A DNA stretch of 64,000 bases from a virus: positions 1 to 64,000 of IMG/VR virus record IMGVR_UViG_3300030451_003654; one strand, given 5' to 3'. Below, in pieces: positions 1-64,000 of the stretch. How positions within the stretch are numbered: the stretch's first letter is position 1; each line of letters begins with the position of its first letter. Both the position numbers and the translations under genes were made by a program. The notes under the pieces were generated by a model. It was given only the letters and a program-made list of their open reading frames with translations. It made no database searches and was not told the DNA's origin.

Positions 1-89
1 ACATAGACCTAACAAATGTAATTGAACTAACAGATGAAACCAACCTACAAGGTGAAATAGCCTGTGCAGGTGGAACATGTGAAATCTAA
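1..89 (+). CDS. C-terminal end of an upstream gene (partial)
   Basis: An open frame enters from the left edge (codons from position 3) and stops at TAA 87-89. It encodes 28 residues ending in ACAGGTCEI. The tail has two cysteines around a Gly-Gly pair. The rest of the gene lies outside the window, so no function can be assigned. A promoter-like TATA element follows, so the next gene probably starts a new transcript. Confidence 0.5.
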   Translation, partial: IDLTNVIELTDETNLQGEIACAGGTCEI

Positions 90-123
90 TACAATTTGTA
101 TTAGTAAATAAAGGGTAGCACGA

Positions 124-136
124 CCTTATATAAATC
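124..136 (+). promoter_or_regulatory. Archaeal TATA-box-like promoter element
   Basis: The sequence CTTATATAAAT at 125-135 matches an archaeal TATA box and lies in a 97-base gap between two genes. Transcription would be expected to start about 25 bases downstream, near 155-160, just ahead of the first gene. It probably drives the left accessory cluster. No experiment supports it. Confidence 0.5.
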
Positions 137-186
137 TGATAAAAGTCAGGTTTTTTCAAAAAGTGCAAAAAAGAAGAAGTGATAGA

Positions 187-402
187 ATGAGCGAAAGCAA
201 GGATTATGAAAGCGAAGAAAAATATGAAGTGATAAGGGTAACTTCTTTGAAATCAAACGGTAGCGTTTGGACAAAGCAGTACGATAATGAAATTGATTGG
301 AATAAGGTAGTACCAATGTTGCTATCTAAGTTTCCTCATATTTTATTGAGTAAGCAAACATTGAAGCAAGACCCACTAACACACTTAATGAATATGGAGT
401 GA
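187..402 (+). CDS. Small protein of unknown function (71 aa)
   Basis: The ATG at 187 is preferred because GAAGTGAT precedes it. A GTG at 163 would add eight residues and would sit close to the expected transcription start, so a leaderless start there is the alternative. The protein is soluble and mostly charged. Residues around YEVIRVTSL...GSVW closely resemble YEIIRVDSL..GSVW in the product of 6176-6607, suggesting a shared small fold. It is the first gene after the TATA element and is followed without a gap by the next gene. Function unknown. Confidence 0.7.
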   Translation: MSESKDYESEEKYEVIRVTSLKSNGSVWTKQYDNEIDWNKVVPMLLSKFPHILLSKQTLKQDPLTHLMNME

Positions 403-407
403 TTGAA

Positions 408-653
408 ATGCAAATGAAAGGAAAGAAAGCAGTAGAATTTAGATTGATAGAGAGCGAAGATTTACCACCTGTGGTAATTAAAAGGAACGAAACAGATAAT
501 GGTTGTGTAATTGTACTAAACCGAGCACATACTATTTGGCTTAGTTTGAATAGAAGTACAATTCCTGGAATTACACAAAGTTTAGCCGAAAAATTAAACC
601 AATTGTGTGATGGATATTTAGAACAGCAACTGTTTAATTCAGAAATGGAGTGA
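408..653 (+). CDS. Small protein of unknown function (81 aa)
   Basis: The start is ATG 408, seven bases after a GGAGTGAT Shine-Dalgarno sequence that overlaps the stop of the previous gene. The GTG at 399 lies inside this ribosome-binding site and is rejected. The protein has no cysteine cluster, signal peptide or membrane segment. The centre has a VIVLNRAHTIWLSLNR stretch followed by a predicted helix. I do not recognise a family. It is co-transcribed with its neighbours. Confidence 0.7.
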   Translation: MQMKGKKAVEFRLIESEDLPPVVIKRNETDNGCVIVLNRAHTIWLSLNRSTIPGITQSLAEKLNQLCDGYLEQQLFNSEME

Positions 654-658
654 TTGAG

Positions 659-1852
659 ATGGAAGATTTTATTGGACATTATATTGAAGGCGAACATAAG
701 CAAGAAATTAACATCAAAAGTGGTGCTTTGAATCAAGCACTAATTAGAAGATTGACAGAAATTAGCGTTTCTGATGATTGGGATGTAGCAAAACATGAAT
801 GGAGAGCAACAGGACAAGTATGGTATAGACCTTTAAGATATGAAGGTACTAATATTCAACAATTACCTGCACCTCATGGAGATAATCATCCTAATTATTG
901 TGTATGTGGACATCCAATTGCTTGGCATTTTGAAGTTGAGAATACCGAAAACAATACTTTGGAGATTCTTGGTAGTGAACATATTACTAATTGGATGATT
1001 ATTCGCCACTTGAAAGAAAACAAAGGTATTCCTGAAGATGCAATTACTGAAGAGAAGATAATTGAATGGATGAAAGAGGCAGTTAAAACTATGAAAGCCG
1101 AATGGTGGTGGAAAGAAAATGGTGAAGATTGGGAAGAAATGTTTAATGAAGTTAAGGATTTAGATATTAGAATTAATGTCCGTTCAAAAGGTAAATATTA
1201 CGACCACTCTACTAAAAGATATGAACCACACATGACTATTGCTAAAACAAGGACTAATTCATTAGGTAAAATGGCTTCTGTTGTTTGGCGTTGGAATCAC
1301 CCTGATAATCCAAGAAGACAAATTGATACAAGAGGTTATCCTAATGAACAATTATGGAGAGATGTTCAATTACTATTTGCTAAATCACAAAAGTTTGAAA
1401 AGTTTTTAGATGAAAAGATGGAAGAGGTTGAACAAAGAAAAGCGTATGTCCGTGAACAAAATCAAAAGGCTATGGAAATTGCTGAAGAACGAAGGGAGAG
1501 AATTAAAGAGGAGGCTAACAGAATTAGAGCCGAAACAAAAAGAGAATATGATAATACAGCATTAGCAGAAGCCTGTGAGTATTATGATATTCCTGTATTT
1601 TCAGTAGAAGATGCAAAGAATGATTGGGAACGAAGATTCTTGAATGATATGTCTAACAGAATTATTAGAAAGCAAACACTTTCTGTTAATCAGTTAAATG
1701 CACTATTAAGAATTATTGCACCTGCATTAGATGAAACACCTGCATCTGATAAACAACTAAGATATATTAAAAAATTAGGTGGAGAAGTTACAGAAAACAT
1801 GACAAAAAGCCAAGCAAGTGATTTGATTGGAGAATTATTAAGGAGAAATTAA
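659..1852 (+). CDS. Coiled-coil protein with CxC zinc-type motif and C-terminal KQ-YIKKLGG domain (397 aa)
   Basis: The start is ATG 659 behind GGAGTGAT. The N-terminal third contains YCVCGHPIAWHFEVEN followed by LGSEHI. This arrangement is common in phage proteins that carry a CxCGH motif and a later G-S-E-C/H-I motif, and it probably binds a metal. A charged coiled coil follows at about residues 255-305. The last 35 residues (SDKQLRYIKKLGG...ASDLIGELL) are clearly related to the C-terminus of the HNH protein at 19276-19752, so this looks like a mobile DNA- or protein-binding module. Role unknown; nucleic-acid association is likely. Confidence 0.75.
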   Translation: MEDFIGHYIEGEHKQEINIKSGALNQALIRRLTEISVSDDWDVAKHEWRATGQVWYRPLRYEGTNIQQLPAPHGDNHPNYCVCGHPIAWHFEVENTENNTLEILGSEHITNWMIIRHLKENKGIPEDAITEEKIIEWMKEAVKTMKAEWWWKENGEDWEEMFNEVKDLDIRINVRSKGKYYDHSTKRYEPHMTIAKTRTNSLGKMASVVWRWNHPDNPRRQIDTRGYPNEQLWRDVQLLFAKSQKFEKFLDEKMEEVEQRKAYVREQNQKAMEIAEERRERIKEEANRIRAETKREYDNTALAEACEYYDIPVFSVEDAKNDWERRFLNDMSNRIIRKQTLSVNQLNALLRIIAPALDETPASDKQLRYIKKLGGEVTENMTKSQASDLIGELLRRN

Positions 1853-1853
1853 A

Positions 1854-3101
1854 ATGGGAGAAGCAGTATTTAGAATTAGACATGCAAGTGATGATAGAAA
1901 CTCTATCTTAGAAACTAAACTAACATCATCAGCATTTATGAGAGATAGAACAATTGATATTTGGGCACAAAGACAACGCCAAAATATTTCAAAAGAACCT
2001 ACAATTGAGAGTATTCACAATGCTCTTAAGAATACACTAAGAGTAAATCATCTTGTTAGAACAAGCGAGAAGTCAAGTATCTTTATGAGAGTAGGTAATT
2101 GTAAGTATCTTATTAACATGAGAAAGGTAGGTAATAGATATATGGCAAATGGTGAGTTTGCTAATCTTGATACTATCATGAAAGCCATTAGTAGAACCAT
2201 TATGCGTTCCGCTTATATTAATGGAGAAGGAGAAGAAGCACAAGAAGCATTAGATGATTATTTCTTTAGATGTATCTATGTTCCTGAAAATGTATCTTAT
2301 GCTATGGAAAATAGAGTACCATACAAATTCTTTGAAAGGACAAATGAAGGTGTTAAAGAAAGAAATACCCGTTTGTCTTTGATGAGAATTGCTGAGGATA
2401 ACTATGCACTTGAAATTAGTAGCGGTGTATGGGGAGAAATTAAGACAAGAGATTTGAATACTTTTATCAATTCCTATCTTTATAATAAAAGAACGGGTAA
2501 GTGGTATATGGTTTCACCTGCTGAATTATGGTTTAGAACTGTTGGCGAAAAAGCCACTCCTGCTCAAGTTAAAATTATGAAAGAATTTTTGAAGCAAAAT
2601 AGGAGAAGCGATTTGGCTGAACAAAGGGCTATGGAATTGTTTAATGATATGGTTAAGAAATACGATGTAGTTACAAAAGGTGTTTATTCAAGAAACGGTG
2701 AAGATGTTTTGGCTATGTTTGTTCGTGGTAAATATGCTGATTGGATGATTGTAGATAATCAATCTAAGAGAGGTATTCAAGATGTGAGCACATATGTTCT
2801 AACTACAAGAAATACCGAAAATGTAAATCCTGTAATTCCTAATGTAATAAATAATACTGATAAAGAACCTTATTGGGCAGGACCGATTTGTATTGATAAT
2901 CTTTCAAGTGGTGCTTCTGTTGGCGACCAATTTGCTGCGAGAGCATTTGCTTGTATGAATGATACTATGCTTGTTAAATTAGTTTCTACTGTTAGGCGAT
3001 ATATTCAAGAGCATCAAATTAATCAAGAAGATATAAGGTTGGATTGGGATGCCGTGTGTAAATTGTCAGTCGAAGCACCTGAACTTAAACAAAGAAATTA
3101 A
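1854..3101 (+). CDS. Conserved-looking protein of unknown function (415 aa)
   Basis: ATG 1854 follows an AAGGAG site that ends the preceding gene. The product is a long soluble protein with mixed charge and no recognisable catalytic motif, membrane segment or zinc cluster. Its 3' end overlaps the TFB-like gene by 53 bases in another frame, which points to translational coupling. No family recognised; its place next to the TFB-like gene hints at an early regulatory role, but that is only contextual. Confidence 0.75.
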   Translation: MGEAVFRIRHASDDRNSILETKLTSSAFMRDRTIDIWAQRQRQNISKEPTIESIHNALKNTLRVNHLVRTSEKSSIFMRVGNCKYLINMRKVGNRYMANGEFANLDTIMKAISRTIMRSAYINGEGEEAQEALDDYFFRCIYVPENVSYAMENRVPYKFFERTNEGVKERNTRLSLMRIAEDNYALEISSGVWGEIKTRDLNTFINSYLYNKRTGKWYMVSPAELWFRTVGEKATPAQVKIMKEFLKQNRRSDLAEQRAMELFNDMVKKYDVVTKGVYSRNGEDVLAMFVRGKYADWMIVDNQSKRGIQDVSTYVLTTRNTENVNPVIPNVINNTDKEPYWAGPICIDNLSSGASVGDQFAARAFACMNDTMLVKLVSTVRRYIQEHQINQEDIRLDWDAVCKLSVEAPELKQRN

Positions 3102-3678
3102 TCTTCCTGTTTGTTCAGTTTGTGGTTGTATTCAGGCTTATAGAATATATGAGGTTAATGATATTCTACCTAATAAAAAGGTAGTAGTAAATGATTTAAC
3201 TTTGTTATTAAATGAATACGAGATTGAAGATAGAGATGAAGTTATTAAAAATGACAAATATATTTCTTATACTAATTTGTATTATAGTTATGATAGTGCT
3301 GAAAGGGCTGTGGCTATATTATATTACACAATGAGAGATTTAAATAAACCAGCAAATATGCGAACCTACTGTAAATTCTTAGGTTGTAAAGAAACAAGAG
3401 TTTCAAGATTAGCAAAAAAGATTGCAAGACATTATTCTAATTCTGGAGTGTTTGGTATAAATGATATTGACGAGTTTTTATCTAATATGGAAATCGAATG
3501 TGAGAAAGTTTCTGAAGCGTGTAAAATGTGGAATGAAACTCAAACATTAACAAGAGGCATTATTGCCGCATATGTATATGAATACACACCATATACTCAA
3601 AAACAAGTGTGTAAAAAATTTGGAGTTAGTTTGCCAAGATTGAAAAGAAACTTAAGGAAAGTGAGAAGAAATGAGTAA
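3049..3678 (+). CDS. TFB/TFIIB-like transcription initiation factor (209 aa)
   Basis: The N-terminus is a zinc ribbon with Cys3, Cys6, Cys22 and Cys25. After a linker come two helical repeats resembling the cyclin folds of TFB: about residues 83-132 (ERAVAILYYTMRDL...CKETRVSRLAKKI) and 165-207 (TRGIIAAYVYEYTPYT...VSLPRLKRNLRKV), the second with the helix-turn-helix that contacts the BRE. Archaeal TFB is about 300 residues, so this is a shortened version with reduced repeats. Known TFBs recruit RNA polymerase to TBP-bound promoters. The inferred role is redirecting host polymerase to viral promoters. The ATG at 3049 sits inside the upstream gene. Confidence 0.72.
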   Translation: MPCVNCQSKHLNLNKEINLPVCSVCGCIQAYRIYEVNDILPNKKVVVNDLTLLLNEYEIEDRDEVIKNDKYISYTNLYYSYDSAERAVAILYYTMRDLNKPANMRTYCKFLGCKETRVSRLAKKIARHYSNSGVFGINDIDEFLSNMEIECEKVSEACKMWNETQTLTRGIIAAYVYEYTPYTQKQVCKKFGVSLPRLKRNLRKVRRNE

Positions 3679-4228
3679 AAGAAATGTAATGATAATTGGT
3701 GCAGGTGGAATTGGAAGTTTTCTGATACCGCTTTTGGATAAAGTAGGAATATATGATATTACTGTATATGACCCCGACATTGTTGAGGAAAAGAATATCA
3801 CATATCAAAACTTTACTAAAGAAGATATTGAAAAGAAAAAGGTTGATGTAATGGATGAAAGATATAATGTATCTGCTAATCCTTATCCTGTTCTAACTGC
3901 TAATCAATTGAAAGGATATGATTTAGTTGTATGTTGTGCTGATAACTTAGATATTAGACGCACTATGTATAATTCAAATGTTAAATGGTTAGACCTAAGA
4001 GCACAAGCAAGAAACGCTGCTATGATTTCTTTCTTAGAAGATGCTAATTTGTATAATGTATTTACAAGTGGACCTGATGGTTCTTTTAGTTGTCAAGGAG
4101 ATACTTGGGAAGGAAAACCTGAAGGTGTTAATTTTATGCAAGTTGTAATTGCAGGTTATGGCGCACAATGGATGCAAAGATGGTTTAACGGAGATTATGT
4201 TGAAAAGCATTTTAGAATTAACGGGTGA
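3671..4228 (+). CDS. E1/ThiF/MoeB-like adenylating enzyme (185 aa)
   Basis: A Rossmann fold opens with VMIIGAGGIGSF (nucleotide loop at residues 10-15). It continues with VYDPDIVEEKNITYQNF, which matches the D-x-D-x-V-x-x-x-N-x-x-x-Q signature of ThiF/MoeB/E1 enzymes, then a lysine cluster and VVCCADNLDIRR, the usual (D/A)-D-N-x-x-x-R motif. Cys141 in SFSCQGD is a candidate thiolating cysteine. The usual C-terminal zinc CxxC pairs are absent and the protein is shorter than typical ThiF (about 240 aa). Family members adenylate the C-terminus of ubiquitin-like proteins. A JAMM protease lies 1.6 kb downstream. The substrate is unknown. Confidence 0.8.
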   Translation: MSKRNVMIIGAGGIGSFLIPLLDKVGIYDITVYDPDIVEEKNITYQNFTKEDIEKKKVDVMDERYNVSANPYPVLTANQLKGYDLVVCCADNLDIRRTMYNSNVKWLDLRAQARNAAMISFLEDANLYNVFTSGPDGSFSCQGDTWEGKPEGVNFMQVVIAGYGAQWMQRWFNGDYVEKHFRING

Positions 4229-4232
4229 TTAA

Positions 4233-4547
4233 ATGGATTATGTTGAATTGATTAGTAACGGTCATATTACTCCTATTATTTGTAATAAGTGTCCAAAAGA
4301 AGATAAGGTTGTAGATAGAGAATATTTTAGCGGAACAAGGAGTAAAGAAAATTTCCCTATGTCAATTGCTTTTATGTCGCCTATCTTATCTATTGGTTTA
4401 GATTGTACTTGTGATAAGTGTGGTAAAGAAGCAATCCATATGTATATGATTGACCCTTTGGAAAAGCATAACCTTTTTGAGAATACTAATTTTTCGAGAG
4501 AAGATTATCCATCAATGTATGAAGTAGATTGGAGTGAGGAAGAATGA
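4233..4547 (+). CDS. Small putative zinc-binding protein (104 aa)
   Basis: ATG 4233 follows a GGTGATTAA site overlapping the stop of the E1-like gene, so the two are probably translated together. Two metal-type pairs are present: CNKC near residues 17-20 and CTCDKC near 58-63. The C-terminus is acidic. The spacing suggests one zinc ribbon. No known family; its position right after the E1-like enzyme makes it a candidate partner, which is inference only. Confidence 0.7.
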   Translation: MDYVELISNGHITPIICNKCPKEDKVVDREYFSGTRSKENFPMSIAFMSPILSIGLDCTCDKCGKEAIHMYMIDPLEKHNLFENTNFSREDYPSMYEVDWSEEE

Positions 4548-4687
4548 GTGAATATAAAGATTATACAAGAGAACAGTTAATTGCTATGTTAGAGGAATCA
4601 AATGATATTGTTGATGCAGTATCAAGTTTCTTAGGTGCGACTGTGGTTGCAGATTTATATATGAATCATAGGAGTGAGGAAGAATGA
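4544..4687 (+). CDS. Small acidic protein (47 aa)
   Basis: The ATG overlaps the stop of the preceding gene as ATGA, with GGAGTGAGGAAGA just upstream as ribosome-binding site. The protein starts MSEYKDYTREQLIAMLEES and ends in acidic residues. It has no clear membrane segment. Coding support comes from the tight chain of ATGA overlaps on both sides. Function unknown. Confidence 0.6.
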   Translation: MSEYKDYTREQLIAMLEESNDIVDAVSSFLGATVVADLYMNHRSEEE

Positions 4688-4809
4688 AAACTTTGTTTAT
4701 AGGAATTATGGGAATGATTGTATTATATTGTATAGGTAGAGTATTGTACCCTGATATACAATATAAACCAATTCAACAAGAGTTAATTAAAATGGAGGAA
4801 GAAGAATGA
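4684..4809 (+). CDS. Small single-membrane-helix protein (41 aa)
   Basis: The start overlaps the previous stop (ATGA). A hydrophobic stretch, LFIGIMGMIVLYCIG, occupies residues 4-18 and an acidic tail ends the protein. This fits a small membrane-anchored viral protein. The next gene again starts in an ATGA overlap, which supports translation. Function unknown. Confidence 0.55.
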   Translation: MKTLFIGIMGMIVLYCIGRVLYPDIQYKPIQQELIKMEEEE

Positions 4810-5339
4810 ATTTCTTTTATATAGAAACTTGCCCTTTGGCTATTGCTAAAAGTCATAACAATACCCATTGTATAAAGATGATTTTAGAGTATGCACAAAT
4901 GCTATCTACGACTCATAGGGTTTTAGACCAATACTATGAAGAAGTAAATGGTGAGTATGTGTTTGTACCATTACCTAAAGATATGCAAATTCTTTACAAG
5001 ATTGCACATCTAAATCACCCAACGACAATTTGGGTTAGAGAATCAGTACAACATTACAATTTTATGTATGCTGTTTGGGAAGCATTGTGTGATGAATATA
5101 CTTATCGTTATGGTAAAGTGCATGAATCAGATAGTAAATTGAGAGAGTTGTTGAGAAACCCACCATCAAGATTAGAAGATAATGGATTTCAAGAACCACC
5201 TCAATGTATGCCTGATGAATTTAAAGTAGAAGGTGATAGTCTTCAAGCCTATCGCAACTTTTACATTCATGATAAAAAATTCAAAGGGTGGAGAAGTAAA
5301 TATAAGAAAAGAGAAAAACCTGAATGGTTGGTGATATAA
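4806..5339 (+). CDS. Conserved phage-type protein of unknown function (177 aa)
   Basis: The order of motifs is characteristic of a protein found widely in phages: an N-terminal MNFFYIETCPLAIA, then H-C-I-K-MILEYAQMLSTTHR, then LNHPTTIWVRES, then EYTYRYGKVHES, then EPPQCMPDEFK, and a C-terminal YRNFYIHDKKF...PEWL. From memory, the family is conserved across tailed phages without a settled function. The invariant His, Cys, Arg and Glu residues suggest an enzyme or nucleic-acid-binding role. It starts at the ATGA junction at 4806. Confidence is high that it is a gene and low for any role. Confidence 0.8.
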   Translation: MNFFYIETCPLAIAKSHNNTHCIKMILEYAQMLSTTHRVLDQYYEEVNGEYVFVPLPKDMQILYKIAHLNHPTTIWVRESVQHYNFMYAVWEALCDEYTYRYGKVHESDSKLRELLRNPPSRLEDNGFQEPPQCMPDEFKVEGDSLQAYRNFYIHDKKFKGWRSKYKKREKPEWLVI

Positions 5340-5539
5340 TGACAGAATGGAAATTAGGAGTAGGAACAGGAAATGCAAAATGTAGGGTATGTGGCAAACT
5401 GATTAAAGAAGGTCAGCCAAATATCAAAATAGTCAATTCAAGGATTAGTGGACAAATTCACTCTAATCCTTTTGACTGTGGAAAAGAAAGACAAGAACAA
5501 TTAGGATTTGAATATATAGGAGATGAAGAAGATGAGTGA
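5339..5539 (+). CDS. Small zinc-finger protein, PARP-finger-like (66 aa)
   Basis: ATG 5339 overlaps the preceding stop (TAATG) and follows GGTTGGTGAT. The motif KCRVCGKLIKEGQPNI...HSNPFDC has the C-x2-C...H-x5-C pattern and the I-x-x-G spacing of PARP/DNA-ligase III-type or related small fingers. A similar arrangement occurs in the protein at 8359-8625. Probably a nucleic-acid- or protein-binding adaptor; the target is unknown. Confidence 0.65.
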   Translation: MTEWKLGVGTGNAKCRVCGKLIKEGQPNIKIVNSRISGQIHSNPFDCGKERQEQLGFEYIGDEEDE

Positions 5540-5726
5540 TGAAATGAAGAATAGAAAGTATTGGGAGTGGTATGCAGACCATAGTAATATCGTAGCATTA
5601 TGCAGATTTTTACATGATGTAAAAGGTGTAAGTGTAGAAGATTTACTTTATGCTTTGGAGAAACCACATAAATATGAAGATGAATATAGAGAAATGTTAA
5701 AACATAATGAGGAGAGTGAAGAATAA
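5532..5726 (+). CDS. Small protein of unknown function (64 aa)
   Basis: The ATG at 5532 is chosen over 5523 because GGAGATGA lies at a proper distance from it; the earlier ATG is almost fused to the Shine-Dalgarno sequence. The product is charged, rich in Tyr, Trp and Glu, with no cysteine cluster. The chain of overlaps supports coding. No family recognised. Confidence 0.6.
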   Translation: MSDEMKNRKYWEWYADHSNIVALCRFLHDVKGVSVEDLLYALEKPHKYEDEYREMLKHNEESEE

Positions 5727-5803
5727 TGTTTGAATTATACTTTATCAAAATATTAGATGAATACAGAATTATGCCGTTTATTGGCGAATTTATAGGAGAG
5801 TGA
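5726..5803 (+). CDS. Possible micro-protein (25 aa)
   Basis: The reading frame starts at an ATG overlapping the previous stop (TAATG) and ends just before the JAMM gene, with GGAGAGTGA at its end serving as the next ribosome-binding site. It encodes a short hydrophobic peptide. The overlap pattern supports it, but a peptide this short could also be a leader that only couples translation into the JAMM gene. Confidence 0.3.
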   Translation: MFELYFIKILDEYRIMPFIGEFIGE

Positions 5804-5807
5804 AAAT

Positions 5808-6248
5808 ATGCAAACTTATGATATGAAATGGGAATGGAATGAATGCAAAGAAATGATTAGAGATATGTTTGATGGTGATTATCAAGATGACGAATTCCTA
5901 AATACTATTTGGGAAGTATCAACTGTATTACTTAACGGTCTTGAAGTTTCAGTTATTGTAGATGCTGATAATAAACTTTTTATTTCTAAGGGTACTGCAA
6001 GTTTTGTAGATTACAAAGATGAAAATGTTGTTGGTATGAAAATTCCTCTTAAGTGTTGGATTCATACTCACCCATTTGGACAAGCATATTTTAGTGGTAC
6101 AGATTGGAATACTATTAATTCTCAAATGCCTATCCTTAATTCAGCAATTGTACTTGGAGATATGGAGAGAATGAAATGGTGGAAAACACAGAATGGAACA
6201 CAAAGACTCGCAAAGATGACAATGGAAGAATTGTCAGAAGAAGAGTAA
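5808..6248 (+). CDS. JAMM/MPN+ (JAB) metalloprotease (146 aa)
   Basis: A complete JAMM zinc-protease signature is present: His86-x-His88-Pro89, then Ser96 and Asp99 (HTHPFGQAYFSGTD, i.e. H-x-H-P-x6-S-x2-D), with Glu46 as the likely general base. This matches deubiquitinase-like and prokaryotic JAB proteins, which cleave isopeptide or peptide bonds after a Gly-Gly, or process cysteine-containing conjugates. About 140 residues is the usual single-domain size. ATG 5808 follows GGAGAGTGAAAAT. An E1-like enzyme lies upstream in the same operon, so the two may act on one ubiquitin-like modifier; no such modifier is identified with confidence. Confidence 0.85.
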   Translation: MQTYDMKWEWNECKEMIRDMFDGDYQDDEFLNTIWEVSTVLLNGLEVSVIVDADNKLFISKGTASFVDYKDENVVGMKIPLKCWIHTHPFGQAYFSGTDWNTINSQMPILNSAIVLGDMERMKWWKTQNGTQRLAKMTMEELSEEE

Positions 6249-6607
6249 GGAAAATAAGATTTCCCGTATTATCTAATTTAGTAATTACTTGCCCTATATG
6301 TAGTGGACAAAAATGTAATGTTTGCAATCAAACAGGGGAGTATGAATTAGAATCAGAACCTTATGTGGAAATACAACAACCTTTGATAATCAAATATATT
6401 GTTGATAATATAGAATCAGTATCAAGTGAAATTCAAAGATTGTATGGTAAAACGCCTAATGTAGAAACATATATTGTAACTGATGAATACGAAATAATTA
6501 GAGTTGATTCTCTAAGTGGTTCGGTTTGGATTGCCTTGAACCTTAAAAAAGTTGAAAATCCAAAATACTTTTATAACAAGGAGAGTGTAGATAAATGGTT
6601 AGTGTAA
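6176..6607 (+). CDS. Zinc-ribbon protein sharing a motif with the first small gene (143 aa)
   Basis: The gene starts inside the end of the JAMM gene, overlapping by 73 bases, behind GGAGAGAATGAA. An Arg/Lys-rich N-terminus is followed by CPICSGQKCNVC near residues 39-50, a compact DnaJ-like zinc site. The C-terminal half contains YEIIRVDSLSGSVW, matching the product of 187-402. The basic N-terminus and zinc site suggest RNA or DNA binding. No known family. Confidence 0.7.
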   Translation: MVENTEWNTKTRKDDNGRIVRRRVRKIRFPVLSNLVITCPICSGQKCNVCNQTGEYELESEPYVEIQQPLIIKYIVDNIESVSSEIQRLYGKTPNVETYIVTDEYEIIRVDSLSGSVWIALNLKKVENPKYFYNKESVDKWLV

Positions 6608-6882
6608 GAGAAATAAAAAGAATATTTGAAAAGATAGCCCCAGAAAGGCAATTGCCTTTACCTGCGATTATAGAATTTCAAACAAGAGCCGAAAAGATTT
6701 TGGAACAGTTTGCTGAATTGTGTAATTTAGAAGCAGGTGGAGATATGACAAAAACAAGATTGACTAAGAATCATGTGAAGTTAGCATCAGTTAATTTCAA
6801 TGATAGAGTAGTTGAAAGAAAAGAAGAAGAATTAGAATTTGGAGAATGGAATACAGGAGATGATGAAGATGCTATGGAATGA
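6595..6882 (+). CDS. Histone-fold-like small protein (95 aa)
   Basis: Residues 4-65 follow the pattern of an archaeal histone: a short helix (IKRIFEKIAPERQLP), a long helix (AIIEFQTRAEKILEQFAELCN), a loop with T-K-T-R-L-T and a final helix NHVKLASV. The RLTKNHVKLA segment corresponds to the conserved RKT...IKLA end of the fold. An acidic tail is added. Archaeal histones are about 67 residues and wrap DNA, so this could compact viral DNA or act in transcription. The assignment rests on pattern only and a TAF-like fold is an alternative. It overlaps the upstream gene by 13 bases and the ligase start by 14. Confidence 0.5.
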   Translation: MVSVREIKRIFEKIAPERQLPLPAIIEFQTRAEKILEQFAELCNLEAGGDMTKTRLTKNHVKLASVNFNDRVVERKEEELEFGEWNTGDDEDAME

Positions 6883-8356
6883 ATTTGCAAGAGTTAATGA
6901 AGAATTTATAGATATGACACCCACACAAATGGTAAAGTATTTTGATGATAACCCGATGGATAATGTTGAACAAATATTAAACCTATGGGCAAGAAACTAT
7001 CCTAATAACGGTGCAGGTGAAACAGGATTAATTAAGAGAGTTGCTGATAAATATAATGTTGATGCAGGTACTATTGAAACATTGGTAGAGATACATGGTG
7101 GATTAGGCGAAGCAATTGAAACATTATTTGGTGAGGCTGATGGTAATAGAGATATTACAGTAGCCGATGTTTATACTGCTCTACATGGAGAAGATATGAA
7201 TTCAGTATTTACTATGATTATGGAATGTTTTGATAATGTAGATTCTATGGGTAAGAAATGGTTAGCATCCTTTTTACTAAACGAAACAAGAAACAAATGC
7301 GGTAATAATGTCGTAAAGAAAATTCTTCAGAAGACATACGGTATTCCTGCAAGTGATATTAAGAAGGCTGTAAGTTTCCTACCTATTGAAGAAGTTATTT
7401 CTCAAGCAGTTAATAATGGTGCTTTAGTATATGTTCCCGAAGCAGGTAATTATATGAAGCCTATGTTAGCAAAAGGTGGAGATTTTGTAGTAACAAATAA
7501 GAGATTCTGTGATTACAAATATGACGGTATTAGAGCACAAATTCATCAAAACGAAGATGGTATTACTATCTTTAATAGAAAGGGTGATGATATTACATCT
7601 AAGTTTGAAAATGATTTGATTCCTTTGATTGAGAAAAATGCAGACCCTGTGGATTGGATTGTTGATGGTGAGATTTATCCTATTGATACAGAAGGCAACC
7701 CTGCTGAATTTAAAAATATCATGAGTCGTATTCATGGTAAGACTGAAGAAGTAATTTATCGCAACCCTGTAACTATTAAATTGTTTGATTGTTTGATGTA
7801 TGGTGGACAACCTGTATTTGAAGATGATTTAGATACCCGTTGGGAAACACTAAAAATGCACTTTGGTAATGAATTGATTGCTGATATGATAGAGGTCTAT
7901 AATCAAGATGAATTTTTGCAAGTCTATAATGATGCAATCGAGGCAGGATTTGAAGGGGTTATTGTAAAAGACCCTACTATGGCTTATGATTTTGGTGCAA
8001 GAAGTAAAGGTTGGTTGAAGTATAAACCTCCAATGGTAGATATTGATGTTATTATTACTGATGCTCATGCAGGTAAAGGTAGATTAACAGGACAATATTC
8101 TTCTTTTGATATTGCTATTAAAGACGGAGAAACATTAATTCCGTTTGGAAGAGTAGGTAGTGGATTTACAGAAGAGGACATAATGTTTTTAACCCGACTG
8201 TATAACCAAACAGATAGGGAAGATATTATTATCGAGGTCAAGGGTGATATGATTACCAAAAATGAATCTGGTGAATACGGTTTAAGATTCCCAAGATATG
8301 TTAAACACCGAGATGATAAAACAGAACCAACACAATTAGAAGAATTAGAGGTGTAA
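6869..8356 (+). CDS. lig: ATP-dependent DNA ligase, archaeal/eukaryotic LigI type (495 aa)
   Basis: The nucleotidyltransferase lysine is Lys217 in KYDGIRAQIH (motif I), followed by IVDGEIYP (motif III), GFEGVIVKDP (motif IV) and GWLKYKPP (motif V). An OB fold follows, ending in LRFPRYVKHRDDK, typical of archaeal LigI. The first 190 residues form the helical DNA-binding domain. Length is close to cellular archaeal ligase (about 560-600 aa), slightly short. It seals nicks after Okazaki-fragment processing. ATG 6869 is preferred over upstream in-frame starts because AGGAGATGATG precedes it properly. A second ligase-domain protein sits in the virion module (51872-54379). Confidence 0.93.
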   Translation: MLWNEFARVNEEFIDMTPTQMVKYFDDNPMDNVEQILNLWARNYPNNGAGETGLIKRVADKYNVDAGTIETLVEIHGGLGEAIETLFGEADGNRDITVADVYTALHGEDMNSVFTMIMECFDNVDSMGKKWLASFLLNETRNKCGNNVVKKILQKTYGIPASDIKKAVSFLPIEEVISQAVNNGALVYVPEAGNYMKPMLAKGGDFVVTNKRFCDYKYDGIRAQIHQNEDGITIFNRKGDDITSKFENDLIPLIEKNADPVDWIVDGEIYPIDTEGNPAEFKNIMSRIHGKTEEVIYRNPVTIKLFDCLMYGGQPVFEDDLDTRWETLKMHFGNELIADMIEVYNQDEFLQVYNDAIEAGFEGVIVKDPTMAYDFGARSKGWLKYKPPMVDIDVIITDAHAGKGRLTGQYSSFDIAIKDGETLIPFGRVGSGFTEEDIMFLTRLYNQTDREDIIIEVKGDMITKNESGEYGLRFPRYVKHRDDKTEPTQLEELEV

Positions 8357-8358
8357 AT

Positions 8359-8625
8359 ATGGATATAAGAGTAATAGATGAAGAAAAAAAGTGTCATTAT
8401 TGTAGAGAACATTTTAATGGAGTAGAAGAAGGGTTAGTACAGATACTACCGAATGGTGAAGAATCATATTATCATTTAAGATGTATTGGTAAATTATGCG
8501 TTTATAGAATTGAAGGCGTATTACCTAAACATTTATTTGAAGCGGTAGTAACAGAATTAAAAAATCCTCTACCTGTTGAAGATAATGGACAAACAACACT
8601 TGATGATTTCCAAGAAGAAGAATAA
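8359..8625 (+). CDS. Small zinc-finger protein with C-terminal PCNA-interacting (PIP-like) motif (88 aa)
   Basis: A CHYCREHF...YYHLRC cluster near residues 12-38 forms a likely zinc finger of the C-x2-C...H-x2-C type. The C-terminus is QTTLDDFQEEE. This resembles the archaeal PIP box Q-x-x-L-x-x-F and is nearly identical to the end of the viral PolB (QTTLDSWW). The inferred role is a clamp-tethered accessory factor. It is placed directly after the ligase, which could be its partner. Start ATG 8359 follows GAGGTGTAA. Confidence 0.7.
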   Translation: MDIRVIDEEKKCHYCREHFNGVEEGLVQILPNGEESYYHLRCIGKLCVYRIEGVLPKHLFEAVVTELKNPLPVEDNGQTTLDDFQEEE

Positions 8626-8648
8626 TTTTGTAGATATTATAATAAGGT

Positions 8649-9071
8649 ATGAGCAAAATGTTTAATGAAGGACAATTACAAGGAGTGCTATTAACAATAG
8701 CAAGACCCGAAGTAACTGCTTATCAATCACAAAGTAAAACAGGTTGGACAATTAGAACAAGGGTTATGTTTAGAGCAAGTAAATCTTTTCTTGTAGCACT
8801 ACAAAGAAAGTTTGAGCAGTTAGAAATTAAATCTATTCTCAGACTTGTAGAGGGTGTAAATAGAGAAGCACCTGTTTTAATAGTAGGTAAAAGAGATTCT
8901 ATTAAGATTTTAAGAGATTTAATGCCTAAACATATTCCCTGTTCACATTCAAATTGGGCTTTGATTGATGATATAATGGCAGGTATGGAAAATAAAGAAC
9001 ATTTAGAAGATGAAGGAATGAGTGGATTGATAGAGTTGATTAACAATGAAAGGAAAGACAAAGAAGTTTAA
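8649..9071 (+). CDS. Protein with a LAGLIDADG-nuclease-like layout but degenerate motif (140 aa)
   Basis: The N-terminus EGQLQGVLLTIARPEV followed by basic strands (TGWTIRTRVMFRASKS), a helix (FLVALQRKFEQLEI) and strands ending in LIVGKRDSIKILRDLMP resembles one half of the LAGLIDADG fold. The acidic catalytic residues of the motif are not evident. It may be a domesticated DNA-binding protein. Assignment is weak and made by secondary-structure pattern only. The gene overlaps the next by 26 bases. Confidence 0.5.
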   Translation: MSKMFNEGQLQGVLLTIARPEVTAYQSQSKTGWTIRTRVMFRASKSFLVALQRKFEQLEIKSILRLVEGVNREAPVLIVGKRDSIKILRDLMPKHIPCSHSNWALIDDIMAGMENKEHLEDEGMSGLIELINNERKDKEV

Positions 9072-9876
9072 TTTATATGTTGGTGGAAACGGTAGTGGTA
9101 AAACTAAAAGAGCGAAGCAACAATTAGGTTCAAGACCTTTTGTTGTTTATCAAGCCAATGATATTAAGTTAGACGATGTATATTCTTATCCTAAAAATCA
9201 TGGTATATTAATTGAAGATGTACATTACAAACCTGATAAAGATAAGATACTTCAAATTCTATATGTCTTAGATTATGTAGCATTAACATCAAATAATGAA
9301 AAAGATGTACCAAAGGCTATAATGAATCTATGTGTAAGAAAAAGAATGGGTCAAACAGACAACAGGCAAATAGAAATTAAAAAGATTGCACCAAACGCTG
9401 AGTCAATTAAAAAGTATGAAGCAACAATTTATGATATTAACATAGCATACTTAAAAAATAAAAATAGAAAGGAGGTATTAGATTTGATTAAATATAACAA
9501 GCCTTCTGATATGCAATTGATTAGTTGGATTCAGCCTAATATTGATGTAAGAAATATTGCTTTTGCTGATAATATTATGAGAAGATGGAGTACAGATTAT
9601 TTCTATGAGATACTAACTTATTCATGGTCGGGTTATCATGGTGGTAGAGTAGAATTTCCAAGAAGAAATAGTTATTCTCCCGTTCCTAAAATATGTGCAA
9701 AGTTAGGATTAAAAGAAAAGGATGCTTATTTAGTTAAGACCTTTTTGAAAAACCCTGAGTATCAAGAATGGGCTATTAGTAAATTAGATAGAGATGAATG
9801 TAAAATTTTAGGTTTAAAGAAACCAAGAAAGCAACCGATTAGAGTAGTTAATACAAAGTTAGGTGATTGGTTATGA
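9046..9876 (+). CDS. P-loop ATPase, possibly AAA+ clamp-loader-like (276 aa)
   Basis: Walker A is GGNGSGKT at residues 13-20 and a Walker B-like strand is GILIEDVHY. An ALTSNNEKDVPKAI segment follows where sensor 1 would be in clamp-loader and related AAA+ proteins. The C-terminal 100 residues are helical and basic, ending KLGDWL. Archaeal clamp loaders need a large and a small RFC subunit. A canonical small subunit is encoded 0.9 kb downstream, so this could serve as the large one. That is inference, and a different DNA-dependent ATPase is possible. Confidence 0.6.
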   Translation: MKGKTKKFNLYVGGNGSGKTKRAKQQLGSRPFVVYQANDIKLDDVYSYPKNHGILIEDVHYKPDKDKILQILYVLDYVALTSNNEKDVPKAIMNLCVRKRMGQTDNRQIEIKKIAPNAESIKKYEATIYDINIAYLKNKNRKEVLDLIKYNKPSDMQLISWIQPNIDVRNIAFADNIMRRWSTDYFYEILTYSWSGYHGGRVEFPRRNSYSPVPKICAKLGLKEKDAYLVKTFLKNPEYQEWAISKLDRDECKILGLKKPRKQPIRVVNTKLGDWL

Positions 9877-10031
9877 GAATAGCAAAAGGAACAGGAGTAT
9901 CTTTTAACGCATGGTTAGGAAAGATAGAAAAGACTGTAAAAGATAAAGTTAGATTTTTACAGTTAAGAGAATTCTACGAAGATGATTTAACTCCTGATGA
10001 GGTAAAAATAAAGGTGGATATTGATGGTTAA
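9873..10031 (+). CDS. Small protein of unknown function (52 aa)
   Basis: The frame starts at an ATGA overlap with the ATPase stop and ends inside the next gene. The product begins MRIAKGTGVSFNAWLGKIEK and ends DLTPDEVKIKVDIDG. It has no cysteines and no membrane segment. Overlaps on both sides support translation. Function unknown. Confidence 0.5.
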   Translation: MRIAKGTGVSFNAWLGKIEKTVKDKVRFLQLREFYEDDLTPDEVKIKVDIDG

Positions 10032-10365
10032 AAGAAATTGGATTAAAGGCGTAAGAAGAAAAAGAAATAAAACTTATGCTGAAAGGTTTATTGATAGAGC
10101 CATGAATGATGGTGTTGAAAGAAGTGCAAGTCAAATATTAGATGCTATCATTGATTATATTGATAATAATGGTTTAACATATAACTATGTACCAACTAAA
10201 GGAAAGATAATTAATTATGTTAATGATAGTAGTAGGTATCATAAAACTATCAATAAAACATCCAATACTTATACCAAAATATATTTGTGTGAAACTTGTG
10301 ATGGAACAGGTTTTGTCAGACATAATAATTGTAAAGAATGTAATAGTGAGAGTGAAGAAGAATGA
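10024..10365 (+). CDS. Basic protein with C-terminal zinc motif (113 aa)
   Basis: ATG 10024 follows AAAGGTGGAT. The N-terminal 20 residues are strongly basic, a helical segment follows (SASQILDAIIDYID), and the C-terminus has CETCDGTG...CKEC, half of a DnaJ-type C-x2-C-x-G-x-G site. Nucleic-acid binding is plausible. No family recognised. Confidence 0.65.
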   Translation: MVKRNWIKGVRRKRNKTYAERFIDRAMNDGVERSASQILDAIIDYIDNNGLTYNYVPTKGKIINYVNDSSRYHKTINKTSNTYTKIYLCETCDGTGFVRHNNCKECNSESEEE

Positions 10366-10559
10366 AATGTGAAATGTGTGGATTAGAAAATGCTGAACAT
10401 AAAGGAATGCATTGTGGAGTGTATAAGGTTTGTAATGATTGTGTTGCAAAATCAGTACACGCAAGAATGTGGCTTATTGGAAAAGCAAAAGAAATTAAGA
10501 CGGATTATTTATACGGTGTAGATTATAAGGTGAATAGCGATGATGCAGGAAACAAATAA
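10362..10559 (+). CDS. Small zinc-finger protein (65 aa)
   Basis: An ATGA overlap provides the start. The first 27 residues contain CEMCGLENAEHKGMHC and CNDC, a four-cysteine zinc finger with additional histidines. The rest is a helical, basic segment. It belongs with the many mini zinc proteins in this region. Function unknown. Confidence 0.65.
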   Translation: MKCEMCGLENAEHKGMHCGVYKVCNDCVAKSVHARMWLIGKAKEIKTDYLYGVDYKVNSDDAGNK

Positions 10560-10668
10560 ACTACTGAATAAATTAAATGAAAACATAGAACGAGGCAATA
10601 GAATACTTGTCGTTGTAACGATAGTTAATATTGCTACTGTAATTATGATAGGATTGGTATTACTATGA
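10540..10668 (+). CDS. Small single-membrane-helix protein (42 aa)
   Basis: Two adjacent ATGs (10540 and 10543) follow AAGGTGAATAG; either may be used. A basic and polar N-terminus of 20 residues precedes a long hydrophobic helix, ILVVVTIVNIATVIMIGLV, at about residues 22-40. This looks like a membrane-anchored micro-protein. It overlaps both neighbours. Confidence 0.55.
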   Translation: MMQETNKLLNKLNENIERGNRILVVVTIVNIATVIMIGLVLL

Positions 10669-10787
10669 AATGTAAATACTGTGATGGCTCAGGGGTTGCC
10701 ATTGAAATGCCATGCCCCGAATGTAAAGGATTAGGAGAGATTGAAAATGAATTGGACAGAAAAATACAGACCACAAAGAGTAAGTGA
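10665..10787 (+). CDS. Mini DnaJ-type zinc-finger protein (40 aa)
   Basis: The frame opens with MKCKYCDGSG and continues to CPECKGLGEIE, a complete DnaJ-type finger (C-x2-C-x-G-x-G twice). It starts in an ATGA overlap with the upstream gene and ends 41 bases inside the RFC gene. In phages such stand-alone DnaJ fingers are common and of unknown role. Confidence 0.55.
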   Translation: MKCKYCDGSGVAIEMPCPECKGLGEIENELDRKIQTTKSK

Positions 10788-11652
10788 TATAAGAGGACAA
10801 ACTAAATTTGTATCAGATGCAAACTCATGGATTGAAAGAGGCGATATGCCTAATGTTTTAATCTATGGAAATCCTGGAAATGGTAAAACAACAGCAGGTC
10901 ATTGTTTAGCAAATGAGTTTTTAGGTGATGGTAAGAGCGTTAATTTTATTGAGATTAATGCAAGCCAAGATAGAAAGTTAGATACAATTAGAAATACTAT
11001 TTCTAACTTTGCAAATACTAAAGGTACTACACCTTTCAAGATTTGTATGTTAGATGAGATAGATGGTATGACAAGAGATTCTCAAAGAGCATTAAAGAGA
11101 GTTATGGAAAGAGCAACTAATGTTAGGTTTATTATTACTTGTAATGAACATAGTGATGTTGATTATGCTATCCGTAGTAGATGTGCTAATTATTGGTTTG
11201 AACCTTTACCTTATGAAGATATGTATAAAATGTTGTGGTACATATCAATTGAAGAAAACTTCAAGGTGAATGATGATGATTTACTTGAATACTGTAAAGC
11301 AATCAATGGAGATATGCGAAGAGGTATTAATGAATTACAAGCCTGTGCTTTTAGCGGTACAGACATTATAGAAAAATCAAGAGAATTTTTGAATAATTAT
11401 ACAAAGATTATGGACCATATAATAAAGAAAGAAGTTTTTGAAGCGAATGACCTATTGATGAAAGAAGTATTAAGTGGTCGTTCTGTAAAAGAAATATGTA
11501 ATAATCTACATCATTGTGTATTAGATATGGAAATTGATAGAAGCATTATGTTTAAGTGCCTCAGTCATATAGGAGAAATGGAATGGAGAAGCAAGTCAAT
11601 GACTCCAAAAATAATCGTGTCGTGGTTCTCGGCACAATTCATTGACAACTAA
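10747..11652 (+). CDS. rfcS: Clamp loader small subunit, RFC-S (301 aa)
   Basis: The protein starts MNWTEKYRPQRVSDIRGQ, the conserved RFC beginning. Walker A is GNPGNGKT (41-48), followed by FIEINAS, Walker B as MLDEIDGM, sensor 1 FIITCNEHSDVD and the SRC arginine-finger motif (IRSRCANYWF). A helical C-terminal collar follows. Length is close to cellular RFC-S (about 320 aa). It loads PCNA onto primed DNA using ATP, probably with other subunits. Start ATG 10747 is chosen over an upstream TTG because the protein family starts there. Confidence 0.93.
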   Translation: MNWTEKYRPQRVSDIRGQTKFVSDANSWIERGDMPNVLIYGNPGNGKTTAGHCLANEFLGDGKSVNFIEINASQDRKLDTIRNTISNFANTKGTTPFKICMLDEIDGMTRDSQRALKRVMERATNVRFIITCNEHSDVDYAIRSRCANYWFEPLPYEDMYKMLWYISIEENFKVNDDDLLEYCKAINGDMRRGINELQACAFSGTDIIEKSREFLNNYTKIMDHIIKKEVFEANDLLMKEVLSGRSVKEICNNLHHCVLDMEIDRSIMFKCLSHIGEMEWRSKSMTPKIIVSWFSAQFIDN

Positions 11653-11678
11653 AGAAAAGACAAAGGAAAGTGAAAAAT

Positions 11679-12923
11679 ATGAATGAAAGAATAGAAAAAG
11701 AATTGAATGGATTAGCAAACAAATTGGGTAAGTCTGAAGCCGAAATGCTTGAGAAGTACAACGAAATTGCAGAAAGCAACAACCTTGATTTAGAGAATGA
11801 GCGACAACAAATGGTTGCACTAACTCTAACAAGAAACTTTGTAAGAGGTTCTCTAAAATCTAATACTACTAAGAGAAGTAGTGGTGGATATGGAAATGAT
11901 GCTTTTGGATTTGTTGTTGGTTCTGAACCTGCAAGAGATGTACAGGAATGGAAGAGAAAAACTTTGATTAGTGATTATAACAGTAATCCTAATACTGTAT
12001 TCAATGAAGAAAGATGTGCTGAAGTTGTACTAACTGATGCAGGTTATGAAAAGAGTCAAGTTGTAGATGGTGATGTACAAACTAAGGTAATTCCTCAATT
12101 GCCTAATTCATCTATTGAAGTAGAAGAAAATAAGTGGATTGTACCTCTTGATAATATTAAGTCTTTTATGAGTGGAGATGCAAACCCTCGCTATGGAAAG
12201 CCTCTACCTGCTGAAGAATTTAGAAGAAGAGTACATTTGATTGCAAAGAAAGACGGTGGAGATTATCAATATTGGACTTTTGGTTTGAAGAATATTGCCG
12301 CTAAAGAATGGGATGTAAGACCATTTGAGTGGATTCATCTAAACGCTTTGTTTAATGATGACAGAAATGCTTGTTATGGTATTAAGGGAAGAACACTTGC
12401 TTCTCTACAATATAATGCTAACTTAGATGAAGATGATGATTTGTATGTTGGTAAGTTGCCTTCTATGGAAGATTTACTTGTTGATTGCATGGAAGAATAT
12501 ATTGCTGATTTGATGGAGATTGAAGATTATCATTCTACTATTATGTCAAATCCAGGAATGAAACTATGTATTACTGATGGTATTGTAAGCAGTATGAATT
12601 TGACTGTAAATGAAAAGACAGGAAATAGAGTATTGTGGATTGAACCTGCTGATGCAAGTTATGGTTTTGAAGAAGCCGATATTCCTGATTCAACACCATG
12701 TTGGATTCCTGCTAATGTGGAAATTGATTTTGGTGTAGGTTCTGATATTATTGTTATTGGTAGAACAAATCAAACTCTAAAAAGAGATGAAGATGGAAAC
12801 CAATTAGAAGATGAATGGAATCCTGTATCTATGAATGTATATGGTATTCTTCCGAGAGTTGCTCTTGGTGCACCGAATGAAGTTGTAGAATCAACTGATG
12901 ATGAATCATTGACTTATTGGTGA
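11679..12923 (+). CDS. Probable single-stranded-DNA-binding protein (SSB/RPA-like), 414 aa
   Basis: No enzyme motif is visible. The acidic C-terminus ending ESTDDESLTYW, with a terminal aromatic residue, resembles the interaction tail of SSB proteins. Two beta-rich regions (about 150-240 and 290-390) could be OB folds. It lies between the clamp loader and a Sak4-type ATPase, where an SSB is expected. The ATG at 11679 follows AAAGGAAAGTGAAAAAT, a strong leader nearly identical to that of the major capsid protein, which suggests abundant synthesis. The assignment is by tail, context and expression signal, not by direct homology. Confidence 0.55.
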   Translation: MNERIEKELNGLANKLGKSEAEMLEKYNEIAESNNLDLENERQQMVALTLTRNFVRGSLKSNTTKRSSGGYGNDAFGFVVGSEPARDVQEWKRKTLISDYNSNPNTVFNEERCAEVVLTDAGYEKSQVVDGDVQTKVIPQLPNSSIEVEENKWIVPLDNIKSFMSGDANPRYGKPLPAEEFRRRVHLIAKKDGGDYQYWTFGLKNIAAKEWDVRPFEWIHLNALFNDDRNACYGIKGRTLASLQYNANLDEDDDLYVGKLPSMEDLLVDCMEEYIADLMEIEDYHSTIMSNPGMKLCITDGIVSSMNLTVNEKTGNRVLWIEPADASYGFEEADIPDSTPCWIPANVEIDFGVGSDIIVIGRTNQTLKRDEDGNQLEDEWNPVSMNVYGILPRVALGAPNEVVESTDDESLTYW

Positions 12924-12928
12924 TTTTA

Positions 12929-13084
12929 ATGAATTGGAAGAAGTTAGGTTTTTACAGTAGTTTAGTATCTATTGTTGGTAGTATTGCTATCTATGCTTTG
13001 CACGATGAGAATTTAGGTATTTTTGTTGGGCTTTGGGCATCAGCATTATTACTTCTATCAGATAGAGTCGAAGAAGTACTTTGA
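12929..13084 (+). CDS. Small two-helix membrane protein (51 aa)
   Basis: ATG 12929 follows GGTGATTTTA that overlaps the upstream stop. Two hydrophobic helices are predicted: SSLVSIVGSIAIYAL at about 9-23 and LGIFVGLWASALLLL at about 28-42, separated by a short HDEN turn. This is a small hairpin membrane protein. A holin-like role is possible, but the location among replication genes does not favour it. Confidence 0.6.
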   Translation: MNWKKLGFYSSLVSIVGSIAIYALHDENLGIFVGLWASALLLLSDRVEEVL

Positions 13085-13112
13085 TTGTACTTTGATTTTA
13101 TGATGTGTAATC

Positions 13113-13152
13113 GTAGGCGTTAATGACGGTCATAGAGGTGCGAAGCCTATAC
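13113..13152 (+). ncRNA. Possible structured RNA element in an intergenic leader
   Basis: The 82-base gap between the membrane-protein gene and the gene at 13167 holds a hairpin. GTAGGC (13113-13118) pairs with GCCTAT (13145-13150), with one G-U, and encloses a small ATGA/TCAT stem. It is more GC-rich than its surroundings. It could be a leader element or a processing site. Hand folding only. Confidence 0.25.
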
Positions 13153-13166
13153 AAAGAGGTATTCAA

Positions 13167-13385
13167 ATGAGTGAAGAAAGATATGTAAGAATGAATCAGT
13201 TAAGTTTAGATTTGGCTGAAGTAGAAGCAATTGAGTGGAAGAAAATAGATGATGATGAAAATATATCAGCACAGGATTTGTATTCAATTAGAATACATCT
13301 AAAGAGTGGTAAAATGTATTCAAGACAATTATTTGAAACTCAATTTGATGAACTGAAAGAACAGTTTAAAGGATTAATTAATTAA
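13167..13385 (+). CDS. Small protein of unknown function (72 aa)
   Basis: ATG 13167 follows GAGGTATTCAA. Residues 17-50 read as alternating strands (VEAIEWKKI...YSIRIHLKSGKMYS) ahead of a C-terminal helix, similar in layout to small PH-like phage proteins. No cysteines or membrane helices. Function unknown. It is preceded by a structured intergenic region. Confidence 0.65.
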   Translation: MSEERYVRMNQLSLDLAEVEAIEWKKIDDDENISAQDLYSIRIHLKSGKMYSRQLFETQFDELKEQFKGLIN

Positions 13386-13403
13386 AAAAGGAAGTGAAGA
13401 AAA

Positions 13404-14318
13404 ATGGGAATAGGAAATAAGAAAGGAAATGCGGCAGGAAGTGTATTGAAAAATGCAAAGGAAGAAAGCGGATTATCTGCTTTTAAGGAAGCAAAACTAA
13501 GAGCAATGAATCAGCGAAAGAAACTACTTGAGCAAGATTCAGCATTTATGATTTGTGGAATTAGTGGAAATCCAGGAACAGGTAAAACAGGAATTGCTTT
13601 AGATTGTAGAACCGAAAAAGAAAAAGAAACACATTGGTTGTTTATTCTTGATTTTGATGAAGGTGCTGAACCTACATGGAGGCAACATTGGGCTAATGAT
13701 GAAAAGATTGTTATCTTTAATCCATACATTTACAATGAAGATATGACTGTTGATTATTTGGCTACGGCTGATATGGCAAGATTCTTTATTGCTATGGTTA
13801 AGGAAGCAATTGAAACAGGACAAATTGAAGATGGTGAAGATACTGTACAAATTGATGCAGTAAAGGCTATTGTTTTTGATGGTCTTGATTCATGGTTAGA
13901 TACTACAAATATGATTGCAAGATTAAATCATATTAAGGGTAAAGACCCAAGAGCAGCAGATAAAGTAAAAATGGTTCCGACACAATGGTATGCAAGAACA
14001 GAAGAGTATAAGAGATTATTTAAGGCGGCTTGTCAATTAAGATGCCATAAATTCTTTATTACTCATATGAAAGAAGTACATGATGGATTTGATATTGTTG
14101 GTATGAAGCCTGATTGGGAGAAATCTACAACGGCTAAATTATTCCAACACATTGAATGTAAAATGGAAGAAAGAGGTAAAACATTTAAACTTACAGGAAC
14201 AGTTAGAAAGTCTAAGACTAATGCTGATAATGTAGGTCAGACATTTACAATTATGGAAAATAATGGTAAAGAAATTGTATGGAACGGTATTCCTGCAATT
14301 AGCGAGAATACTCTTTGA
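13404..14318 (+). CDS. RecA-fold P-loop ATPase, Sak4/AAA_24-like (304 aa)
   Basis: Walker A is GISGNPGTGKTG (55-62 core) and a Walker B-like strand is KAIVFDGLDSWL. The LFILDFDEGAEPTWRQ and FFITHMKEVHDG segments match the architecture of phage nucleotide-binding Sak4-type proteins. These single-domain RecA homologues promote strand annealing together with the viral SSB. A basic N-terminal extension of 45 residues precedes the core. ATG 13404 follows AAAAGGAAGTGAAGAAAA, the strong leader shared with the SSB-like and capsid genes. Confidence 0.75.
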   Translation: MGIGNKKGNAAGSVLKNAKEESGLSAFKEAKLRAMNQRKKLLEQDSAFMICGISGNPGTGKTGIALDCRTEKEKETHWLFILDFDEGAEPTWRQHWANDEKIVIFNPYIYNEDMTVDYLATADMARFFIAMVKEAIETGQIEDGEDTVQIDAVKAIVFDGLDSWLDTTNMIARLNHIKGKDPRAADKVKMVPTQWYARTEEYKRLFKAACQLRCHKFFITHMKEVHDGFDIVGMKPDWEKSTTAKLFQHIECKMEERGKTFKLTGTVRKSKTNADNVGQTFTIMENNGKEIVWNGIPAISENTL

Positions 14319-14365
14319 GGATTAGTTTCCTCTTTGATATTATAGGGTTTTGTTAAGCGGTAATT

Positions 14366-14415
14366 GAATAGAGAAGTGGCTAATGCAAACGGGGTTTTCC
14401 TCCATCCTTCTATTC
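14366..14415 (+). ncRNA. Possible structured RNA or leader element upstream of PCNA
   Basis: In the 121-base gap before PCNA, GAATAG-AAG (14366-14376, with a 2-base bulge) pairs with CTTCTATTC (14407-14415). An extra TGG/CCA extension lies inside. The loop contains a GGGG run and a TTTTCCTCC run that could pair with each other. This could be a transcript terminator for the upstream gene, a leader of the PCNA transcript or a small RNA. Hand folding only. Confidence 0.3.
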
Positions 14416-14439
14416 CCCCTATTTTAAGGAGATGTTAAT

Positions 14440-15204
14440 ATGAAATGTAAAGTTAATGGTAAATTGTTAAAAGAGAAGATTGAAAGTGTATTATTGAAAG
14501 GCAAGTGGAACAATGGTGGTAGTAGTAAAAGTACTATCCTTTGTCCATCAGTTATCATTAGTGTACAAGAAAATGGTAATATATGTAAGTTATCTAACGG
14601 TAATCCTTCTACATATGTTTCTAATACTTTAGACTTAATAGAGTTAGAAGATTGTGAAACAGGTAGAGTTGCAGTAGATTCTGAAATCCTATTGAAATAT
14701 TTACCTAAAGAAGATTGTATTCTTCAATTGGTAAATAACATTTTTCAATTGGTTTCTGAAAGAAAGACAGTAAGAATTCCTATATTAGAAAGACATGAAA
14801 ATAATGATAGTATTTTATTTGTTGAAAAGAATCTAAATATAGAAAGAAATATTAATACTGAAGTTACAGTTAGTGCAAGAACAACACTAAATACAAGAGT
14901 TAAAGTTAGTACCGATGAATTGGTAAATGCTTTATCAGATTGTGAAGCAGTTGGAACTTCAGTTTTTCAATTAGATTATGATGGTGAACATTTAAATGTT
15001 TCATCATCTAATGGAACAGAATTAGTTATGGTAAAGATTGAACCTATGGAATCCGTAGGTGAAAAAGCAACAATGGAATTTAGCGCACCTGTACATAAAT
15101 ATTTAGAAGGTCGTGCTACAATTTTATCTTTTGAAGATGAAACTCCACTTGCATTACTAAGTGGTAATTTAAAGGTGTTAAGAGCACCAAGAATAGAACA
15201 TTAA
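14440..15204 (+). CDS. pcn: Sliding clamp, PCNA (254 aa)
   Basis: The length (254) matches archaeal PCNA (about 245-260). Two related domains are visible. The first ends with ILQLVNNIFQLVSERKTVRIPIL. The second contains VKVSTDELVNALSDCEAVGTSVFQLDYDGEHLNVSSSNG and an FSAPVHKYLEGR segment, in the positions of the conserved strands. The ring encircles DNA and tethers PolB and other PIP-box proteins. Start ATG 14440 follows AAGGAGATG. It sits between the Sak4-like ATPase and the nucleotide-metabolism gene, with PolB 1.7 kb downstream. Confidence 0.85.
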   Translation: MKCKVNGKLLKEKIESVLLKGKWNNGGSSKSTILCPSVIISVQENGNICKLSNGNPSTYVSNTLDLIELEDCETGRVAVDSEILLKYLPKEDCILQLVNNIFQLVSERKTVRIPILERHENNDSILFVEKNLNIERNINTEVTVSARTTLNTRVKVSTDELVNALSDCEAVGTSVFQLDYDGEHLNVSSSNGTELVMVKIEPMESVGEKATMEFSAPVHKYLEGRATILSFEDETPLALLSGNLKVLRAPRIEH

Positions 15205-15214
15205 GGTGATTAAA

Positions 15215-15445
15215 ATGGGTAAAAAGAAAAAGAAAAATACAGATAGAGAAATTATAGAAAGACTATTATTAATGACACAGCATTTTGCTAACGCTATTAA
15301 TTTAGAAACTGCGGCAATATTACATAATATGGGAGTATGTCAAACTTATATTATGCCTGATGAAGAAGGAAATAATAATTGTCCTATTTGTAGAATGGAA
15401 AAAGAAAGGGAAGAAGCGGAGTCGGAAGATAATGCGTCTGACTAA
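15215..15445 (+). CDS. Small basic protein (76 aa)
   Basis: ATG 15215 follows GGTGATTAAA that begins at the PCNA stop. The N-terminus is a lysine-rich run, a helical stretch follows, and CPIC stands alone near residue 55 before an acidic tail. Only two close cysteines are present, so any zinc binding would need a dimer. Function unknown. Confidence 0.6.
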   Translation: MGKKKKKNTDREIIERLLLMTQHFANAINLETAAILHNMGVCQTYIMPDEEGNNNCPICRMEKEREEAESEDNASD

Positions 15446-15563
15446 TATGTATTGTCATAAAAGATATTGTAACAATATTGCAAGGTCTGGTTTTAGATTT
15501 TGTATGCAAAAAGATTGCAATACACACTTAAAGAAAAAAAGTAAATTGGAGGAAGAAGAATGA
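15432..15563 (+). CDS. Mini zinc-finger protein (43 aa)
   Basis: The start is ATG 15432 in a small overlap with the upstream gene. The pattern C-x4-C...FC-x4-C-x2-H (YCHKRYCNN...FRFCMQKDCNTH) resembles the 46-aa protein at 21111-21251, so the two may be paralogues. The C-terminus is acidic and forms the next ribosome-binding site (GGAGGAAGA). Confidence 0.55.
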   Translation: MRLTNMYCHKRYCNNIARSGFRFCMQKDCNTHLKKKSKLEEEE

Positions 15564-15832
15564 CAATGAGCGACCATCAAGATAGCGAGATATTTGCATA
15601 TGATAAAACATGGGAACAAATAGAATCTTTTTTAGAAGAAGCCGAAAGAGAGCAAAATAGAAGGTGGACAGCATTTCAAAGTTGTCCGAAGCCTTTGCGT
15701 ATGCAACATTGGAATAACTACAAAGGATTAGAAGGAGTAATTAATGCTCTAAGATGGGTTCTTGGCGACCTTAGAATGCCAAAAGAGAAAGTATTAGGGA
15801 GAGATAATAATGAAAATAGAAGAAAGAGATAG
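15560..15832 (+). CDS. Small protein of unknown function (90 aa)
   Basis: ATG 15560 overlaps the preceding stop and follows GGAGGAAGA. The product is helical and charged with conserved-looking tryptophans (TWEQI, RRWTAF, QHWNNY, LRWVLG). No family recognised. It overlaps the IMPDH-like gene by 23 bases. Confidence 0.65.
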   Translation: MTMSDHQDSEIFAYDKTWEQIESFLEEAEREQNRRWTAFQSCPKPLRMQHWNNYKGLEGVINALRWVLGDLRMPKEKVLGRDNNENRRKR

Positions 15833-16862
15833 TTTAACTTATGACGATATTAGTATTATACCATATATGTCTGATATAAAATCAAGAAGTTATTGTGATA
15901 CATCAGTAAATTTTGGGAATTATAATCTAAATGTTCCTTTAATCGCATCACCAATGGACACAGTATGCGGTTCAGAAATGTGTATTGAATTAGCAAAACT
16001 TGGAGGCATTGGAGTATTACATAGATTTCAAAGTGTCAAAGAACAAGTAGCATTATGTTATGATATTGAAGCAGAAGTTAGAGGACAATATATGGCGGCA
16101 GTTGGTGTTGGACAAAAAGGTAAAGATAGATTTGATTCATTAGTAGGTTATACTAATATTCAAGGTGTCTGTATTGATGTAGCACATGGCGACCATGAAT
16201 TAGTTGCTGATATGATTGCTTATATTAAAGAAGAATTTGAAGAAGTAAATGTAATGGCAGGTAATATTGTAACTAAAGGTGCGGCTGAAAGATTAATTGA
16301 AGCAGGTGCTGATTCTTTAAGAGTAGGAATTGGTAATGGTTCTATGTGTGAAACAAGAATTAGAGCAGGTGTAGGTGTTCCTCAAGCAACAGCAATACTT
16401 GATATTGCATATCATATAAATGAAGTTTTAGACTTAGATGAAATACCATATATTGTTGCTGATGGAGGTTGTAAAACAGTAGGAGATATTCCTAAAGCAA
16501 TTGCTCTTGGTGCTGATGCAGTTATGGTAGGTTCTTTATTTGCAGGAACAAAAGAAACTCCTGGAATTATATCTAAAATGGGAATTTGGCCCAATGAACA
16601 ATTATACAAAAAGTATCAAGGTTCGGCTTCTATTGATTCAAAAACAGCAAGAGGAGAAGAAACAAAAAATGTAGAGGGTAATTCTAAAATTACTCCGTAT
16701 AAAGGAAAGGTAAGAAGAATAGTTGAAGATATATCTGATGGAATTAAATCCTCCATGAGTTATGTTGGTGCTTATACTGTTTCCGATTTTCAAACTAAAG
16801 CACAGTTTTGTAGAGTTACTCAAGCAGGTCAATTAGAAGCAAAACCACATGGATTATATTGA
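15810..16862 (+). CDS. IMP dehydrogenase / GMP reductase family enzyme (350 aa)
   Basis: A complete TIM barrel without CBS domains is seen. Markers are [10 protein letters not shown] at the start, [16 protein letters not shown], the catalytic loop [13 protein letters not shown] (Cys near 179), [24 protein letters not shown] and a C-terminal SYVGA...FCRVTQ. The FCRVTQ ending and the length (about 345) favour GMP reductase, which makes IMP from GMP with NADPH. IMP dehydrogenase without CBS domains is the alternative. The role is adjusting purine pools during infection. It lies between PCNA and PolB, an unusual place for a metabolic gene. ATG 15810 follows GGGAGAGAT. Confidence 0.85.
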
Positions 16863-16871
16863 GGTGATAAT

Positions 16872-19274
16872 ATGATTATTAGTGAAGTAAAAAGTAATAT
16901 TGAATTAAGATGGAGAGATAAAGAAGGTAAAAGAATTAATAAAACTGTTACTGATTTTAAACCTTATTTCTTTATTGAAGCAACAGATGATATGCCTGAA
17001 TCTATTGAATCGTCAAGTAAGTATTCTCGCAACAGAATTGTTCCTACATATTCAGTAGATAATCATACTTCTTTAGAAGGTAAGCCTTTAGTAAAAGTTA
17101 CCTTTGAAACAGTTGGTGATTTTCATAATGCTAAAAATAATTGGAGTAGAACATATGAAGCCGATATTGGATTAGCAAGAAAGTACACTAATGATTGTAT
17201 GGAAGATATTAAAGAATATAATTTTCGTAAATGGTATCTTGATATTGAAACACAGGTAGGCGGTAGATATGATGGACAAATTAATGCTATTACATTCTAT
17301 GATTCTTTTGATGAATACTATTATGTAATGACACATTTTCCTATTGAACCTCTACCATTTTACAAAGATGTATTAGTTTATGATGATGAAGAAGATATGC
17401 TTCATGCCTTTGTTAATTTTGTACAAGAGAAAGACCCTGATATGATTATTGGTTGGTATGTTTTAGGTTTCGATATTCCTAAGATTATTGAAAGATTACT
17501 TGCTAATGAAATAAATCCTCAATTACTTTCTCCACATAGAGAAGTTAGGGGAGTATCACATAACAGAATTTACAATATTAATTACGCTAATACCTCACAA
17601 CCAATCAAGGGAAGAATTACTTATTGTTTGATGACTCGTTTTGAAAGACTATGGCTTGATTCACAAAGAGGCACACTACCTTCTCTTAAATTAGATTATT
17701 GTTCTAAGAGATTACTTGGTGATGATGCAGGTAAGAAAAGAACAAATGCTAAGTTTAATGACGATGAATTTTTTAGACGCTCATGGTTAGAAGATACAGA
17801 AGTATTCCTTGAGTATAACCGAGTGGATGTAGAATTGATGGTTAGAATGGATGATGAAATGAATATTAGTGAAAATGATATTGCTCTACAACATCTATTT
17901 ATCTGTCCTTTTGAATGTGTATTTCACAATTCACAAATGGGTGCATCTTATTTTATGCGTCATTCAGATTGGATTGCACCAACAGGTATGAAAGGTATGA
18001 AAACAAAATATGAAGCAGCGTTTGTAATGAACCCTGAAGAAGAAGATACTTTTGGACTTCATGAAAATGTTGCAGTATTTGATTTTAAATCTCTATATCC
18101 AAGTATGATGGCGGCAAGAAACATATCATGGGAAACAAAAACTAATGATGATGATGGACATAATGTGCATTTCTCTATGCCTAAAAATTTAGTTGAGTGG
18201 GAAGGAGAAAAACCAAGTGTATCATTCTGTAAAGATAAAATCGGTATCTTGCCCCAAGCGGTATTAACTCTAATGAAAATGCGTGATGAATACAAAACCA
18301 AAAGAAAGAATGCTTCTAATGATGAAGAATATAGAAAGTGGGATTCAGCACAAATGGCTACTAAGCGTGGTGTAAATGCTCTTTATGGTGTATTAGCAAA
18401 AGATGGTTATGGTTGGGGCGATATGGAAATGGCTCAAGCAATTACGGCAAGTGCAAGAGAAGCCATGAGAAGCGTAGCATTCAAAGCAATAGATTTAGGC
18501 TATGATGTAATTTACGGACATACAGATTCTATCTTTGTAAAGGTAGGTAATGTAGGAGAAGCCGTAGTGCTTTGTAGTAAGTTAAATGAGCATATACAGA
18601 ATGAAGTGTTTAATGAACATGTAGTATTAGAATTTGAGAAATACGCAAAGTCGTTTTTCCTTTCTAAGAAAAAGAATCGTTATTGTGGGTATCTATCATG
18701 GAAAGATGGAGAGTTTATTGATGATGAATTCTTTGTTATGGGATTTGAAATGAAGAAGTCAAACGAAACTAAGTTGGCTAAAGAAGTACAATCTCAAATA
18801 TTAAAGATGGTTGCATCGGGTAAAACTGAAAGTGATGTAACTAAATATGCAAAGGCTATGTATAAAATAGTCAAGGGTGGCAAATACAAACCTTCCTCAG
18901 TTATCAAACAAAGTAGATTGAGAAAGTCATTAGATGAATATGATTCTATTGCAGGTGGTTCAGCAGGTGTTCTGTTTTACAATCAAGAAATAGGAACAAT
19001 AGAAGTTGGTGATAGTTATTATTTTTACAATGTAGATAACAAAGGTATTAAGGACTTCCCACGACAGTATGAAATTAAGGGAAGAATAAGGAATGTCGAG
19101 TATATTGCATTTAAAAAATTGGAGGAAGTTATAGATAACTTCCCTATTAATTGGGTTAGATTGGCTGAATCTGAAATTAGTAAGAAGGTCAGTTTAATAT
19201 ATGAATCTCTAAGGTGGGATTTATCAGCGATAGCCAATGATGGCAGACAAACAACATTAGATAGTTGGTGGTAA
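16872..19274 (+). CDS. polB: Family B DNA polymerase with PIP box (800 aa)
   Basis: The 3'-5' exonuclease motif I is YLDIET (near residue 124) and motif II lies in GWYVLGFDIP. Polymerase motifs are A DFKSLYPSMM (near 403), B KRGVNALYGVLA (near 497) and C YGHTDSIF (near 548, D-T-D changed to H-T-D-S). The C-terminus GRQTTLDSWW is a textbook PIP box for PCNA. Length matches archaeal PolB (about 780). It is the viral replicative polymerase. ATG 16872 follows GAGGTGATAAT directly after the IMPDH-like stop. Confidence 0.96.
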   Translation: MIISEVKSNIELRWRDKEGKRINKTVTDFKPYFFIEATDDMPESIESSSKYSRNRIVPTYSVDNHTSLEGKPLVKVTFETVGDFHNAKNNWSRTYEADIGLARKYTNDCMEDIKEYNFRKWYLDIETQVGGRYDGQINAITFYDSFDEYYYVMTHFPIEPLPFYKDVLVYDDEEDMLHAFVNFVQEKDPDMIIGWYVLGFDIPKIIERLLANEINPQLLSPHREVRGVSHNRIYNINYANTSQPIKGRITYCLMTRFERLWLDSQRGTLPSLKLDYCSKRLLGDDAGKKRTNAKFNDDEFFRRSWLEDTEVFLEYNRVDVELMVRMDDEMNISENDIALQHLFICPFECVFHNSQMGASYFMRHSDWIAPTGMKGMKTKYEAAFVMNPEEEDTFGLHENVAVFDFKSLYPSMMAARNISWETKTNDDDGHNVHFSMPKNLVEWEGEKPSVSFCKDKIGILPQAVLTLMKMRDEYKTKRKNASNDEEYRKWDSAQMATKRGVNALYGVLAKDGYGWGDMEMAQAITASAREAMRSVAFKAIDLGYDVIYGHTDSIFVKVGNVGEAVVLCSKLNEHIQNEVFNEHVVLEFEKYAKSFFLSKKKNRYCGYLSWKDGEFIDDEFFVMGFEMKKSNETKLAKEVQSQILKMVASGKTESDVTKYAKAMYKIVKGGKYKPSSVIKQSRLRKSLDEYDSIAGGSAGVLFYNQEIGTIEVGDSYYFYNVDNKGIKDFPRQYEIKGRIRNVEYIAFKKLEEVIDNFPINWVRLAESEISKKVSLIYESLRWDLSAIANDGRQTTLDSWW

Positions 19275-19275
19275 A

Positions 19276-19752
19276 TTGACAAGAGAAAAAAGTAATATTA
19301 AAAGAATAATGAAATTGAAAAATGAAATGGATAAGTTGGAAGAAAAGTATAACAAGCATGAAGAAGAAATTGCTAAGTTACAACTTGAAGAAGAAAGTCT
19401 TTGGGTTAAAACAGGCGTTTGTAGTATTTGTCAAGTTGAACCTGATGACGGGATTACCGAATGGCATCATATTATTTCACAACATAAATGTAAAAAAGAA
19501 GGACTATTACATTTAATTAGTGCAAGGTCTAATGTTGTTGAAGTATGCAAGCCATGTCATGACTTAACTACTGCTTCAATGTTAAGAACAAATTTAGAAA
19601 ATGCTACATCAAGAGTTTCTAAAGAAAATGCTGATAAAGAGCCAACAGAAAATCAAATCAAGTATATCAAAAAATTGGGTGGAGATATACCTGATGGACT
19701 TACCCGACAGGGGGCAAGTCAATTAATTGACGAACTAAAAAAAGTGAAGTAA
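19276..19752 (+). CDS. HNH endonuclease with C-terminal KQ-YIKKLGG module (158 aa)
   Basis: A coiled-coil N-terminus is followed by CSIC (Cys49, Cys52), TEWHHIIS (His64, His65) and VVEVCKPCHDLT (Cys91, Cys94, His95), a complete zinc-supported HNH nuclease core. The last 35 residues (ENQIKYIKKLGGDIPD...ASQLIDELK) match the C-terminus of the protein at 659-1852. The first codon is TTG at 19276 behind GGTGGTAAA; an ATG at 19309 is the alternative. It may cut DNA during replication or packaging, or be a homing-type nuclease. Confidence 0.8.
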   Translation: MTREKSNIKRIMKLKNEMDKLEEKYNKHEEEIAKLQLEEESLWVKTGVCSICQVEPDDGITEWHHIISQHKCKKEGLLHLISARSNVVEVCKPCHDLTTASMLRTNLENATSRVSKENADKEPTENQIKYIKKLGGDIPDGLTRQGASQLIDELKKVK

Positions 19753-19790
19753 AAATCCTCCCAAACAGAAATATAAAGAAGGTGTTTAGA

Positions 19791-20654
19791 ATGAGAAAAG
19801 AGAATGGAGAATATACATATAAGTGGGAACCTAATACAGAAGGCGCACCTATTTTGAAGATTACTAAATCTTCTATTGGTAGTTATGGTTTTTGTAATCT
19901 AAATTATAAGTATGGTTATATTGACGATATTAAACAAAAGACAAGCCCTGCTATGATTAAAGGTACAGTTGTACACAATGCTCAAGAAGAGTTTTGGAAA
20001 ATTGTAAAAATTGATGATGCGTTAGAGTTTGTGGAAGAACCTATGAAACTACAAAAACATTTTAGGAGTCTTTATCCCGAAACTGATAACGAAGAATATG
20101 AAGATTTGTATAGGGCTATGTCGGCATATAATACTGAAAGATTTATTGAGTGTCATCACGAAGATACACTTAATACATTTATTCCTGTTGGAAATGAAAT
20201 AATGTTAGATGCAAGATATACTACTGAATCTGGTATTGAAGTACATCTTCAAGGTATTATTGATAGACTATTCTTTGAAGATGGTGGTTATATCCCTATG
20301 GAATTAAAGACGGGTGCTTGGAAAGATACTAAGAAAACTATGATGAGAAAGGAAATGGCGTTTTATAAAATACTATTTGAGAATGCTGACCCTGAACAAA
20401 TTAGAGAATTAGGATTAGACCCTGAAACTCCCTTTACACATTGGGCTTGGTATTATCCAGCAAGTAATTATGTATATGCTGAAAAAGTTTCTAAGCGTTC
20501 TGAAACAGCAGTTAAAGCATCTTTTGAAAAATTGATTAATTCATATTTAGAAGAAGAATTTAATGCTTCATATTTCTATAAAAAGTGTATTCATTGTGGA
20601 CATTACGACCATTGCGAAGCGGCTGATGGAGGAAGTCAAAATGATTGGTTCTAA
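19791..20654 (+). CDS. PD-(D/E)XK nuclease, Cas4/RecB-like with Fe-S-type cysteines (287 aa)
   Basis: The nuclease core is GIIDRLFF...YIPMELKTG (D, then E-x-K), with a helix containing GTVVHNAQEEF upstream as in RecB/Cas4 proteins. One early cysteine (YGFCNLNY) and a C-terminal CIHCGHYDHC triad match the split four-cysteine iron-sulfur site of Cas4/AddB nucleases. No CRISPR locus is nearby. The likely role is 5'-end processing for recombination or replication. ATG 19791 follows GAAGGTGTTTAGA; an in-frame GTG at 19782 is rejected. Confidence 0.85.
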   Translation: MRKENGEYTYKWEPNTEGAPILKITKSSIGSYGFCNLNYKYGYIDDIKQKTSPAMIKGTVVHNAQEEFWKIVKIDDALEFVEEPMKLQKHFRSLYPETDNEEYEDLYRAMSAYNTERFIECHHEDTLNTFIPVGNEIMLDARYTTESGIEVHLQGIIDRLFFEDGGYIPMELKTGAWKDTKKTMMRKEMAFYKILFENADPEQIRELGLDPETPFTHWAWYYPASNYVYAEKVSKRSETAVKASFEKLINSYLEEEFNASYFYKKCIHCGHYDHCEAADGGSQNDWF

Positions 20655-21114
20655 TGCAGGTGAGGATTTTTATAATAGCGACATAATAGAAAACAAAATT
20701 AAAGAACGAAGATGGACTATTAATGACATAATTCAAAAGGAAGAAATAGTAACAGAAATAGCAAAAGAGATACTTAGTGAATTAGATATAGAAACTAAAT
20801 ATTATATTATTTGCGATACTGAAATACCAAAAAGAAATATGTCATTTGCAAAAGCAATTTATAATAAAACATTTGATATATTAGAAGAATGGATAACTGC
20901 TAAGTTAGCATTATTTCTAAAATCAGCAACGGTGAATTTTAATGATGAACCTATTGAAGCACTTGAATCATTTATTGAAGAGGGTGAAGGAGAGTTGGAA
21001 TCAAATGAAAATAGTGATGACGAAGATGAGAAAGTAATGACTTTAAAAGAAAGAATAAAATTAGATACTAAACAATTAGATGATAAAGAAATGAAAAAGA
21101 GAGGAATGAAATGA
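20641..21114 (+). CDS. Acidic protein of unknown function (157 aa)
   Basis: ATG 20641 follows GGAGGAAGTCAAA and overlaps the nuclease gene by 14 bases; the longer open frame from 20563 is rejected for lack of a ribosome-binding site. The product is helical. The C-terminal 60 residues are very acidic and then strongly basic. It lies between the nuclease and the primase, so a replication-accessory role is possible. No family recognised. Confidence 0.65.
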   Translation: MIGSNAGEDFYNSDIIENKIKERRWTINDIIQKEEIVTEIAKEILSELDIETKYYIICDTEIPKRNMSFAKAIYNKTFDILEEWITAKLALFLKSATVNFNDEPIEALESFIEEGEGELESNENSDDEDEKVMTLKERIKLDTKQLDDKEMKKRGMK

Positions 21115-21251
21115 GAAGAAGGTGTAAAGTTATAGGCTGTAAGGCTGAATTAACTAAGCCTGAAAAAATATTTTGTTCTTTACATGAATATGTAAAAGGT
21201 GATGATGGTGTATTTTCCAAGAGAGATGTGGGCAGGGAGTCTAAGAAATAA
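21111..21251 (+). CDS. Mini zinc-finger protein (46 aa)
   Basis: The start is an ATGA overlap at 21111. The pattern C-x4-C...FC-x2-H (RCKVIGCKAE...IFCSLHEY) forms a small zinc site like the protein at 15432-15563. It overlaps the start of the primase gene by about 47 bases, in another frame. Function unknown. Confidence 0.55.
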   Translation: MRRRCKVIGCKAELTKPEKIFCSLHEYVKGDDGVFSKRDVGRESKK

Positions 21252-22254
21252 TGCAAGAGAAGCAGGAAGAATTGTAGTTAAGAATGAAGAAGAGTATAGA
21301 AACTTTATTAATATGTATAATGGTAAAATGAATCTATTTACTTCTGTCTATGATTACAAACACTTTACTACTAATCGTGGGTTAGAATATTCTATTATAA
21401 TTGATAGAATATTTTTAGATTTTGATGCTCATGGCGATGAAGAATCTATGCCCGATTTATATCAAGATGTGTTAAGAATGCATCAATGGTTAATGGAAAA
21501 AGATTACAAGCATAATATATCTTTTTCTGGAAGAGGGTTTCATATATTTGTATATGGTAATGTCGCTAAGACTTTTAGACAAGTTAAAGCATTCTTCAAT
21601 ATCTGTCATGATGTAGTAAATAAAAGTCCTTTTCTTGATACGGTTGTAATTAATACAAGTAGATTGAGAAGGATTCAAAATACATTTCATCTTAAGGCTA
21701 ACCGTTGGTGTATTCCTATTACACATGAAGATTTGATAGCGGGATTGCCGACCATATATAAACTCTCAGATAATGGTAAAAGAAATATAAAACCTGTTTA
21801 TTATGGAAATAAATTAGTTGATTTTCCTGAAGTAAGAAAAATGGAAATGGCTGATATAGAAATTGATAGTGTTGAAAGTCCTGGAGATTTACCAATACTT
21901 CCTTGTTTAAAAAATGCAGTTATGGCTGAAAATCCTAATCATAGAGCAAGAGTACTTTTAGTACAATGGTATAATGAGTTTTTATCTGAACTTGCTATTA
22001 CTAAACAGGACCTGAAAATTAAACCAAGAGAATTATCTGGTAGTGCACTAAATGATATAAAGTCTATAATAGAACATGAAATAAAAACGATTGCTTCTAA
22101 CGAAGATACATGGATAGATTATGATAGTGAAAAAACAAAAGGTCATGTAAGATTTATTGTAGATGGTAGATATATGTCGCCTAACTGTAATACTTTAATT
22201 GAAGAAGGTCTTTGTATAGGTAAGTGTTGGAGGTATGGACATGATAGTAATTGA
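21205..22254 (+). CDS. Archaeo-eukaryotic primase with PriL-type C-terminal cysteine domain (349 aa)
   Basis: The catalytic subunit motifs are IFLDFDAHG (Asp72, Asp74), NISFSGRGFHIFVYG and RIQNTFHLKANRW, as in PriS-type primases. The C-terminal half has LPILPCLKNAV followed much later by SPNCNTLIEEGLCIGKCW. This resembles the four-cysteine iron-sulfur domain of PriL, so both primase functions seem fused in one chain. It makes RNA or DNA primers. Starts at 21202, 21205 and GTG 21208 are all possible; GGTGAT at 21198 favours the last two. Confidence 0.82.
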   Translation: MVYFPREMWAGSLRNNAREAGRIVVKNEEEYRNFINMYNGKMNLFTSVYDYKHFTTNRGLEYSIIIDRIFLDFDAHGDEESMPDLYQDVLRMHQWLMEKDYKHNISFSGRGFHIFVYGNVAKTFRQVKAFFNICHDVVNKSPFLDTVVINTSRLRRIQNTFHLKANRWCIPITHEDLIAGLPTIYKLSDNGKRNIKPVYYGNKLVDFPEVRKMEMADIEIDSVESPGDLPILPCLKNAVMAENPNHRARVLLVQWYNEFLSELAITKQDLKIKPRELSGSALNDIKSIIEHEIKTIASNEDTWIDYDSEKTKGHVRFIVDGRYMSPNCNTLIEEGLCIGKCWRYGHDSN

Positions 22255-22918
22255 CAGTAGAGAAGACTCACAATTAAGTAGAACATTAGAATCTTTTGCA
22301 GAAAGAGCAAAAATTAAAACAGAAAAGAAATGGTTAGAGATTGGAGATTATATAGTAGGTGATTGTTGTATAGAAGCAAAATCAACTGCTGACTTTTTAC
22401 AATCAGTTAGAAATAAAAGAATATTTAATCAATTAGATAATATGGATAGAACATACAATAAGAATATAATATTAATATATGGAACATTAGAAGACGCAGT
22501 ACAATATTTAGAAAGAACAAATTATAATTCAACATCATGGAAGAATAAATTAAAGAAAATGTTTGTTGGTGCTTTAACTTCAATAGCATTACATACAGAT
22601 GTTAAACCTATATGGGTAGATAATTATAGAACAGCCGCCCATATTATATTAGCAACAACAGAACACATAGATAAAGATTTAATTATACATAAAGAATTAC
22701 CAAAGAAAATAAGAACAGACGATGTAAGAGTAGATGTGCTATCTGAAATAAAGGGTGTTTCAGTAGAAAAAGCAAAAGCCCTATTAAAGTCCTTTGGAAG
22801 TATTGTAGAAATATCAATGGCTGATATTCAAGATATAACTAAGATAAAAGGTATTGGTAATAAAACTGCATACAATATTTTAAAGGCGTTAAATTCAGAA
22901 AATGAGGTGAGATATTAA
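22241..22918 (+). CDS. XPF/ERCC4-type structure-specific nuclease (225 aa)
   Basis: The N-terminal nuclease domain shows VIDSRED, LEIGDYIVG and CCIEAKSTADF. This corresponds to the ERCC4 motif GDY...ERKxxxD with Ala in place of Arg (E45-A-K47...D51). The C-terminus contains two helix-hairpin-helix motifs (LSEIKGVSVEKAKALL and ITKIKGIGNKTAYNIL). This is the architecture of archaeal XPF/Hef nucleases without a helicase. It cuts branched or flap DNA. ATG 22241 has GGAGGT at proper spacing, unlike 22235. Confidence 0.88.
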   Translation: MIVIDSREDSQLSRTLESFAERAKIKTEKKWLEIGDYIVGDCCIEAKSTADFLQSVRNKRIFNQLDNMDRTYNKNIILIYGTLEDAVQYLERTNYNSTSWKNKLKKMFVGALTSIALHTDVKPIWVDNYRTAAHIILATTEHIDKDLIIHKELPKKIRTDDVRVDVLSEIKGVSVEKAKALLKSFGSIVEISMADIQDITKIKGIGNKTAYNILKALNSENEVRY

Positions 22919-24444
22919 TGGCAAAAGATTTAGAAGTAGATGAGTGGGAATTATATGATGCATTAGCAAAGGTAAATGATAACAGCGATTTAGAGGTTAT
23001 TCGTTCTAAGAAAATAGAGATGCCTAAAGATGTTATACGCTGGAAAAATGTAGTAGGAGAGTTTTCTCTTTACAATGAGTATTCAGCAAAAATGTCATAT
23101 TTTGTATCGTTAGGTCAGATATTAAAAGATTCAGTTAGAGTACCAATAGGTAGATTGGCTCTTGACCCAAGAATACATTATTGTTGGATTCAAACTTCAA
23201 GGAGTGGTAAAACAACAATGTTTGATTTCTTGTGTCCTGTATGGGAAAGAACCTTTGAATTAATTAATGCTTATCCTACAACAAGAAACCAATTACCGCT
23301 AACAGGTGTTCGCAATTTTACATTGAACAATCCTGATAGTTTTACAGACCAAGCATTGTTAGGAACAATGAAGATGAATGTACCAAACCCTGAATACAAT
23401 AGACAGGAAGCAAGAGAAGATGATGATTATGATACCCCAGAATTTACCGATGTAACCATTTTTGGTAGTCTGTATGGTAGCGGTATTATTGCTTTTGATG
23501 AGTTTGAACATTCGGGTATTTTTAAGGAGTCGCAACATAAACAAGAAACAGTTATGCTATTTCAAAAGTTTATGAATCGCTTAGATTCTAAGAGCCACTT
23601 AATTAAGAAAAGGCTAACTGAGTGGGGTAAAGATTTAGTTGTTGATTCACAAAGAAGTTTATGGGCTACAACATTACCACCTGAAGGATTAGAAAAAGTT
23701 ATTCTAACAAAGGGTGTATTTCAAAGAATGTGGTTGTATGTTAGAGATGTTCCCGAATCTTTGAGGGCACAAATGGAAGAAGATTACATTGATATGGTTG
23801 GTGAAATCTTAGAAGATGAAGATGGTTCATCTGTTTATCATGAAGAATTTTCTGAGATGCTTTACAATACTTATAGATGGGTTCAAGATAGATTAGAAGC
23901 AGTAGATGGTGATAAAAGAAAAGTTGTAACTTGGTCTGAAGATGGACAGAAGGCTTTGAAAAATGTTTGGAGAGGTATGAAGAAATATATGAATACTTTT
24001 GATGACAGTATTTATGAAGCATTAAATACATTTTTAATGAATATGATTAACAATATCTGTATTGCTGCGGCTTTATGTGCTGTATCTGAAAGAAGTACAG
24101 TTATTACTGCTAAACATATTAAACAAGGTAGGCAATTGACTGATGAATCTTTTGACTCTATTACAAGTTGGTTCACAGAAAAGTTAAAGAAGAAGCCAAA
24201 GAGATTTTCTGATAAGAGTAATGAAAAGATGTATATCGCTGCTTATAATGCAACAAACCCAAAGGTTAAAGTTAATGGTACTAATGGATGGGTAGATAAA
24301 AAGTTGATGATTGAGTCTTTCAGAAAGAATGAACAATGTGGGAGAAATAAATTTTACAGACATTGGCATAGTGTAAAACACATTTTTGAGGAAATAAGAA
24401 CAACTAAAACTTATGTAAGATTAAAGGTGAATAAAGATGAGTAA
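22918..24444 (+). CDS. P-loop ATPase, probable replicative helicase (508 aa)
   Basis: Walker A is WIQTSRSGKTT near residues 93-103 and Walker B is GIIAFDEFE near 190. A later GVFQRMWLYVRD segment looks like an arginine-finger or sensor region, as in phage helicases of the DUF3987 type. The C-terminal 100 residues include a helix-rich winged-helix-like domain. No MCM gene is seen in this window, so this protein is the best candidate for the replicative helicase. It starts in a TAATG junction with the XPF-type gene. The family assignment is moderate. Confidence 0.6.
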   Translation: MAKDLEVDEWELYDALAKVNDNSDLEVIRSKKIEMPKDVIRWKNVVGEFSLYNEYSAKMSYFVSLGQILKDSVRVPIGRLALDPRIHYCWIQTSRSGKTTMFDFLCPVWERTFELINAYPTTRNQLPLTGVRNFTLNNPDSFTDQALLGTMKMNVPNPEYNRQEAREDDDYDTPEFTDVTIFGSLYGSGIIAFDEFEHSGIFKESQHKQETVMLFQKFMNRLDSKSHLIKKRLTEWGKDLVVDSQRSLWATTLPPEGLEKVILTKGVFQRMWLYVRDVPESLRAQMEEDYIDMVGEILEDEDGSSVYHEEFSEMLYNTYRWVQDRLEAVDGDKRKVVTWSEDGQKALKNVWRGMKKYMNTFDDSIYEALNTFLMNMINNICIAAALCAVSERSTVITAKHIKQGRQLTDESFDSITSWFTEKLKKKPKRFSDKSNEKMYIAAYNATNPKVKVNGTNGWVDKKLMIESFRKNEQCGRNKFYRHWHSVKHIFEEIRTTKTYVRLKVNKDE

Positions 24445-25042
24445 TGTATTATCGTTTGATATAGAAACTAAAAATTTGAGTTATGAGATAGGAGGTTGGG
24501 GCAATACCCATTTATTTAAAGTTGCTTGTGTAACTACTTGGGATGGAGAAAATGGTGTAATTTATGTGGATGAACCTCTAAAAGAATTAAAAAAAGGTAC
24601 TAATGTTGAAATTAAATCATTAAGAGAGTTTAAGTTTGATATAGATGAGCACTTTCAAAAAGGTGGAATTTTATTAGGACATAATATTAACGCTTTTGAT
24701 TTACCTGTCCTTAGAGATTCTATGGATATTTATATTGTAAGAAAATATTTAGAGGATAAATCAAATAGATGTATTGATACAAGTGCCTATCTATTAAAAG
24801 AACATGGGAAAAGAATTCATTTGGACAATTTGGTTAAATGTACCATAGACGACCAAAAGAATATGAGTAGTATTGATTCCGTAGTTAAATGGAAAGCGGG
24901 AGAATATGATGATGTGGTGGATTATTGCCTTAAAGATTCACAATTGACCTATGATTTATGGAAATACGGTCAAGAAAATGGTATAGTCAAGTATTTTGAC
25001 GAAGAAGAAAATATATTTACTGAGTTGCAGGTAAATTGGTAA
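24437..25042 (+). CDS. DEDD-family 3'-5' exonuclease (201 aa)
   Basis: Exo I is LSFDIETK (Asp8, Glu10), Exo II lies in LLGHNINAFDLPVL, and Exo III is YCLKDSQLTYDL, giving a DEDDy-type active site. The whole gene is one exonuclease domain, like stand-alone PolB-exonuclease-type or DnaQ-like proteins. It may proofread or trim DNA or RNA ends. It overlaps the helicase gene by 8 bases and is the last gene of the rightward block. Confidence 0.85.
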   Translation: MSNVLSFDIETKNLSYEIGGWGNTHLFKVACVTTWDGENGVIYVDEPLKELKKGTNVEIKSLREFKFDIDEHFQKGGILLGHNINAFDLPVLRDSMDIYIVRKYLEDKSNRCIDTSAYLLKEHGKRIHLDNLVKCTIDDQKNMSSIDSVVKWKAGEYDDVVDYCLKDSQLTYDLWKYGQENGIVKYFDEEENIFTELQVNW

Positions 25043-25070
25043 GGGCATTGAGTAAAAAAGTTATTTTTAT

Positions 25071-25111
25071 CGGGGTGTAGCCGTGTAAAAGCGGCTATGC
25101 CTCGTTTTTTT
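25071..25111 (+). terminator. Strong hairpin terminator at the convergence point
   Basis: A 13-bp stem (25071-25083 with 25092-25104, three G-U pairs on the + strand) with an 8-base loop is followed by seven T residues. It ends the rightward replication block. T-rich sequence also lies beyond the stem for the leftward transcript, so it could serve both directions. Confidence 0.7.
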
Positions 25112-25118
25112 ACGCCAA

Positions 25119-25150
25119 AATCGCTAATTTTTAATTTTTAGTGATTTTTT
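25119..25150. terminator. Second, AT-rich hairpin terminator
   Basis: AATCGCTAA (25119-25127) pairs with TTAGTGATT (25138-25146, one G-U) and is followed by T residues. The stop codon of the leftward small gene lies inside the stem. Together with the hairpin at 25071 it separates the two convergent blocks. Confidence 0.45.
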
Positions 25151-25279
25151 AATCCTGCGTTTTAACTTTTTACCCATTATAAATGCAATAGTTGTATAAA
25201 ATAGTACTTCTAATACTACTGCTAATATAAACATCCAACCTTTAACACAATAATTAGTGTCAGGCAAACAATATTCCAT
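25124..25279 (-). CDS. Small membrane protein, holin candidate (51 aa)
   Basis: The start is ATG at 25279 with GTGATTAAT upstream, just after the stop of the tail gene at 25290. An N-terminal segment with two cysteines (MEYCLPDTNYC) precedes one long hydrophobic helix, WMFILAVVLEVLFYTTIAFI, and a strongly basic tail (KKLKRRIKK). Size, topology and position at the end of the late operon fit a holin or other lysis-related membrane protein. That role is inference; no lysin is visible nearby. Confidence 0.6.
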   Translation of the reverse strand: MEYCLPDTNYCVKGWMFILAVVLEVLFYTTIAFIMGKKLKRRIKKSLKIKN

Positions 25280-25289
25280 ATTAATCACA

Positions 25290-25937
25290 TCATGTTATAA
25301 TTATTTTAAAGTGATAAGCATCTGAAACGCTTGCTGAACCAGCAATGACATTTGAGTTTGTATCTTGTCCACCATTAGGGTTAGCAACTTTAAAAATTAA
25401 TTCACCTGCTACTGCTGTATTAAGAACATCAATTCTAAAACCATTACCATAAGGTGCTCTATAAGGAGAAGTTATTGTACCAAGAGCAGGTGAAATTTGT
25501 ACATGTCCATTATTATGATTATTTCCTACATCAGTTATCGGCAAACAAGCGGCAGATTCAGTACCTGAACCTGTCATAGTAGAATGTAAAAAGGCTAAAA
25601 CATCTATTCTATATTCAGTACCTGCTGATAAATTAATTGTACCATTTGTTATTGTAGGAGAAGATACTAAACCATTTTGATGTGCTACCATATCTGCAAC
25701 AGGTCGGGCATTTACTTGTATTCCTGTAATTACATCAACATATACTGTTCCATTTGTTATATCTCTAACAGTCATTTCAACAGAAGAAAAATTATTAGGT
25801 ACTGAAGGATGTGCTTTACTTGTAAAAGCAATTAGTTTAGTACCAACAAGGCTTCCGCCACCTCCGCCACCTCCACCTGCTAATCTTTTCTTTTTGGCTT
25901 TTACACCTTTTCTAATTAACTGCATATGTATATCCAT
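25290..25937 (-). CDS. Tail fibre/adhesin-like protein with Gly8 linker (215 aa)
   Basis: A basic N-terminal segment (about 20 residues) is followed by eight consecutive glycines and then a beta-rich domain with many Asn, Thr and Gly residues, typical of distal tail adhesins. ATG 25937 has AAGGTTGGTTGAT upstream and lies next to the stop of the 740-aa fibre gene. It probably forms or caps a receptor-binding tip. No family recognised. Confidence 0.65.
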   Translation of the reverse strand: MDIHMQLIRKGVKAKKKRLAGGGGGGGGSLVGTKLIAFTSKAHPSVPNNFSSVEMTVRDITNGTVYVDVITGIQVNARPVADMVAHQNGLVSSPTITNGTINLSAGTEYRIDVLAFLHSTMTGSGTESAACLPITDVGNNHNNGHVQISPALGTITSPYRAPYGNGFRIDVLNTAVAGELIFKVANPNGGQDTNSNVIAGSASVSDAYHFKIIIT

Positions 25938-25938
25938 A

Positions 25939-28161
25939 TCAACCAACCTTTAACCATTCAATAGAATTTATTTTAAGATAAGTAGCCATATCAAATGCCG
26001 CTAAAGCATCCGATGAAACAGTTGTAGAAGTACCTGTTCTAATTACATCAAGAGGAATTCCATTACCTGTTGCTATAATATGTCCACCACCTGTTGTATT
26101 ACATGCTTGTACTGAACATGCTTGTTTAGCAAATATAAAGAACGATGTTCCTATTTTACAACCATGAGGCAAACCAATAAAACCTGAAGATACATCCATT
26201 ACAATACTACTACCTGATTGACTTTGCCCTAAAATAGAATTTGCTGTAATAGTAGATACCTTAGCATTTAAATTATTAGAAGTAGAACCAATTACTTTCC
26301 AAAAAGATAATGATTGATTGTAACCTGTACTGTTATAATATTCTCCATGAAATTTCTCTACTTCATAATTTGGGTCTTCTTCTGCTGAATTTCTAACCGC
26401 TTGTATAGTAATAGATTCATTCGGTCTAATTAGTAAAGCCGATTGATTACCTCCGAATGGTGGGAATTCATATAAAGGATTACCATCAATATCAGGTATT
26501 CCACCCGCTATATGACTTTGTGTTATACAATTTGTTAAATTAACAGTATGAGCACTATATATTGTACTTGTATTATCTCTTGCATCAAACCCTTTATGCC
26601 AACATTGTTGAATTTTAATATTATGTGGTAATGCAGGGTCATCAACACAAAATACAAACATAGGTACATTTGCAATATTAGATAAAGTTAATCTTTTACC
26701 TGTAAATGTTGATGGGTTTGCTAAGTGTACAAATGCACCACCACCTACTAATCCATTAGCGGGATTTGGTACAGTTTTACCTTCTAACATTGTAGCATAA
26801 TCAGCATGGGCTGAACCACCAGATGCAATCCATTCTTGATTTAAAATTTGATTTTTAGCATTTATACCAATGTAAAATACTTCAGCAGTATTAGGGCTAA
26901 TTATTTGTGAAGGGTCAAGAGCACTTTGTATTGTAGGTTTTGCTGAAATTGTTGTACCAGCACCTGTTTCTTCTAATCGGAAAAACTTTTGCCTTGAAGC
27001 ATTATATGTTCCTAAGTTATCAATTTTATAATCAGCAGCAATACTTAAGCCTTGAATAAAATTTACAGTCAATGGTGCAGTATTATAAGTTACAGAACCA
27101 CCCGAAACAACAAGACTATTATTGATAGTTAAATGACCCGCTTCTGTTAAAGTAGCAATTGTAGTAGCAGCGTTATTTATAAATGTAAAGGATTGTGATG
27201 ATTCATCGTTATCAGCATCTATTCTAAAGGACATATTACCATCAGACCTAATTGCAAAGTCATTATCAGTTGGTCCAATTAAATCCCCTCCACTTATTGT
27301 TAAATCCCCTCCTATTACTACATTATCATCGGTGTCCATTGTAATAGTGCTTCCTGAGTCTGAGGCTTTGATGATATTGCTTCCCACGATTAAACTACCT
27401 GCAATTGACAAATCTCCATTACCATCAATTGAACCTTTTGAAGCCCCGCCATATTTAACATCTAATACAGGATTAGTAATTGTACCATCTTGACCTTCAA
27501 TAACTGCACCTGCTTCTCCACCCGTATTTTTAACATGAAGGATAGGCTTAGAACCTTCAGACCTTTCCATTTGAATAGCACCTACATTTGTAGAGCCATA
27601 GAAAGAAATATCTGTTCCGCTAATACCTATTACTTCAGCACCTGCGGTATTGTATATTTTATCAATACTTTCAGAAAGTACTGTCTTATTATACCCATAT
27701 AATTGTACAGGTCTTGTAATTACATTTGGGTCTGTTCCACCTACTACCTTTACCATAGCAACAGGTATATCACCCGTAGCCAAATTATCAGGTACTCTTG
27801 GTGTTGTACTTGCTGTTCCTTCTCTAACTTGTAATGCTGAACCCGCAATTACAATAATATCATATCTATCATTTGTACTATCCGCATCTGATGTTAATTC
27901 AACTGCGGTTGGAGTACCCGAATAAATCCTTCCATCTCTTTTATATTTAATTGCACCACTAAATTGAAATTTTGTTCTTGTTACTCCTGTTACTTGTTGA
28001 AAATTACTACCACCATAACTAACAACATAGTTACCTCTTGATGCTTGAGCAAGTACTTTAATAAGACCACTATGGATATGGTCTGTTCCGTCTTTTACTC
28101 CATCTGTTGTATTTGTTGCACTTAGCGATGTTATATAATCTTTATTTGTATAATCTACCAT
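25939..28161 (-). CDS. Tail fibre protein (740 aa)
   Basis: The N-terminal part (VKDGTDHIHSGLIKVLAQASRGNYVV) looks like a fibre attachment region. The middle holds short repeats of the type DGNGDLSIAGSLIVG / DNVVIGGDLTISGGDL / AGHLTINNSLVVSGG, characteristic of beta-structured trimeric fibres. The C-terminal 300 residues are a separate globular, probably receptor-binding, domain. This fits a phage-type side or central fibre. It sits at the distal end of the tail gene order. Confidence 0.78.
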   Translation of the reverse strand: MVDYTNKDYITSLSATNTTDGVKDGTDHIHSGLIKVLAQASRGNYVVSYGGSNFQQVTGVTRTKFQFSGAIKYKRDGRIYSGTPTAVELTSDADSTNDRYDIIVIAGSALQVREGTASTTPRVPDNLATGDIPVAMVKVVGGTDPNVITRPVQLYGYNKTVLSESIDKIYNTAGAEVIGISGTDISFYGSTNVGAIQMERSEGSKPILHVKNTGGEAGAVIEGQDGTITNPVLDVKYGGASKGSIDGNGDLSIAGSLIVGSNIIKASDSGSTITMDTDDNVVIGGDLTISGGDLIGPTDNDFAIRSDGNMSFRIDADNDESSQSFTFINNAATTIATLTEAGHLTINNSLVVSGGSVTYNTAPLTVNFIQGLSIAADYKIDNLGTYNASRQKFFRLEETGAGTTISAKPTIQSALDPSQIISPNTAEVFYIGINAKNQILNQEWIASGGSAHADYATMLEGKTVPNPANGLVGGGAFVHLANPSTFTGKRLTLSNIANVPMFVFCVDDPALPHNIKIQQCWHKGFDARDNTSTIYSAHTVNLTNCITQSHIAGGIPDIDGNPLYEFPPFGGNQSALLIRPNESITIQAVRNSAEEDPNYEVEKFHGEYYNSTGYNQSLSFWKVIGSTSNNLNAKVSTITANSILGQSQSGSSIVMDVSSGFIGLPHGCKIGTSFFIFAKQACSVQACNTTGGGHIIATGNGIPLDVIRTGTSTTVSSDALAAFDMATYLKINSIEWLKVG

Positions 28162-28162
28162 T

Positions 28163-28537
28163 TTACTCTACCTCTATAATAATTCTTATGTCATAATTTT
28201 TTGTTGATTCAAGTGGTCCAATTGGGTCTATTGGTACTCTTAATAACATTGTTGTACCTGCCGAATCAAATATTCCTACTTCTCTAATCACATATCCTGT
28301 ATATGAAGAACCCGAAATTCTTGAATAAAACTCTACTTGGTTTGTTAAAGACCTTGTAACGGAATTTAATGCAAATGGGTTATTGTTAGTTATAGAAGCA
28401 TCAAGAGTATTTAATGTAGGGTCAGTACTTCCCCCTGCTTCTCCAATATCTATTTTATTAAATGCATTAAAGCCACCTGTTTTATCTCCTCTAATTGCTT
28501 GCGCTAATAATTCTTTTCCACCGTCTGTAATCGTCAT
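28163..28537 (-). CDS. Tail-collar-fibre/baseplate-like protein (124 aa)
   Basis: The sequence has the layout of the N-terminal domain of phage tail-collar fibre proteins: MTITDGGKELLAQAIRG, a helix and strands, then GYVIREVGIFDSAGTTMLLRV, where Y-x-x-x-E-x-G-I/L-F-D is diagnostic. It probably links the fibre to the tail tip. ATG 28537 follows GGAGGATTTGGC and overlaps the end of the 2532-aa gene. Confidence 0.7.
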   Translation of the reverse strand: MTITDGGKELLAQAIRGDKTGGFNAFNKIDIGEAGGSTDPTLNTLDASITNNNPFALNSVTRSLTNQVEFYSRISGSSYTGYVIREVGIFDSAGTTMLLRVPIDPIGPLESTKNYDIRIIIEVE

Positions 28538-31500
28538 GCCAAATCCTCCCTCATCAGATTAGTAATGCTACCTGCACTTCCAATAAACCCTAATGGAGTA
28601 TTAAAACCTAATGTAGTGTTAAACCCAAGAGTTTGTTCAGGGGCAAGTCCTACTTCATCTATTTGTATTTCTAATTCTTTAATCTTAACGCCTGTAATAC
28701 TATCAAATATTTCAGCCGACTCTACAAATTCTGTTCCTCTAATTTCTGAAGAAACCTTTTTACCTGAAGCAATAACTTCAGCAATTCTATAAAATAAGTT
28801 TTTATTATAATAACCTAATGAATATACAGGTAATTTACCTATCCTATGGTTAATTGCTAAAATCATATACCTTCCTACTCTAATATTTAGACTTGGATAA
28901 TCTAACTTAATTATATCTCCTACTTCTAAATGTTCTGTACCTTCATCACCTATTGTAATATTAATTTGATTATTATCATTATTATGAAGTCTTAATAAAT
29001 CTAATGCTCTTTCATCTACTTGTTTTTGTGTCGTTAAACTCAAATCAGTTTCTTCAAGAGTTTTAATACCTACCTCTTTAATACTTTTATTATCTGACTT
29101 TAAACCTCTTACACCATTACCATAAACTATTACATTATTATATAAATCAAACATTGTTTTATTTCTTGATGTTGAAGTTATTTGTGACTCTCCTTCTGTT
29201 AAAGTTACATCTACTATATCATCTTCATCATTTATTTTTCTAATCTTAACATTTTTATTGATAACGATTGGTTCTAAGTTTTTATATCTTGAAATATAAA
29301 GTAGAGCATTATATAAATCCGAACCATTAAATGTAGGTGAAGCAAAGTACTTTTCGCTAATTTCTTTCTTTGTATAAGTAATATCATTTATTTCAAATAA
29401 ATCGTTAATAATATTTTCTATTTCTTGCCCTATATTAAAAGTTGTACCAATCTTAGCAGATTCTATATTTTGAGTATTAACAAATGCTGGAACTGTAATA
29501 TCAAAAGTTTCACCTAAAGAAACTAACCCTTTCATTTCTTTTATTTCATTAAAAGTTATTTTAGTCATACCTGATGAACTATGATTACCATCATCTATTA
29601 TTTCGTTTGACATATTCATTAGAGTGTTATACTTATTTATACCATCGTTTAGTGTTAGATTATAACTACCTTCAGGGAATTTTTCTAATATAGTTGCTTT
29701 ATTCCTTAATAATGGATAACTTGAAGAAATAGGTTCAGGGTCTAATAACACATACATAGATAAAATACCGTCTGCTGTTCCAGCCATACCTTCTTCTTCT
29801 ACAATTTCATTACCTACTAATTGTGTTGCATTAACAGCAGTACCACCACTATCTACTTTAAAAGTTTCTTGTTTTTTCCCACTTACATTTATCTTAGGTA
29901 TGTTTTCTAAGGTTTCATTTTTAGTAGGATGTTTTGAATATCTTGTAGATAAAGAATTTAAAAATATTTCTTTAGGGCTAAAATCGTAAAAACAAGTATC
30001 AGATAATTTCATTACTCTATATCCTTGCATTGTTACATCTACTGTTCCTGCGTTATCAATCCATATATTATGTATTTGTTGTCCATCTGTACTAAAAGTT
30101 ATTTCATGTTTTAATATTTGATGTATATGAGCAGGTATTACATGCTTTGCTTTAAAGTAATTTGCATTTGTTAAAGGTGTCCATTCATAAGTACTTGGGT
30201 TATATTCTCCAGGCATTTTTAAACTTACTACTGAAGGTGCGCTAAACTGTGTATTAGCAGTATCTTCTCCTGCAATTGTAACATTACTAACTAAATATAA
30301 ACCTGTTAGATTAGGAGAAAATTGTAACCAATTATTTTTAAATACACCTGTACTAAAATCAATTGTAATTTGTCTTATATCTCCATTATCCATAAGTTTA
30401 AATCTATCCTCAGAAGAAAAATCAGCATCAACATTAGAAACTATTATACCTGTATCAGCATCATGTAATAATAGATGAGGCTTAAATGCAAATAAACCTG
30501 CTAATATATTATCTTCAACACCACGACTTGAAGATATATTTTTTGTAAATTCTGTACTATACCTATGTGGTGCCCAAAATTGACTACAACTAAGAATAGG
30601 AAAATGCCATGAAAATACAGCATCTTGTTGTGCACCATTTCCGTCATTATAATGTTCTGCAAACATATCTGATTGATATACTGTGCCTCCCGATTTAACT
30701 AACGAAGTACTTTGATTATGAGGAAATGCCCAACCATAATTCATACCATTACTAAAACCATCAATTTCTGTTTGTATAGAAAAAGAAGCACCAGCAGTTA
30801 AATGTTTATTATTTTTAAAAGAACCTTGAATCGGTTTTTGATGTAAAAGAGTAAAATAACCTGAAGAATATAAACCTCCATGATTTAAATTATCTCCAGA
30901 ACTTGTATAGGTTTTAATACCATATTTAATATTTAAACCACTAACTACTGTATTATTACCTTCTTCAAATACTTGCATAAGTCTTGAAGGATGATAATAT
31001 GTTTTATAATGTGGGTCGTGTCTATAAATTCGAGTACCTGAAGATAAATTCCTACCTGCATATGCGGAAAATAAATCTAATTCACTATTAGCCGTATCTA
31101 TTGCTTGTACCATTCCTATAAATCTTGGTCTTTTAATATCATCATTTTCAAGATAATAAATCATATCTTTTACTTGATAAACTGAAGTATCTAATACCTC
31201 AATACTGTTATCTCCATTATTACAAGCGGAAGTTGAATCTGATTGCATGTAATTAAAAGTACCACCTACATAAGACCTATCTCCTCTATCCATTGATGTA
31301 GCACTTCCTGTTCCACCTACTTCTTTATATCTATGTGTAGTAGCGAAAGGATGTAGTCTTTTTGCACCAGCAAACGACTTTGCTTCTAAACCAAAATCAA
31401 ATGCTGTATTATCAGACCATAAATAATACCCTGCAAAAACAAATGGTAAATATACTTTAGGTAAATCAATATCTACATTAAATGTATGTCCAGCACCATC

Positions 31501-34500
31501 AAAAGAGGTAGTACTCCAATCGGCAGAAGCCAAATTAAAAATATAGAACATTTCTACAGTATCGCCCCAATGTTTTCCTTTTTCTGAAAAATAAGTAGTT
31601 TCGCCAACAGCAGTATTTTGTTCGGGGAATAGAGAAAATCTTAGATAAGCCGTATTATGATGCATCTGAATATATCTATTATCTCTTATAAGACCTGCAT
31701 TACTCGCTAATAGTCCTTCAATATTAGGTCGCCAATTATTTCCAAAACTTCCATATTTAAATACAGTATTAAAAGGAGTAAAACTTGTTTTACTAAGTCT
31801 ATCTTTATCTCTTGTTCCTGAAGCGTCTTTTAACTGTACTCTCATAACATATATATCATCATCTACTGCCATTGGTACTAATGCACCATCAGCATTTCCA
31901 TTAGCAGGAAATCTTAGACTATTACATCTTTGGTCGGTAGTCATCATAAAATCTCCACCTAATGTATGTCTTAATCCATGAAAACCTTGAGAAAAGGAAT
32001 TTAAATTACTACGAGTAATTAACCTTACTCTATTTCTTGTATCACCATCTCTTAAGGTTAAAACTAAATCATTTGACGGACTACCAATTCCTGCTGCTGC
32101 AAATGTAACTGTATCTCCTATTTCATAATCTTGTCCACGATTAGCATCATTTATAGTAAATATACTTGTAACTGCACCACCCGATACAACAACAGTCATT
32201 ATTAGTCCTGTTCCTATACCATCTGTTGTTGATGATACATTTGTATAAGTACCGTCAGTAGCATCAGATACATTAGTAGTTATTGCACCTACTAAATCAT
32301 TCGGAGTAATTTTTCCACTTATTGATGAGTGTACAATGCCCAACATTTCTCCTGTATTTTTAAACAATACATCATAACCGTGGTCTAAATCTGCAAATTG
32401 TCCATCATTAAAATCTTGAAACCAATTACCTGTTGAAACATATATATTTGTTTCTCCGACAGTTACATTTTCGCTAATTTTAATAGGTGATTTATGGGCT
32501 AATCTTATTATTTGATAGTCATCTCTATATGATAAACCAGTATATTCATAACCTGATGTTTCAATATTTTCCATATCAATAATATTAAAAGACATGTCAA
32601 AGCCAATTTCTACTAATCTTCCTAAACTTGCTCTTTTAATATTTTGTGGTGATATACTTGAATTTATAATAGGTGAATACGAGTAATCATTAGAAGTTTT
32701 TTCAGTTGATACACCTTTACCATGATATTCTGAATGACTAATGTTTGATGCTATATCACTTCCTTTTGATATTAATGTTAGACCAAAATCCGAAAAATTA
32801 AAATTATGCCCACTATACCCAATATGATTTTCATTATTTATACTATCATTATAAATATCACAAGGCGCAAAAATATGATAAAATAAACCTTTAGGGTCAG
32901 TTATTTCAAAATTATATTTAACATCACTTGTATTAGACCATACATTAGGATATGCAGAATTTCTATAAAAGAAAAACCCTACATTATTTATAAATAAAGA
33001 ATAATCTACTAATGGTAAAACTTCATTACCTGTGTATAATGTGTTTGCTAAAATTGGTTTTGTATTAGATTTAGAATTATCATAATATGTAAAATCAGCA
33101 CAAAGACTTCCTAAGAATGTTTTATGCCCTCTTGCTTCGGGAGGCTTAATTAACATAGTTTCTGTACCATCTGATAAGGAAGATTTTAAAGTATTATTTA
33201 GTAAATTATTAAATTCTGACATAGGGGCATATATAGTAGGACTACTACTTGTTACCACATCGCTGGAATTAGTAATAGTCAAAGATTCTTTAAATTTATA
33301 ACTCGTAGCATATTTAATATATGTAGGTTTAATTCTTGAGTATTGATTATTATTAGTAGGCGAACCATAATTTGTTTCATTAATAATATAATCTATTTTA
33401 TATAAATTAGTGCTATTTTGTAAATCAATATATTTAAAAATAGGATTACCAAATATATTATTTTCATTTCTATTAATAGCAATAGCCTTTCTATTATTAG
33501 GAGTAGTATGAGTTTTATTATGTACGAGATTTACCAAACCACCATTAGTTAAACTTTGAGTATTAATTAAATATAGCCCTGCGCTATTTGTATATCTATT
33601 ATCTGATGTATTAGCATCTACTCTACCTAATAAAAATGGAGATACAGGTGATATTGTAATTACCTTCTCTTCATTTTCTGCACCAGAAACTGATACAATA
33701 TCATAATTAGTCAAAGAAGATATTGTATTTATACTATGATAAGTATTAGTAGCCCCTTCAGTTGAAAGTCTAAATAAAAACTCATTATCATTATTTACAT
33801 TAGTAGGACTGTTAATATCATATCCTAAAGACAGACTACCTGTTGTACCTGCTTTTTCTACAAGGGTTGTTTCATTACCATATGAAGGGTGTGTTTTTCC
33901 AGCAGTAAAATATAATCCTTTATCAGCAGCATTTTTAATATTATTAGCATATTTTGTTGCATCTTTATTTGTTTCTATACCTGTTCCTGATATAATATAA
34001 TCTGATGTAGCAACATGAATAAGAGAAGATTTAGGATAATAACATCTTGCAGGTTCTATAAATGTAATAGCATTAACATTAACTTCCTTTACCGCAGCAA
34101 TAAATCTACCATCTGATGTATATAGTTTAGTACCATAAGTCCATGTTGTATGGTCGCCCCCTAAATATTGTGTTGCCCCTGTATCGCCTGGAAATATACC
34201 CGATAAACTAAATGATGTATTAGATACAAGACCAACATTTGTTTCCCTAATGTCTTGTATAGGATGTTCTGTTGAATAAATGTAATCGCTTGAATGAAGA
34301 TATGATTTGTTAATTATAGGTCCTAATAATTTATGTATATCATCTCTACCTTTAATATTATAAATTAATTGTCCTGATGAATTTAATTCGTCTTCTATAT
34401 GTTCCACAGAACCATTAAATAATATTTTATCAATTATTGCTGAACCTGAAAAATAATCTAAAATACTAATAGTATTACTTCCGTGATATGAAAATGAAGG

Positions 34501-36132
34501 TATATTACTTAAAGACATATATTTATGCAATTCATTAACAGAACTAATATTAAGCCTTGTACCTGTTAATTGTCCACCTTTTAATTGAATTTCTAATCTA
34601 TTATATAAATTACCATCAATGTTAGAATCATATTTAAAGTTAGATAATTCTGTACTCCATTCCTTTCTAAAATAATTTTCATTATTTAATGTAATTGGGA
34701 AATTACTACTTTGCCAAAATTTATCTGTTGTCTTTCTCCAATATGCTATCGGTAATGACCCTTGATAATAGTTATTAGTTGAATCTAATGTAGGCGTTTC
34801 AAGTGGGTCTGAATCTAATATAAAGAAATAATTTTGTATTCTAATAATTGCTGTATTACCGCTTGCATCTTCAATAATTTCTGAACCATCTACATTAGCA
34901 AACATATCAGGTGATTGTATATTGGTAACCACAATAGCCGATGTTCCTGCTGTTATAGATGCTAATCCCTCTAATTGTGCAGTATGAGAATTGGTTAAAT
35001 TGTCTTCAAACATTACCTGCCTTACCTTTAAATCATCATATAAATTAATTTTTTCATCAATAATTTTACTTGTATCTACTAATGTAATTTGTCCAAAAGA
35101 ACCTACTTTATTAATAGTTTTACTAATATCTAAATCAATAACAACAGGCATAAAATTAGCAATTTCGAGTGAGTCATTATATGTAATATATCTTTTAGGT
35201 CCTCTATATGCACCTGCTTGGTCTAATATACCTCTATTAATATTTACAAAACAATCATCCCAAGATGTTAAATCAACAGTATATGTACCATGATTTCCTG
35301 TTCCTCCTAAATCAGATACAATACTTTGATTAGATGAATTAATTTCATCTTTATTTTTAAGATTATCAACTAAATTAACTTGATAAGTAAATGGTGATTT
35401 ATCTATCACCCTTTGACTACTATTAGATTCTGTAACAAAATGAGTTGTAATAGGACTTACTTGGTTATTTAATTTCAGTAGTTTATATTTAGTAGAATAA
35501 TCTAATTGGTTTTTGATATTAAGTCTATCATTGTAAAAATAAAATATAGGACTACTAGCGGTTGTTCTACTAAAATATCTTCCTACATTTGAATTACCTA
35601 AGACTCCAAAACTTACCGCTACTGTTTCTGTTTCTGTTTTTAGAGGTCCTTTATAAATAGCATATTTAATCCCTTTTACATTATCTATTTTAGTCTTAGG
35701 GCTAAATTCAAAGGCATCATTAGGTGCATCATATTGTATCTGTTCTGTGATTTTTGCAACATGTGTTTTATTTCTGTGAGTTTCAAAATGACCTGAAGTA
35801 AATGCTTCAGTAGAATATATTACTACAAAGTAATCATATAGTGGGTCTAAGGTTAAGGTTTGTCCGACAGGTAATTTTAATTGATATGATTTTGTATTTA
35901 CAGGATTTTCTAAAATATCGTTTATTGATTGTTCTGAAGGAAGATGTCTGTTAATTATACCTACGCCTGTTGGATTTTGAGCGTTGTGCTTTGTGGTTAT
36001 TGTATATGATGATAAACTCCATTGTGTTTCTGTTCTTGTATCTACAATAACAGGATTAGTAGATACATCATATCCCGCATCTCCAGCAGAAGAATAAGAA
36101 GTTTTACCCTTTTTAAGTGCATAAAATGACAT
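28534..36132 (-). CDS. Giant tail-tip/baseplate hub protein (2532 aa)
   Basis: This is the largest gene in the window. About 2000 residues are beta-rich with many Asn, Ser, Thr and Tyr, as in distal tail proteins. The last 500 residues include YNNVIVYGNG, TQKQVDERALDLLRLHN, then HLEVGDIIKLDYPSL and RYMILAINHRIG, which is the pattern of gp27-like tail hub proteins. So the hub domain seems to sit at the C-terminal end of a very long adhesin-like chain. It probably forms the tail tip and may bind the host surface. Start ATG 36132 follows GAGGCTGAAAGATA. Confidence 0.72.
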   Translation of the reverse strand: MSFYALKKGKTSYSSAGDAGYDVSTNPVIVDTRTETQWSLSSYTITTKHNAQNPTGVGIINRHLPSEQSINDILENPVNTKSYQLKLPVGQTLTLDPLYDYFVVIYSTEAFTSGHFETHRNKTHVAKITEQIQYDAPNDAFEFSPKTKIDNVKGIKYAIYKGPLKTETETVAVSFGVLGNSNVGRYFSRTTASSPIFYFYNDRLNIKNQLDYSTKYKLLKLNNQVSPITTHFVTESNSSQRVIDKSPFTYQVNLVDNLKNKDEINSSNQSIVSDLGGTGNHGTYTVDLTSWDDCFVNINRGILDQAGAYRGPKRYITYNDSLEIANFMPVVIDLDISKTINKVGSFGQITLVDTSKIIDEKINLYDDLKVRQVMFEDNLTNSHTAQLEGLASITAGTSAIVVTNIQSPDMFANVDGSEIIEDASGNTAIIRIQNYFFILDSDPLETPTLDSTNNYYQGSLPIAYWRKTTDKFWQSSNFPITLNNENYFRKEWSTELSNFKYDSNIDGNLYNRLEIQLKGGQLTGTRLNISSVNELHKYMSLSNIPSFSYHGSNTISILDYFSGSAIIDKILFNGSVEHIEDELNSSGQLIYNIKGRDDIHKLLGPIINKSYLHSSDYIYSTEHPIQDIRETNVGLVSNTSFSLSGIFPGDTGATQYLGGDHTTWTYGTKLYTSDGRFIAAVKEVNVNAITFIEPARCYYPKSSLIHVATSDYIISGTGIETNKDATKYANNIKNAADKGLYFTAGKTHPSYGNETTLVEKAGTTGSLSLGYDINSPTNVNNDNEFLFRLSTEGATNTYHSINTISSLTNYDIVSVSGAENEEKVITISPVSPFLLGRVDANTSDNRYTNSAGLYLINTQSLTNGGLVNLVHNKTHTTPNNRKAIAINRNENNIFGNPIFKYIDLQNSTNLYKIDYIINETNYGSPTNNNQYSRIKPTYIKYATSYKFKESLTITNSSDVVTSSSPTIYAPMSEFNNLLNNTLKSSLSDGTETMLIKPPEARGHKTFLGSLCADFTYYDNSKSNTKPILANTLYTGNEVLPLVDYSLFINNVGFFFYRNSAYPNVWSNTSDVKYNFEITDPKGLFYHIFAPCDIYNDSINNENHIGYSGHNFNFSDFGLTLISKGSDIASNISHSEYHGKGVSTEKTSNDYSYSPIINSSISPQNIKRASLGRLVEIGFDMSFNIIDMENIETSGYEYTGLSYRDDYQIIRLAHKSPIKISENVTVGETNIYVSTGNWFQDFNDGQFADLDHGYDVLFKNTGEMLGIVHSSISGKITPNDLVGAITTNVSDATDGTYTNVSSTTDGIGTGLIMTVVVSGGAVTSIFTINDANRGQDYEIGDTVTFAAAGIGSPSNDLVLTLRDGDTRNRVRLITRSNLNSFSQGFHGLRHTLGGDFMMTTDQRCNSLRFPANGNADGALVPMAVDDDIYVMRVQLKDASGTRDKDRLSKTSFTPFNTVFKYGSFGNNWRPNIEGLLASNAGLIRDNRYIQMHHNTAYLRFSLFPEQNTAVGETTYFSEKGKHWGDTVEMFYIFNLASADWSTTSFDGAGHTFNVDIDLPKVYLPFVFAGYYLWSDNTAFDFGLEAKSFAGAKRLHPFATTHRYKEVGGTGSATSMDRGDRSYVGGTFNYMQSDSTSACNNGDNSIEVLDTSVYQVKDMIYYLENDDIKRPRFIGMVQAIDTANSELDLFSAYAGRNLSSGTRIYRHDPHYKTYYHPSRLMQVFEEGNNTVVSGLNIKYGIKTYTSSGDNLNHGGLYSSGYFTLLHQKPIQGSFKNNKHLTAGASFSIQTEIDGFSNGMNYGWAFPHNQSTSLVKSGGTVYQSDMFAEHYNDGNGAQQDAVFSWHFPILSCSQFWAPHRYSTEFTKNISSSRGVEDNILAGLFAFKPHLLLHDADTGIIVSNVDADFSSEDRFKLMDNGDIRQITIDFSTGVFKNNWLQFSPNLTGLYLVSNVTIAGEDTANTQFSAPSVVSLKMPGEYNPSTYEWTPLTNANYFKAKHVIPAHIHQILKHEITFSTDGQQIHNIWIDNAGTVDVTMQGYRVMKLSDTCFYDFSPKEIFLNSLSTRYSKHPTKNETLENIPKINVSGKKQETFKVDSGGTAVNATQLVGNEIVEEEGMAGTADGILSMYVLLDPEPISSSYPLLRNKATILEKFPEGSYNLTLNDGINKYNTLMNMSNEIIDDGNHSSSGMTKITFNEIKEMKGLVSLGETFDITVPAFVNTQNIESAKIGTTFNIGQEIENIINDLFEINDITYTKKEISEKYFASPTFNGSDLYNALLYISRYKNLEPIVINKNVKIRKINDEDDIVDVTLTEGESQITSTSRNKTMFDLYNNVIVYGNGVRGLKSDNKSIKEVGIKTLEETDLSLTTQKQVDERALDLLRLHNNDNNQINITIGDEGTEHLEVGDIIKLDYPSLNIRVGRYMILAINHRIGKLPVYSLGYYNKNLFYRIAEVIASGKKVSSEIRGTEFVESAEIFDSITGVKIKELEIQIDEVGLAPEQTLGFNTTLGFNTPLGFIGSAGSITNLMREDLA

Positions 36133-37214
36133 TATCTTTCAGCCTCCTCAAATGTTAAATATAATTTTAGTGTTTTTCTTTGCGGGAATAATGTATATAT
36201 TGAAGGGAAATCTGTAATTAAATCATCATTAAACGCTAATTCATGTATTTCTCCCATAAATTGAGTTGTTCTTGGAATAGCAGCGTTTGGGTTTTGTCCG
36301 ATATAAATAGAAGTATCTGAAAAATTAAAGTCTGTTTCAATATCATTTCTTCTATCTTTATGTCTTTTTGTAGTGACTAAAGAACCATTAAGGAATATAC
36401 TCATTAGACCTGTTGCATTATTAAATGAAGCAGCAATATGATAATTACCTAAAACATATAAAGGCTCTTTTAAAGGTTCAGCAAATATTTTAAAATTATT
36501 ATTATTATTATATCCTACTCTATCATATACTCCGCTAAGATGAATACCTGTTGTACCTGTTACATCTATTTGTTCAACACTTCCCATTAAATTATTTTCA
36601 ATATCGTATAACAAATCTCCTACGACAAAATTATTTGCGGATGAAGCAGACATTGATAAAAAAGTATCATAAGAACTGCTTTGTATTGCTGTACCTGCAC
36701 CGTTAAGAATATGTCTTCTAATGGTTTGAAATCCCTCATACATATCATTTATATTATTCATATTAGTATGATTTGATACAGGTACAATAATATTGTTTGT
36801 ATATAATGTATCATTGTTTGCAATTTTAACTCTAAAACCTATTTGATATTCGGCTGGATTATTATTAGTATTTACAGTATTATTTTGTAAAAATATTTCT
36901 ACATTATCTGAATAAAATAAAGTCATTTTTTGATTTATTCTTTGTGCGTTTGGTAAATATAAACTACTTTGATTTGAAGCATTTGCATGAGAAGGCATAG
37001 TTTTATCAGAATCATAAACTATATTTTTAATGTTACCATTGCAATCATAGGGAGTAACAATAGTTTGAAATGTAAATGAATCAGATATTTCCCAAATACC
37101 ATATGGGTTATTATTTGGTACATTAGATGTATATGGAATAGTAATATACCCATCAGACATAACAGGAAATTTTAATGATTTCCTATTACCAATATAAGTA
37201 TTATAATTAACCAT
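36132..37214 (-). CDS. LamG/concanavalin-like tail protein (360 aa)
   Basis: The C-terminal half shows the LamG jelly-roll pattern: YHIAASFNNATGLMSIFLNG, then TSIYIGQNP and FMGEIHELAFND, as in carbohydrate-binding lectin-like domains. The N-terminal half is also beta-rich and may be a second jelly roll interrupted by an insert. The likely role is tail-tip attachment to surface glycans. It lies between the hub protein and the distal tail gene and overlaps the former by one base. Confidence 0.75.
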   Translation of the reverse strand: MVNYNTYIGNRKSLKFPVMSDGYITIPYTSNVPNNNPYGIWEISDSFTFQTIVTPYDCNGNIKNIVYDSDKTMPSHANASNQSSLYLPNAQRINQKMTLFYSDNVEIFLQNNTVNTNNNPAEYQIGFRVKIANNDTLYTNNIIVPVSNHTNMNNINDMYEGFQTIRRHILNGAGTAIQSSSYDTFLSMSASSANNFVVGDLLYDIENNLMGSVEQIDVTGTTGIHLSGVYDRVGYNNNNNFKIFAEPLKEPLYVLGNYHIAASFNNATGLMSIFLNGSLVTTKRHKDRRNDIETDFNFSDTSIYIGQNPNAAIPRTTQFMGEIHELAFNDDLITDFPSIYTLFPQRKTLKLYLTFEEAER

Positions 37215-37219
37215 TTAAT

Positions 37220-38230
37220 TCACCCAATAATTGCCGCTACCTCAAAATCAAGCGTGAAAGTGATATATGGTAATCCAGCCTGTATCTGTGTATTAAAGTT
37301 TCTGATAAAGCCCTTTACTCCTCTTACATTAGAATCGGAATGTATAGGTGAAGGAAAATTAGTGAAAGGCTTACCGTCATCTCCTTCGGGATAAAATTGG
37401 TAAATACTTCCTCTATTATCTTGCGACCTTACCTTATATGTGAATGGAATAAGGGGTAAATCGTCAATACTTGTAAAAGTTGTAGGATTAGCCACCTGTG
37501 CTTCGCTGAGAGAGTCGTGGTATCTATATCTACCATCAACCCTTGAAGGCATAAGAATAATTAACTCATTCATTGTTTGGTAATTCTGCAATCCTGATGA
37601 GTCAGCATGAGAGTGTATTAACTGTGCAATTTCAAAAGCGGTCATATATACTGAAGGGTTCTTAACTAACCCTGTTGTTTTCTTAAATTCTTTAGTAATG
37701 AATTGGTCTGTTATAGTACCTGATATATTTATTGATTTTGAAGCCATACCTAAATCTAATGCAAGAGTTTGTGCTTCTCCTGTAATAGCAGCAACACCTG
37801 GAATTGGTACAGTAGGAACAGTTTTTGATGTAGTTATACCAACAGAATCAGCCTTGAGACCTATTCTATTTGTGGAGAAAAACTCTTCAGTTAAACCCTT
37901 TGCATCTCTCGCACCTAAATTTAAAAATACAAAATGTTGTGCGCTTGATGTATTGTCGGTACTTATATTATAATTGATAGAACTATTATTCCATAGTACT
38001 TGTCCACTTGTTAAAATAACTCCTATAAAAGAACTTTCATCTGTTATATTTTGAACTGTTGTAATTGTAGTAGCAGTAATTAATCTAATACTATATGTTC
38101 CTGTATTATTAGTTGATTGAAATATTGTTATTGTATCTCCTACTTCAAAACCATCAGAAATAAAACTACCTGATGTTCTTGTGATTACATTGTTTGTAAT
38201 TGATAAAGTTACATTACCTGTTTGTGTCAT
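37220..38230 (-). CDS. Distal tail protein candidate (336 aa)
   Basis: The gene follows the tape measure, the usual place of the distal tail (Dit-like) protein. The N-terminal 75 residues are a beta domain (VTLSITNNVITRTSGSF...GDTITIFQS). The central part contains an AFEIAQLIHSHADSSG helix and an LIILMPSRVDGRYRY strand. The C-terminus ends YITFTLDFEVAAIIG, as expected for a ring-forming tail protein. No sequence family is recognised; the role is from synteny. Confidence 0.6.
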   Translation of the reverse strand: MTQTGNVTLSITNNVITRTSGSFISDGFEVGDTITIFQSTNNTGTYSIRLITATTITTVQNITDESSFIGVILTSGQVLWNNSSINYNISTDNTSSAQHFVFLNLGARDAKGLTEEFFSTNRIGLKADSVGITTSKTVPTVPIPGVAAITGEAQTLALDLGMASKSINISGTITDQFITKEFKKTTGLVKNPSVYMTAFEIAQLIHSHADSSGLQNYQTMNELIILMPSRVDGRYRYHDSLSEAQVANPTTFTSIDDLPLIPFTYKVRSQDNRGSIYQFYPEGDDGKPFTNFPSPIHSDSNVRGVKGFIRNFNTQIQAGLPYITFTLDFEVAAIIG

Positions 38231-38235
38231 TTAAA

Positions 38236-40188
38236 TCAAATCCTTGTTCCTGATGAGGTTGTTCTATTAACTTCTAAAGATATTAATCTACCAACCTTAT
38301 TAGCAATATCTCTTAATTCAGCATCTGAAGCACCGACTCTTCCTTGTACATTTACAGTAATATTATTTGTAGAACCTGCTGCAATTTGTCTTGAATCATT
38401 ATTACTATATACATGAGAACCTCTTGGTAAATTAACTAATTCAGGACCTTTTTCTCCTACAACAGTTAATCCGCTTGCTGGTCCACCCATTGCTTTACCA
38501 TCAATCATACTTGCTACTCCACCTATTAATGCTAAAACTAAAAGTACTACCGCTACAATTGGTCCTGAAGTTAAAGCAGCAATTGTTATAGAAGCGACAT
38601 ACCAAGCAGCAAATATAATTCCTACAAATCCTACAAGTTTTAAAAATCCTTTAAGACCTTGCTCTTTAAAGTAATCTTTCATAAAACCAAATAAAGCATA
38701 TCCTACTGCTTTAAGTAATTCAAATACTACAATACCTGCCCCTATTGCTAACTCTAATAAAAATCCACCTAAACTCATTATTAGTTTAATACCTGAAGAA
38801 ACAAAATCGCCATCTGCTGAAAATATATCAGAAATAAATTGAATTAAATCAGCAATAACTACTGCACCTGCTTCTAATAAACCACTTAATACAGTCATTA
38901 CAACGCCTCCTACTTCAAATACTTTCTTCACTAATAAGATAATATAATCAATTACACCTAAACTCTTTAATGTTATCAATAATAAAATTATAAGACCTGC
39001 TATAAGGAAAAATTGCACAAAGAATAATGTTGCTTTACCTAATAATTGCATTATTGCTTTACCTGATGAAGCACCTTTTAAGAAACTTTGAAATGTATTC
39101 TTTTGTCGCCAAAGATATAATTTTAACATATGTCTTTTTTGCCATGCTCTATATATTTTTTCAGCCTTAGTACCTTTAAATATTCCTTCTAAGAAACCTG
39201 TTTGTTTTGCACCTGTTGAATCAAAACCTGTTATACCACCTGCTGCATTTTTATTAGCGACTATTCCTTCTCCCTGTAAATCAGATTCAAGACTTGCAGC
39301 CTTCTCTTCTAATTTCTTTTTATCTTCATCAATTTTATCTTTTAACTCTTGTAGTTTTTTCTTTTCATCTTCATCAGTAGCGTTAGCAATATCTCTTTGC
39401 AAATCAGTATATTTACGAGTAAGTAAAATATATTCTTGTTGAGTATCTTGTAGCATACCTGCTAATTTTAATTGTTCGTCATTCATCTCTTGTAAATTAT
39501 CTTTAGAAATAATAAGACCTTTATTGTAATCGTCTAATTTATCTTGTAATTCGCTTTGTCTATCTAAATGTTCTTGACTTGCATTAGCAATTTGACTAAT
39601 ATAATTAATTTCATCTTCCATCATTTGCATTCTTTTAAATTGATTTCTCAATTCTTTTGCTCTTGTATTATTTAAAGATTCACTAAACTCAGCAGCCTTT
39701 CCTTCAGCAGTTTCTGTTCTTTCTACTAATTTAAGAATTGCTTGACGAGTACCATATCTTTTCTGTAATACTTTAAAATATTTAGAACCAAAAATATTTC
39801 TTTTATCTTCTAAAGATGCTGTACCATCTAAAATACCTTTAAGTGCTTCTTGGGTTTTTAATACCGTTCTAAGATTATCATCTGTTTCAGCAACCCTATT
39901 AGTTAATTCAGTTTCAGCCTTAATTCTATTTTCTTGTAGTTTTTGTTGAAATTGTAAAGCGTTTGAAAAAGCCTTAACCTTATTCTGAATTTTCCAAAAC
40001 CCTGTACCTGAAAAGAAACGGGCTAAAGCAATCCACGCTTGACCCGTAGCAGTAGAATTTTTTGTTATATCAATAAATCCTTGTAAAGCACCTTTTTCTA
40101 ATTTTCCTATTTCTTCTAATGATTTTGAAACTTTGTCAAGATTATATGCCATATCTTTGGTAACCTTAACATAAGTTTCTCCCGTCAT
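38236..40188 (-). CDS. Tail tape measure protein (650 aa)
   Basis: The first 330 residues are helical coiled coil. Several hydrophobic segments follow between about 385 and 585 (for example FFLIAGLIILLLITL and VLLVLALIGGVASM). The C-terminus has the signature GGPASGLTVVGEKGPELVNLP...GSHVYSN, typical of tape measure proteins. Length sets tail length; at 1.5 angstroms per residue it predicts a tail of about 100 nm. Its ATG overlaps the stop of the frameshifted chaperone (TAATG). Confidence 0.92.
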   Translation of the reverse strand: MTGETYVKVTKDMAYNLDKVSKSLEEIGKLEKGALQGFIDITKNSTATGQAWIALARFFSGTGFWKIQNKVKAFSNALQFQQKLQENRIKAETELTNRVAETDDNLRTVLKTQEALKGILDGTASLEDKRNIFGSKYFKVLQKRYGTRQAILKLVERTETAEGKAAEFSESLNNTRAKELRNQFKRMQMMEDEINYISQIANASQEHLDRQSELQDKLDDYNKGLIISKDNLQEMNDEQLKLAGMLQDTQQEYILLTRKYTDLQRDIANATDEDEKKKLQELKDKIDEDKKKLEEKAASLESDLQGEGIVANKNAAGGITGFDSTGAKQTGFLEGIFKGTKAEKIYRAWQKRHMLKLYLWRQKNTFQSFLKGASSGKAIMQLLGKATLFFVQFFLIAGLIILLLITLKSLGVIDYIILLVKKVFEVGGVVMTVLSGLLEAGAVVIADLIQFISDIFSADGDFVSSGIKLIMSLGGFLLELAIGAGIVVFELLKAVGYALFGFMKDYFKEQGLKGFLKLVGFVGIIFAAWYVASITIAALTSGPIVAVVLLVLALIGGVASMIDGKAMGGPASGLTVVGEKGPELVNLPRGSHVYSNNDSRQIAAGSTNNITVNVQGRVGASDAELRDIANKVGRLISLEVNRTTSSGTRI

Positions 40189-40765
40189 TAGAATTTCCCA
40201 CCTGTTTTATGTTTGTTTATTTCATCGAGTTTCATATGCTCGATTTCAGCATGAACCAACAGAAGGTCAGTTATTAGACTTACAGGTAAATCCATAGCAA
40301 CATCAGGGCTAATGTTTAATTCCTTTGATAGAGTATAATATGTTATTGCATGTGCTACTCTTGGATTTTTGATTTCGCCCCTTCTTACTGCCCTTCTGAA
40401 TTCGCTTTTAAATTATCATCAACCTCCACGACACTAAAAGGGTCAGGCAAAATAGCCTTAATCTGTTGTCCGACATAAGGATTGATTCTTAACAAATCAA
40501 TAGGACTCAACATAGGTTCAGTCTTTTCTACAAATGCCTCAAATAAATATCTATATACTTCAGTCATATCAAATGATACATCTTGTGCTTGCATATTGAC
40601 ATTAAATAGTTTCATCTGCGCTTGCTCTAATTGAAAGAATGTGGGTTCTTTAACCCAAATCTTCATGTATTCTTCTTCATTAGGGTCAATTCTTACATAG
40701 TGTAAAACGCTTTCTACTCTTGTCAATAATTTACCTTTCTCCGTTATAATTTTCTTTTGTTCCAT
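40188..40765 (-). CDS. Tail assembly chaperone G-T, made by -1 frameshift (192 aa)
   Basis: The upstream gene (40385-40765) carries T TTA AAA at 40406-40412, a canonical X-XXY-YYZ slippery heptamer, about 20 bases before its stop. Slipping by -1 joins it to an open frame of 72 codons ending at 40188-40190, giving ...DDNLK-SEFRRAVRRGEIKNP...AEIEHMKLDEINKH. The extension ends in the tape measure start (TAATG). This is the classic gpG/gpGT arrangement, in which the fusion product binds the tape measure during tail assembly. The shift itself is inferred from sequence. Confidence 0.75.
40385..40765 (-). CDS. Tail assembly chaperone G (126 aa)
   Basis: Start ATG 40765 follows AAAAGGTGAATATT; an in-frame GTG at 40774 is part of the ribosome-binding site. 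The product is helical, with FFQLEQAQMKLFNVN and VYRYLFEAFVEKTEP, as in gpG-like proteins lying between tail tube and tape measure. It terminates shortly after the slippery site, so most ribosomes make only this form. Confidence 0.8.
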   Translation of the reverse strand: MEQKKIITEKGKLLTRVESVLHYVRIDPNEEEYMKIWVKEPTFFQLEQAQMKLFNVNMQAQDVSFDMTEVYRYLFEAFVEKTEPMLSPIDLLRINPYVGQQIKAILPDPFSVVEVDDNLKANSEGQ

Positions 40766-40810
40766 AATATTCACCTTTTTTCATAATTCTCACCGACTAT
40801 ATCTTAATTA

Positions 40811-43081
40811 TCATGATTGCATAACCCAATGGGTAGTAGCATTCAATGTTCCAACTCTAAGAGGCATGATAGTAAAATCAACTTGTACAGGTCCTCTATC
40901 ATCTTGAATGGGCCAAGTAGCCGCACTAATAAGATAATCATCGAATTCTAATCTAATCTGTTCACCGTTATCCTTTGTAAATAACAGTACTATTTTAGCG
41001 TTTGAGCCATCATCAGTTTCACCTAATGTAAATCTATGTGGACTTTGCCTTCTTAGTTCATCAAAAATTCTTCTGTCTGTAACCAATGCTTGCATACTAA
41101 TTTCGTATGTTCTTTGTCCAGGAACATATGATTTAATTTGCCTATTATATTGCCCAACATATCTTTTATCTGTAAGACTGTTTTGTACGCTAAGTGTAAA
41201 AGAAGAAACCTTTAGGAATTCTTGCCCAAATAAACTAATAGAACCATTAGAGAAAAAGAATGGGTCAATAAATGATTGAGTAATATCACAATTTGTACCT
41301 GTTCCTCTACCTGTTTGTCCACCAAAGTTTAACAAATTCTTAAATTCTGAAGTATCGTTATTTGTAGAATCATAACATTTACCTACATATCCGCCTTCCG
41401 CTTCAAAGACTCTCTTAACATTAAGATTTATAGTAGCCTTAACTTCTTCATTTTCATTTGCCGTTAATTGCATATCTGATACAACACAGCCTGGATATAA
41501 TTGAGCATAAACACTTTCACTATATGAATTTCTATCAACCATTAAAGAACGACTTGTTCCATCAAGTACTGAACCTTTTTGTGTTAGCATCTCTAAAGCA
41601 AAAGATGGTAGTTTGTTATCATTTCTTTCTCCAAAGGTATATGTAATTCCGTTATTTAAAGCACCATTATTTTCTGAAGGTAGTGTAACTAAATATGCTG
41701 AAGTGTTAGGAAGTAAAGGAGGACATAGTGTTTGTGTACCCTTTAATACTCTATGGAATTTACCATTTGATGAATGTCCACTTGATGCTCTATCTGTATC
41801 TGTGCCTGTATTTACACCTGCGTATAAAATGTGATTTGTTGGTGCTGAATCTACTGTTTGGAAATTATTAGTATGAGTTTTATCTCCACCATTGGTACTT
41901 GTAGCACTTGATAAATTACCAAACGCATAAAATAACCATGAACCATGATTTAGATTAACATCAATACTTGCCGCACCTGCGGTTTCCATTCCTCTATATT
42001 GATAGGAGTAGTTTCTACTACCTGCTAATGAAAGATTCATTTGTTTTGTTTCTTGTTCAATTTGTGGAATACCGATTGAGTTAGTTAATCCTACCCAATT
42101 ATTAGATAATACTCTTGGTGAAACTTTGTAAAGTGCGGTAGCATCATCTCCATTTGATTGAATAGTTTTACCTAAGAAAATATGTTCAGTATCAGCAGGG
42201 TTATCGGTAGCAGCGATTAAAGCAACCTTAACTGATGGAGTAGAATCAAGAGAAATAACTCTACCTGCTTTTGTAGAAGAAGCCCCTACATCTGATGTAT
42301 GAATACTTACCCAATCACCCGCAGTTAATGTACCTGTTAAATCTACTGAAGTATTAATAGTAGAAATTGTAACTGAAGCAAGTGTTGGAGTACCACTAAC
42401 TGTTCCTAAAGAATTAGTAATAAGATGTAAATGTGTTGTAGATGTTGTAGGTTCAGTAATTGTACTTGTTAGTGTACCACTTGTTGCTGATGTAATTACT
42501 CTACCTATTTCTACTCCTAATGAATTTCTAATAATATCTCCTACTACATATTTTTGTCCATTACCGACAACAGAACCAAGTACTGCATCACCTTGATTTG
42601 TACTTGTTATAGCATTATCAATTAATTCATATGAGTGTGGTGCAGGAATAACTGAACCATTGGCTTCTAAAATAATATAACCTCTTGGGTTTGAAGGTGT
42701 AGCATTTGTATCACTATTATATAATGAAGGATAATCAGCAATACTACCTGCAAAATAAATTGCATCTGCATCATTACCTGCTACTATTGCACTAAATCTA
42801 AAAGTCGGTGCAGAACTATCATCAGAATAAAAGAATTTAGCAGTACAACCCGTATATAAATCGGGTACTAATTCATAATAATCAGAAAACTTTTTAGTTG
42901 TTCCGACTGTTACATTTGTTCCATCTAACGCATATCCTAATGAATATTTAATTAAATGTGCTTTATTCGTTCCTGTTCTTCCTAAAGTTGGTCCTAAAGG
43001 CATATACCCTAAGAATAACTCGCTTTCTGGGGCTAAGGTAACCGATTGACCTGAACCCATCCATACTTCTGTTGATACCAT
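40811..43081 (-). CDS. Major tail tube protein, unusually long (756 aa)
   Basis: The C-terminal 200 residues (FLKVSSFTLSVQNSL...KRYVGQ...SYVPGQRTYEISMQAL, then RIFDELRR) show the pattern of a tail tube subunit: paired strands, a loop naming the tube repeat and a final strand. The N-terminal 350 residues add threonine- and serine-rich beta repeats that may be Ig-like decorations. Tube proteins are usually 150-250 residues. Position just before the chaperone pair supports the call. No sheath gene follows. Confidence 0.72.
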   Translation of the reverse strand: MVSTEVWMGSGQSVTLAPESELFLGYMPLGPTLGRTGTNKAHLIKYSLGYALDGTNVTVGTTKKFSDYYELVPDLYTGCTAKFFYSDDSSAPTFRFSAIVAGNDADAIYFAGSIADYPSLYNSDTNATPSNPRGYIILEANGSVIPAPHSYELIDNAITSTNQGDAVLGSVVGNGQKYVVGDIIRNSLGVEIGRVITSATSGTLTSTITEPTTSTTHLHLITNSLGTVSGTPTLASVTISTINTSVDLTGTLTAGDWVSIHTSDVGASSTKAGRVISLDSTPSVKVALIAATDNPADTEHIFLGKTIQSNGDDATALYKVSPRVLSNNWVGLTNSIGIPQIEQETKQMNLSLAGSRNYSYQYRGMETAGAASIDVNLNHGSWLFYAFGNLSSATSTNGGDKTHTNNFQTVDSAPTNHILYAGVNTGTDTDRASSGHSSNGKFHRVLKGTQTLCPPLLPNTSAYLVTLPSENNGALNNGITYTFGERNDNKLPSFALEMLTQKGSVLDGTSRSLMVDRNSYSESVYAQLYPGCVVSDMQLTANENEEVKATINLNVKRVFEAEGGYVGKCYDSTNNDTSEFKNLLNFGGQTGRGTGTNCDITQSFIDPFFFSNGSISLFGQEFLKVSSFTLSVQNSLTDKRYVGQYNRQIKSYVPGQRTYEISMQALVTDRRIFDELRRQSPHRFTLGETDDGSNAKIVLLFTKDNGEQIRLEFDDYLISAATWPIQDDRGPVQVDFTIMPLRVGTLNATTHWVMQS

Positions 43082-43110
43082 TTTTCTTCACCGTTTTATT
43101 TTACTTTTCC

Positions 43111-43731
43111 CTAACAACCTACGGGGGATGCTAATCGTTTCATAACAACATTCACTTTATATCCAAAAATTCTATTCTTTTTATCATTACTTTCTGTTCT
43201 ATCATTTACAGTTATCATATTGATATTTTCATAAATTGATGAGCCTGTCTTATTCCAACCTCTTCTCCTTTGCTCAAGTATATATCTTACAAGTAAATAA
43301 AGACTACGGATTCTTTCAACACCAAAATTACTTGTAGGAGAAACTCTTGTATCATCATTTAGAATCCTATCGTCTTGTCTTGTTCTAATACTAATTGACA
43401 TATTATAAGTTTCATTTCTATAATCATGTGCGTATGATGGATAATCAATACTATTACCTGTTTCTGAAATTACTATAATATCTTTTGAATAAATATATGT
43501 ATCAGCATTTGTAGATTCTTTTTTACTTGCAGTATTAATTCTATTACCGCCTCTTGACCTACCTTTTGTATCTACTGTTCTACCTGCTGATAAATCTCTA
43601 ATGTCCATAATAATTGGATGTACTGCATGAACATCAGCAATATCTCCACAACCACCTGAAACTTTTAATGCGTCAATAGCATCATTCCAATTTGAATCTA
43701 ATAAATCTACAAGATATTCAGTTTCACTCAC
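43111..43731 (-). CDS. Tail terminator/completion protein candidate (206 aa)
   Basis: The C-terminal half, YNMSISIRTRQDD...RIRSLYLLVRYILEQRR...FGYKVNVVMKRL, has the strand-helix-strand pattern of tail terminator proteins. The location between connectors and tail tube supports this. GTG 43731 is preferred over GTG 43743 because GGTAGGTG lies at proper spacing. It overlaps the upstream gene. Confidence 0.6.
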   Translation of the reverse strand: MSETEYLVDLLDSNWNDAIDALKVSGGCGDIADVHAVHPIIMDIRDLSAGRTVDTKGRSRGGNRINTASKKESTNADTYIYSKDIIVISETGNSIDYPSYAHDYRNETYNMSISIRTRQDDRILNDDTRVSPTSNFGVERIRSLYLLVRYILEQRRRGWNKTGSSIYENINMITVNDRTESNDKKNRIFGYKVNVVMKRLASPVGC

Positions 43732-43942
43732 CAAACATAACACCTACCATTTCTTCAAATAATGCTTTTTCTATTTCTTGCTTAACAATTTTTTCAACAA
43801 TATTATCGGACATTTTTTCTCCTAAATATTCTTGAGTAATATCTTGCAAGTCTTGATTATCGCTTATAATTTTTTCAACACGAGTTGGAATAGAATTAAT
43901 TAAAGCCCTAACTTTATCAGACTGTTCCTTCGTAAATACCAT
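43724..43942 (-). CDS. Small helical head-tail connector-region protein (72 aa)
   Basis: ATG 43942 follows a GTGATTGAG site at the end of the connector gene. The protein is fully helical and charged (EQSDKVRALINSIPTRVEKII...IVEKIVKQEIEKALFEEM). It may be a neck or chaperone-type component. No family recognised. Confidence 0.6.
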   Translation of the reverse strand: MVFTKEQSDKVRALINSIPTRVEKIISDNQDLQDITQEYLGEKMSDNIVEKIVKQEIEKALFEEMVGVMFGE

Positions 43943-43943
43943 C

Positions 43944-45044
43944 TCAATCACTATCTATCAAATATATTAAGCGTTTCTTCATATTTAAAATCTTCTCAAC
44001 ATCAGCCCTGTATGTATCAAATTTAGTTTTAATATCTAATCCTGATTGTTGATTTTCTCCTAATAAGATAGTATTATCATCTGATGACATTAATTCACAA
44101 CAAACTAATTTAGTTGCCGCTTCTGTAATTACTGCTGGAACAGTTTGTTTTCCTGTTTGATAAGTACATCTTAGAGAATGTTTAACTTGTAATGGATATG
44201 TACTTTTAAAGAATACAGTACCTGTTGCATTATCTATCCACCAATCATTATCTCTTCCAATATTTTCATTATCTTTAAAATCTTCTTTTGTAATACCTGA
44301 ACCATTAACTGTAATAGTACAATTTTTACCATCATCAGAAGGTAATAAAGAAGAGATAACAATTGAATTATCATCTTCTAAAGAAGCGTAAAAGAATTTA
44401 CTAATATTACTACCTGCACTTCCTTGAAAAGATTTCTTTCCATTTTGTCCTGTAAAATCTCTTGTATTAGCAGGGGCTTGTTCATTTATTAAATAAACTA
44501 ATTCTTGAGCAGTTGTATTATTTCCAAATTGATTATTAAAACAACCTGCATTATTAGGATGCGTTAGTAATGTAAATGTTTCACCACTATTAGGTAATTG
44601 TAATACTACATTTGTAATTGAAGTAAAATCTGTAATATTAACTTTACAAGTAGCACCTGCTAACTCTTCCCAAACATCTCCTTTCCAAGCACAAAGTCTT
44701 ATTACTTTTCTTACATCTTCTCTATTTAATCTAACAAAACCGACATAATCTGTATATCTACTTGTAGCACTATTATATCTGTACATTCTATTAAAATCTA
44801 AATCAAAATCTTTCATTTCATCTTCAATAATAGATGGTCGCCAAGATTGCTTTGTATATTCATCAATATAATCTTCAGCGTATCTAATTAACTCTCCAAT
44901 ATTTGCAAGAGTAGGAATTGTATCAGTTGTAAAAGGTGCTATTCCTAATAAATCACAAATTTTTGTCATGTTAGTATAATGTCCTATACCACCGTCATAA
45001 TCAAGTGAGTTAATTGCTGTATCTGATGGTCTTATAATACTCAT
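43944..45044 (-). CDS. Head-tail connector (gp6-like) protein with insert (366 aa)
   Basis: The N-terminal helices (NIGELIRYAEDYIDEYTKQSW) and the C-terminal VPAVITEAATKLVCCELM match the gp6-type connector fold, in which the protein ring docks under the portal. About 200 residues of beta-rich sequence are inserted between them, larger than in bacterial phages. Synteny (between head and tail genes) fits. Confidence 0.68.
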   Translation of the reverse strand: MSIIRPSDTAINSLDYDGGIGHYTNMTKICDLLGIAPFTTDTIPTLANIGELIRYAEDYIDEYTKQSWRPSIIEDEMKDFDLDFNRMYRYNSATSRYTDYVGFVRLNREDVRKVIRLCAWKGDVWEELAGATCKVNITDFTSITNVVLQLPNSGETFTLLTHPNNAGCFNNQFGNNTTAQELVYLINEQAPANTRDFTGQNGKKSFQGSAGSNISKFFYASLEDDNSIVISSLLPSDDGKNCTITVNGSGITKEDFKDNENIGRDNDWWIDNATGTVFFKSTYPLQVKHSLRCTYQTGKQTVPAVITEAATKLVCCELMSSDDNTILLGENQQSGLDIKTKFDTYRADVEKILNMKKRLIYLIDSD

Positions 45045-48000
45045 TATCGCACCGCCTGTATAAGTACATTCATTCTACTTCTAATGTTTTCAACAAATTC
45101 TAATCTATCGGGGTCAGTATTTTCTCCTCTTAATGCGTCATCTTGTATTCTTCCCGTTGGTGTTACTCTTTTATTTCCTATTTTTCTTTTTTGGTCGGGT
45201 CTTAAACCTGTACCTGAAACTTTAGGCATAATAAATGATTTAGACCTACCTCTTTCAATTTTATATCCTACATATGATTCAGCCTTTGATTCCCATAAAA
45301 CTTGCCCTTTTAATAATAATTTACTTTTAGCATAGTCAATTTGTACTTCCATATCTTTAATTTCAATTGATACTTTACCATTTCTACCATCGTTAAATGC
45401 TTTATTTTTTGACAAATCTTCTGATAAACCCTTTCTTAAATCTAAAGCATTTAGTAATCTATACATATCTGCTCTTTCAGGCTTCTTAAATTTACTGTCC
45501 TGTCTTTTATTATTCCAATGTTCTTCGATTAGTAATCTTTCTTCTTTAATATCTTCTTTAAGTTTAGACATATCATTTACAAAATTACCTTCTTCATCTT
45601 TTTCTTCATCTATTTGACTAATTAGATTTTGTAGATTATCCATATCATATTCTACCATTTCTCCCCACTCATTTAGAATAGTACCAAATTTATCTGTTGA
45701 AATATTAATATCTCTTGTATCATTTACAATTCTTAACTCTCTTCTAAGTAAAGTTAATCTATTATCTAAATTAGAAGTCATTGTATCATATTTAATTAAA
45801 TCTTGTAATCCATTTAAAAATTCTTCTTCTTTCATTAATTCAAATGTTTTACCTGTTGTTAAATCATCAAAGTCTTCTAATGATTCATCTACCATCATCT
45901 GTTGTCCTGCTGTTTCACCTTCAGTACCCTGCATAGCATCTTCGGCTTCTCTTTGTTCTTGTTCGGCTTCTTCAAGTCTTTCTTGTTGTATTCTTAACTT
46001 TGCTGATTCTTGAGCCGCTTGTTCTCTAAATTCTTCTTCGGTTAAATCATCTTCATCGTTTGCTTCATCTAACGCTTCAATTAATTCTTCGTTTTCCATA
46101 GCAAAATTAATAACTTTATTCATTGTCTTTTGGAAAATTGTTAATTTATTAATAAAATTATCAGTCTTTTTTAAAGAAAAATCTTCTACTAAATTTTTTC
46201 TTAATTCATCTACTGTAAATTTAAAAGAACCATTGTCTTTTAAGTAAGATGAAGGTGTAAAATCTGATAAATCAATAATGTCTTCTTTTTCAAGTCTTTC
46301 GTTTTGTAATTCTTTAAGATTACTAATTATACCTGCGACCATTTCCATATCACCAATTAAATTAGAAGTAATATATTTTTTAACTTTATTTTCTAATCTT
46401 TCTTGTGTGGAAGTAGTTTTTGCTCTATAAAAATTAGTTAAAACATCTCTAATCATTTTCCATTGATAATCTCCACTAATTCCAGGTAATTTTTTTACTA
46501 TATCTTTAGGTATATTACCTGTATAATTAATTATAACTTTACCTTCTTTATTAATTTGTTTATCTATTACTGATTCAGAATTAATAATATCTCTTGATGC
46601 ACCACCTATTGTTCTTGCATATCCTGATTCAAAATCAACTGCCCTTTTCTTAATTTCAATAGGTAATTTAAATTTAGTTTTATTAGTTTCTACTTCTTCT
46701 AATCTAACATTAATATTATCAGGATTAACAAATGAATCTAAAATAAATTCTTCAATTGTATCTCTACTCATTTTAACAGGTCTATCTGATAAATCGTCTT
46801 TATCTCTTTCTTCTAATGTAACTGTTTCAATTGTAAATTTGGCTTGTGCATTTATAAGCGGTTGAAGATTTTGCTTCTGCCACATATTTAATGCTCTATC
46901 TAATAATCTTACGACTGTTTTTATGTCTTTTTCTTTTATAAATTTAACAAAACCTTTTTGGTCTGTTATTTCATCTAATTCTTCATTACTAAATGTAATA
47001 GGATATGGAATTTGTTGTAGTAATTCTAACAATGGAGGTTTAATCTCATTACCTTTATCGTCTTTACCAATAGTAATTAGTTTATCTATCTGTACATTAA
47101 TATCTAATTCTTCTTTCCCTTCGTTAATACCTGTTAATTTACTTTCTACAATTAATGGTACTGCTAATAATTTTAAATATGTGGCTTCTCTATTTTTTAC
47201 TTCTGTTTCAAATTGATTATATGATAATTCTTTACCTGTTATCATACTATATTTTGTATTGTATAAAGACTCATCTATTGTCTTTTCTACATTTTCAATT
47301 AGAATGCCTAAAGCAACCTTTTCTTCATTTGTTTGTGGTTCTAATGTAACTGCTGAATAAAATCCTTCTACTTCAGGACTATTTTCAATAACTTGTCTTA
47401 ATGTAATATCATCATTATACATTGTTTTTAACTGCTCATCAAATTTTACTCTTGTAATTTCAATAGAAGATTGAAGGTCTCTAATTTTCTTTGTAAATGC
47501 GCCCTTTGCAGCACCTGTGGCTTTATCTCTTTCTAATTTAAGAGCCTGTAATTCATTCTTTCCTTCAATAAGCAAATTTCTTGCGACATTATACTCTTCT
47601 GTATTTTTTACATTTAGACCTCTTTTATTGGCTTTAAATTGTCTTCCATATGAAACTTCAAAACTTTTAAAATTACCATCTTTATCTTTAATCTCAATTG
47701 TTCTATCTGAAAATTTTAATTCTTTGGGTTGTTCTTCACCTTCTACTTGTTGATAATATCTATTATTATTTAAATCTCTCAACTTAGTATCTAATAGTAT
47801 ATCAATTGCTTCTTTATTAATACTATTAAATGTTTCTAAATCCCAAGCATCTTTAAAAGTAGGATTATTATCCCACTTCTTTTTACTTCGCATCCAACGG
47901 ATTAAACCTGCTCTAATTCTTTTTTGCATTCCTATTTTAGATTGGTCTTGAGGAATAATAAACTGATAAAAAAATTCTAAAGCAGTATCTACATTCCACT

Positions 48001-48055
48001 TAGTACCATCTTCAAAGTTATCTACTCCACGAAAAGAGCCTACTTCTGTTTCCAT
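45044..48055 (-). CDS. Large coiled-coil virion-module protein (1003 aa)
   Basis: The protein is rich in Glu, Lys, Asn and Ile and predicted helical. A dense acidic coiled coil lies at about residues 655-725 (EANDEDDLTEEEFREQAAQE...). The C-terminus is basic (RGRSKSFIMPKVSGTG...RKIGNKRVTPTGR). It lies between the connector and minor head proteins. It could be an internal head, MuF-like or neck protein. No catalytic motif recognised. Confidence 0.6.
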   Translation of the reverse strand: METEVGSFRGVDNFEDGTKWNVDTALEFFYQFIIPQDQSKIGMQKRIRAGLIRWMRSKKKWDNNPTFKDAWDLETFNSINKEAIDILLDTKLRDLNNNRYYQQVEGEEQPKELKFSDRTIEIKDKDGNFKSFEVSYGRQFKANKRGLNVKNTEEYNVARNLLIEGKNELQALKLERDKATGAAKGAFTKKIRDLQSSIEITRVKFDEQLKTMYNDDITLRQVIENSPEVEGFYSAVTLEPQTNEEKVALGILIENVEKTIDESLYNTKYSMITGKELSYNQFETEVKNREATYLKLLAVPLIVESKLTGINEGKEELDINVQIDKLITIGKDDKGNEIKPPLLELLQQIPYPITFSNEELDEITDQKGFVKFIKEKDIKTVVRLLDRALNMWQKQNLQPLINAQAKFTIETVTLEERDKDDLSDRPVKMSRDTIEEFILDSFVNPDNINVRLEEVETNKTKFKLPIEIKKRAVDFESGYARTIGGASRDIINSESVIDKQINKEGKVIINYTGNIPKDIVKKLPGISGDYQWKMIRDVLTNFYRAKTTSTQERLENKVKKYITSNLIGDMEMVAGIISNLKELQNERLEKEDIIDLSDFTPSSYLKDNGSFKFTVDELRKNLVEDFSLKKTDNFINKLTIFQKTMNKVINFAMENEELIEALDEANDEDDLTEEEFREQAAQESAKLRIQQERLEEAEQEQREAEDAMQGTEGETAGQQMMVDESLEDFDDLTTGKTFELMKEEEFLNGLQDLIKYDTMTSNLDNRLTLLRRELRIVNDTRDINISTDKFGTILNEWGEMVEYDMDNLQNLISQIDEEKDEEGNFVNDMSKLKEDIKEERLLIEEHWNNKRQDSKFKKPERADMYRLLNALDLRKGLSEDLSKNKAFNDGRNGKVSIEIKDMEVQIDYAKSKLLLKGQVLWESKAESYVGYKIERGRSKSFIMPKVSGTGLRPDQKRKIGNKRVTPTGRIQDDALRGENTDPDRLEFVENIRSRMNVLIQAVR

Positions 48056-48067
48056 TATTTACACCCC

Positions 48068-48379
48068 TCAAGAGTGTAAAACAAACATTTCAAGTCCTGT
48101 CCAATCATCACATTCAATTCTTAGACCACTTCTACAAAGAATACCATCAGTATAATGTTTTTGTTCTGATATATTTGCTAATAATCCTGCATCAAAACTA
48201 TATCTTGCTATTAAATTAGTAGTGCCTGTTCCTGTATTATCAGCATAAACTGAAATTACTCTTGTAGCACCTGCGGCTAATGCACCTGTTGGAGTTAAAA
48301 TAAAACCATTATAGACACATGGACTTGCTGATTGAACATTAGTATCGCCTGTTATTCTTGTACTTTGAATTCTTCCCAT
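48068..48379 (-). CDS. Small beta-rich head protein (103 aa)
   Basis: Start ATG 48379 follows AGAAGGTGTTTTACA. The product is beta-rich with GATRVISVYADNTGTGT and ends in LRIECDDWTGLEMFVLHS. This resembles small capsid or tail decoration proteins in composition and size. It follows a terminator-like hairpin, so it probably starts a separate transcript. Confidence 0.6.
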   Translation of the reverse strand: MGRIQSTRITGDTNVQSASPCVYNGFILTPTGALAAGATRVISVYADNTGTGTTNLIARYSFDAGLLANISEQKHYTDGILCRSGLRIECDDWTGLEMFVLHS

Positions 48380-48407
48380 TGTAAAACACCTTCTCGGTAA
48401 AAGAAAT

Positions 48408-48446
48408 GAGAGAGGTCGCCACTAATAAAAGTAGCGACTCTCCCTC
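48408..48446 (-). terminator. Hairpin terminator after the capsid cassette
   Basis: A stem of about 12 bp (48408-48422 with 48431-48446, one bulge and one mismatch) with an 8-base AT loop lies in the 90-base gap after the acidic SAP-like gene. On the minus strand it is followed by ATTTCTTTT. It would end the highly expressed protease-capsid transcript. Confidence 0.55.
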
Positions 48447-48469
48447 AAATCAATTTTAGCATTTACTAA

Positions 48470-48808
48470 TTACTCTTCTTCATCAGATAGCAAAGAAATT
48501 AGTACAGATTTGTTATCAAAAGCCTTGTATTCAAGACCTCTTTCATCACAAAGAGCCTGTAATTCTTTCTTTGTTAGTGTAGATAAATCAACTACTTCAT
48601 CAACAACTTCAACTGTTTCTTCTACAACTTCTTCAATTGTTTCTTCCACAACTTCTACTGTTTCAGTATTTTCTTCACCTTCAATTTCCCAACCATCTGC
48701 ACCTGTTATTTTTAGAACCATCTGAGCATTTGCTTCTACCCAAACACCATTAGGAAACTCTCTTCCATAAAGGCGAGCAAAACCTAAAGTATATCTAATT
48801 CTTGGCAT
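48470..48808 (-). CDS. Head protein with acidic VEE repeats and C-terminal SAP/HeH-like helices (112 aa)
   Basis: An N-terminal 40-residue beta domain (RIRYTLGFARLYGREF...) is followed by an acidic repeat region of Val-Glu-Glu units at about residues 49-76. A C-terminal LSTLTKKELQALCDERGLEY...KSVLISLL follows, which has the helix-extended-loop-helix pattern of SAP/HeH domains seen next to phage capsid genes. It could bind DNA at the portal vertex or mimic DNA. The repeat is also visible at the DNA level (48590-48660). Confidence 0.7.
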   Translation of the reverse strand: MPRIRYTLGFARLYGREFPNGVWVEANAQMVLKITGADGWEIEGEENTETVEVVEETIEEVVEETVEVVDEVVDLSTLTKKELQALCDERGLEYKAFDNKSVLISLLSDEEE

Positions 48809-48818
48809 TTAATTCACC

Positions 48819-49190
48819 TCAAATTTGTCCGTGTACTCTTACTCTAAGATTAGTATTAGTAATATCTGTATTATCAGCAGTAGCATTTGTTCCATCAAGA
48901 GAAGTAAAAGATAGTAAAAAACCATCTTTAACTATATTTACTCCATCCATTCTGTAATAACTACCATCACCTAATATCTTAGTGCTAACCAAATAATCAG
49001 CAGGTCTATTTGTTCCTAAAATATGTACTGCACTAACAGAAGATAATCCTAAACTGCTTAAAAGTATAGGTTCTCCACCATCTCCAACTGTATCTACTGC
49101 AATTAAAGCATCTACTACATATTCAGTTCCAACAACTCTCGGTGCATCAGAACCCAAATGGTCTGCAATTAATGTTATTGTATGTGCCAT
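48819..49190 (-). CDS. Probable capsid decoration or minor head protein (123 aa)
   Basis: Start ATG 49190 follows AGGTGATGAAAA. The protein is beta-rich and acidic (HTITLIADHLGSDAPRVVGTEYVVDALIAVDTVGDG...). Small beta proteins directly after the major capsid gene are usually decoration proteins. No family recognised. Confidence 0.6.
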   Translation of the reverse strand: MAHTITLIADHLGSDAPRVVGTEYVVDALIAVDTVGDGGEPILLSSLGLSSVSAVHILGTNRPADYLVSTKILGDGSYYRMDGVNIVKDGFLLSFTSLDGTNATADNTDITNTNLRVRVHGQI

Positions 49191-49220
49191 TTTTCATCAC
49201 CTATTAATTAATTAAAAACC

Positions 49221-50528
49221 TCAAGATAGGTTAGTAATCTTTCCTTGTGCTTTCAAGAATGTACAAACAACTTCACCAATGGTTCGGTACATACCCTTGT
49301 TTCTAAGTCCATCAACCGAGAATGGGTCGCCCGAATCAATACCTGTTTCAAAGTATTCAGTTGGCTTCAAAGTAGCAAAGTGAATATGGTCTGTATCAAG
49401 AATGAAAATATCACTCAATCCACTACCTGTTCCTGTGCTTCCCATTTCCTTACAAGGAATAATAGGAATGTCATGATAAGTAGCAACCTTAAATCCAACT
49501 TCTCTACCCTTTACACCTTTAATACCATTTACAGTAGGTAGTACTTCAGTTCTTCCCATGAATCTTTCTTGAGATTGTAGAAGTTCTCCCAATGCTTGAA
49601 TTGTATCATATCCTGTTAGAATAACCTTTGGAGAAGCACCACGAATTTGCAATTCTCTTAGAGCAGTATTTAGCAAGTTAAGAGTTAGTGGTCTTCTTGT
49701 TGTAGCATCAGCAGAAGAATCTACAAATGCACCCATCCAAGCATTATTAGCCGCAACTGTTCTATCTTTTCCATATAGAGTCTTCATTTCTGTTGGTAGA
49801 GCACCTGCAAATAGATTTCCGCCATCAGCAGCCTCTAATTCTGTCTTGTTAGTTACAATTTCATATAGAGATTTTAGGTTGTTTGTTCCAACATAATTTC
49901 CTGAACCATCAGTCTTAGATTCCAATGGAGTTAGAAGCATATGATTCATCATTTCAGCGTGTGTAACACCAACTTCTTCTCTATAAGCAGCCATAATATC
50001 ACCAATTCCATCATCAATCTTTGCCATTGCAGCAGCCAATTCAGAAACTTCAAATTGATGTGCAATAGTTTTAGGAGAAACATATAGTGTTTCATACTTT
50101 GGTGCAATTGGGGCAAATGCAGTTGCATCGTTAGTAGTAAATGATGCGTTTTCAGCAACACCACCAATCAAATCTTCTGTTAGAGAACCTTGATTTGTAC
50201 CACCTGTAATATTAAGAATATCTCCACTACCACCAATTGCTCTTTCAATCATGACTCTCCAGCCGCTTGACTGATATGGCTTCTTTGGTAGCATAGCGAA
50301 TGCATTAATTTCACGGTTTAGCATAGACCAAACTTTTTGTCCATATACTAAATTATATAGAGCCTGATTGCTTTGTGAAAATGCACCACTACTTGAATCA
50401 GTATGCAATCCTCTTGTTACTCCAACGCCTCCCGATTGTCCTGTTGATGCTTTCAAAAGACTATTACCACCAAAAGAACCGTAGGTTGCTCTTTCTAAAT
50501 CTGCTATTGTTCTAATTTTTAAACTCAT
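49221..50528 (-). CDS. Major capsid protein, HK97 fold (435 aa)
   Basis: Size, gene order (after protease/scaffold) and features fit an HK97-type capsid protein. It has an N-terminal helical arm, an E-loop-like region (GGSGDILNITGG), the P-domain helix VSELAAAMAKIDDGIGDIMAAY and an A-domain ending RTIGEVVCTFLKAQGKI. ATG 50528 follows AAAGGAAGTGAAAAAT, the strongest type of leader in the window. An in-frame GTG at 50537 lies within this leader and is rejected. Confidence 0.88.
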   Translation of the reverse strand: MSLKIRTIADLERATYGSFGGNSLLKASTGQSGGVGVTRGLHTDSSSGAFSQSNQALYNLVYGQKVWSMLNREINAFAMLPKKPYQSSGWRVMIERAIGGSGDILNITGGTNQGSLTEDLIGGVAENASFTTNDATAFAPIAPKYETLYVSPKTIAHQFEVSELAAAMAKIDDGIGDIMAAYREEVGVTHAEMMNHMLLTPLESKTDGSGNYVGTNNLKSLYEIVTNKTELEAADGGNLFAGALPTEMKTLYGKDRTVAANNAWMGAFVDSSADATTRRPLTLNLLNTALRELQIRGASPKVILTGYDTIQALGELLQSQERFMGRTEVLPTVNGIKGVKGREVGFKVATYHDIPIIPCKEMGSTGTGSGLSDIFILDTDHIHFATLKPTEYFETGIDSGDPFSVDGLRNKGMYRTIGEVVCTFLKAQGKITNLS

Positions 50529-50551
50529 ATTTTTCACTTCCTTTATTTTGT

Positions 50552-50566
50552 GATTCTAATAGAATC
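50552..50566. repeat. Perfect 15-base palindrome in the protease-capsid gap
   Basis: GATTCTA-A-TAGAATC lies across the stop of the scaffold gene, 24 bases before the capsid start. It could be an RNA processing or regulator-binding site between scaffold and capsid coding parts. No functional evidence. Confidence 0.35.
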
Positions 50567-51269
50567 AGCCTTGTACCTCACTAACAAGGTCATTTAATTC
50601 TTCCCAAGACATTTCACTAATATTGTCCATCTTTGCGATTACATCATCAGATAGTGTTGAGGTTGTTGTTGCTTGTGTAACTTGCTTTGCAATTACAGCA
50701 TTGTTTGATTCAAGAGATTTGCGAAGTTCAGCAAACTCGTTCTTTAGAGCAGCAACTTCAGCACTTGCATCATACTTTTCCTTAGCAATCATGTTTGCTT
50801 CAGCCTGTAATTCAGCATTGTATCTTGCTTCAAATTCATTCTTAATCAAATCATATGCTCTTGCTTCTTCCTTTTCAGCCTTAAATTGTGCATATGCCTT
50901 TGCGATGTTTTCTTCGCTTAGGTCAAGAGTATCAATACTATTACCCTTGCGAGCAATAAATTCACTATACTCAGCGTCAAATCTTCCTGTTAGGTTAGAT
51001 TCTCCCATTTTTTGTCCTGTTGCGTTGTGTCCATATACAGTAGATTCAGCCGCTTTTGCTTCCTTATCTTCTTCCATATTTTCTTCATCATCTTCAGCCT
51101 TGTAAGACATGGATTCTTCATCATCCATATTTTCTTCATCATCAGCCATATTTTCTTCATCCATAGCCATTTCTTCAACTTCGCTATCATCCTTCAAAAT
51201 CATTTGATTTCGTAGTTGAGCAACAATGTCTTCAAACTCGCCTAATGCTTTACTAATTTCATCAGTCAT
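50565..51269 (-). CDS. Nested scaffold protein from an internal start (234 aa)
   Basis: Inside the protease gene, in the same frame, AAATAAAGGAAGTGAAAAA precedes an ATG at 51269 (MTDEISKALGEFEDI). The leader is virtually identical to that of the major capsid protein (19 bases in common). The product is the acidic, coiled-coil scaffold half. Nested protease/scaffold genes are known in phages (lambda C/Nu3), so separate scaffold synthesis is likely. Confidence 0.72.
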   Translation of the reverse strand: MTDEISKALGEFEDIVAQLRNQMILKDDSEVEEMAMDEENMADDEENMDDEESMSYKAEDDEENMEEDKEAKAAESTVYGHNATGQKMGESNLTGRFDAEYSEFIARKGNSIDTLDLSEENIAKAYAQFKAEKEEARAYDLIKNEFEARYNAELQAEANMIAKEKYDASAEVAALKNEFAELRKSLESNNAVIAKQVTQATTTSTLSDDVIAKMDNISEMSWEELNDLVSEVQG

Positions 51270-51830
51270 TTTTTCACTTCCTTTATTTTTATCTTCCTTT
51301 ACAATTTCAAATTTTGCTTCAGGGTTTATTCCCTCTTCACAAATTGTAATCTCATGGAGTTCCAATTTATCTATTTCTTTGTATGTACCAATATCAGGGT
51401 CATGGACATTATGCTTATGCATGGCTTGTCCACCAATACTAAAAGAGCGAAGTTTGCCTTTCCTAATATCTCTTGCAACCTCTTTCGCTTTTTCAATGTC
51501 GTTCCTCATTTTAATAACTACAAAGAATCCTGTATCATCGCAACCTGTCTTTAACAAATTACCTTTTGTGTCTGTGTAGGAATCAATTACTTCTCCTACT
51601 TGTACATTTGAATGAGTAATCATTACATTTTTATAATCACTCTTCATGAATTTTTCGGCTGCTTCGGCTAAAGCATCTAATGTAATTAGGTCGTTCTGTT
51701 TATCTACTACATCAACAGAAGCATATCCAGCGATAACCAAATCTTTTCCTGTTCCTTTTAGAATTGCTAATTCAGAACCTGAAGTATGATGATTACCTAA
51801 CCTAATAGGTTTAACCTGCAAAGAAGCCAT
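50565..51830 (-). CDS. Prohead protease (S78/XkdF-like) fused to scaffold (421 aa)
   Basis: The N-terminal 170 residues form a herpesvirus-type prohead protease: VIAGYASVDVVDKQNDLIT, catalytic His73 in MITHSNVQVGE, and Ser131 in LRSFSIGGQ, followed by LHEITICEEG. The rest is an acidic, helical scaffold (Glu-rich stretch at about 215-260, then a coiled coil). The start at ATG 51830 has no Shine-Dalgarno sequence but lies about 29 bases after a perfect TTTATATA, so it is probably leaderless. An internal start at 51269 would make the scaffold alone. Confidence 0.87.
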   Translation of the reverse strand: MASLQVKPIRLGNHHTSGSELAILKGTGKDLVIAGYASVDVVDKQNDLITLDALAEAAEKFMKSDYKNVMITHSNVQVGEVIDSYTDTKGNLLKTGCDDTGFFVVIKMRNDIEKAKEVARDIRKGKLRSFSIGGQAMHKHNVHDPDIGTYKEIDKLELHEITICEEGINPEAKFEIVKEDKNKGSEKMTDEISKALGEFEDIVAQLRNQMILKDDSEVEEMAMDEENMADDEENMDDEESMSYKAEDDEENMEEDKEAKAAESTVYGHNATGQKMGESNLTGRFDAEYSEFIARKGNSIDTLDLSEENIAKAYAQFKAEKEEARAYDLIKNEFEARYNAELQAEANMIAKEKYDASAEVAALKNEFAELRKSLESNNAVIAKQVTQATTTSTLSDDVIAKMDNISEMSWEELNDLVSEVQG

Positions 51831-51852
51831 TGGTATATATTTTGTTTTTACA

Positions 51853-51866
51853 AGTATATAAAGGAT
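51853..51866 (-). promoter_or_regulatory. TATA-box promoter of the capsid cassette (leaderless type)
   Basis: On the minus strand the sequence is CCTTTATATACTTG in the gap between the ligase-domain gene and the protease. TTTATATA is the archaeal TATA consensus. Its centre is about 29 bases before the protease ATG, so transcription should start at or next to the start codon. Confidence 0.65.
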
Positions 51867-51871
51867 AACCC

Positions 51872-54379
51872 TTATTCGTTAGAAAATGTAATACTTCTAT
51901 ATTTATCTTGATTAATATCCCATAACCCTTCATCACTATCTTTATCAGTTGGTTTAGTTTCATAACCTGTCCATGCTACCCACTTATCTTCATTCATTAT
52001 TGGTACTACTCTAATATGAAATTTACCTTGATACATTTTACCATCTAATATATACTCATGATAACCATCTCTTTGAGCACCTAATTCTATTTTCCCTTCA
52101 TCTAACATTTTATGTTTATCAGGTTCTTCATCTATTTCGGCTAAATATTTTGTAGCCTTACCAAACAATTCATAAATATCTTCAGTATTTTCTTGTTCTA
52201 TTCTCCAACTAAATGTTTTACCCTTAGCAGTATAAATAAAATTTAAATCACCATCTTCTCTTTTCCATACCTCGTATGTATCTGAATCTTTTTCTTCATC
52301 TTTTTTTATAAAATCAGATTCAGGTAATTTAACTAATGTTTTTTCATCATGGTAGAATGTCTTTCTATTACTATTATATAATACACCAAAGGCTTCTCCT
52401 CTTTCTTTAATAAAATTAAATAATCCTTTTTCTAAATTAGTATCAGCAAATACTCTTTTAATTATATCAGGTGCTTTTTGTTTTACCTTTCTAATTAAAT
52501 CTACTTTACTAATCTCACCTTCATTAACTATTTCAGAAACAATTGACATTAACTTACCGCTATCTTTTTTGTATATAGAAGTTAATTCGTCTTTCCATAA
52601 ATCAATATCTATCATAGCATTTTTAGCCATTAGATTATCTTGATAAAATCCTGATAATACAAACCCATCGGTATCAAGAGTAGTATTTAATTCTACTACA
52701 CCATGTATATTATCTGTAATTGAATATGATTTTTTAAGTGCTTCTATATTATAATCTGATGCTGATTTTTTATTATCCTTTGATAAAAATTCTAAAGTAA
52801 TAATTTTTTCAGGTTCTGTAACTTCAGGCTTTTCAATAACCTTAGCACTATATACTGAAAATCCTGTCTTTGTTTTCTTTACTTCATCAACCTTAACTCT
52901 TATAATTTTACCAACTTCTGATTTAATTTTAGTATTAAGTGCTTTACCTACAACTAAGTAATCTCTTTTATCATGTCTTTTTACAGGTTTAACTTCTTCA
53001 TCGCCAATTGGACCTGCACCTAATGTATAACTAAATGTACCATTTTTATTTTTTCTTACTTCTAATACAAGTAAATCTAAATCTACAAACTTTTTCCATT
53101 TAACCCATTTAGGATTTTTCTTCTTCCCTACAATGTATGAGGACTTAGCATCTTTAATCATCACACCTTCTGATGTAGGATTATTCATAATTTCTTTAGC
53201 ATACTCTTCTATTTCTTCTAAGGAGTCAGCCATTCTTGTATTAGATTTACTTGGGAATTGTAGGTATTTATCTGATAACTTAGTAAATTCTCCCATTAGT
53301 AATTTTAATCTTTCTTCAAGTTTATTTTTCCAAATGTGTTCTCCATTTAATCTTAGAATATCAAATACATGAACCCTTAACTCATAATTACTATCATTAT
53401 TTTTTGAATTAATAAATGATATTGTATCGGCTCTATGTAGTGGTTCATCATCTTCATACAAAACAACCTCAGCATCTAATATACATTTAGGGAAATCTTC
53501 GTCTTGCATAATTTTAATTTGTTTATCAAACTTACCTGTAATATCTCTATTATTAAATGAATATACTTTAATTTCTTTTGTTTTATGTATTTGTATTCTC
53601 ATACCGTCATACTTTTCCTGTACTACATATTCTCCTGTAAAACCTTTTATTTCTTTCATATCATCTATTTCAAAAATACGGTACATAGGTTTGTTAGGTA
53701 CAATAAATTCATTTAAAGTATCTTTATCTTCTTTTAAAATTCTTTTAGTATCAGTTAATTCTTGCCATTCAGCAGGACTATGTTCACTTGTATATACTTC
53801 ATACAATAATTCTCTTGCCGCTTGCATTTTAGATTTTAACCTTTTAACATTTACTTCTTCACCATAGTTTTCTTGTAGCCATTCATAGATTTCTCCATCT
53901 GTTAAATCTAAACCTACAAATCCTTCAGTAAATGTATCTTCTAATTTACCAAAATCTTTCCAATTATCTAATGCACCACGACCTGTTCTATATACCCAAT
54001 GTAAAAATATAGCATATAGTTGTTTATTCTCTAATAACTTCTTAGGTAATTCTGAACCATACTTTTTTCTGAATGGGTCTTTAGAGAAAGACTTTTCATC
54101 TTGTATTGTTTTTAGATTTTCATAAATTCTTTTAGCCTTTGCACCTTGCGGGTCTTTAGATTCTTGGCTAAATAATAATGTTTCAGACATTTTATCTCTA
54201 AGTAAATCACCAATTGGTTGAGGACTATCCCAACTTTGTTGTATTTCTTCTACAACAGTTTCCCATTCATCTTTGTAATCTTTTGGTCTTTCTCTCGCAC
54301 TTAAATATGCTACTCTTACTTTATCATAAAGTAGCCTTAAAGACCTTGATAAAGGGTCTATTCTTCCCGCAACAGGCAT
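51872..54379 (-). CDS. ATP-dependent DNA ligase-domain protein in the virion module (835 aa)
   Basis: The nucleotidyltransferase core has motif I EKYDGMRIQIH (Lys near 257), motif III CILDAEVVLYE, motif IV SEGVMIKDA and motif V PKWVKWKKF, followed by an OB-fold-like part. It thus looks enzymatically intact. An N-terminal domain of about 230 residues is unlike the LigI DNA-binding domain. About 300 extra C-terminal residues end in GKFHIRVVPIMNEDKWVAWTGYE, a region I do not recognise. The gene lies between portal-side genes and the protease, not with replication genes. It could be packaged in the virion to seal genome ends or nicks after entry; that is inference. Confidence 0.8.
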   Translation of the reverse strand: MPVAGRIDPLSRSLRLLYDKVRVAYLSARERPKDYKDEWETVVEEIQQSWDSPQPIGDLLRDKMSETLLFSQESKDPQGAKAKRIYENLKTIQDEKSFSKDPFRKKYGSELPKKLLENKQLYAIFLHWVYRTGRGALDNWKDFGKLEDTFTEGFVGLDLTDGEIYEWLQENYGEEVNVKRLKSKMQAARELLYEVYTSEHSPAEWQELTDTKRILKEDKDTLNEFIVPNKPMYRIFEIDDMKEIKGFTGEYVVQEKYDGMRIQIHKTKEIKVYSFNNRDITGKFDKQIKIMQDEDFPKCILDAEVVLYEDDEPLHRADTISFINSKNNDSNYELRVHVFDILRLNGEHIWKNKLEERLKLLMGEFTKLSDKYLQFPSKSNTRMADSLEEIEEYAKEIMNNPTSEGVMIKDAKSSYIVGKKKNPKWVKWKKFVDLDLLVLEVRKNKNGTFSYTLGAGPIGDEEVKPVKRHDKRDYLVVGKALNTKIKSEVGKIIRVKVDEVKKTKTGFSVYSAKVIEKPEVTEPEKIITLEFLSKDNKKSASDYNIEALKKSYSITDNIHGVVELNTTLDTDGFVLSGFYQDNLMAKNAMIDIDLWKDELTSIYKKDSGKLMSIVSEIVNEGEISKVDLIRKVKQKAPDIIKRVFADTNLEKGLFNFIKERGEAFGVLYNSNRKTFYHDEKTLVKLPESDFIKKDEEKDSDTYEVWKREDGDLNFIYTAKGKTFSWRIEQENTEDIYELFGKATKYLAEIDEEPDKHKMLDEGKIELGAQRDGYHEYILDGKMYQGKFHIRVVPIMNEDKWVAWTGYETKPTDKDSDEGLWDINQDKYRSITFSNE

Positions 54380-54387
54380 TTAAACAC

Positions 54388-54924
54388 CTACTTCATATCA
54401 TTAGGTTTTAATGCCGTAGGGGAATCTACTCTTGTAGTATCTAAAAACTTTTCAAGTTGTGCAGTAACTTCTTGTAATTTTCTTAAAAGTGCTTTACCTT
54501 CAGAAGTACTCATAGGATTCATAGCCTTTCTTTCTTCAGTTAAATCATCTTTTATTTCACTTGCTGCTAAAGCCCCACCTGCTAATGCTAATTGAGGAAC
54601 AAGATTTTCAATGTTATCATCTTCATCTTCCTTTGAAATAGAATCTCCTGTAAAATCTCTTGATGGTACTCTTCTATTAGGTACAAATCCTTTAGAAATA
54701 GTTTGTTCAATAGGCTTTGCAGTTAATCTAACTACATCTACTTTCTGTCCTTTCTTTTGGCTTGGCGTTGTAGGTTTTACATTAGGGTCAATATTACTTC
54801 CTAAATGATTAGAAAGTAGATTTGCTAATTCTACTAATTGTGTAATTACTGCCGTTGTTCTATCATCTTCATGTGAATGAACCGCAAAGTCCATTGTTAC
54901 ATCTGTTTCAGGTTTCCAATCCAT
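54388..54924 (-). CDS. Unknown virion-module protein (178 aa)
   Basis: ATG 54924 follows GGTGAGTAAA overlapping the upstream stop. A short alanine/leucine-rich segment (LVPQLALAGGALAASEI) lies near residue 112 and a helix near the C-terminus (SEGKALLRKLQEVTAQLEKFL). The MDWK opening is also found as AKMDWKEIDELV in the next protein upstream and SEMSWEELNDLV at the scaffold C-terminus, so these may carry a shared short motif. Function unknown. Confidence 0.6.
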   Translation of the reverse strand: MDWKPETDVTMDFAVHSHEDDRTTAVITQLVELANLLSNHLGSNIDPNVKPTTPSQKKGQKVDVVRLTAKPIEQTISKGFVPNRRVPSRDFTGDSISKEDEDDNIENLVPQLALAGGALAASEIKDDLTEERKAMNPMSTSEGKALLRKLQEVTAQLEKFLDTTRVDSPTALKPNDMK

Positions 54925-54925
54925 T

Positions 54926-55153
54926 TTACTCACCACTCATTTTTACTACTAATTCGTCTATTTCCTTCCAATCCATCTTTGCAATTGTATCAGCACTTGG
55001 TACTCTACTTGCTGTTTGAATTGATGGTTTCATTCCTTCTACTTTAACAAGACCTGACTTTAGTAAAACATTATCAGCATTAAATACTGTTGTTTCTAAG
55101 GTCTTGATTCTATCTACTAATTCTTTTAATAATAATGTTAATTCTTCATCCAT
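54926..55153 (-). CDS. Small coiled-coil protein with C-terminal MDWKEIDELV motif (75 aa)
   Basis: Start ATG 55153 follows GGTGAGTAAAA. The N-terminal 25 residues are a coiled coil. The C-terminus PSADTIAKMDWKEIDELVVKMSGE resembles the scaffold C-terminus DDVIAKMDNISEMSWEELNDLVSEV. Such a match suggests a shared capsid- or portal-binding tail. No catalytic motif. Confidence 0.65.
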   Translation of the reverse strand: MDEELTLLLKELVDRIKTLETTVFNADNVLLKSGLVKVEGMKPSIQTASRVPSADTIAKMDWKEIDELVVKMSGE

Positions 55154-55155
55154 TT

Positions 55156-57663
55156 TTACTCACCGCTTTTTGGGTATATCATTTCTCTTAATTCTCTATA
55201 CAATTTTTCATAATCCTTGCGTAATCTTGTCGCTAATTTTACTACTTTAATATTCTCATCATCTAACCTAAGAACCTTCTTGTTTAGTTTCTTATCTCCC
55301 TTAACAACACCTAATGTCCTTAATAATCTGATGAGTTCTGACAACTTAAGGAAATCATGCCCGAAGTATTCTGTGGGGTCGGCAATATTTAAAATTGCCT
55401 TTATTTTCTTCTTTTGTCTTTTGTTTAGAGATTCTAATATAATACCTACATCTTCTTTAATAAGAATGTCATCCTCTTCTCCCAATACTAATAATAAATT
55501 ATCAAGAGATTTTTTAGTTTCTTCTAAATTTTTGTATATTCCAGGTTTATATCTAACATATTTTGTTCTTTCATATGTCTTAGGTTTTCCTTTTTTGTCA
55601 CGAACAATACCCATATTATTACGCTGTGTTTCTGTAACTTTTTGTTTTCTCCAACCTACCATTCTATGAATTTCCTCATCTGTATATTTTCTTGTACCAT
55701 CTGTATTTTTAATACGCCTCAATCTTATAGTTTCTTTATCTACCCATGCATATAATTTTTTACCTGCTTCTTTTGGTTCAACTTCTTGAGTTACTAAATT
55801 TACTTTTTTACCTGCTTCTTGTTGTGTTGGTAATGCGCTTGGTGCTATTTTACTTGGCTTTAAAAACTCTACATCAATTTCAGTATCAACTCTAAGTAAT
55901 CTTCTTAGAATAGTAGAAGATTTATACAATTCCATAAAAGTAGTAATAATATATGAAAGGATAGTTTCTCCGTAAATTTCTTCACTTAACATTTTAGTAA
56001 TATTTTCTTCTATTACTTTTAATTCATCAGCATCTCTACCTTTATATTTAGTACTCAATCCTTCTCCTTTGGCAATATCTATTAAATCTTCAATGACAGA
56101 CCTAACTTCGCTTGAATTACCATAAGCCTTCAAGATTTTACTAAATCTTGGACCTAATCTAAATTTAATTTTATTATCTGAATCAATTACCACACCCTTT
56201 CTAACAGCATTAACTAATTTAGGAAGAATATCATTCTCAAACATTCTTAATTTAGCAAAATCTCCAACCTTTGTATCTGATTTACTTCTCATTAATCCAT
56301 CTCTAATACCTTGTAAAAAGTATGCAAAGTCTTCTTCAGATGTATTAGAATCTACAATATAATCATCCCAAACATCATTAAATAGAGTTACAAGATTATT
56401 AATTGTATTCTTTTTACCTGTAATAAGTTGAGGATATTCAGGTAAAATATCAGCAATTTTTTCTATATATTTATATTTACTTCTTTCAGATAGTTTTACC
56501 CAATTTTGATATGACTTAGAATAACCCATTTTCTTTAACCAATATTCTCCAATAGGTCTAAGATATTGATTATTAAACCATGTATCTCTTGTTAAATCAA
56601 TAGTTTCAAATCCTTTAAAGAAATCTACATTAGATATATTTCTTGAATCTCCCGTACCAAAATTAATTCTAATACTTGTTTGTCTTGATTTATCTCTCGA
56701 TGTATTAAATTTAGAATCTTGTCCTATTTCCATACCTTTTTCTTTTGCTTCAATTTGTGAAGGAGAAATATTTACATTTCTTCCTACCTGTCTATTTTTT
56801 ATATCTTTTTCTAACTCAACCTTAATTTCTTCTAAGGCTTCTCTATCTTCATCAGATATTTCTTTTTCATTTAAAAATTTCTGTAATCTAAGTAAAGATT
56901 CTTTAGTAGGGCTATATAGAGAACCAACTAAATTTAATAAATCCATAAAACTTTTGTAACTTTCTTCTCTATTAGCCGCATTTTTAATCCATTCGTCTAA
57001 TAATTTTTGACCTTCAGTTTTTGCTGCTTCTTCTTCAGCCCTTTGTTTTTCTTGTTCAAGTTTTCTTGCGGCAGTTGCTAATGCTGCTCTATCTAACTTA
57101 ACTTTATCTTCTTTATCTTTTATTTTTTGCTGTTTCTTTCTTTCCTTTGCCTGTTCTCTACGGGCAATATTAAGATTCTTTTCATATTCAGCAATTTGCA
57201 TTTTAATATCTTTAAGAGATTCTTCAGGATGTTTTTGTTGTAAATATTCAAGCATTACCTTTTCTTCTTCTTTACCATCAGGATATTTTTTAATTAATTC
57301 AGGTTTTAGGTTTTCTTTTATTTCATTAGCAAGAGCCTCACCTCTTTTTTCCTGTCCACCTATATATGTTAATCTACCATTAACCATTTGTTTTTCAGGA
57401 TGTTTTTCTAATATTTCCTTCTTCTTTTCTTCAAAGTATGAATCTAAAATTGTAGGATATTGGAAAGATATAAAAGAAACTTTATCATCGTTAAATTGTT
57501 TCAATTGGATAATTAATCTTGTATCAAGAGAAACATCTCTTAACAATTTTTTAACTTCTTCTTCTGTAATAGCCTTAGTAATATAATCACTATCTACTAA
57601 AGCGTAGAAAAGTCTTTGATAAAGACTCTTATGTAAATTATAAACTAAGACGGATGATTGCAT
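55156..57663 (-). CDS. Large coiled-coil virion-module protein (835 aa)
   Basis: The start is ATG 57663; a TTG two codons earlier is not needed. Residues about 150-235 are a long Lys/Glu/Arg coiled coil (ARREQAKERKKQQKIKDKED...). The remaining parts are helical and basic, with RKYTDEEIHRMVGWRKQKV near 675. No enzymatic motif is recognised. Between portal and the ligase-domain gene, it may be an internal head or ejected protein. Confidence 0.6.
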   Translation of the reverse strand: MQSSVLVYNLHKSLYQRLFYALVDSDYITKAITEEEVKKLLRDVSLDTRLIIQLKQFNDDKVSFISFQYPTILDSYFEEKKKEILEKHPEKQMVNGRLTYIGGQEKRGEALANEIKENLKPELIKKYPDGKEEEKVMLEYLQQKHPEESLKDIKMQIAEYEKNLNIARREQAKERKKQQKIKDKEDKVKLDRAALATAARKLEQEKQRAEEEAAKTEGQKLLDEWIKNAANREESYKSFMDLLNLVGSLYSPTKESLLRLQKFLNEKEISDEDREALEEIKVELEKDIKNRQVGRNVNISPSQIEAKEKGMEIGQDSKFNTSRDKSRQTSIRINFGTGDSRNISNVDFFKGFETIDLTRDTWFNNQYLRPIGEYWLKKMGYSKSYQNWVKLSERSKYKYIEKIADILPEYPQLITGKKNTINNLVTLFNDVWDDYIVDSNTSEEDFAYFLQGIRDGLMRSKSDTKVGDFAKLRMFENDILPKLVNAVRKGVVIDSDNKIKFRLGPRFSKILKAYGNSSEVRSVIEDLIDIAKGEGLSTKYKGRDADELKVIEENITKMLSEEIYGETILSYIITTFMELYKSSTILRRLLRVDTEIDVEFLKPSKIAPSALPTQQEAGKKVNLVTQEVEPKEAGKKLYAWVDKETIRLRRIKNTDGTRKYTDEEIHRMVGWRKQKVTETQRNNMGIVRDKKGKPKTYERTKYVRYKPGIYKNLEETKKSLDNLLLVLGEEDDILIKEDVGIILESLNKRQKKKIKAILNIADPTEYFGHDFLKLSELIRLLRTLGVVKGDKKLNKKVLRLDDENIKVVKLATRLRKDYEKLYRELREMIYPKSGE

Positions 57664-57665
57664 AA

Positions 57666-57890
57666 TCAAACTTCCTTCATCTTCTTGTTTATTTTTGGAC
57701 CGCCTGTAATAAATCCTGGAATTGATTGTTCATTAATTCCTTTATTTACGGGTGGGTGTTCATGAACCCCTGCTGGAACTGTATTTACAGTTTGCTTTTC
57801 CGCTTTAGGTTCTTGATTAACCTTCTTTCTAAGATTATCAATTTTTGCTCTTGCTTCTTCTAATTTTCTATTAATTATATTATTATTCAT
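57666..57890 (-). CDS. Small helical protein after the portal gene (74 aa)
   Basis: The start is ATG 57890, right after the portal stop with GGAGAG upstream; a longer in-frame extension overlapping the portal gene is rejected. The product is a helix (NRKLEEARAKIDNLRKKV) followed by a proline-rich tail. Function unknown. Confidence 0.6.
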   Translation of the reverse strand: MNNNIINRKLEEARAKIDNLRKKVNQEPKAEKQTVNTVPAGVHEHPPVNKGINEQSIPGFITGGPKINKKMKEV

Positions 57891-57891
57891 T

Positions 57892-59520
57892 TTAACCAAC
57901 TCTCCTTTCTGTTCTTCTATCAACATTGTTATTTGCTGCTTCTTTAGGTAATCCCATATTTCTATTAGGTGGACCGACACTCATTGAGGGTTTATTTCTT
58001 GTTTGTCCTCCACCTTGCCCTAATAAATTCTGTTCTGCTAATTGTCCTAATTGACTCGCATCAATATCTGTTCCTGCATATGGGTCAGTTTCTAATTTTT
58101 TATCAGGTTGCTTTTCACCCATAGGTTTTTCTTCTTCTTTTGGCGGAGGCTTTGAATAAATAAAGTTTCCATCTTCATCCATATCTACTTCAAATCCTAA
58201 ATTCTTAATTTGAGTAGCAAGGTTAATTTCAATTTCTCTCCTTCTTAATTCGGCTACATTATCTTCTTCTTCAGAACGAAGTAGAATTAAATTCCAATCA
58301 GTAATACCAAATTGTTTTAACAAGAATGGGAATAAATATTGATTATATACATTTTGCGCTAATTCAACAGAACGATTAGTTACAAGAATTTGCATACCCT
58401 CGTTATTTAAACCACCGCTTGTAGATGTATCTCCTTGAAAGATTTTACTTACACCATAGAAAGCACCAATTCTATCTCTCAAATCATCTTTTACATTTAT
58501 GTAATCCATTTCTTTAAGAGTATTCATAAATTGTACCCATTCAATACTACCTTTACTACCGCCATCTGTTTCAATACCCATAATAGGAATATAATGTGGG
58601 TCTTTCTCTAACTTCTCTTTAACTCCTTTCCAATACTTTACAAGAGATTCCATGTTATTTGTTTGTACTGCAAGAATACCTCTTGGTGCTCTTGCTTTTG
58701 TATAAGAAGTATTTACATAATTTTCCATAGCAATTAATGTAGTAATATGACTCCATAGAGTTAGAATAGGTGAAAAACCATAAAGTCTTGAAGGGTTATA
58801 CTTACTCAAGTGCATAACTTCTCCCTCTACAAAGTATTGGTCTTTACCGTGTACTCTATTTATATAATGTATAGGGTGTAATTTAGAACCACATTCGGGG
58901 CAACTTGCTAATGGGTCTGTTTCAAAAATCTCTCTATGTGTTAAACAAGTATAATGAGAATTTCCTCTATTACCTTCTTCATCAACATCTATATACATTG
59001 TTAATGGGTCGCCTCTATAAATTTCTTTTATTTTATGTAGGGCTACACAACCTTCGTTATCTAAGTAATATTCTTTTACTAAAATTAAGAAAGCATCATC
59101 AGCAATATTCAAATCAGCCTCTATTTCTTTTAATACATCAATAAATTTTTGCTCAGAACTATTTACATACCCATTAAAGAATTTTTCAGCATAAATTTTT
59201 TGTTGTTGTGATGGTGCTCTTAAACTCTTACTACCACAATTTCTACAAACATCTGTTTCCTTTTCATGCTTTGTACCGCAATCATTACATATTTTAAAGA
59301 AAGATTTATTCCATTCAAAACCTCTTCTGAATATTTCAGTCTTTAATTGTGTAATACATGTCCTAACAATAGTAGATTGATTAGCAACATCATATAATAC
59401 AGGTCCAATAATATGTTGTACATTTCTTTTTTCCTGTATTCCTAAATTATAAACTTCTTTGGCAAGTGGATTAGGGGTTTTTCTACGAACAAATTTCCCT
59501 AAGTAATCTCTTAATCCCAT
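57892..59520 (-). CDS. Portal protein with two zinc-ribbon-like inserts (542 aa)
   Basis: The portal pattern is clear: N-terminal helices, a wing with IKEIYRGDP, then EVMHLSKYNPSRLYGFSPILTLWSHI, the stem/clip region and the GAFYGVSKIFQGDTSTSG motif with a C-terminal helix NVYNQYLFPFLLKQFG. Two metal-type clusters are inserted: Cys78, Cys81, Cys92, Cys95 and Cys192, His195, Cys207, Cys210. Zinc sites are unusual in portals. The dodecameric ring forms the DNA entry channel. ATG 59520 overlaps the LAGLIDADG gene stop. Confidence 0.9.
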   Translation of the reverse strand: MGLRDYLGKFVRRKTPNPLAKEVYNLGIQEKRNVQHIIGPVLYDVANQSTIVRTCITQLKTEIFRRGFEWNKSFFKICNDCGTKHEKETDVCRNCGSKSLRAPSQQQKIYAEKFFNGYVNSSEQKFIDVLKEIEADLNIADDAFLILVKEYYLDNEGCVALHKIKEIYRGDPLTMYIDVDEEGNRGNSHYTCLTHREIFETDPLASCPECGSKLHPIHYINRVHGKDQYFVEGEVMHLSKYNPSRLYGFSPILTLWSHITTLIAMENYVNTSYTKARAPRGILAVQTNNMESLVKYWKGVKEKLEKDPHYIPIMGIETDGGSKGSIEWVQFMNTLKEMDYINVKDDLRDRIGAFYGVSKIFQGDTSTSGGLNNEGMQILVTNRSVELAQNVYNQYLFPFLLKQFGITDWNLILLRSEEEDNVAELRRREIEINLATQIKNLGFEVDMDEDGNFIYSKPPPKEEEKPMGEKQPDKKLETDPYAGTDIDASQLGQLAEQNLLGQGGGQTRNKPSMSVGPPNRNMGLPKEAANNNVDRRTERRVG

Positions 59521-60920
59521 CAGACCACCCCACTTTCCATACTATCCATCAATTGCATCTTACAATTATCATGGTATTTAACAACTACTTCGGGGTCTAT
59601 ATCATATTTTTCAAATTCTTTAACGCCTTGACCTCTTGAATCCTTCCAATTCTCATATTTAATTAGTTTAAATATTTCCTGTAATCGGGGTTTAGCCCAT
59701 TCTTCTCTCTTAAAATTTTTCTTGATTCTAATCGCCTCTTGAATTAATCTACCCTGTGTTTGTTTCATTCTAAGATGTGGTATGCACTTTTCTAAAATTG
59801 TTGTGATGTCGTCTTGACTGTAAAAATTTAACCTGTGTTGGCTTCTACTATTTTCTCCTACTTTTTGGTCTAAGTGTAATCTCCCACATTTTAATTCCTT
59901 TTCTAATTCTTGGAAAAATGCTTTACCTCTTTTACCCGTAGCAATCATTCCTACTCTTGGTGCTAAAGAAGAATCCATTGTAATGTAGCCATCGGAATCA
60001 ATAAATCCCGCTACATAGGAATATAAATCTTTCTTAATTAAATGTTTCACTAAGTAGTACTCATTATCTACTTTAGTAGCACCTATCTTCATTAACATTT
60101 TTGAAATAGATTGGGGTGTTGAAATTTTAGAATGTCCTTTAGATAATCTGGAGTGAATTTCATTAGAAGATAATCCTTGATTATTACAAATAATTTCTCT
60201 TACACTCTTTTCAATCATTTCTTTCTTAGATTTTCTTATAGATTGATGAGGTATATCTTTTAATAATTTTCTTAATTCATTTCTACTTTCTCTTAAAATA
60301 ATATAATTATTTGAATATTGTGTGCCGTAATCTAATGATTTCATTTCTAAATCGCTTTCCCACATCTTACAACATAATTCTATGATACTCTTTCTTGTTT
60401 CACCATCTTTAATATTATGCAACTTTTGTATTTGTGAAGGGTTATAACCTAATCTTTTAAATCCTGATTGATATGGTTTTAACCAATAAATTGTATCTAA
60501 AGATTTTTGTAAATATTCTTCATACGCAGTAATTAAATGGTCTATACCTTTTGAAATTTTAATCTTTTCTTCACCTTTAAAATTTCTTCTCATATCTCTT
60601 AATTCCTTAACTAAATCAGGAATATTCTTATTAGATACAATAGGTTCTACGGGAAGTTGTTGAATATAATCACTTGCTTCAGTTAAATTAATTTGTAATG
60701 TTTTAGAAATATCTTTTAGAATATCTACCTCATTACCGTATTGAGTGGATAACCATTGACCTACATTACTCTTGTTAAACTGTTCTTTAATTTTATCTTT
60801 AACAGGTTTAACTTCTTGGTCTAACATTCTTTTTTCATCTTCTACTCTTTTAATTTCTTGAACATCTCGTTCTAATTCTTCTATATCAATATCATCATCC
60901 TGTTTAAAGATTAATACCAT
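59520..60920 (-). CDS. LAGLIDADG-domain protein in the packaging module (466 aa)
   Basis: The C-terminal 150 residues contain YVAGFIDSDGYIT (near 300), a LAGLIDADG motif with the acidic catalytic residue, and the fold's usual strands and helices. Before it, residues about 235-290 look like a winged helix (EIICNNQGLSSNEIHSRL...). The first 230 residues are coiled coil and helical. ATG 60920 has GGGAGGTG upstream and overlaps the terminase end; the longer frame to 60974 is rejected. It may be a free-standing homing nuclease or a small-terminase-like DNA-recognition protein that acquired the domain. Confidence 0.8.
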   Translation of the reverse strand: MVLIFKQDDDIDIEELERDVQEIKRVEDEKRMLDQEVKPVKDKIKEQFNKSNVGQWLSTQYGNEVDILKDISKTLQINLTEASDYIQQLPVEPIVSNKNIPDLVKELRDMRRNFKGEEKIKISKGIDHLITAYEEYLQKSLDTIYWLKPYQSGFKRLGYNPSQIQKLHNIKDGETRKSIIELCCKMWESDLEMKSLDYGTQYSNNYIILRESRNELRKLLKDIPHQSIRKSKKEMIEKSVREIICNNQGLSSNEIHSRLSKGHSKISTPQSISKMLMKIGATKVDNEYYLVKHLIKKDLYSYVAGFIDSDGYITMDSSLAPRVGMIATGKRGKAFFQELEKELKCGRLHLDQKVGENSRSQHRLNFYSQDDITTILEKCIPHLRMKQTQGRLIQEAIRIKKNFKREEWAKPRLQEIFKLIKYENWKDSRGQGVKEFEKYDIDPEVVVKYHDNCKMQLMDSMESGVV

Positions 60921-62322
60921 AAAAAGCACCTCCCTTTGTTGGTGTAGTAGGGGTTGAACTAAACAGACTACCACTATCTATATCTAAAAATGTATCGGAA
61001 AAAGTCTTTGTTGCATAATTGGCTAAAGCAAGAGCAATTACTATATCATCATGTGCGCCTACACCTTCAATTTTACCATGTGCATTAATTCCAAATGCGC
61101 CTAATTCTTGAGTAATCATATTAGTTACAGACTTAGATGCTTCATTTTGCATAGGTAAAACTATCTTCCCATTATCAATATTCATTTGTAAATTTAATAT
61201 AATTTCTTCCTTTTTCTTTCTACTCATAGTAAATTCTCTAACAGGAAAATCTGAAATATTTTTCAATTCCATAGCAAAAGCCTTAGCAAATGTATTTGTT
61301 TCAATCATGACTACTTCAGGCTTATACCTTCTACACAATTCCATTATGTGTTGTATGTGTTCTCTAAAGTCAAGTCCTTTTGCCCTAAACATATGAACCA
61401 CTTGTTTATTCATGTTTTCATCAACCTCTAAGACCATCATTACAGTATAATCCCCATTTGCCGAAATAGCAGGGTCATATCCTATATAATATTGAAAACC
61501 CTCTCTCGCAACGCTCTCAAGCGAAGCATAGGGATTCTTACACGCTTTAATTGCATCAGGTTGAAAAAGCATAGTATTTGTACTGATAGGTACGCAAAGA
61601 TATTCTCTTGTAAATTTAGCCGAGCCTATTTCTACCTTTCTCTCTTCAAGCATTTCAAGACTCCAACGATTAGCCCATAAAGCCGTTCCATCTTGCTTAA
61701 TTGCAGGGTATCTTGAAACGGTATATGCGGGGTTTTCTTCTAACTGTACAAATATATCTGTATATGTAAAGGGTGTTCCGACCATTCTCAAAGAAGCCGT
61801 ATGGTGAAGTGTAGGAATCATATCTCCCCAAAACCAATCTGTAACTCTTTGAATAGCGGTCATACTAAATTCTTTCAAAGGGTCGTCAATAATAATTTCT
61901 TGAGGGTGCAATCCACGAATCTGAGAACCTACTGAACGCTCTAATATCTCATTACCATTTGTTAAACGCATAGCCCCAACTGCCCAACCGCCTCTCGGTT
62001 TGAATCTTTTTAATTGTGGGATATTAGTGAACATTCTATCTATGTCTTTCATATGTACCATTGTTTGTTTATGATTAGAAGAAATGTAAAGCATTTGATA
62101 TGGTGGTTCTTGAAAACATAATTGATAAACACACCATGAATGAAAGAAAACAGATTTTCCGTGGTCTCTTGAACAAATAATAACTGTCCTTGAAGTATTA
62201 TTTACAAGGTCTAACCATTCCTCATGAAAGTCGGCTAACTCATACCCTAATACCTTTTCAAAAAAATAAGGAAAATTTCCTTTGGACATCTTCAAATCCA
62301 TTTCTGTTAAAAAATCATCCAT
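60904..62322 (-). CDS. terL: Terminase large subunit (472 aa)
   Basis: Walker A is SRDHGKS (51-57), Walker B is EIIIDDPLKE, and the coupling motif follows (MVGTPFTY). The RNase H-like nuclease domain has YIGYDPAIS, VMIETNTFAKAF and AHDDIVIALALAN with three acidic residues. This is the complete ATPase plus nuclease motor that packages DNA into the prohead. ATG 62322 follows GGTGATTCTA; the upstream in-frame GTG is part of the ribosome-binding site. Confidence 0.95.
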   Translation of the reverse strand: MDDFLTEMDLKMSKGNFPYFFEKVLGYELADFHEEWLDLVNNTSRTVIICSRDHGKSVFFHSWCVYQLCFQEPPYQMLYISSNHKQTMVHMKDIDRMFTNIPQLKRFKPRGGWAVGAMRLTNGNEILERSVGSQIRGLHPQEIIIDDPLKEFSMTAIQRVTDWFWGDMIPTLHHTASLRMVGTPFTYTDIFVQLEENPAYTVSRYPAIKQDGTALWANRWSLEMLEERKVEIGSAKFTREYLCVPISTNTMLFQPDAIKACKNPYASLESVAREGFQYYIGYDPAISANGDYTVMMVLEVDENMNKQVVHMFRAKGLDFREHIQHIMELCRRYKPEVVMIETNTFAKAFAMELKNISDFPVREFTMSRKKKEEIILNLQMNIDNGKIVLPMQNEASKSVTNMITQELGAFGINAHGKIEGVGAHDDIVIALALANYATKTFSDTFLDIDSGSLFSSTPTTPTKGGAFYGINL

Positions 62323-62327
62323 TAGAA

Positions 62328-62963
62328 TCACCTACACTTAAGAATATCCCATGCCTTTTGCATAGCCTTATCTTCTTTCATACTTTCAGGAATATAAATA
62401 GCATAAGTTCTATTTTTACCTTTTAGTACATCATAATGTCTTTGTGGAATATCAGGATGTTTTTCTTCAGCGTTAAGGAATATCTCAAAACCCTCACTTG
62501 TATATTTTGTTAATCTATTTTCGCTATCATTTGATAAATCAAGAACAATAGGTATTTTTCTTTGATTTGCTAAATCTTTTATGAAAGGCATTCTTTTCTC
62601 ATCTAATATTTTATTAAAGCCTCTACCTCTATAATCTACTCCATACATTTCAGGGTGTTTAGGCATACCGCCTACTGTAAAACTACCTGCATCACCAATA
62701 ACATCATCTAATGCTACTGCACCTACCTTAGCAACATAATAACCAAACTCATCAACTATAATCCAAATATAATTTTCAGTACCGCTAAATGTAAAGGGGC
62801 TATCCTTTCTATTTCTTGGTCTTCTATTTGCTTTCTTCCACCTATTACCTATTTCTATAAATCTTTCTTCTGAAATTGGACCAACTATTGTAAAGGTTTC
62901 ACCATTATTTTGGAAAGTTTCTCCCGCAGGTACAGGATATACTTCATCTCTTTCTCCCTTCAC
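62328..62963 (-). CDS. GNAT acetyltransferase-like protein (211 aa)
   Basis: The centre has YVAKVGAVALDDVIGD, then VDYRGRGFNKILDEKRMPFI (a GNAT acetyl-CoA loop-like pattern with R-G-x-G) and VLDLSNDSENRLTKYTSEGFEIF, the usual N..A/L..Y...GF ending. The start is a GTG overlapping the upstream stop. It may acetylate a virion or host protein. It is placed just before the terminase. The fold assignment is moderate. Confidence 0.6.
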   Translation of the reverse strand: MKGERDEVYPVPAGETFQNNGETFTIVGPISEERFIEIGNRWKKANRRPRNRKDSPFTFSGTENYIWIIVDEFGYYVAKVGAVALDDVIGDAGSFTVGGMPKHPEMYGVDYRGRGFNKILDEKRMPFIKDLANQRKIPIVLDLSNDSENRLTKYTSEGFEIFLNAEEKHPDIPQRHYDVLKGKNRTYAIYIPESMKEDKAMQKAWDILKCR

Positions 62964-64000
62964 CTAAACATCCCCTTAACCTTGTAGATAATTTCTGAAG
63001 TAAATCCATAGGTTTCGGCAATATCATTAAATGAAGATTGACTCTTAGTAATATTGTATATATCAATACCGTATAAATCTATATTATGTTCTTCTTTAAT
63101 CATATTTGAAACATATTGAATGTCCTCTAAATCGCTAATATCTAATAACCCATAGTAGATTTTATCTCCCTTCATTTTTCTAAGTATATCAGTTGCTTCT
63201 AACATAGCGTGAGTAATTGGTCCTGTTAGTTTTACATCAGATTCTAATAATTTCTTCTTTACTCTCTCACTTGCTGTTTTAAATCCTCTAATTCTCATAC
63301 CTGTTGTATTGATGTAATTTTCCCATTCATCTGAATTAATTAGGGCTATCAAATTTTCAATACTTACCTGTTCCTCTTTTTGTTTATTATTCCAAAAACT
63401 CAAAGATTCTCCTTCAAAAATAATCTCATCTAATTCAGATTTATCTTCAGTTGCTGAAGCAACATCGTAAAGACTTGCACCAAATAATATTTCACTTCTT
63501 TCAATAATACTATCTAACTCATATGATTCATCTTCTACTACTGAATCTACACCTGCAAAGAATTTAATATAAGCATTTAAAGCATCGCTAAACAAATTAT
63601 TCAAATCATCAGTATAAACTAATTCATTTTGATTTGCTATTCTTCCTAAGAATTTATTTAAAGTGTTTAAATCATCTACTTCTATAATAGGTTCGTTACC
63701 CTCTCTCATAGACCTTCTCGCCATGTTAATATTACTACTTGCAACAATTGAAGGGAAATCTTTGAATGCCTTTGATGTAAAGAATTTAGGTACATCTTCT
63801 AACAAAACCATATTACTTGTTAATGGTTTTACATAAAACTCAGAAATAAGAGTTGTTACAGTTTCTATTTCTTTCATTCTATCTAAATCTACTTGACTCA
63901 TCTTAGGTTGAAGTGTTCTTGTAATACCTCCTAAATATTGAACAGGTGTACTATCTTGTCCACCTCTACCTCTTCTTACAGGTCTATCAGGTACTCTTTG
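62960..64000 (-). CDS. Unknown protein running off the right edge (at least 346 aa)
   Basis: An ATG at 63901 has no ribosome-binding site, and the same frame stays open for 33 more codons to the window end (…VPDRPVRRGRGG…). The gene therefore most likely starts beyond the window. The visible part is helical and acidic, with FAGVDSVVEDESYELDSII and a long C-terminal helical region. No family recognised. It is followed by the GNAT-like gene in a GTGA overlap. Confidence 0.6.
   Translation of the reverse strand, partial: QRVPDRPVRRGRGGQDSTPVQYLGGITRTLQPKMSQVDLDRMKEIETVTTLISEFYVKPLTSNMVLLEDVPKFFTSKAFKDFPSIVASSNINMARRSMREGNEPIIEVDDLNTLNKFLGRIANQNELVYTDDLNNLFSDALNAYIKFFAGVDSVVEDESYELDSIIERSEILFGASLYDVASATEDKSELDEIIFEGESLSFWNNKQKEEQVSIENLIALINSDEWENYINTTGMRIRGFKTASERVKKKLLESDVKLTGPITHAMLEATDILRKMKGDKIYYGLLDISDLEDIQYVSNMIKEEHNIDLYGIDIYNITKSQSSFNDIAETYGFTSEIIYKVKGMFR

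What the first reader, a model, noticed from the sequence alone, without database searches (positions are those of the whole stretch)
3671..6248. E1-like adenylating enzyme and JAMM protease in one viral operon
The sequence shows a ThiF/E1 signature (GAGGIG, YDPDIVEEKN, ADN) at 3671-4228 and an intact JAMM motif (H86-x-H88-P...S96-x2-D99) at 5808-6248, both on the + strand in a chain of overlapping small genes. In known prokaryotic systems such pairs act on ubiquitin-like proteins. A virus carrying both could conjugate or cleave a modifier on host or viral proteins, or make a sulfur-carrying cofactor. No E2 is seen and the modifier is not identified.
Basis: partly seen in the sequence, partly recalled or inferred. 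Interest (0 to 1): 0.75.

Follow-up and report, generated by a model that had tools for sequence, protein, structure and literature searches.

The report
Viral ubiquitin-like modifier gene cluster
A common group of ocean viruses that infect archaea carries, next to its transcription-factor gene, what looks like its own ubiquitin-like protein-tagging kit (a small tag ending in Gly-Gly, an enzyme to activate it and a protease to trim or remove it), a kit so far not reported for this virus group in the papers I could search.

Summary
Window 3671-4228 is a ThiF/E1-type adenylating enzyme (Pfam E 3e-17); 5808-6248 is a JAMM protein with all catalytic residues. The record is an 86.9-kb magrovirus-like archaeal tailed virus. 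The pair is no accident: in 82 of 82 loci with enough flank, E1 and JAMM stand in one collinear block with three other families (Ubl, o415, TFB); 12 of 12 long records picked by capsid protein hold E1, JAMM, Ubl and o415. The missing modifier was found: a ThiS/MoaD-like protein of about 70 aa with invariant C-terminal Gly-Gly, usually plus 1-9 residues, about 4 kb upstream. In this record it falls in an unassembled gap before window base 1. A fourth partner, the 415-aa protein at 1854-3101, has an invariant Cys in 'GPICIDN' and an E2-like strand order, but failed the sequence test for E2 and was inconclusive by fold. Best reading: a virus-encoded Ubl activation, attachment and removal system; conjugation is inferred, sulfur transfer is the main rival. 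Closest known kind: prokaryotic Ubl-E1-E2-JAB (PRTRC-type) operons. A new variant of a known kind, of high interest.

The parts
3671..4228 (+). E1/ThiF-type adenylating enzyme, 185 aa; GxGGxG at 10-15, D34, D36, N42, K57, D91; invariant C141 as candidate thioester cysteine
   Evidence: Pfam ThiF E 3.1e-17; PDB profile hits Cap2, UBA5, MoeB, ThiF, Uba4; residues 104/104 in relatives. The Arg of the canonical NxxRQ motif is Tyr in 102/104
5808..6248 (+). JAMM/MPN+ metalloprotease, 146 aa; E46, H86, H88, S96, D99
   Evidence: Motif invariant in 107/107 relatives; Prok-JAB 20.7 bits, below cut-off; AMSH-like and archaeal Rpn11-like chains in PDB profile search
1854..3101 (+). 415-aa protein 'o415', candidate E2-like partner; invariant C346 in GPICIDN, W297, GDQ 357-359
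   Evidence: Always present between Ubl and TFB; C346 104/104; AlphaFold2 pLDDT 88 with helix-strands-Cys-helix order in the C-terminal part; no significant PDB fold match and no profile match to PRTRC protein B
3049..3678 (+). TFB-like (transcription factor B) protein with N-terminal zinc ribbon; overlaps o415 upstream and E1 downstream
   Evidence: Part of the five-gene block in 141/141 loci that hold both Ubl and JAMM; Zn_Ribbon_TF weak, E 0.07 here and 0.004 in relative L112
1..89 (+). 3' end of a ribonucleotide reductase gene (...ACAGGTCEI stop). The Ubl gene lies upstream of this gene, outside the record: L002:2190-2417 in a near-identical virus
   Evidence: Sequence at window start; 96% DNA identity to L002 and mapping of the gap; RNR Pfam hit in relative L180
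399..653 (+). 84-aa conserved protein o84, function unknown, often near Ubl in relatives
   Evidence: Detected in 140 of 187 loci
6176..6607 (+). 143-aa zinc-ribbon protein whose start overlaps the JAMM gene in near relatives
   Evidence: Alignment A5 with invariant CPIC...CxxC; in 152 of 187 loci

Best explanation
Magrovirus-like archaeal tailed viruses encode their own ubiquitin-like (Ubl) modification system. The Ubl is made mostly as a short precursor with 1-9 residues after Gly-Gly. The JAMM protease trims it to Gly-Gly. The E1 adenylates the Gly-Gly end and probably holds it on Cys141. The Ubl then passes to proteins, possibly through Cys346 of the 415-aa partner, and the JAMM also removes it from its targets. 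The strict link to a viral TFB and a place at the head of the replication gene cluster suggest that it acts early, on viral or host transcription or replication proteins. Shown here: the genes, intact catalytic residues, fixed order and universal co-occurrence. Supported but not proven: the Ubl fold. Inferred: thioester chemistry, protein conjugation, the E2 role, timing and targets.
For: E1 family match and invariant active site. Complete JAMM site. Ubl with invariant GG in 76/76 distinct sequences, 64 of them with a tail; profile match to archaeal MoaD/ThiS running to the shared GG, score 26.7 against at most 21.7 in 100 tail-preserving shuffles. All five families in 82/82 loci with enough flank, same order and strand in 180/180. 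E1, JAMM, Ubl and o415 in 12/12 records found by capsid. Only these five families are universal between Ubl and JAMM. No rhodanese, cysteine desulfurase, thiamine, molybdopterin or CysM-like partner among 47 other viral proteins. In 21 of 22 loci whose Ubl already ends at GG a JAMM is still present, so trimming cannot be its only role. Ubl tagging and JAMM release occur in Haloferax (PMC4895103; PMC4443979 abstract).
Against: No biochemical data. The Ubl profile match depends on the C-terminal tail: without it the score is at noise level (14.4), and one of 100 full shuffles exceeded the real score. The Ubl fold was not predicted because both fold jobs went to o415. The conserved Arg of NxxRQ in E1 is replaced by Tyr. 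The o415 E2 identity failed sequence comparison with PRTRC protein B and gave no significant PDB fold match. Known E1-Ubl-JAB sets can also move sulfur (PMC1779556).
Confidence: 0.65

Rival explanations
1. Sulfur carrier. The E1 makes a thiocarboxylate on the Ubl for a cofactor or for tRNA thiolation, and the JAMM exposes Gly-Gly or releases a product, as in ThiS/MoaD/CysO-type pathways.
For: The Ubl resembles ThiS/MoaD; the E1 resembles ThiF/MoeB; E1-Ubl-JAB sulfur operons are known (PMC1779556).
Against: No sulfurtransferase, desulfurase, cofactor or thiolation gene found in the virus (47 proteins, plus about 20 scanned) or as a constant neighbour; neighbours are transcription and replication genes; JAMM kept even where the Ubl needs no trimming. 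A host sulfur donor cannot be excluded.
Confidence: 0.17
2. Interference with the host modifier system. The viral JAMM strips, and the viral E1 diverts, the host's SAMP-like tags; the viral Ubl is a decoy.
For: Borg elements of Methanoperedens carry many JAMM-type proteases proposed to remove SAMP (PMC12660748); bacterial Ubl-like conjugation takes part in anti-phage defence (PMC10097602).
Against: The virus carries its own Ubl with an intact Gly-Gly and an intact E1 in every genome tested; a pure counter-defence would need only the JAMM and would be expected to be patchy.
Confidence: 0.08
3. A sub-variant of the best explanation: a Ubl system without an E2. The E1 or an activated Ubl modifies proteins directly, as thought for SAMP (own knowledge), and o415 is a substrate, adaptor or transcription partner of TFB rather than an E2.
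For: o415 has no detectable similarity to PRTRC-B or to PDB folds at significance; its gene overlaps or abuts TFB in nearly all loci (gap median -34 nt).
Against: An invariant Cys in GPICIDN (104/104) and helix-strands-Cys-helix order in a pLDDT-88 model; the most probable PDB match shown for both models is an E2-variant (UEV) domain, although weak (probability 0.21 and 0.35).
Confidence: 0.45

Closest known systems
PRTRC cassettes of bacterial plasmids and the Ubl/JAB/E1/E2-like operons of Iyer et al. 2006 (PMC1779556, Table 1 row 6d)
   Same: Separate genes for a small Ubl, a JAB/JAMM, a ThiF-type E1 and a Cys-bearing partner on a mobile element; NCBIfam PRTRC_ThiF matches the viral E1 (E 2.7e-11)
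   Different: No ParB, protein D/E/F or alpha-helical partner seen; the viral Ubl ends in Gly-Gly whereas the PRTRC-C read here does not; o415 has no significant similarity to PRTRC-B; a TFB gene is in the core; carried by an archaeal virus as a universal gene set
ThiF/JAMM cassette of crAss-like phages (crAss001 gp76, gp77)
   Same: Phage-borne E1-like gene beside a protein with HSH-x7-S-x2-D; 29-33% identity in the E1 domain
   Different: Larger proteins, different host and neighbours; no relative of the viral Ubl in 50,697 phage records
Archaeal SAMP/UbaA/JAMM system (Haloferax)
   Same: E1 of ThiF/MoeB type, modifier ending in Gly-Gly, JAMM release (PMC4895103, PMC4443979)
   Different: Genes linked in one viral block, short 185-aa E1, most Ubls made as precursors with a tail, extra Cys protein o415
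Bacterial CBASS Cap2-Cap3 and Bil/Bub systems
   Same: Their E1 domains are among the best PDB and PADLOC matches (Cap2, E1-E2)
   Different: Those E1s are larger, often fused to E2; they are host defence operons, not viral core genes

Membership tests
E1/ThiF superfamily | Rossmann-type ATP site GxGGxG, ribose Asp, Lys and Asp of the adenylation site | tested here: met
   104/104 for each; Pfam ThiF above cut-off
E1/ThiF superfamily | Arg of the NxxRQ motif | tested here: not met
   Tyr in 102/104; Gln kept 104/104. A variation inside the superfamily, which the Pfam model still accepts
E1/ThiF superfamily | ATP-dependent adenylation of a Gly-Gly Ubl | not testable with these tools
   needs biochemistry
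JAMM/MPN+ protease | Glu ... HxH-x7-S-x2-D | tested here: met
   107/107 distinct sequences
JAMM/MPN+ protease | Detectable similarity to JAB/MPN domains | tested here: inconclusive
   Pfam Prok-JAB 20.7 bits, below 25; profile finds AMSH-like proteases E 7e-5 over the motif region only
ThiS/MoaD/SAMP-type Ubl | 65-90 aa with C-terminal Gly-Gly | tested here: met
   76/76 GG; 12 end there, 64 have a short tail
ThiS/MoaD/SAMP-type Ubl | beta-grasp fold or family-level similarity | tested here: inconclusive
   hhalign probability 48%, E 2e-4 against archaeal MoaD/ThiS, above tail-preserving shuffles but at noise without the tail; no Pfam hit; fold not predicted
E2/UBC-like fold | catalytic Cys after a four-strand meander, then helix | tested here: inconclusive
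   Secondary-structure order fits and the Cys is invariant; Foldseek finds only a weak TSG101 UEV match
E2/UBC-like fold | sequence similarity to a prokaryotic E2 family (PRTRC-B/Prok-E2_D) | tested here: not met
   hhalign score 13 against shuffles up to 19, so it is not filed as an E2
PRTRC cassette | ParB-related, A, B, C, E, F and ThiF proteins together | tested here: not met
   Only a ThiF-like and a JAB-like member by sequence; similarity to B at noise
Magrovirales (archaeal tailed viruses) | 90-100 kb, about 31% G+C, PolB, RFC-s, TFB, ATP ligase, chaperonin, two opposed gene clusters | tested here: met
   31.2% G+C and opposed clusters, PolB and RFC, ATP ligase, chaperonin in relatives, compared with PMC10768690. 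The reference genome itself was not available, so order membership is by resemblance

The most novel reading that the evidence does not exclude
A complete self-contained ubiquitin-like cascade of an archaeal virus order: Ubl precursor, E1, a new E2 family (o415) and a JAMM, locked to a viral TFB. It would tag TFB/TBP or RNA polymerase of virus or host to switch transcription during infection.
Probability: 0.3. Interest if true: 0.88.

Novelty: new variant of a known kind. Interest (0 to 1): 0.74.

Why it matters
In the papers I could search I found no report of a dedicated Ubl activation and removal system as a universal gene set of an archaeal virus order (no paper holds both 'magrovirus' and 'ubiquitin'). 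These viruses are thought to infect Poseidoniales, among the commonest surface-ocean archaea. If the system conjugates, it shows that viruses outside eukaryotes run their own ubiquitin-like signalling rather than only countering the host's. It would also add a possible new E2 family to the early history of ubiquitin, and the link to TFB gives a direct target hypothesis.

Tried and rejected
Ubl inside the window: a search of all ORFs of the record found none; explained by a record gap. The 104-, 143- and 84-aa neighbours as Ubl: no conserved Gly-Gly end. o415 N-terminal half as a TBP: suggested by strand order, but hhalign against 30 archaeal TBPs gave nothing. o415 C-domain as PRTRC-B: at noise. 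The first o415 model with 13 sequences was poor (pTM 0.49). Host-encoded origin: a scan of 84,980 species genomes with the E1 patterns gave six loci, three of them viral-type contigs inside bacterial MAGs and three distant. Druskaviridae HCTV-5, which shares the capsid and portal type, has no such E1. The weak TtuA zinc-domain hit of the 104-aa protein was below cut-off and not pursued.
Full report
Observation. The two ORFs exist as stated. The 185-aa protein matches Pfam ThiF at E 3.1e-17, 63 bits against a cut-off of 28. The 146-aa protein carries E46 and H86-T-H88-x7-S96-x2-D99. Its Prok-JAB score is below the Pfam cut-off (20.7 against 25 bits), so single-sequence evidence is modest, but a profile of 15 relatives reaches AMSH-like proteases in the PDB at E 7e-5.

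Virus. The window is the first 64 kb of an 86,860-base virus record. It has 31.2% G+C and two opposed gene clusters, a family-B DNA polymerase, RFC small subunit, IMPDH/GMP reductase-type enzyme, portal and capsid protein and an ATP-dependent ligase, terminase and prohead protease. Portal and capsid are nearest to haloarchaeal Druskaviridae. Relatives carry a chaperonin. This fits the description of Magrovirales, viruses of marine Poseidoniales (PMC10768690); host and order are inferred by resemblance.

Co-occurrence. All related loci found with the E1 or the JAMM as bait held the other gene where the contig was long enough. Adding baits for Ubl and for distant E1s gave 187 loci. In all 180 loci with two or more of the five families Ubl, o415, TFB, E1 and JAMM, the order and strand are the same. 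In all 82 loci with at least 9 kb before and 4 kb after the E1 start, all five are present. Because those loci were chosen by members of the set, an unrelated bait was used: the major capsid protein. All 12 capsid-bearing records of at least 75 kb hold one E1, one JAMM, one Ubl and one o415. Between Ubl and JAMM only these five families are present in 141 of 141 loci that hold both ends; the next commonest is in 109 (divergent families may be split by this clustering). Many loci are overlapping stretches of the same contigs, so the counts are not independent events.

Catalytic residues. In 104 distinct E1s, GxGGxG, both Asp of the second strand, Asn, Gln, Lys, the adenylation Asp, an Arg and Cys141 are invariant; the Arg of the canonical NxxRQ motif is Tyr in 102. 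In 107 distinct JAMMs the Glu, both His, Ser and Asp are invariant.

The modifier. A distant relative showed a 68-aa protein ending in VDLIPAIVGGTQ near the conserved genes. Homologues are in all groups. In 76 distinct sequences the GG is invariant; 12 end there and 64 carry 1-9 more residues. Profile comparison with 31 archaeal MoaD/ThiS proteins aligns the whole length to the shared Gly-Gly (probability 48%, E 2e-4 for one target). Of 100 column shuffles one exceeded the real score, none of 100 shuffles that kept the tail did, and without the tail the match falls to noise. So the ThiS/MoaD-type reading is likely but rests in part on the C-terminal signature.

Why it is not in the window. Window base 48 matches L038 base 14182, and the far end of the record matches L038 3117-5410. 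About 8.7 kb of a roughly 95-kb permuted genome is missing between them; it contains the Ubl (L038 near 10,000) and most of the ribonucleotide reductase gene whose last codons open the window.

The candidate E2. o415 (1854-3101) has C346 in GPICIDN in 104 of 104 distinct sequences, with W297 and GDQ also invariant or nearly so. A model from 92 sequences has pLDDT 88 and pTM 0.64; the C-terminal part reads helix, four strands, short strand, strand, Cys, helices, close to the order of an E2. But Foldseek against the PDB gave no significant match. The most probable hit in the list was the TSG101 UEV domain, an E2 variant, at probability 0.35 and target TM-score 0.33. Comparison with PRTRC protein B was at the level of shuffles. 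In the viral structure library only three unnamed homologues matched. I therefore call it E2-like in layout, not an E2.

Mechanism. The most economical reading is a reversible Ubl system: JAMM trims the precursor, E1 activates it, the Ubl goes to protein targets, perhaps via o415, and JAMM removes it. In 21 of 22 loci where the Ubl already ends at Gly-Gly a JAMM is present, so trimming is not its only job. Absence of sulfur-metabolism partners among 47 further proteins argues against a cofactor pathway but does not exclude a host donor. The constant TFB, and SAMP-driven turnover of a TATA-binding protein in Haloferax (PMC4895103), make transcription proteins plausible targets; this is inference.

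Comparison. The same kind of parts set is known from prokaryotic operons with Ubl, JAB, E1 and E2-like proteins (PMC1779556) and from PRTRC plasmid cassettes. Phage lambda tail proteins hold a Ubl and JAB in another role (PMC1779556). crAss-like phages carry a ThiF beside a JAMM-motif protein. Borg elements carry many deSAMPylase-like JAMMs (PMC12660748). None of these, as far as I could check, is a universal viral block of Ubl, E1, JAMM, o415 and TFB. No paper in the library holds both 'magrovirus' and 'ubiquitin'; subscription papers, including the 2017 magrovirus paper, could not be read.

Noticed in passing
window 15810-16862: IMP dehydrogenase/GMP reductase-type enzyme (Pfam E 1.5e-91) in the replication cluster of an archaeal virus.
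   Followed up: no
window 6595-6882; L008:7199-7699: Small proteins whose sequence pattern recalls archaeal histones; Pfam gave no hit, so this is only an impression.
   Followed up: partly
window 4806-5339: Member of PHROG 624 ('DNA binding protein', E 2.4e-47) that moves between positions in relatives (upstream of o84, after E1, or next to RFC).
   Followed up: partly
L194:7894-10585; L195:7836-10558: An Aenigmatarchaeota contig and a Methanoperedens contig carry an E1 with the same YQNF variant, overlapped by a gene for a protein of about 700 aa that matches o415 only weakly (E 0.007 and 0.09); perhaps a related system on other mobile elements.
   Followed up: partly
L035:2253-6663 (crAss001 gp79-gp76): crAss001 gp77 shows a full JAMM motif, and gp79 begins like a beta-grasp protein; annotated as metalloprotease-domain and hypothetical proteins.
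   Followed up: partly
L191, L192, L193: Contigs filed under Maricaulis and Altibacter MAGs carry this viral gene block; they look like virus contigs misplaced in bacterial genome bins.
   Followed up: no
L008:4277-4729; L012:11402-11854; L030:9944-10462: In distant relatives a lipoprotein-like gene (LAGCADAIPDP) lies between JAMM and the zinc-ribbon gene.
   Followed up: no
L002:4553-6412: A ribonucleotide reductase gene (B12-type by a relative's Pfam hit) follows the Ubl gene in most relatives.
   Followed up: partly
other proteins of the record, alignment A9: ERCC4-type nuclease and PAP2 phosphatase among the remaining proteins.
   Followed up: no
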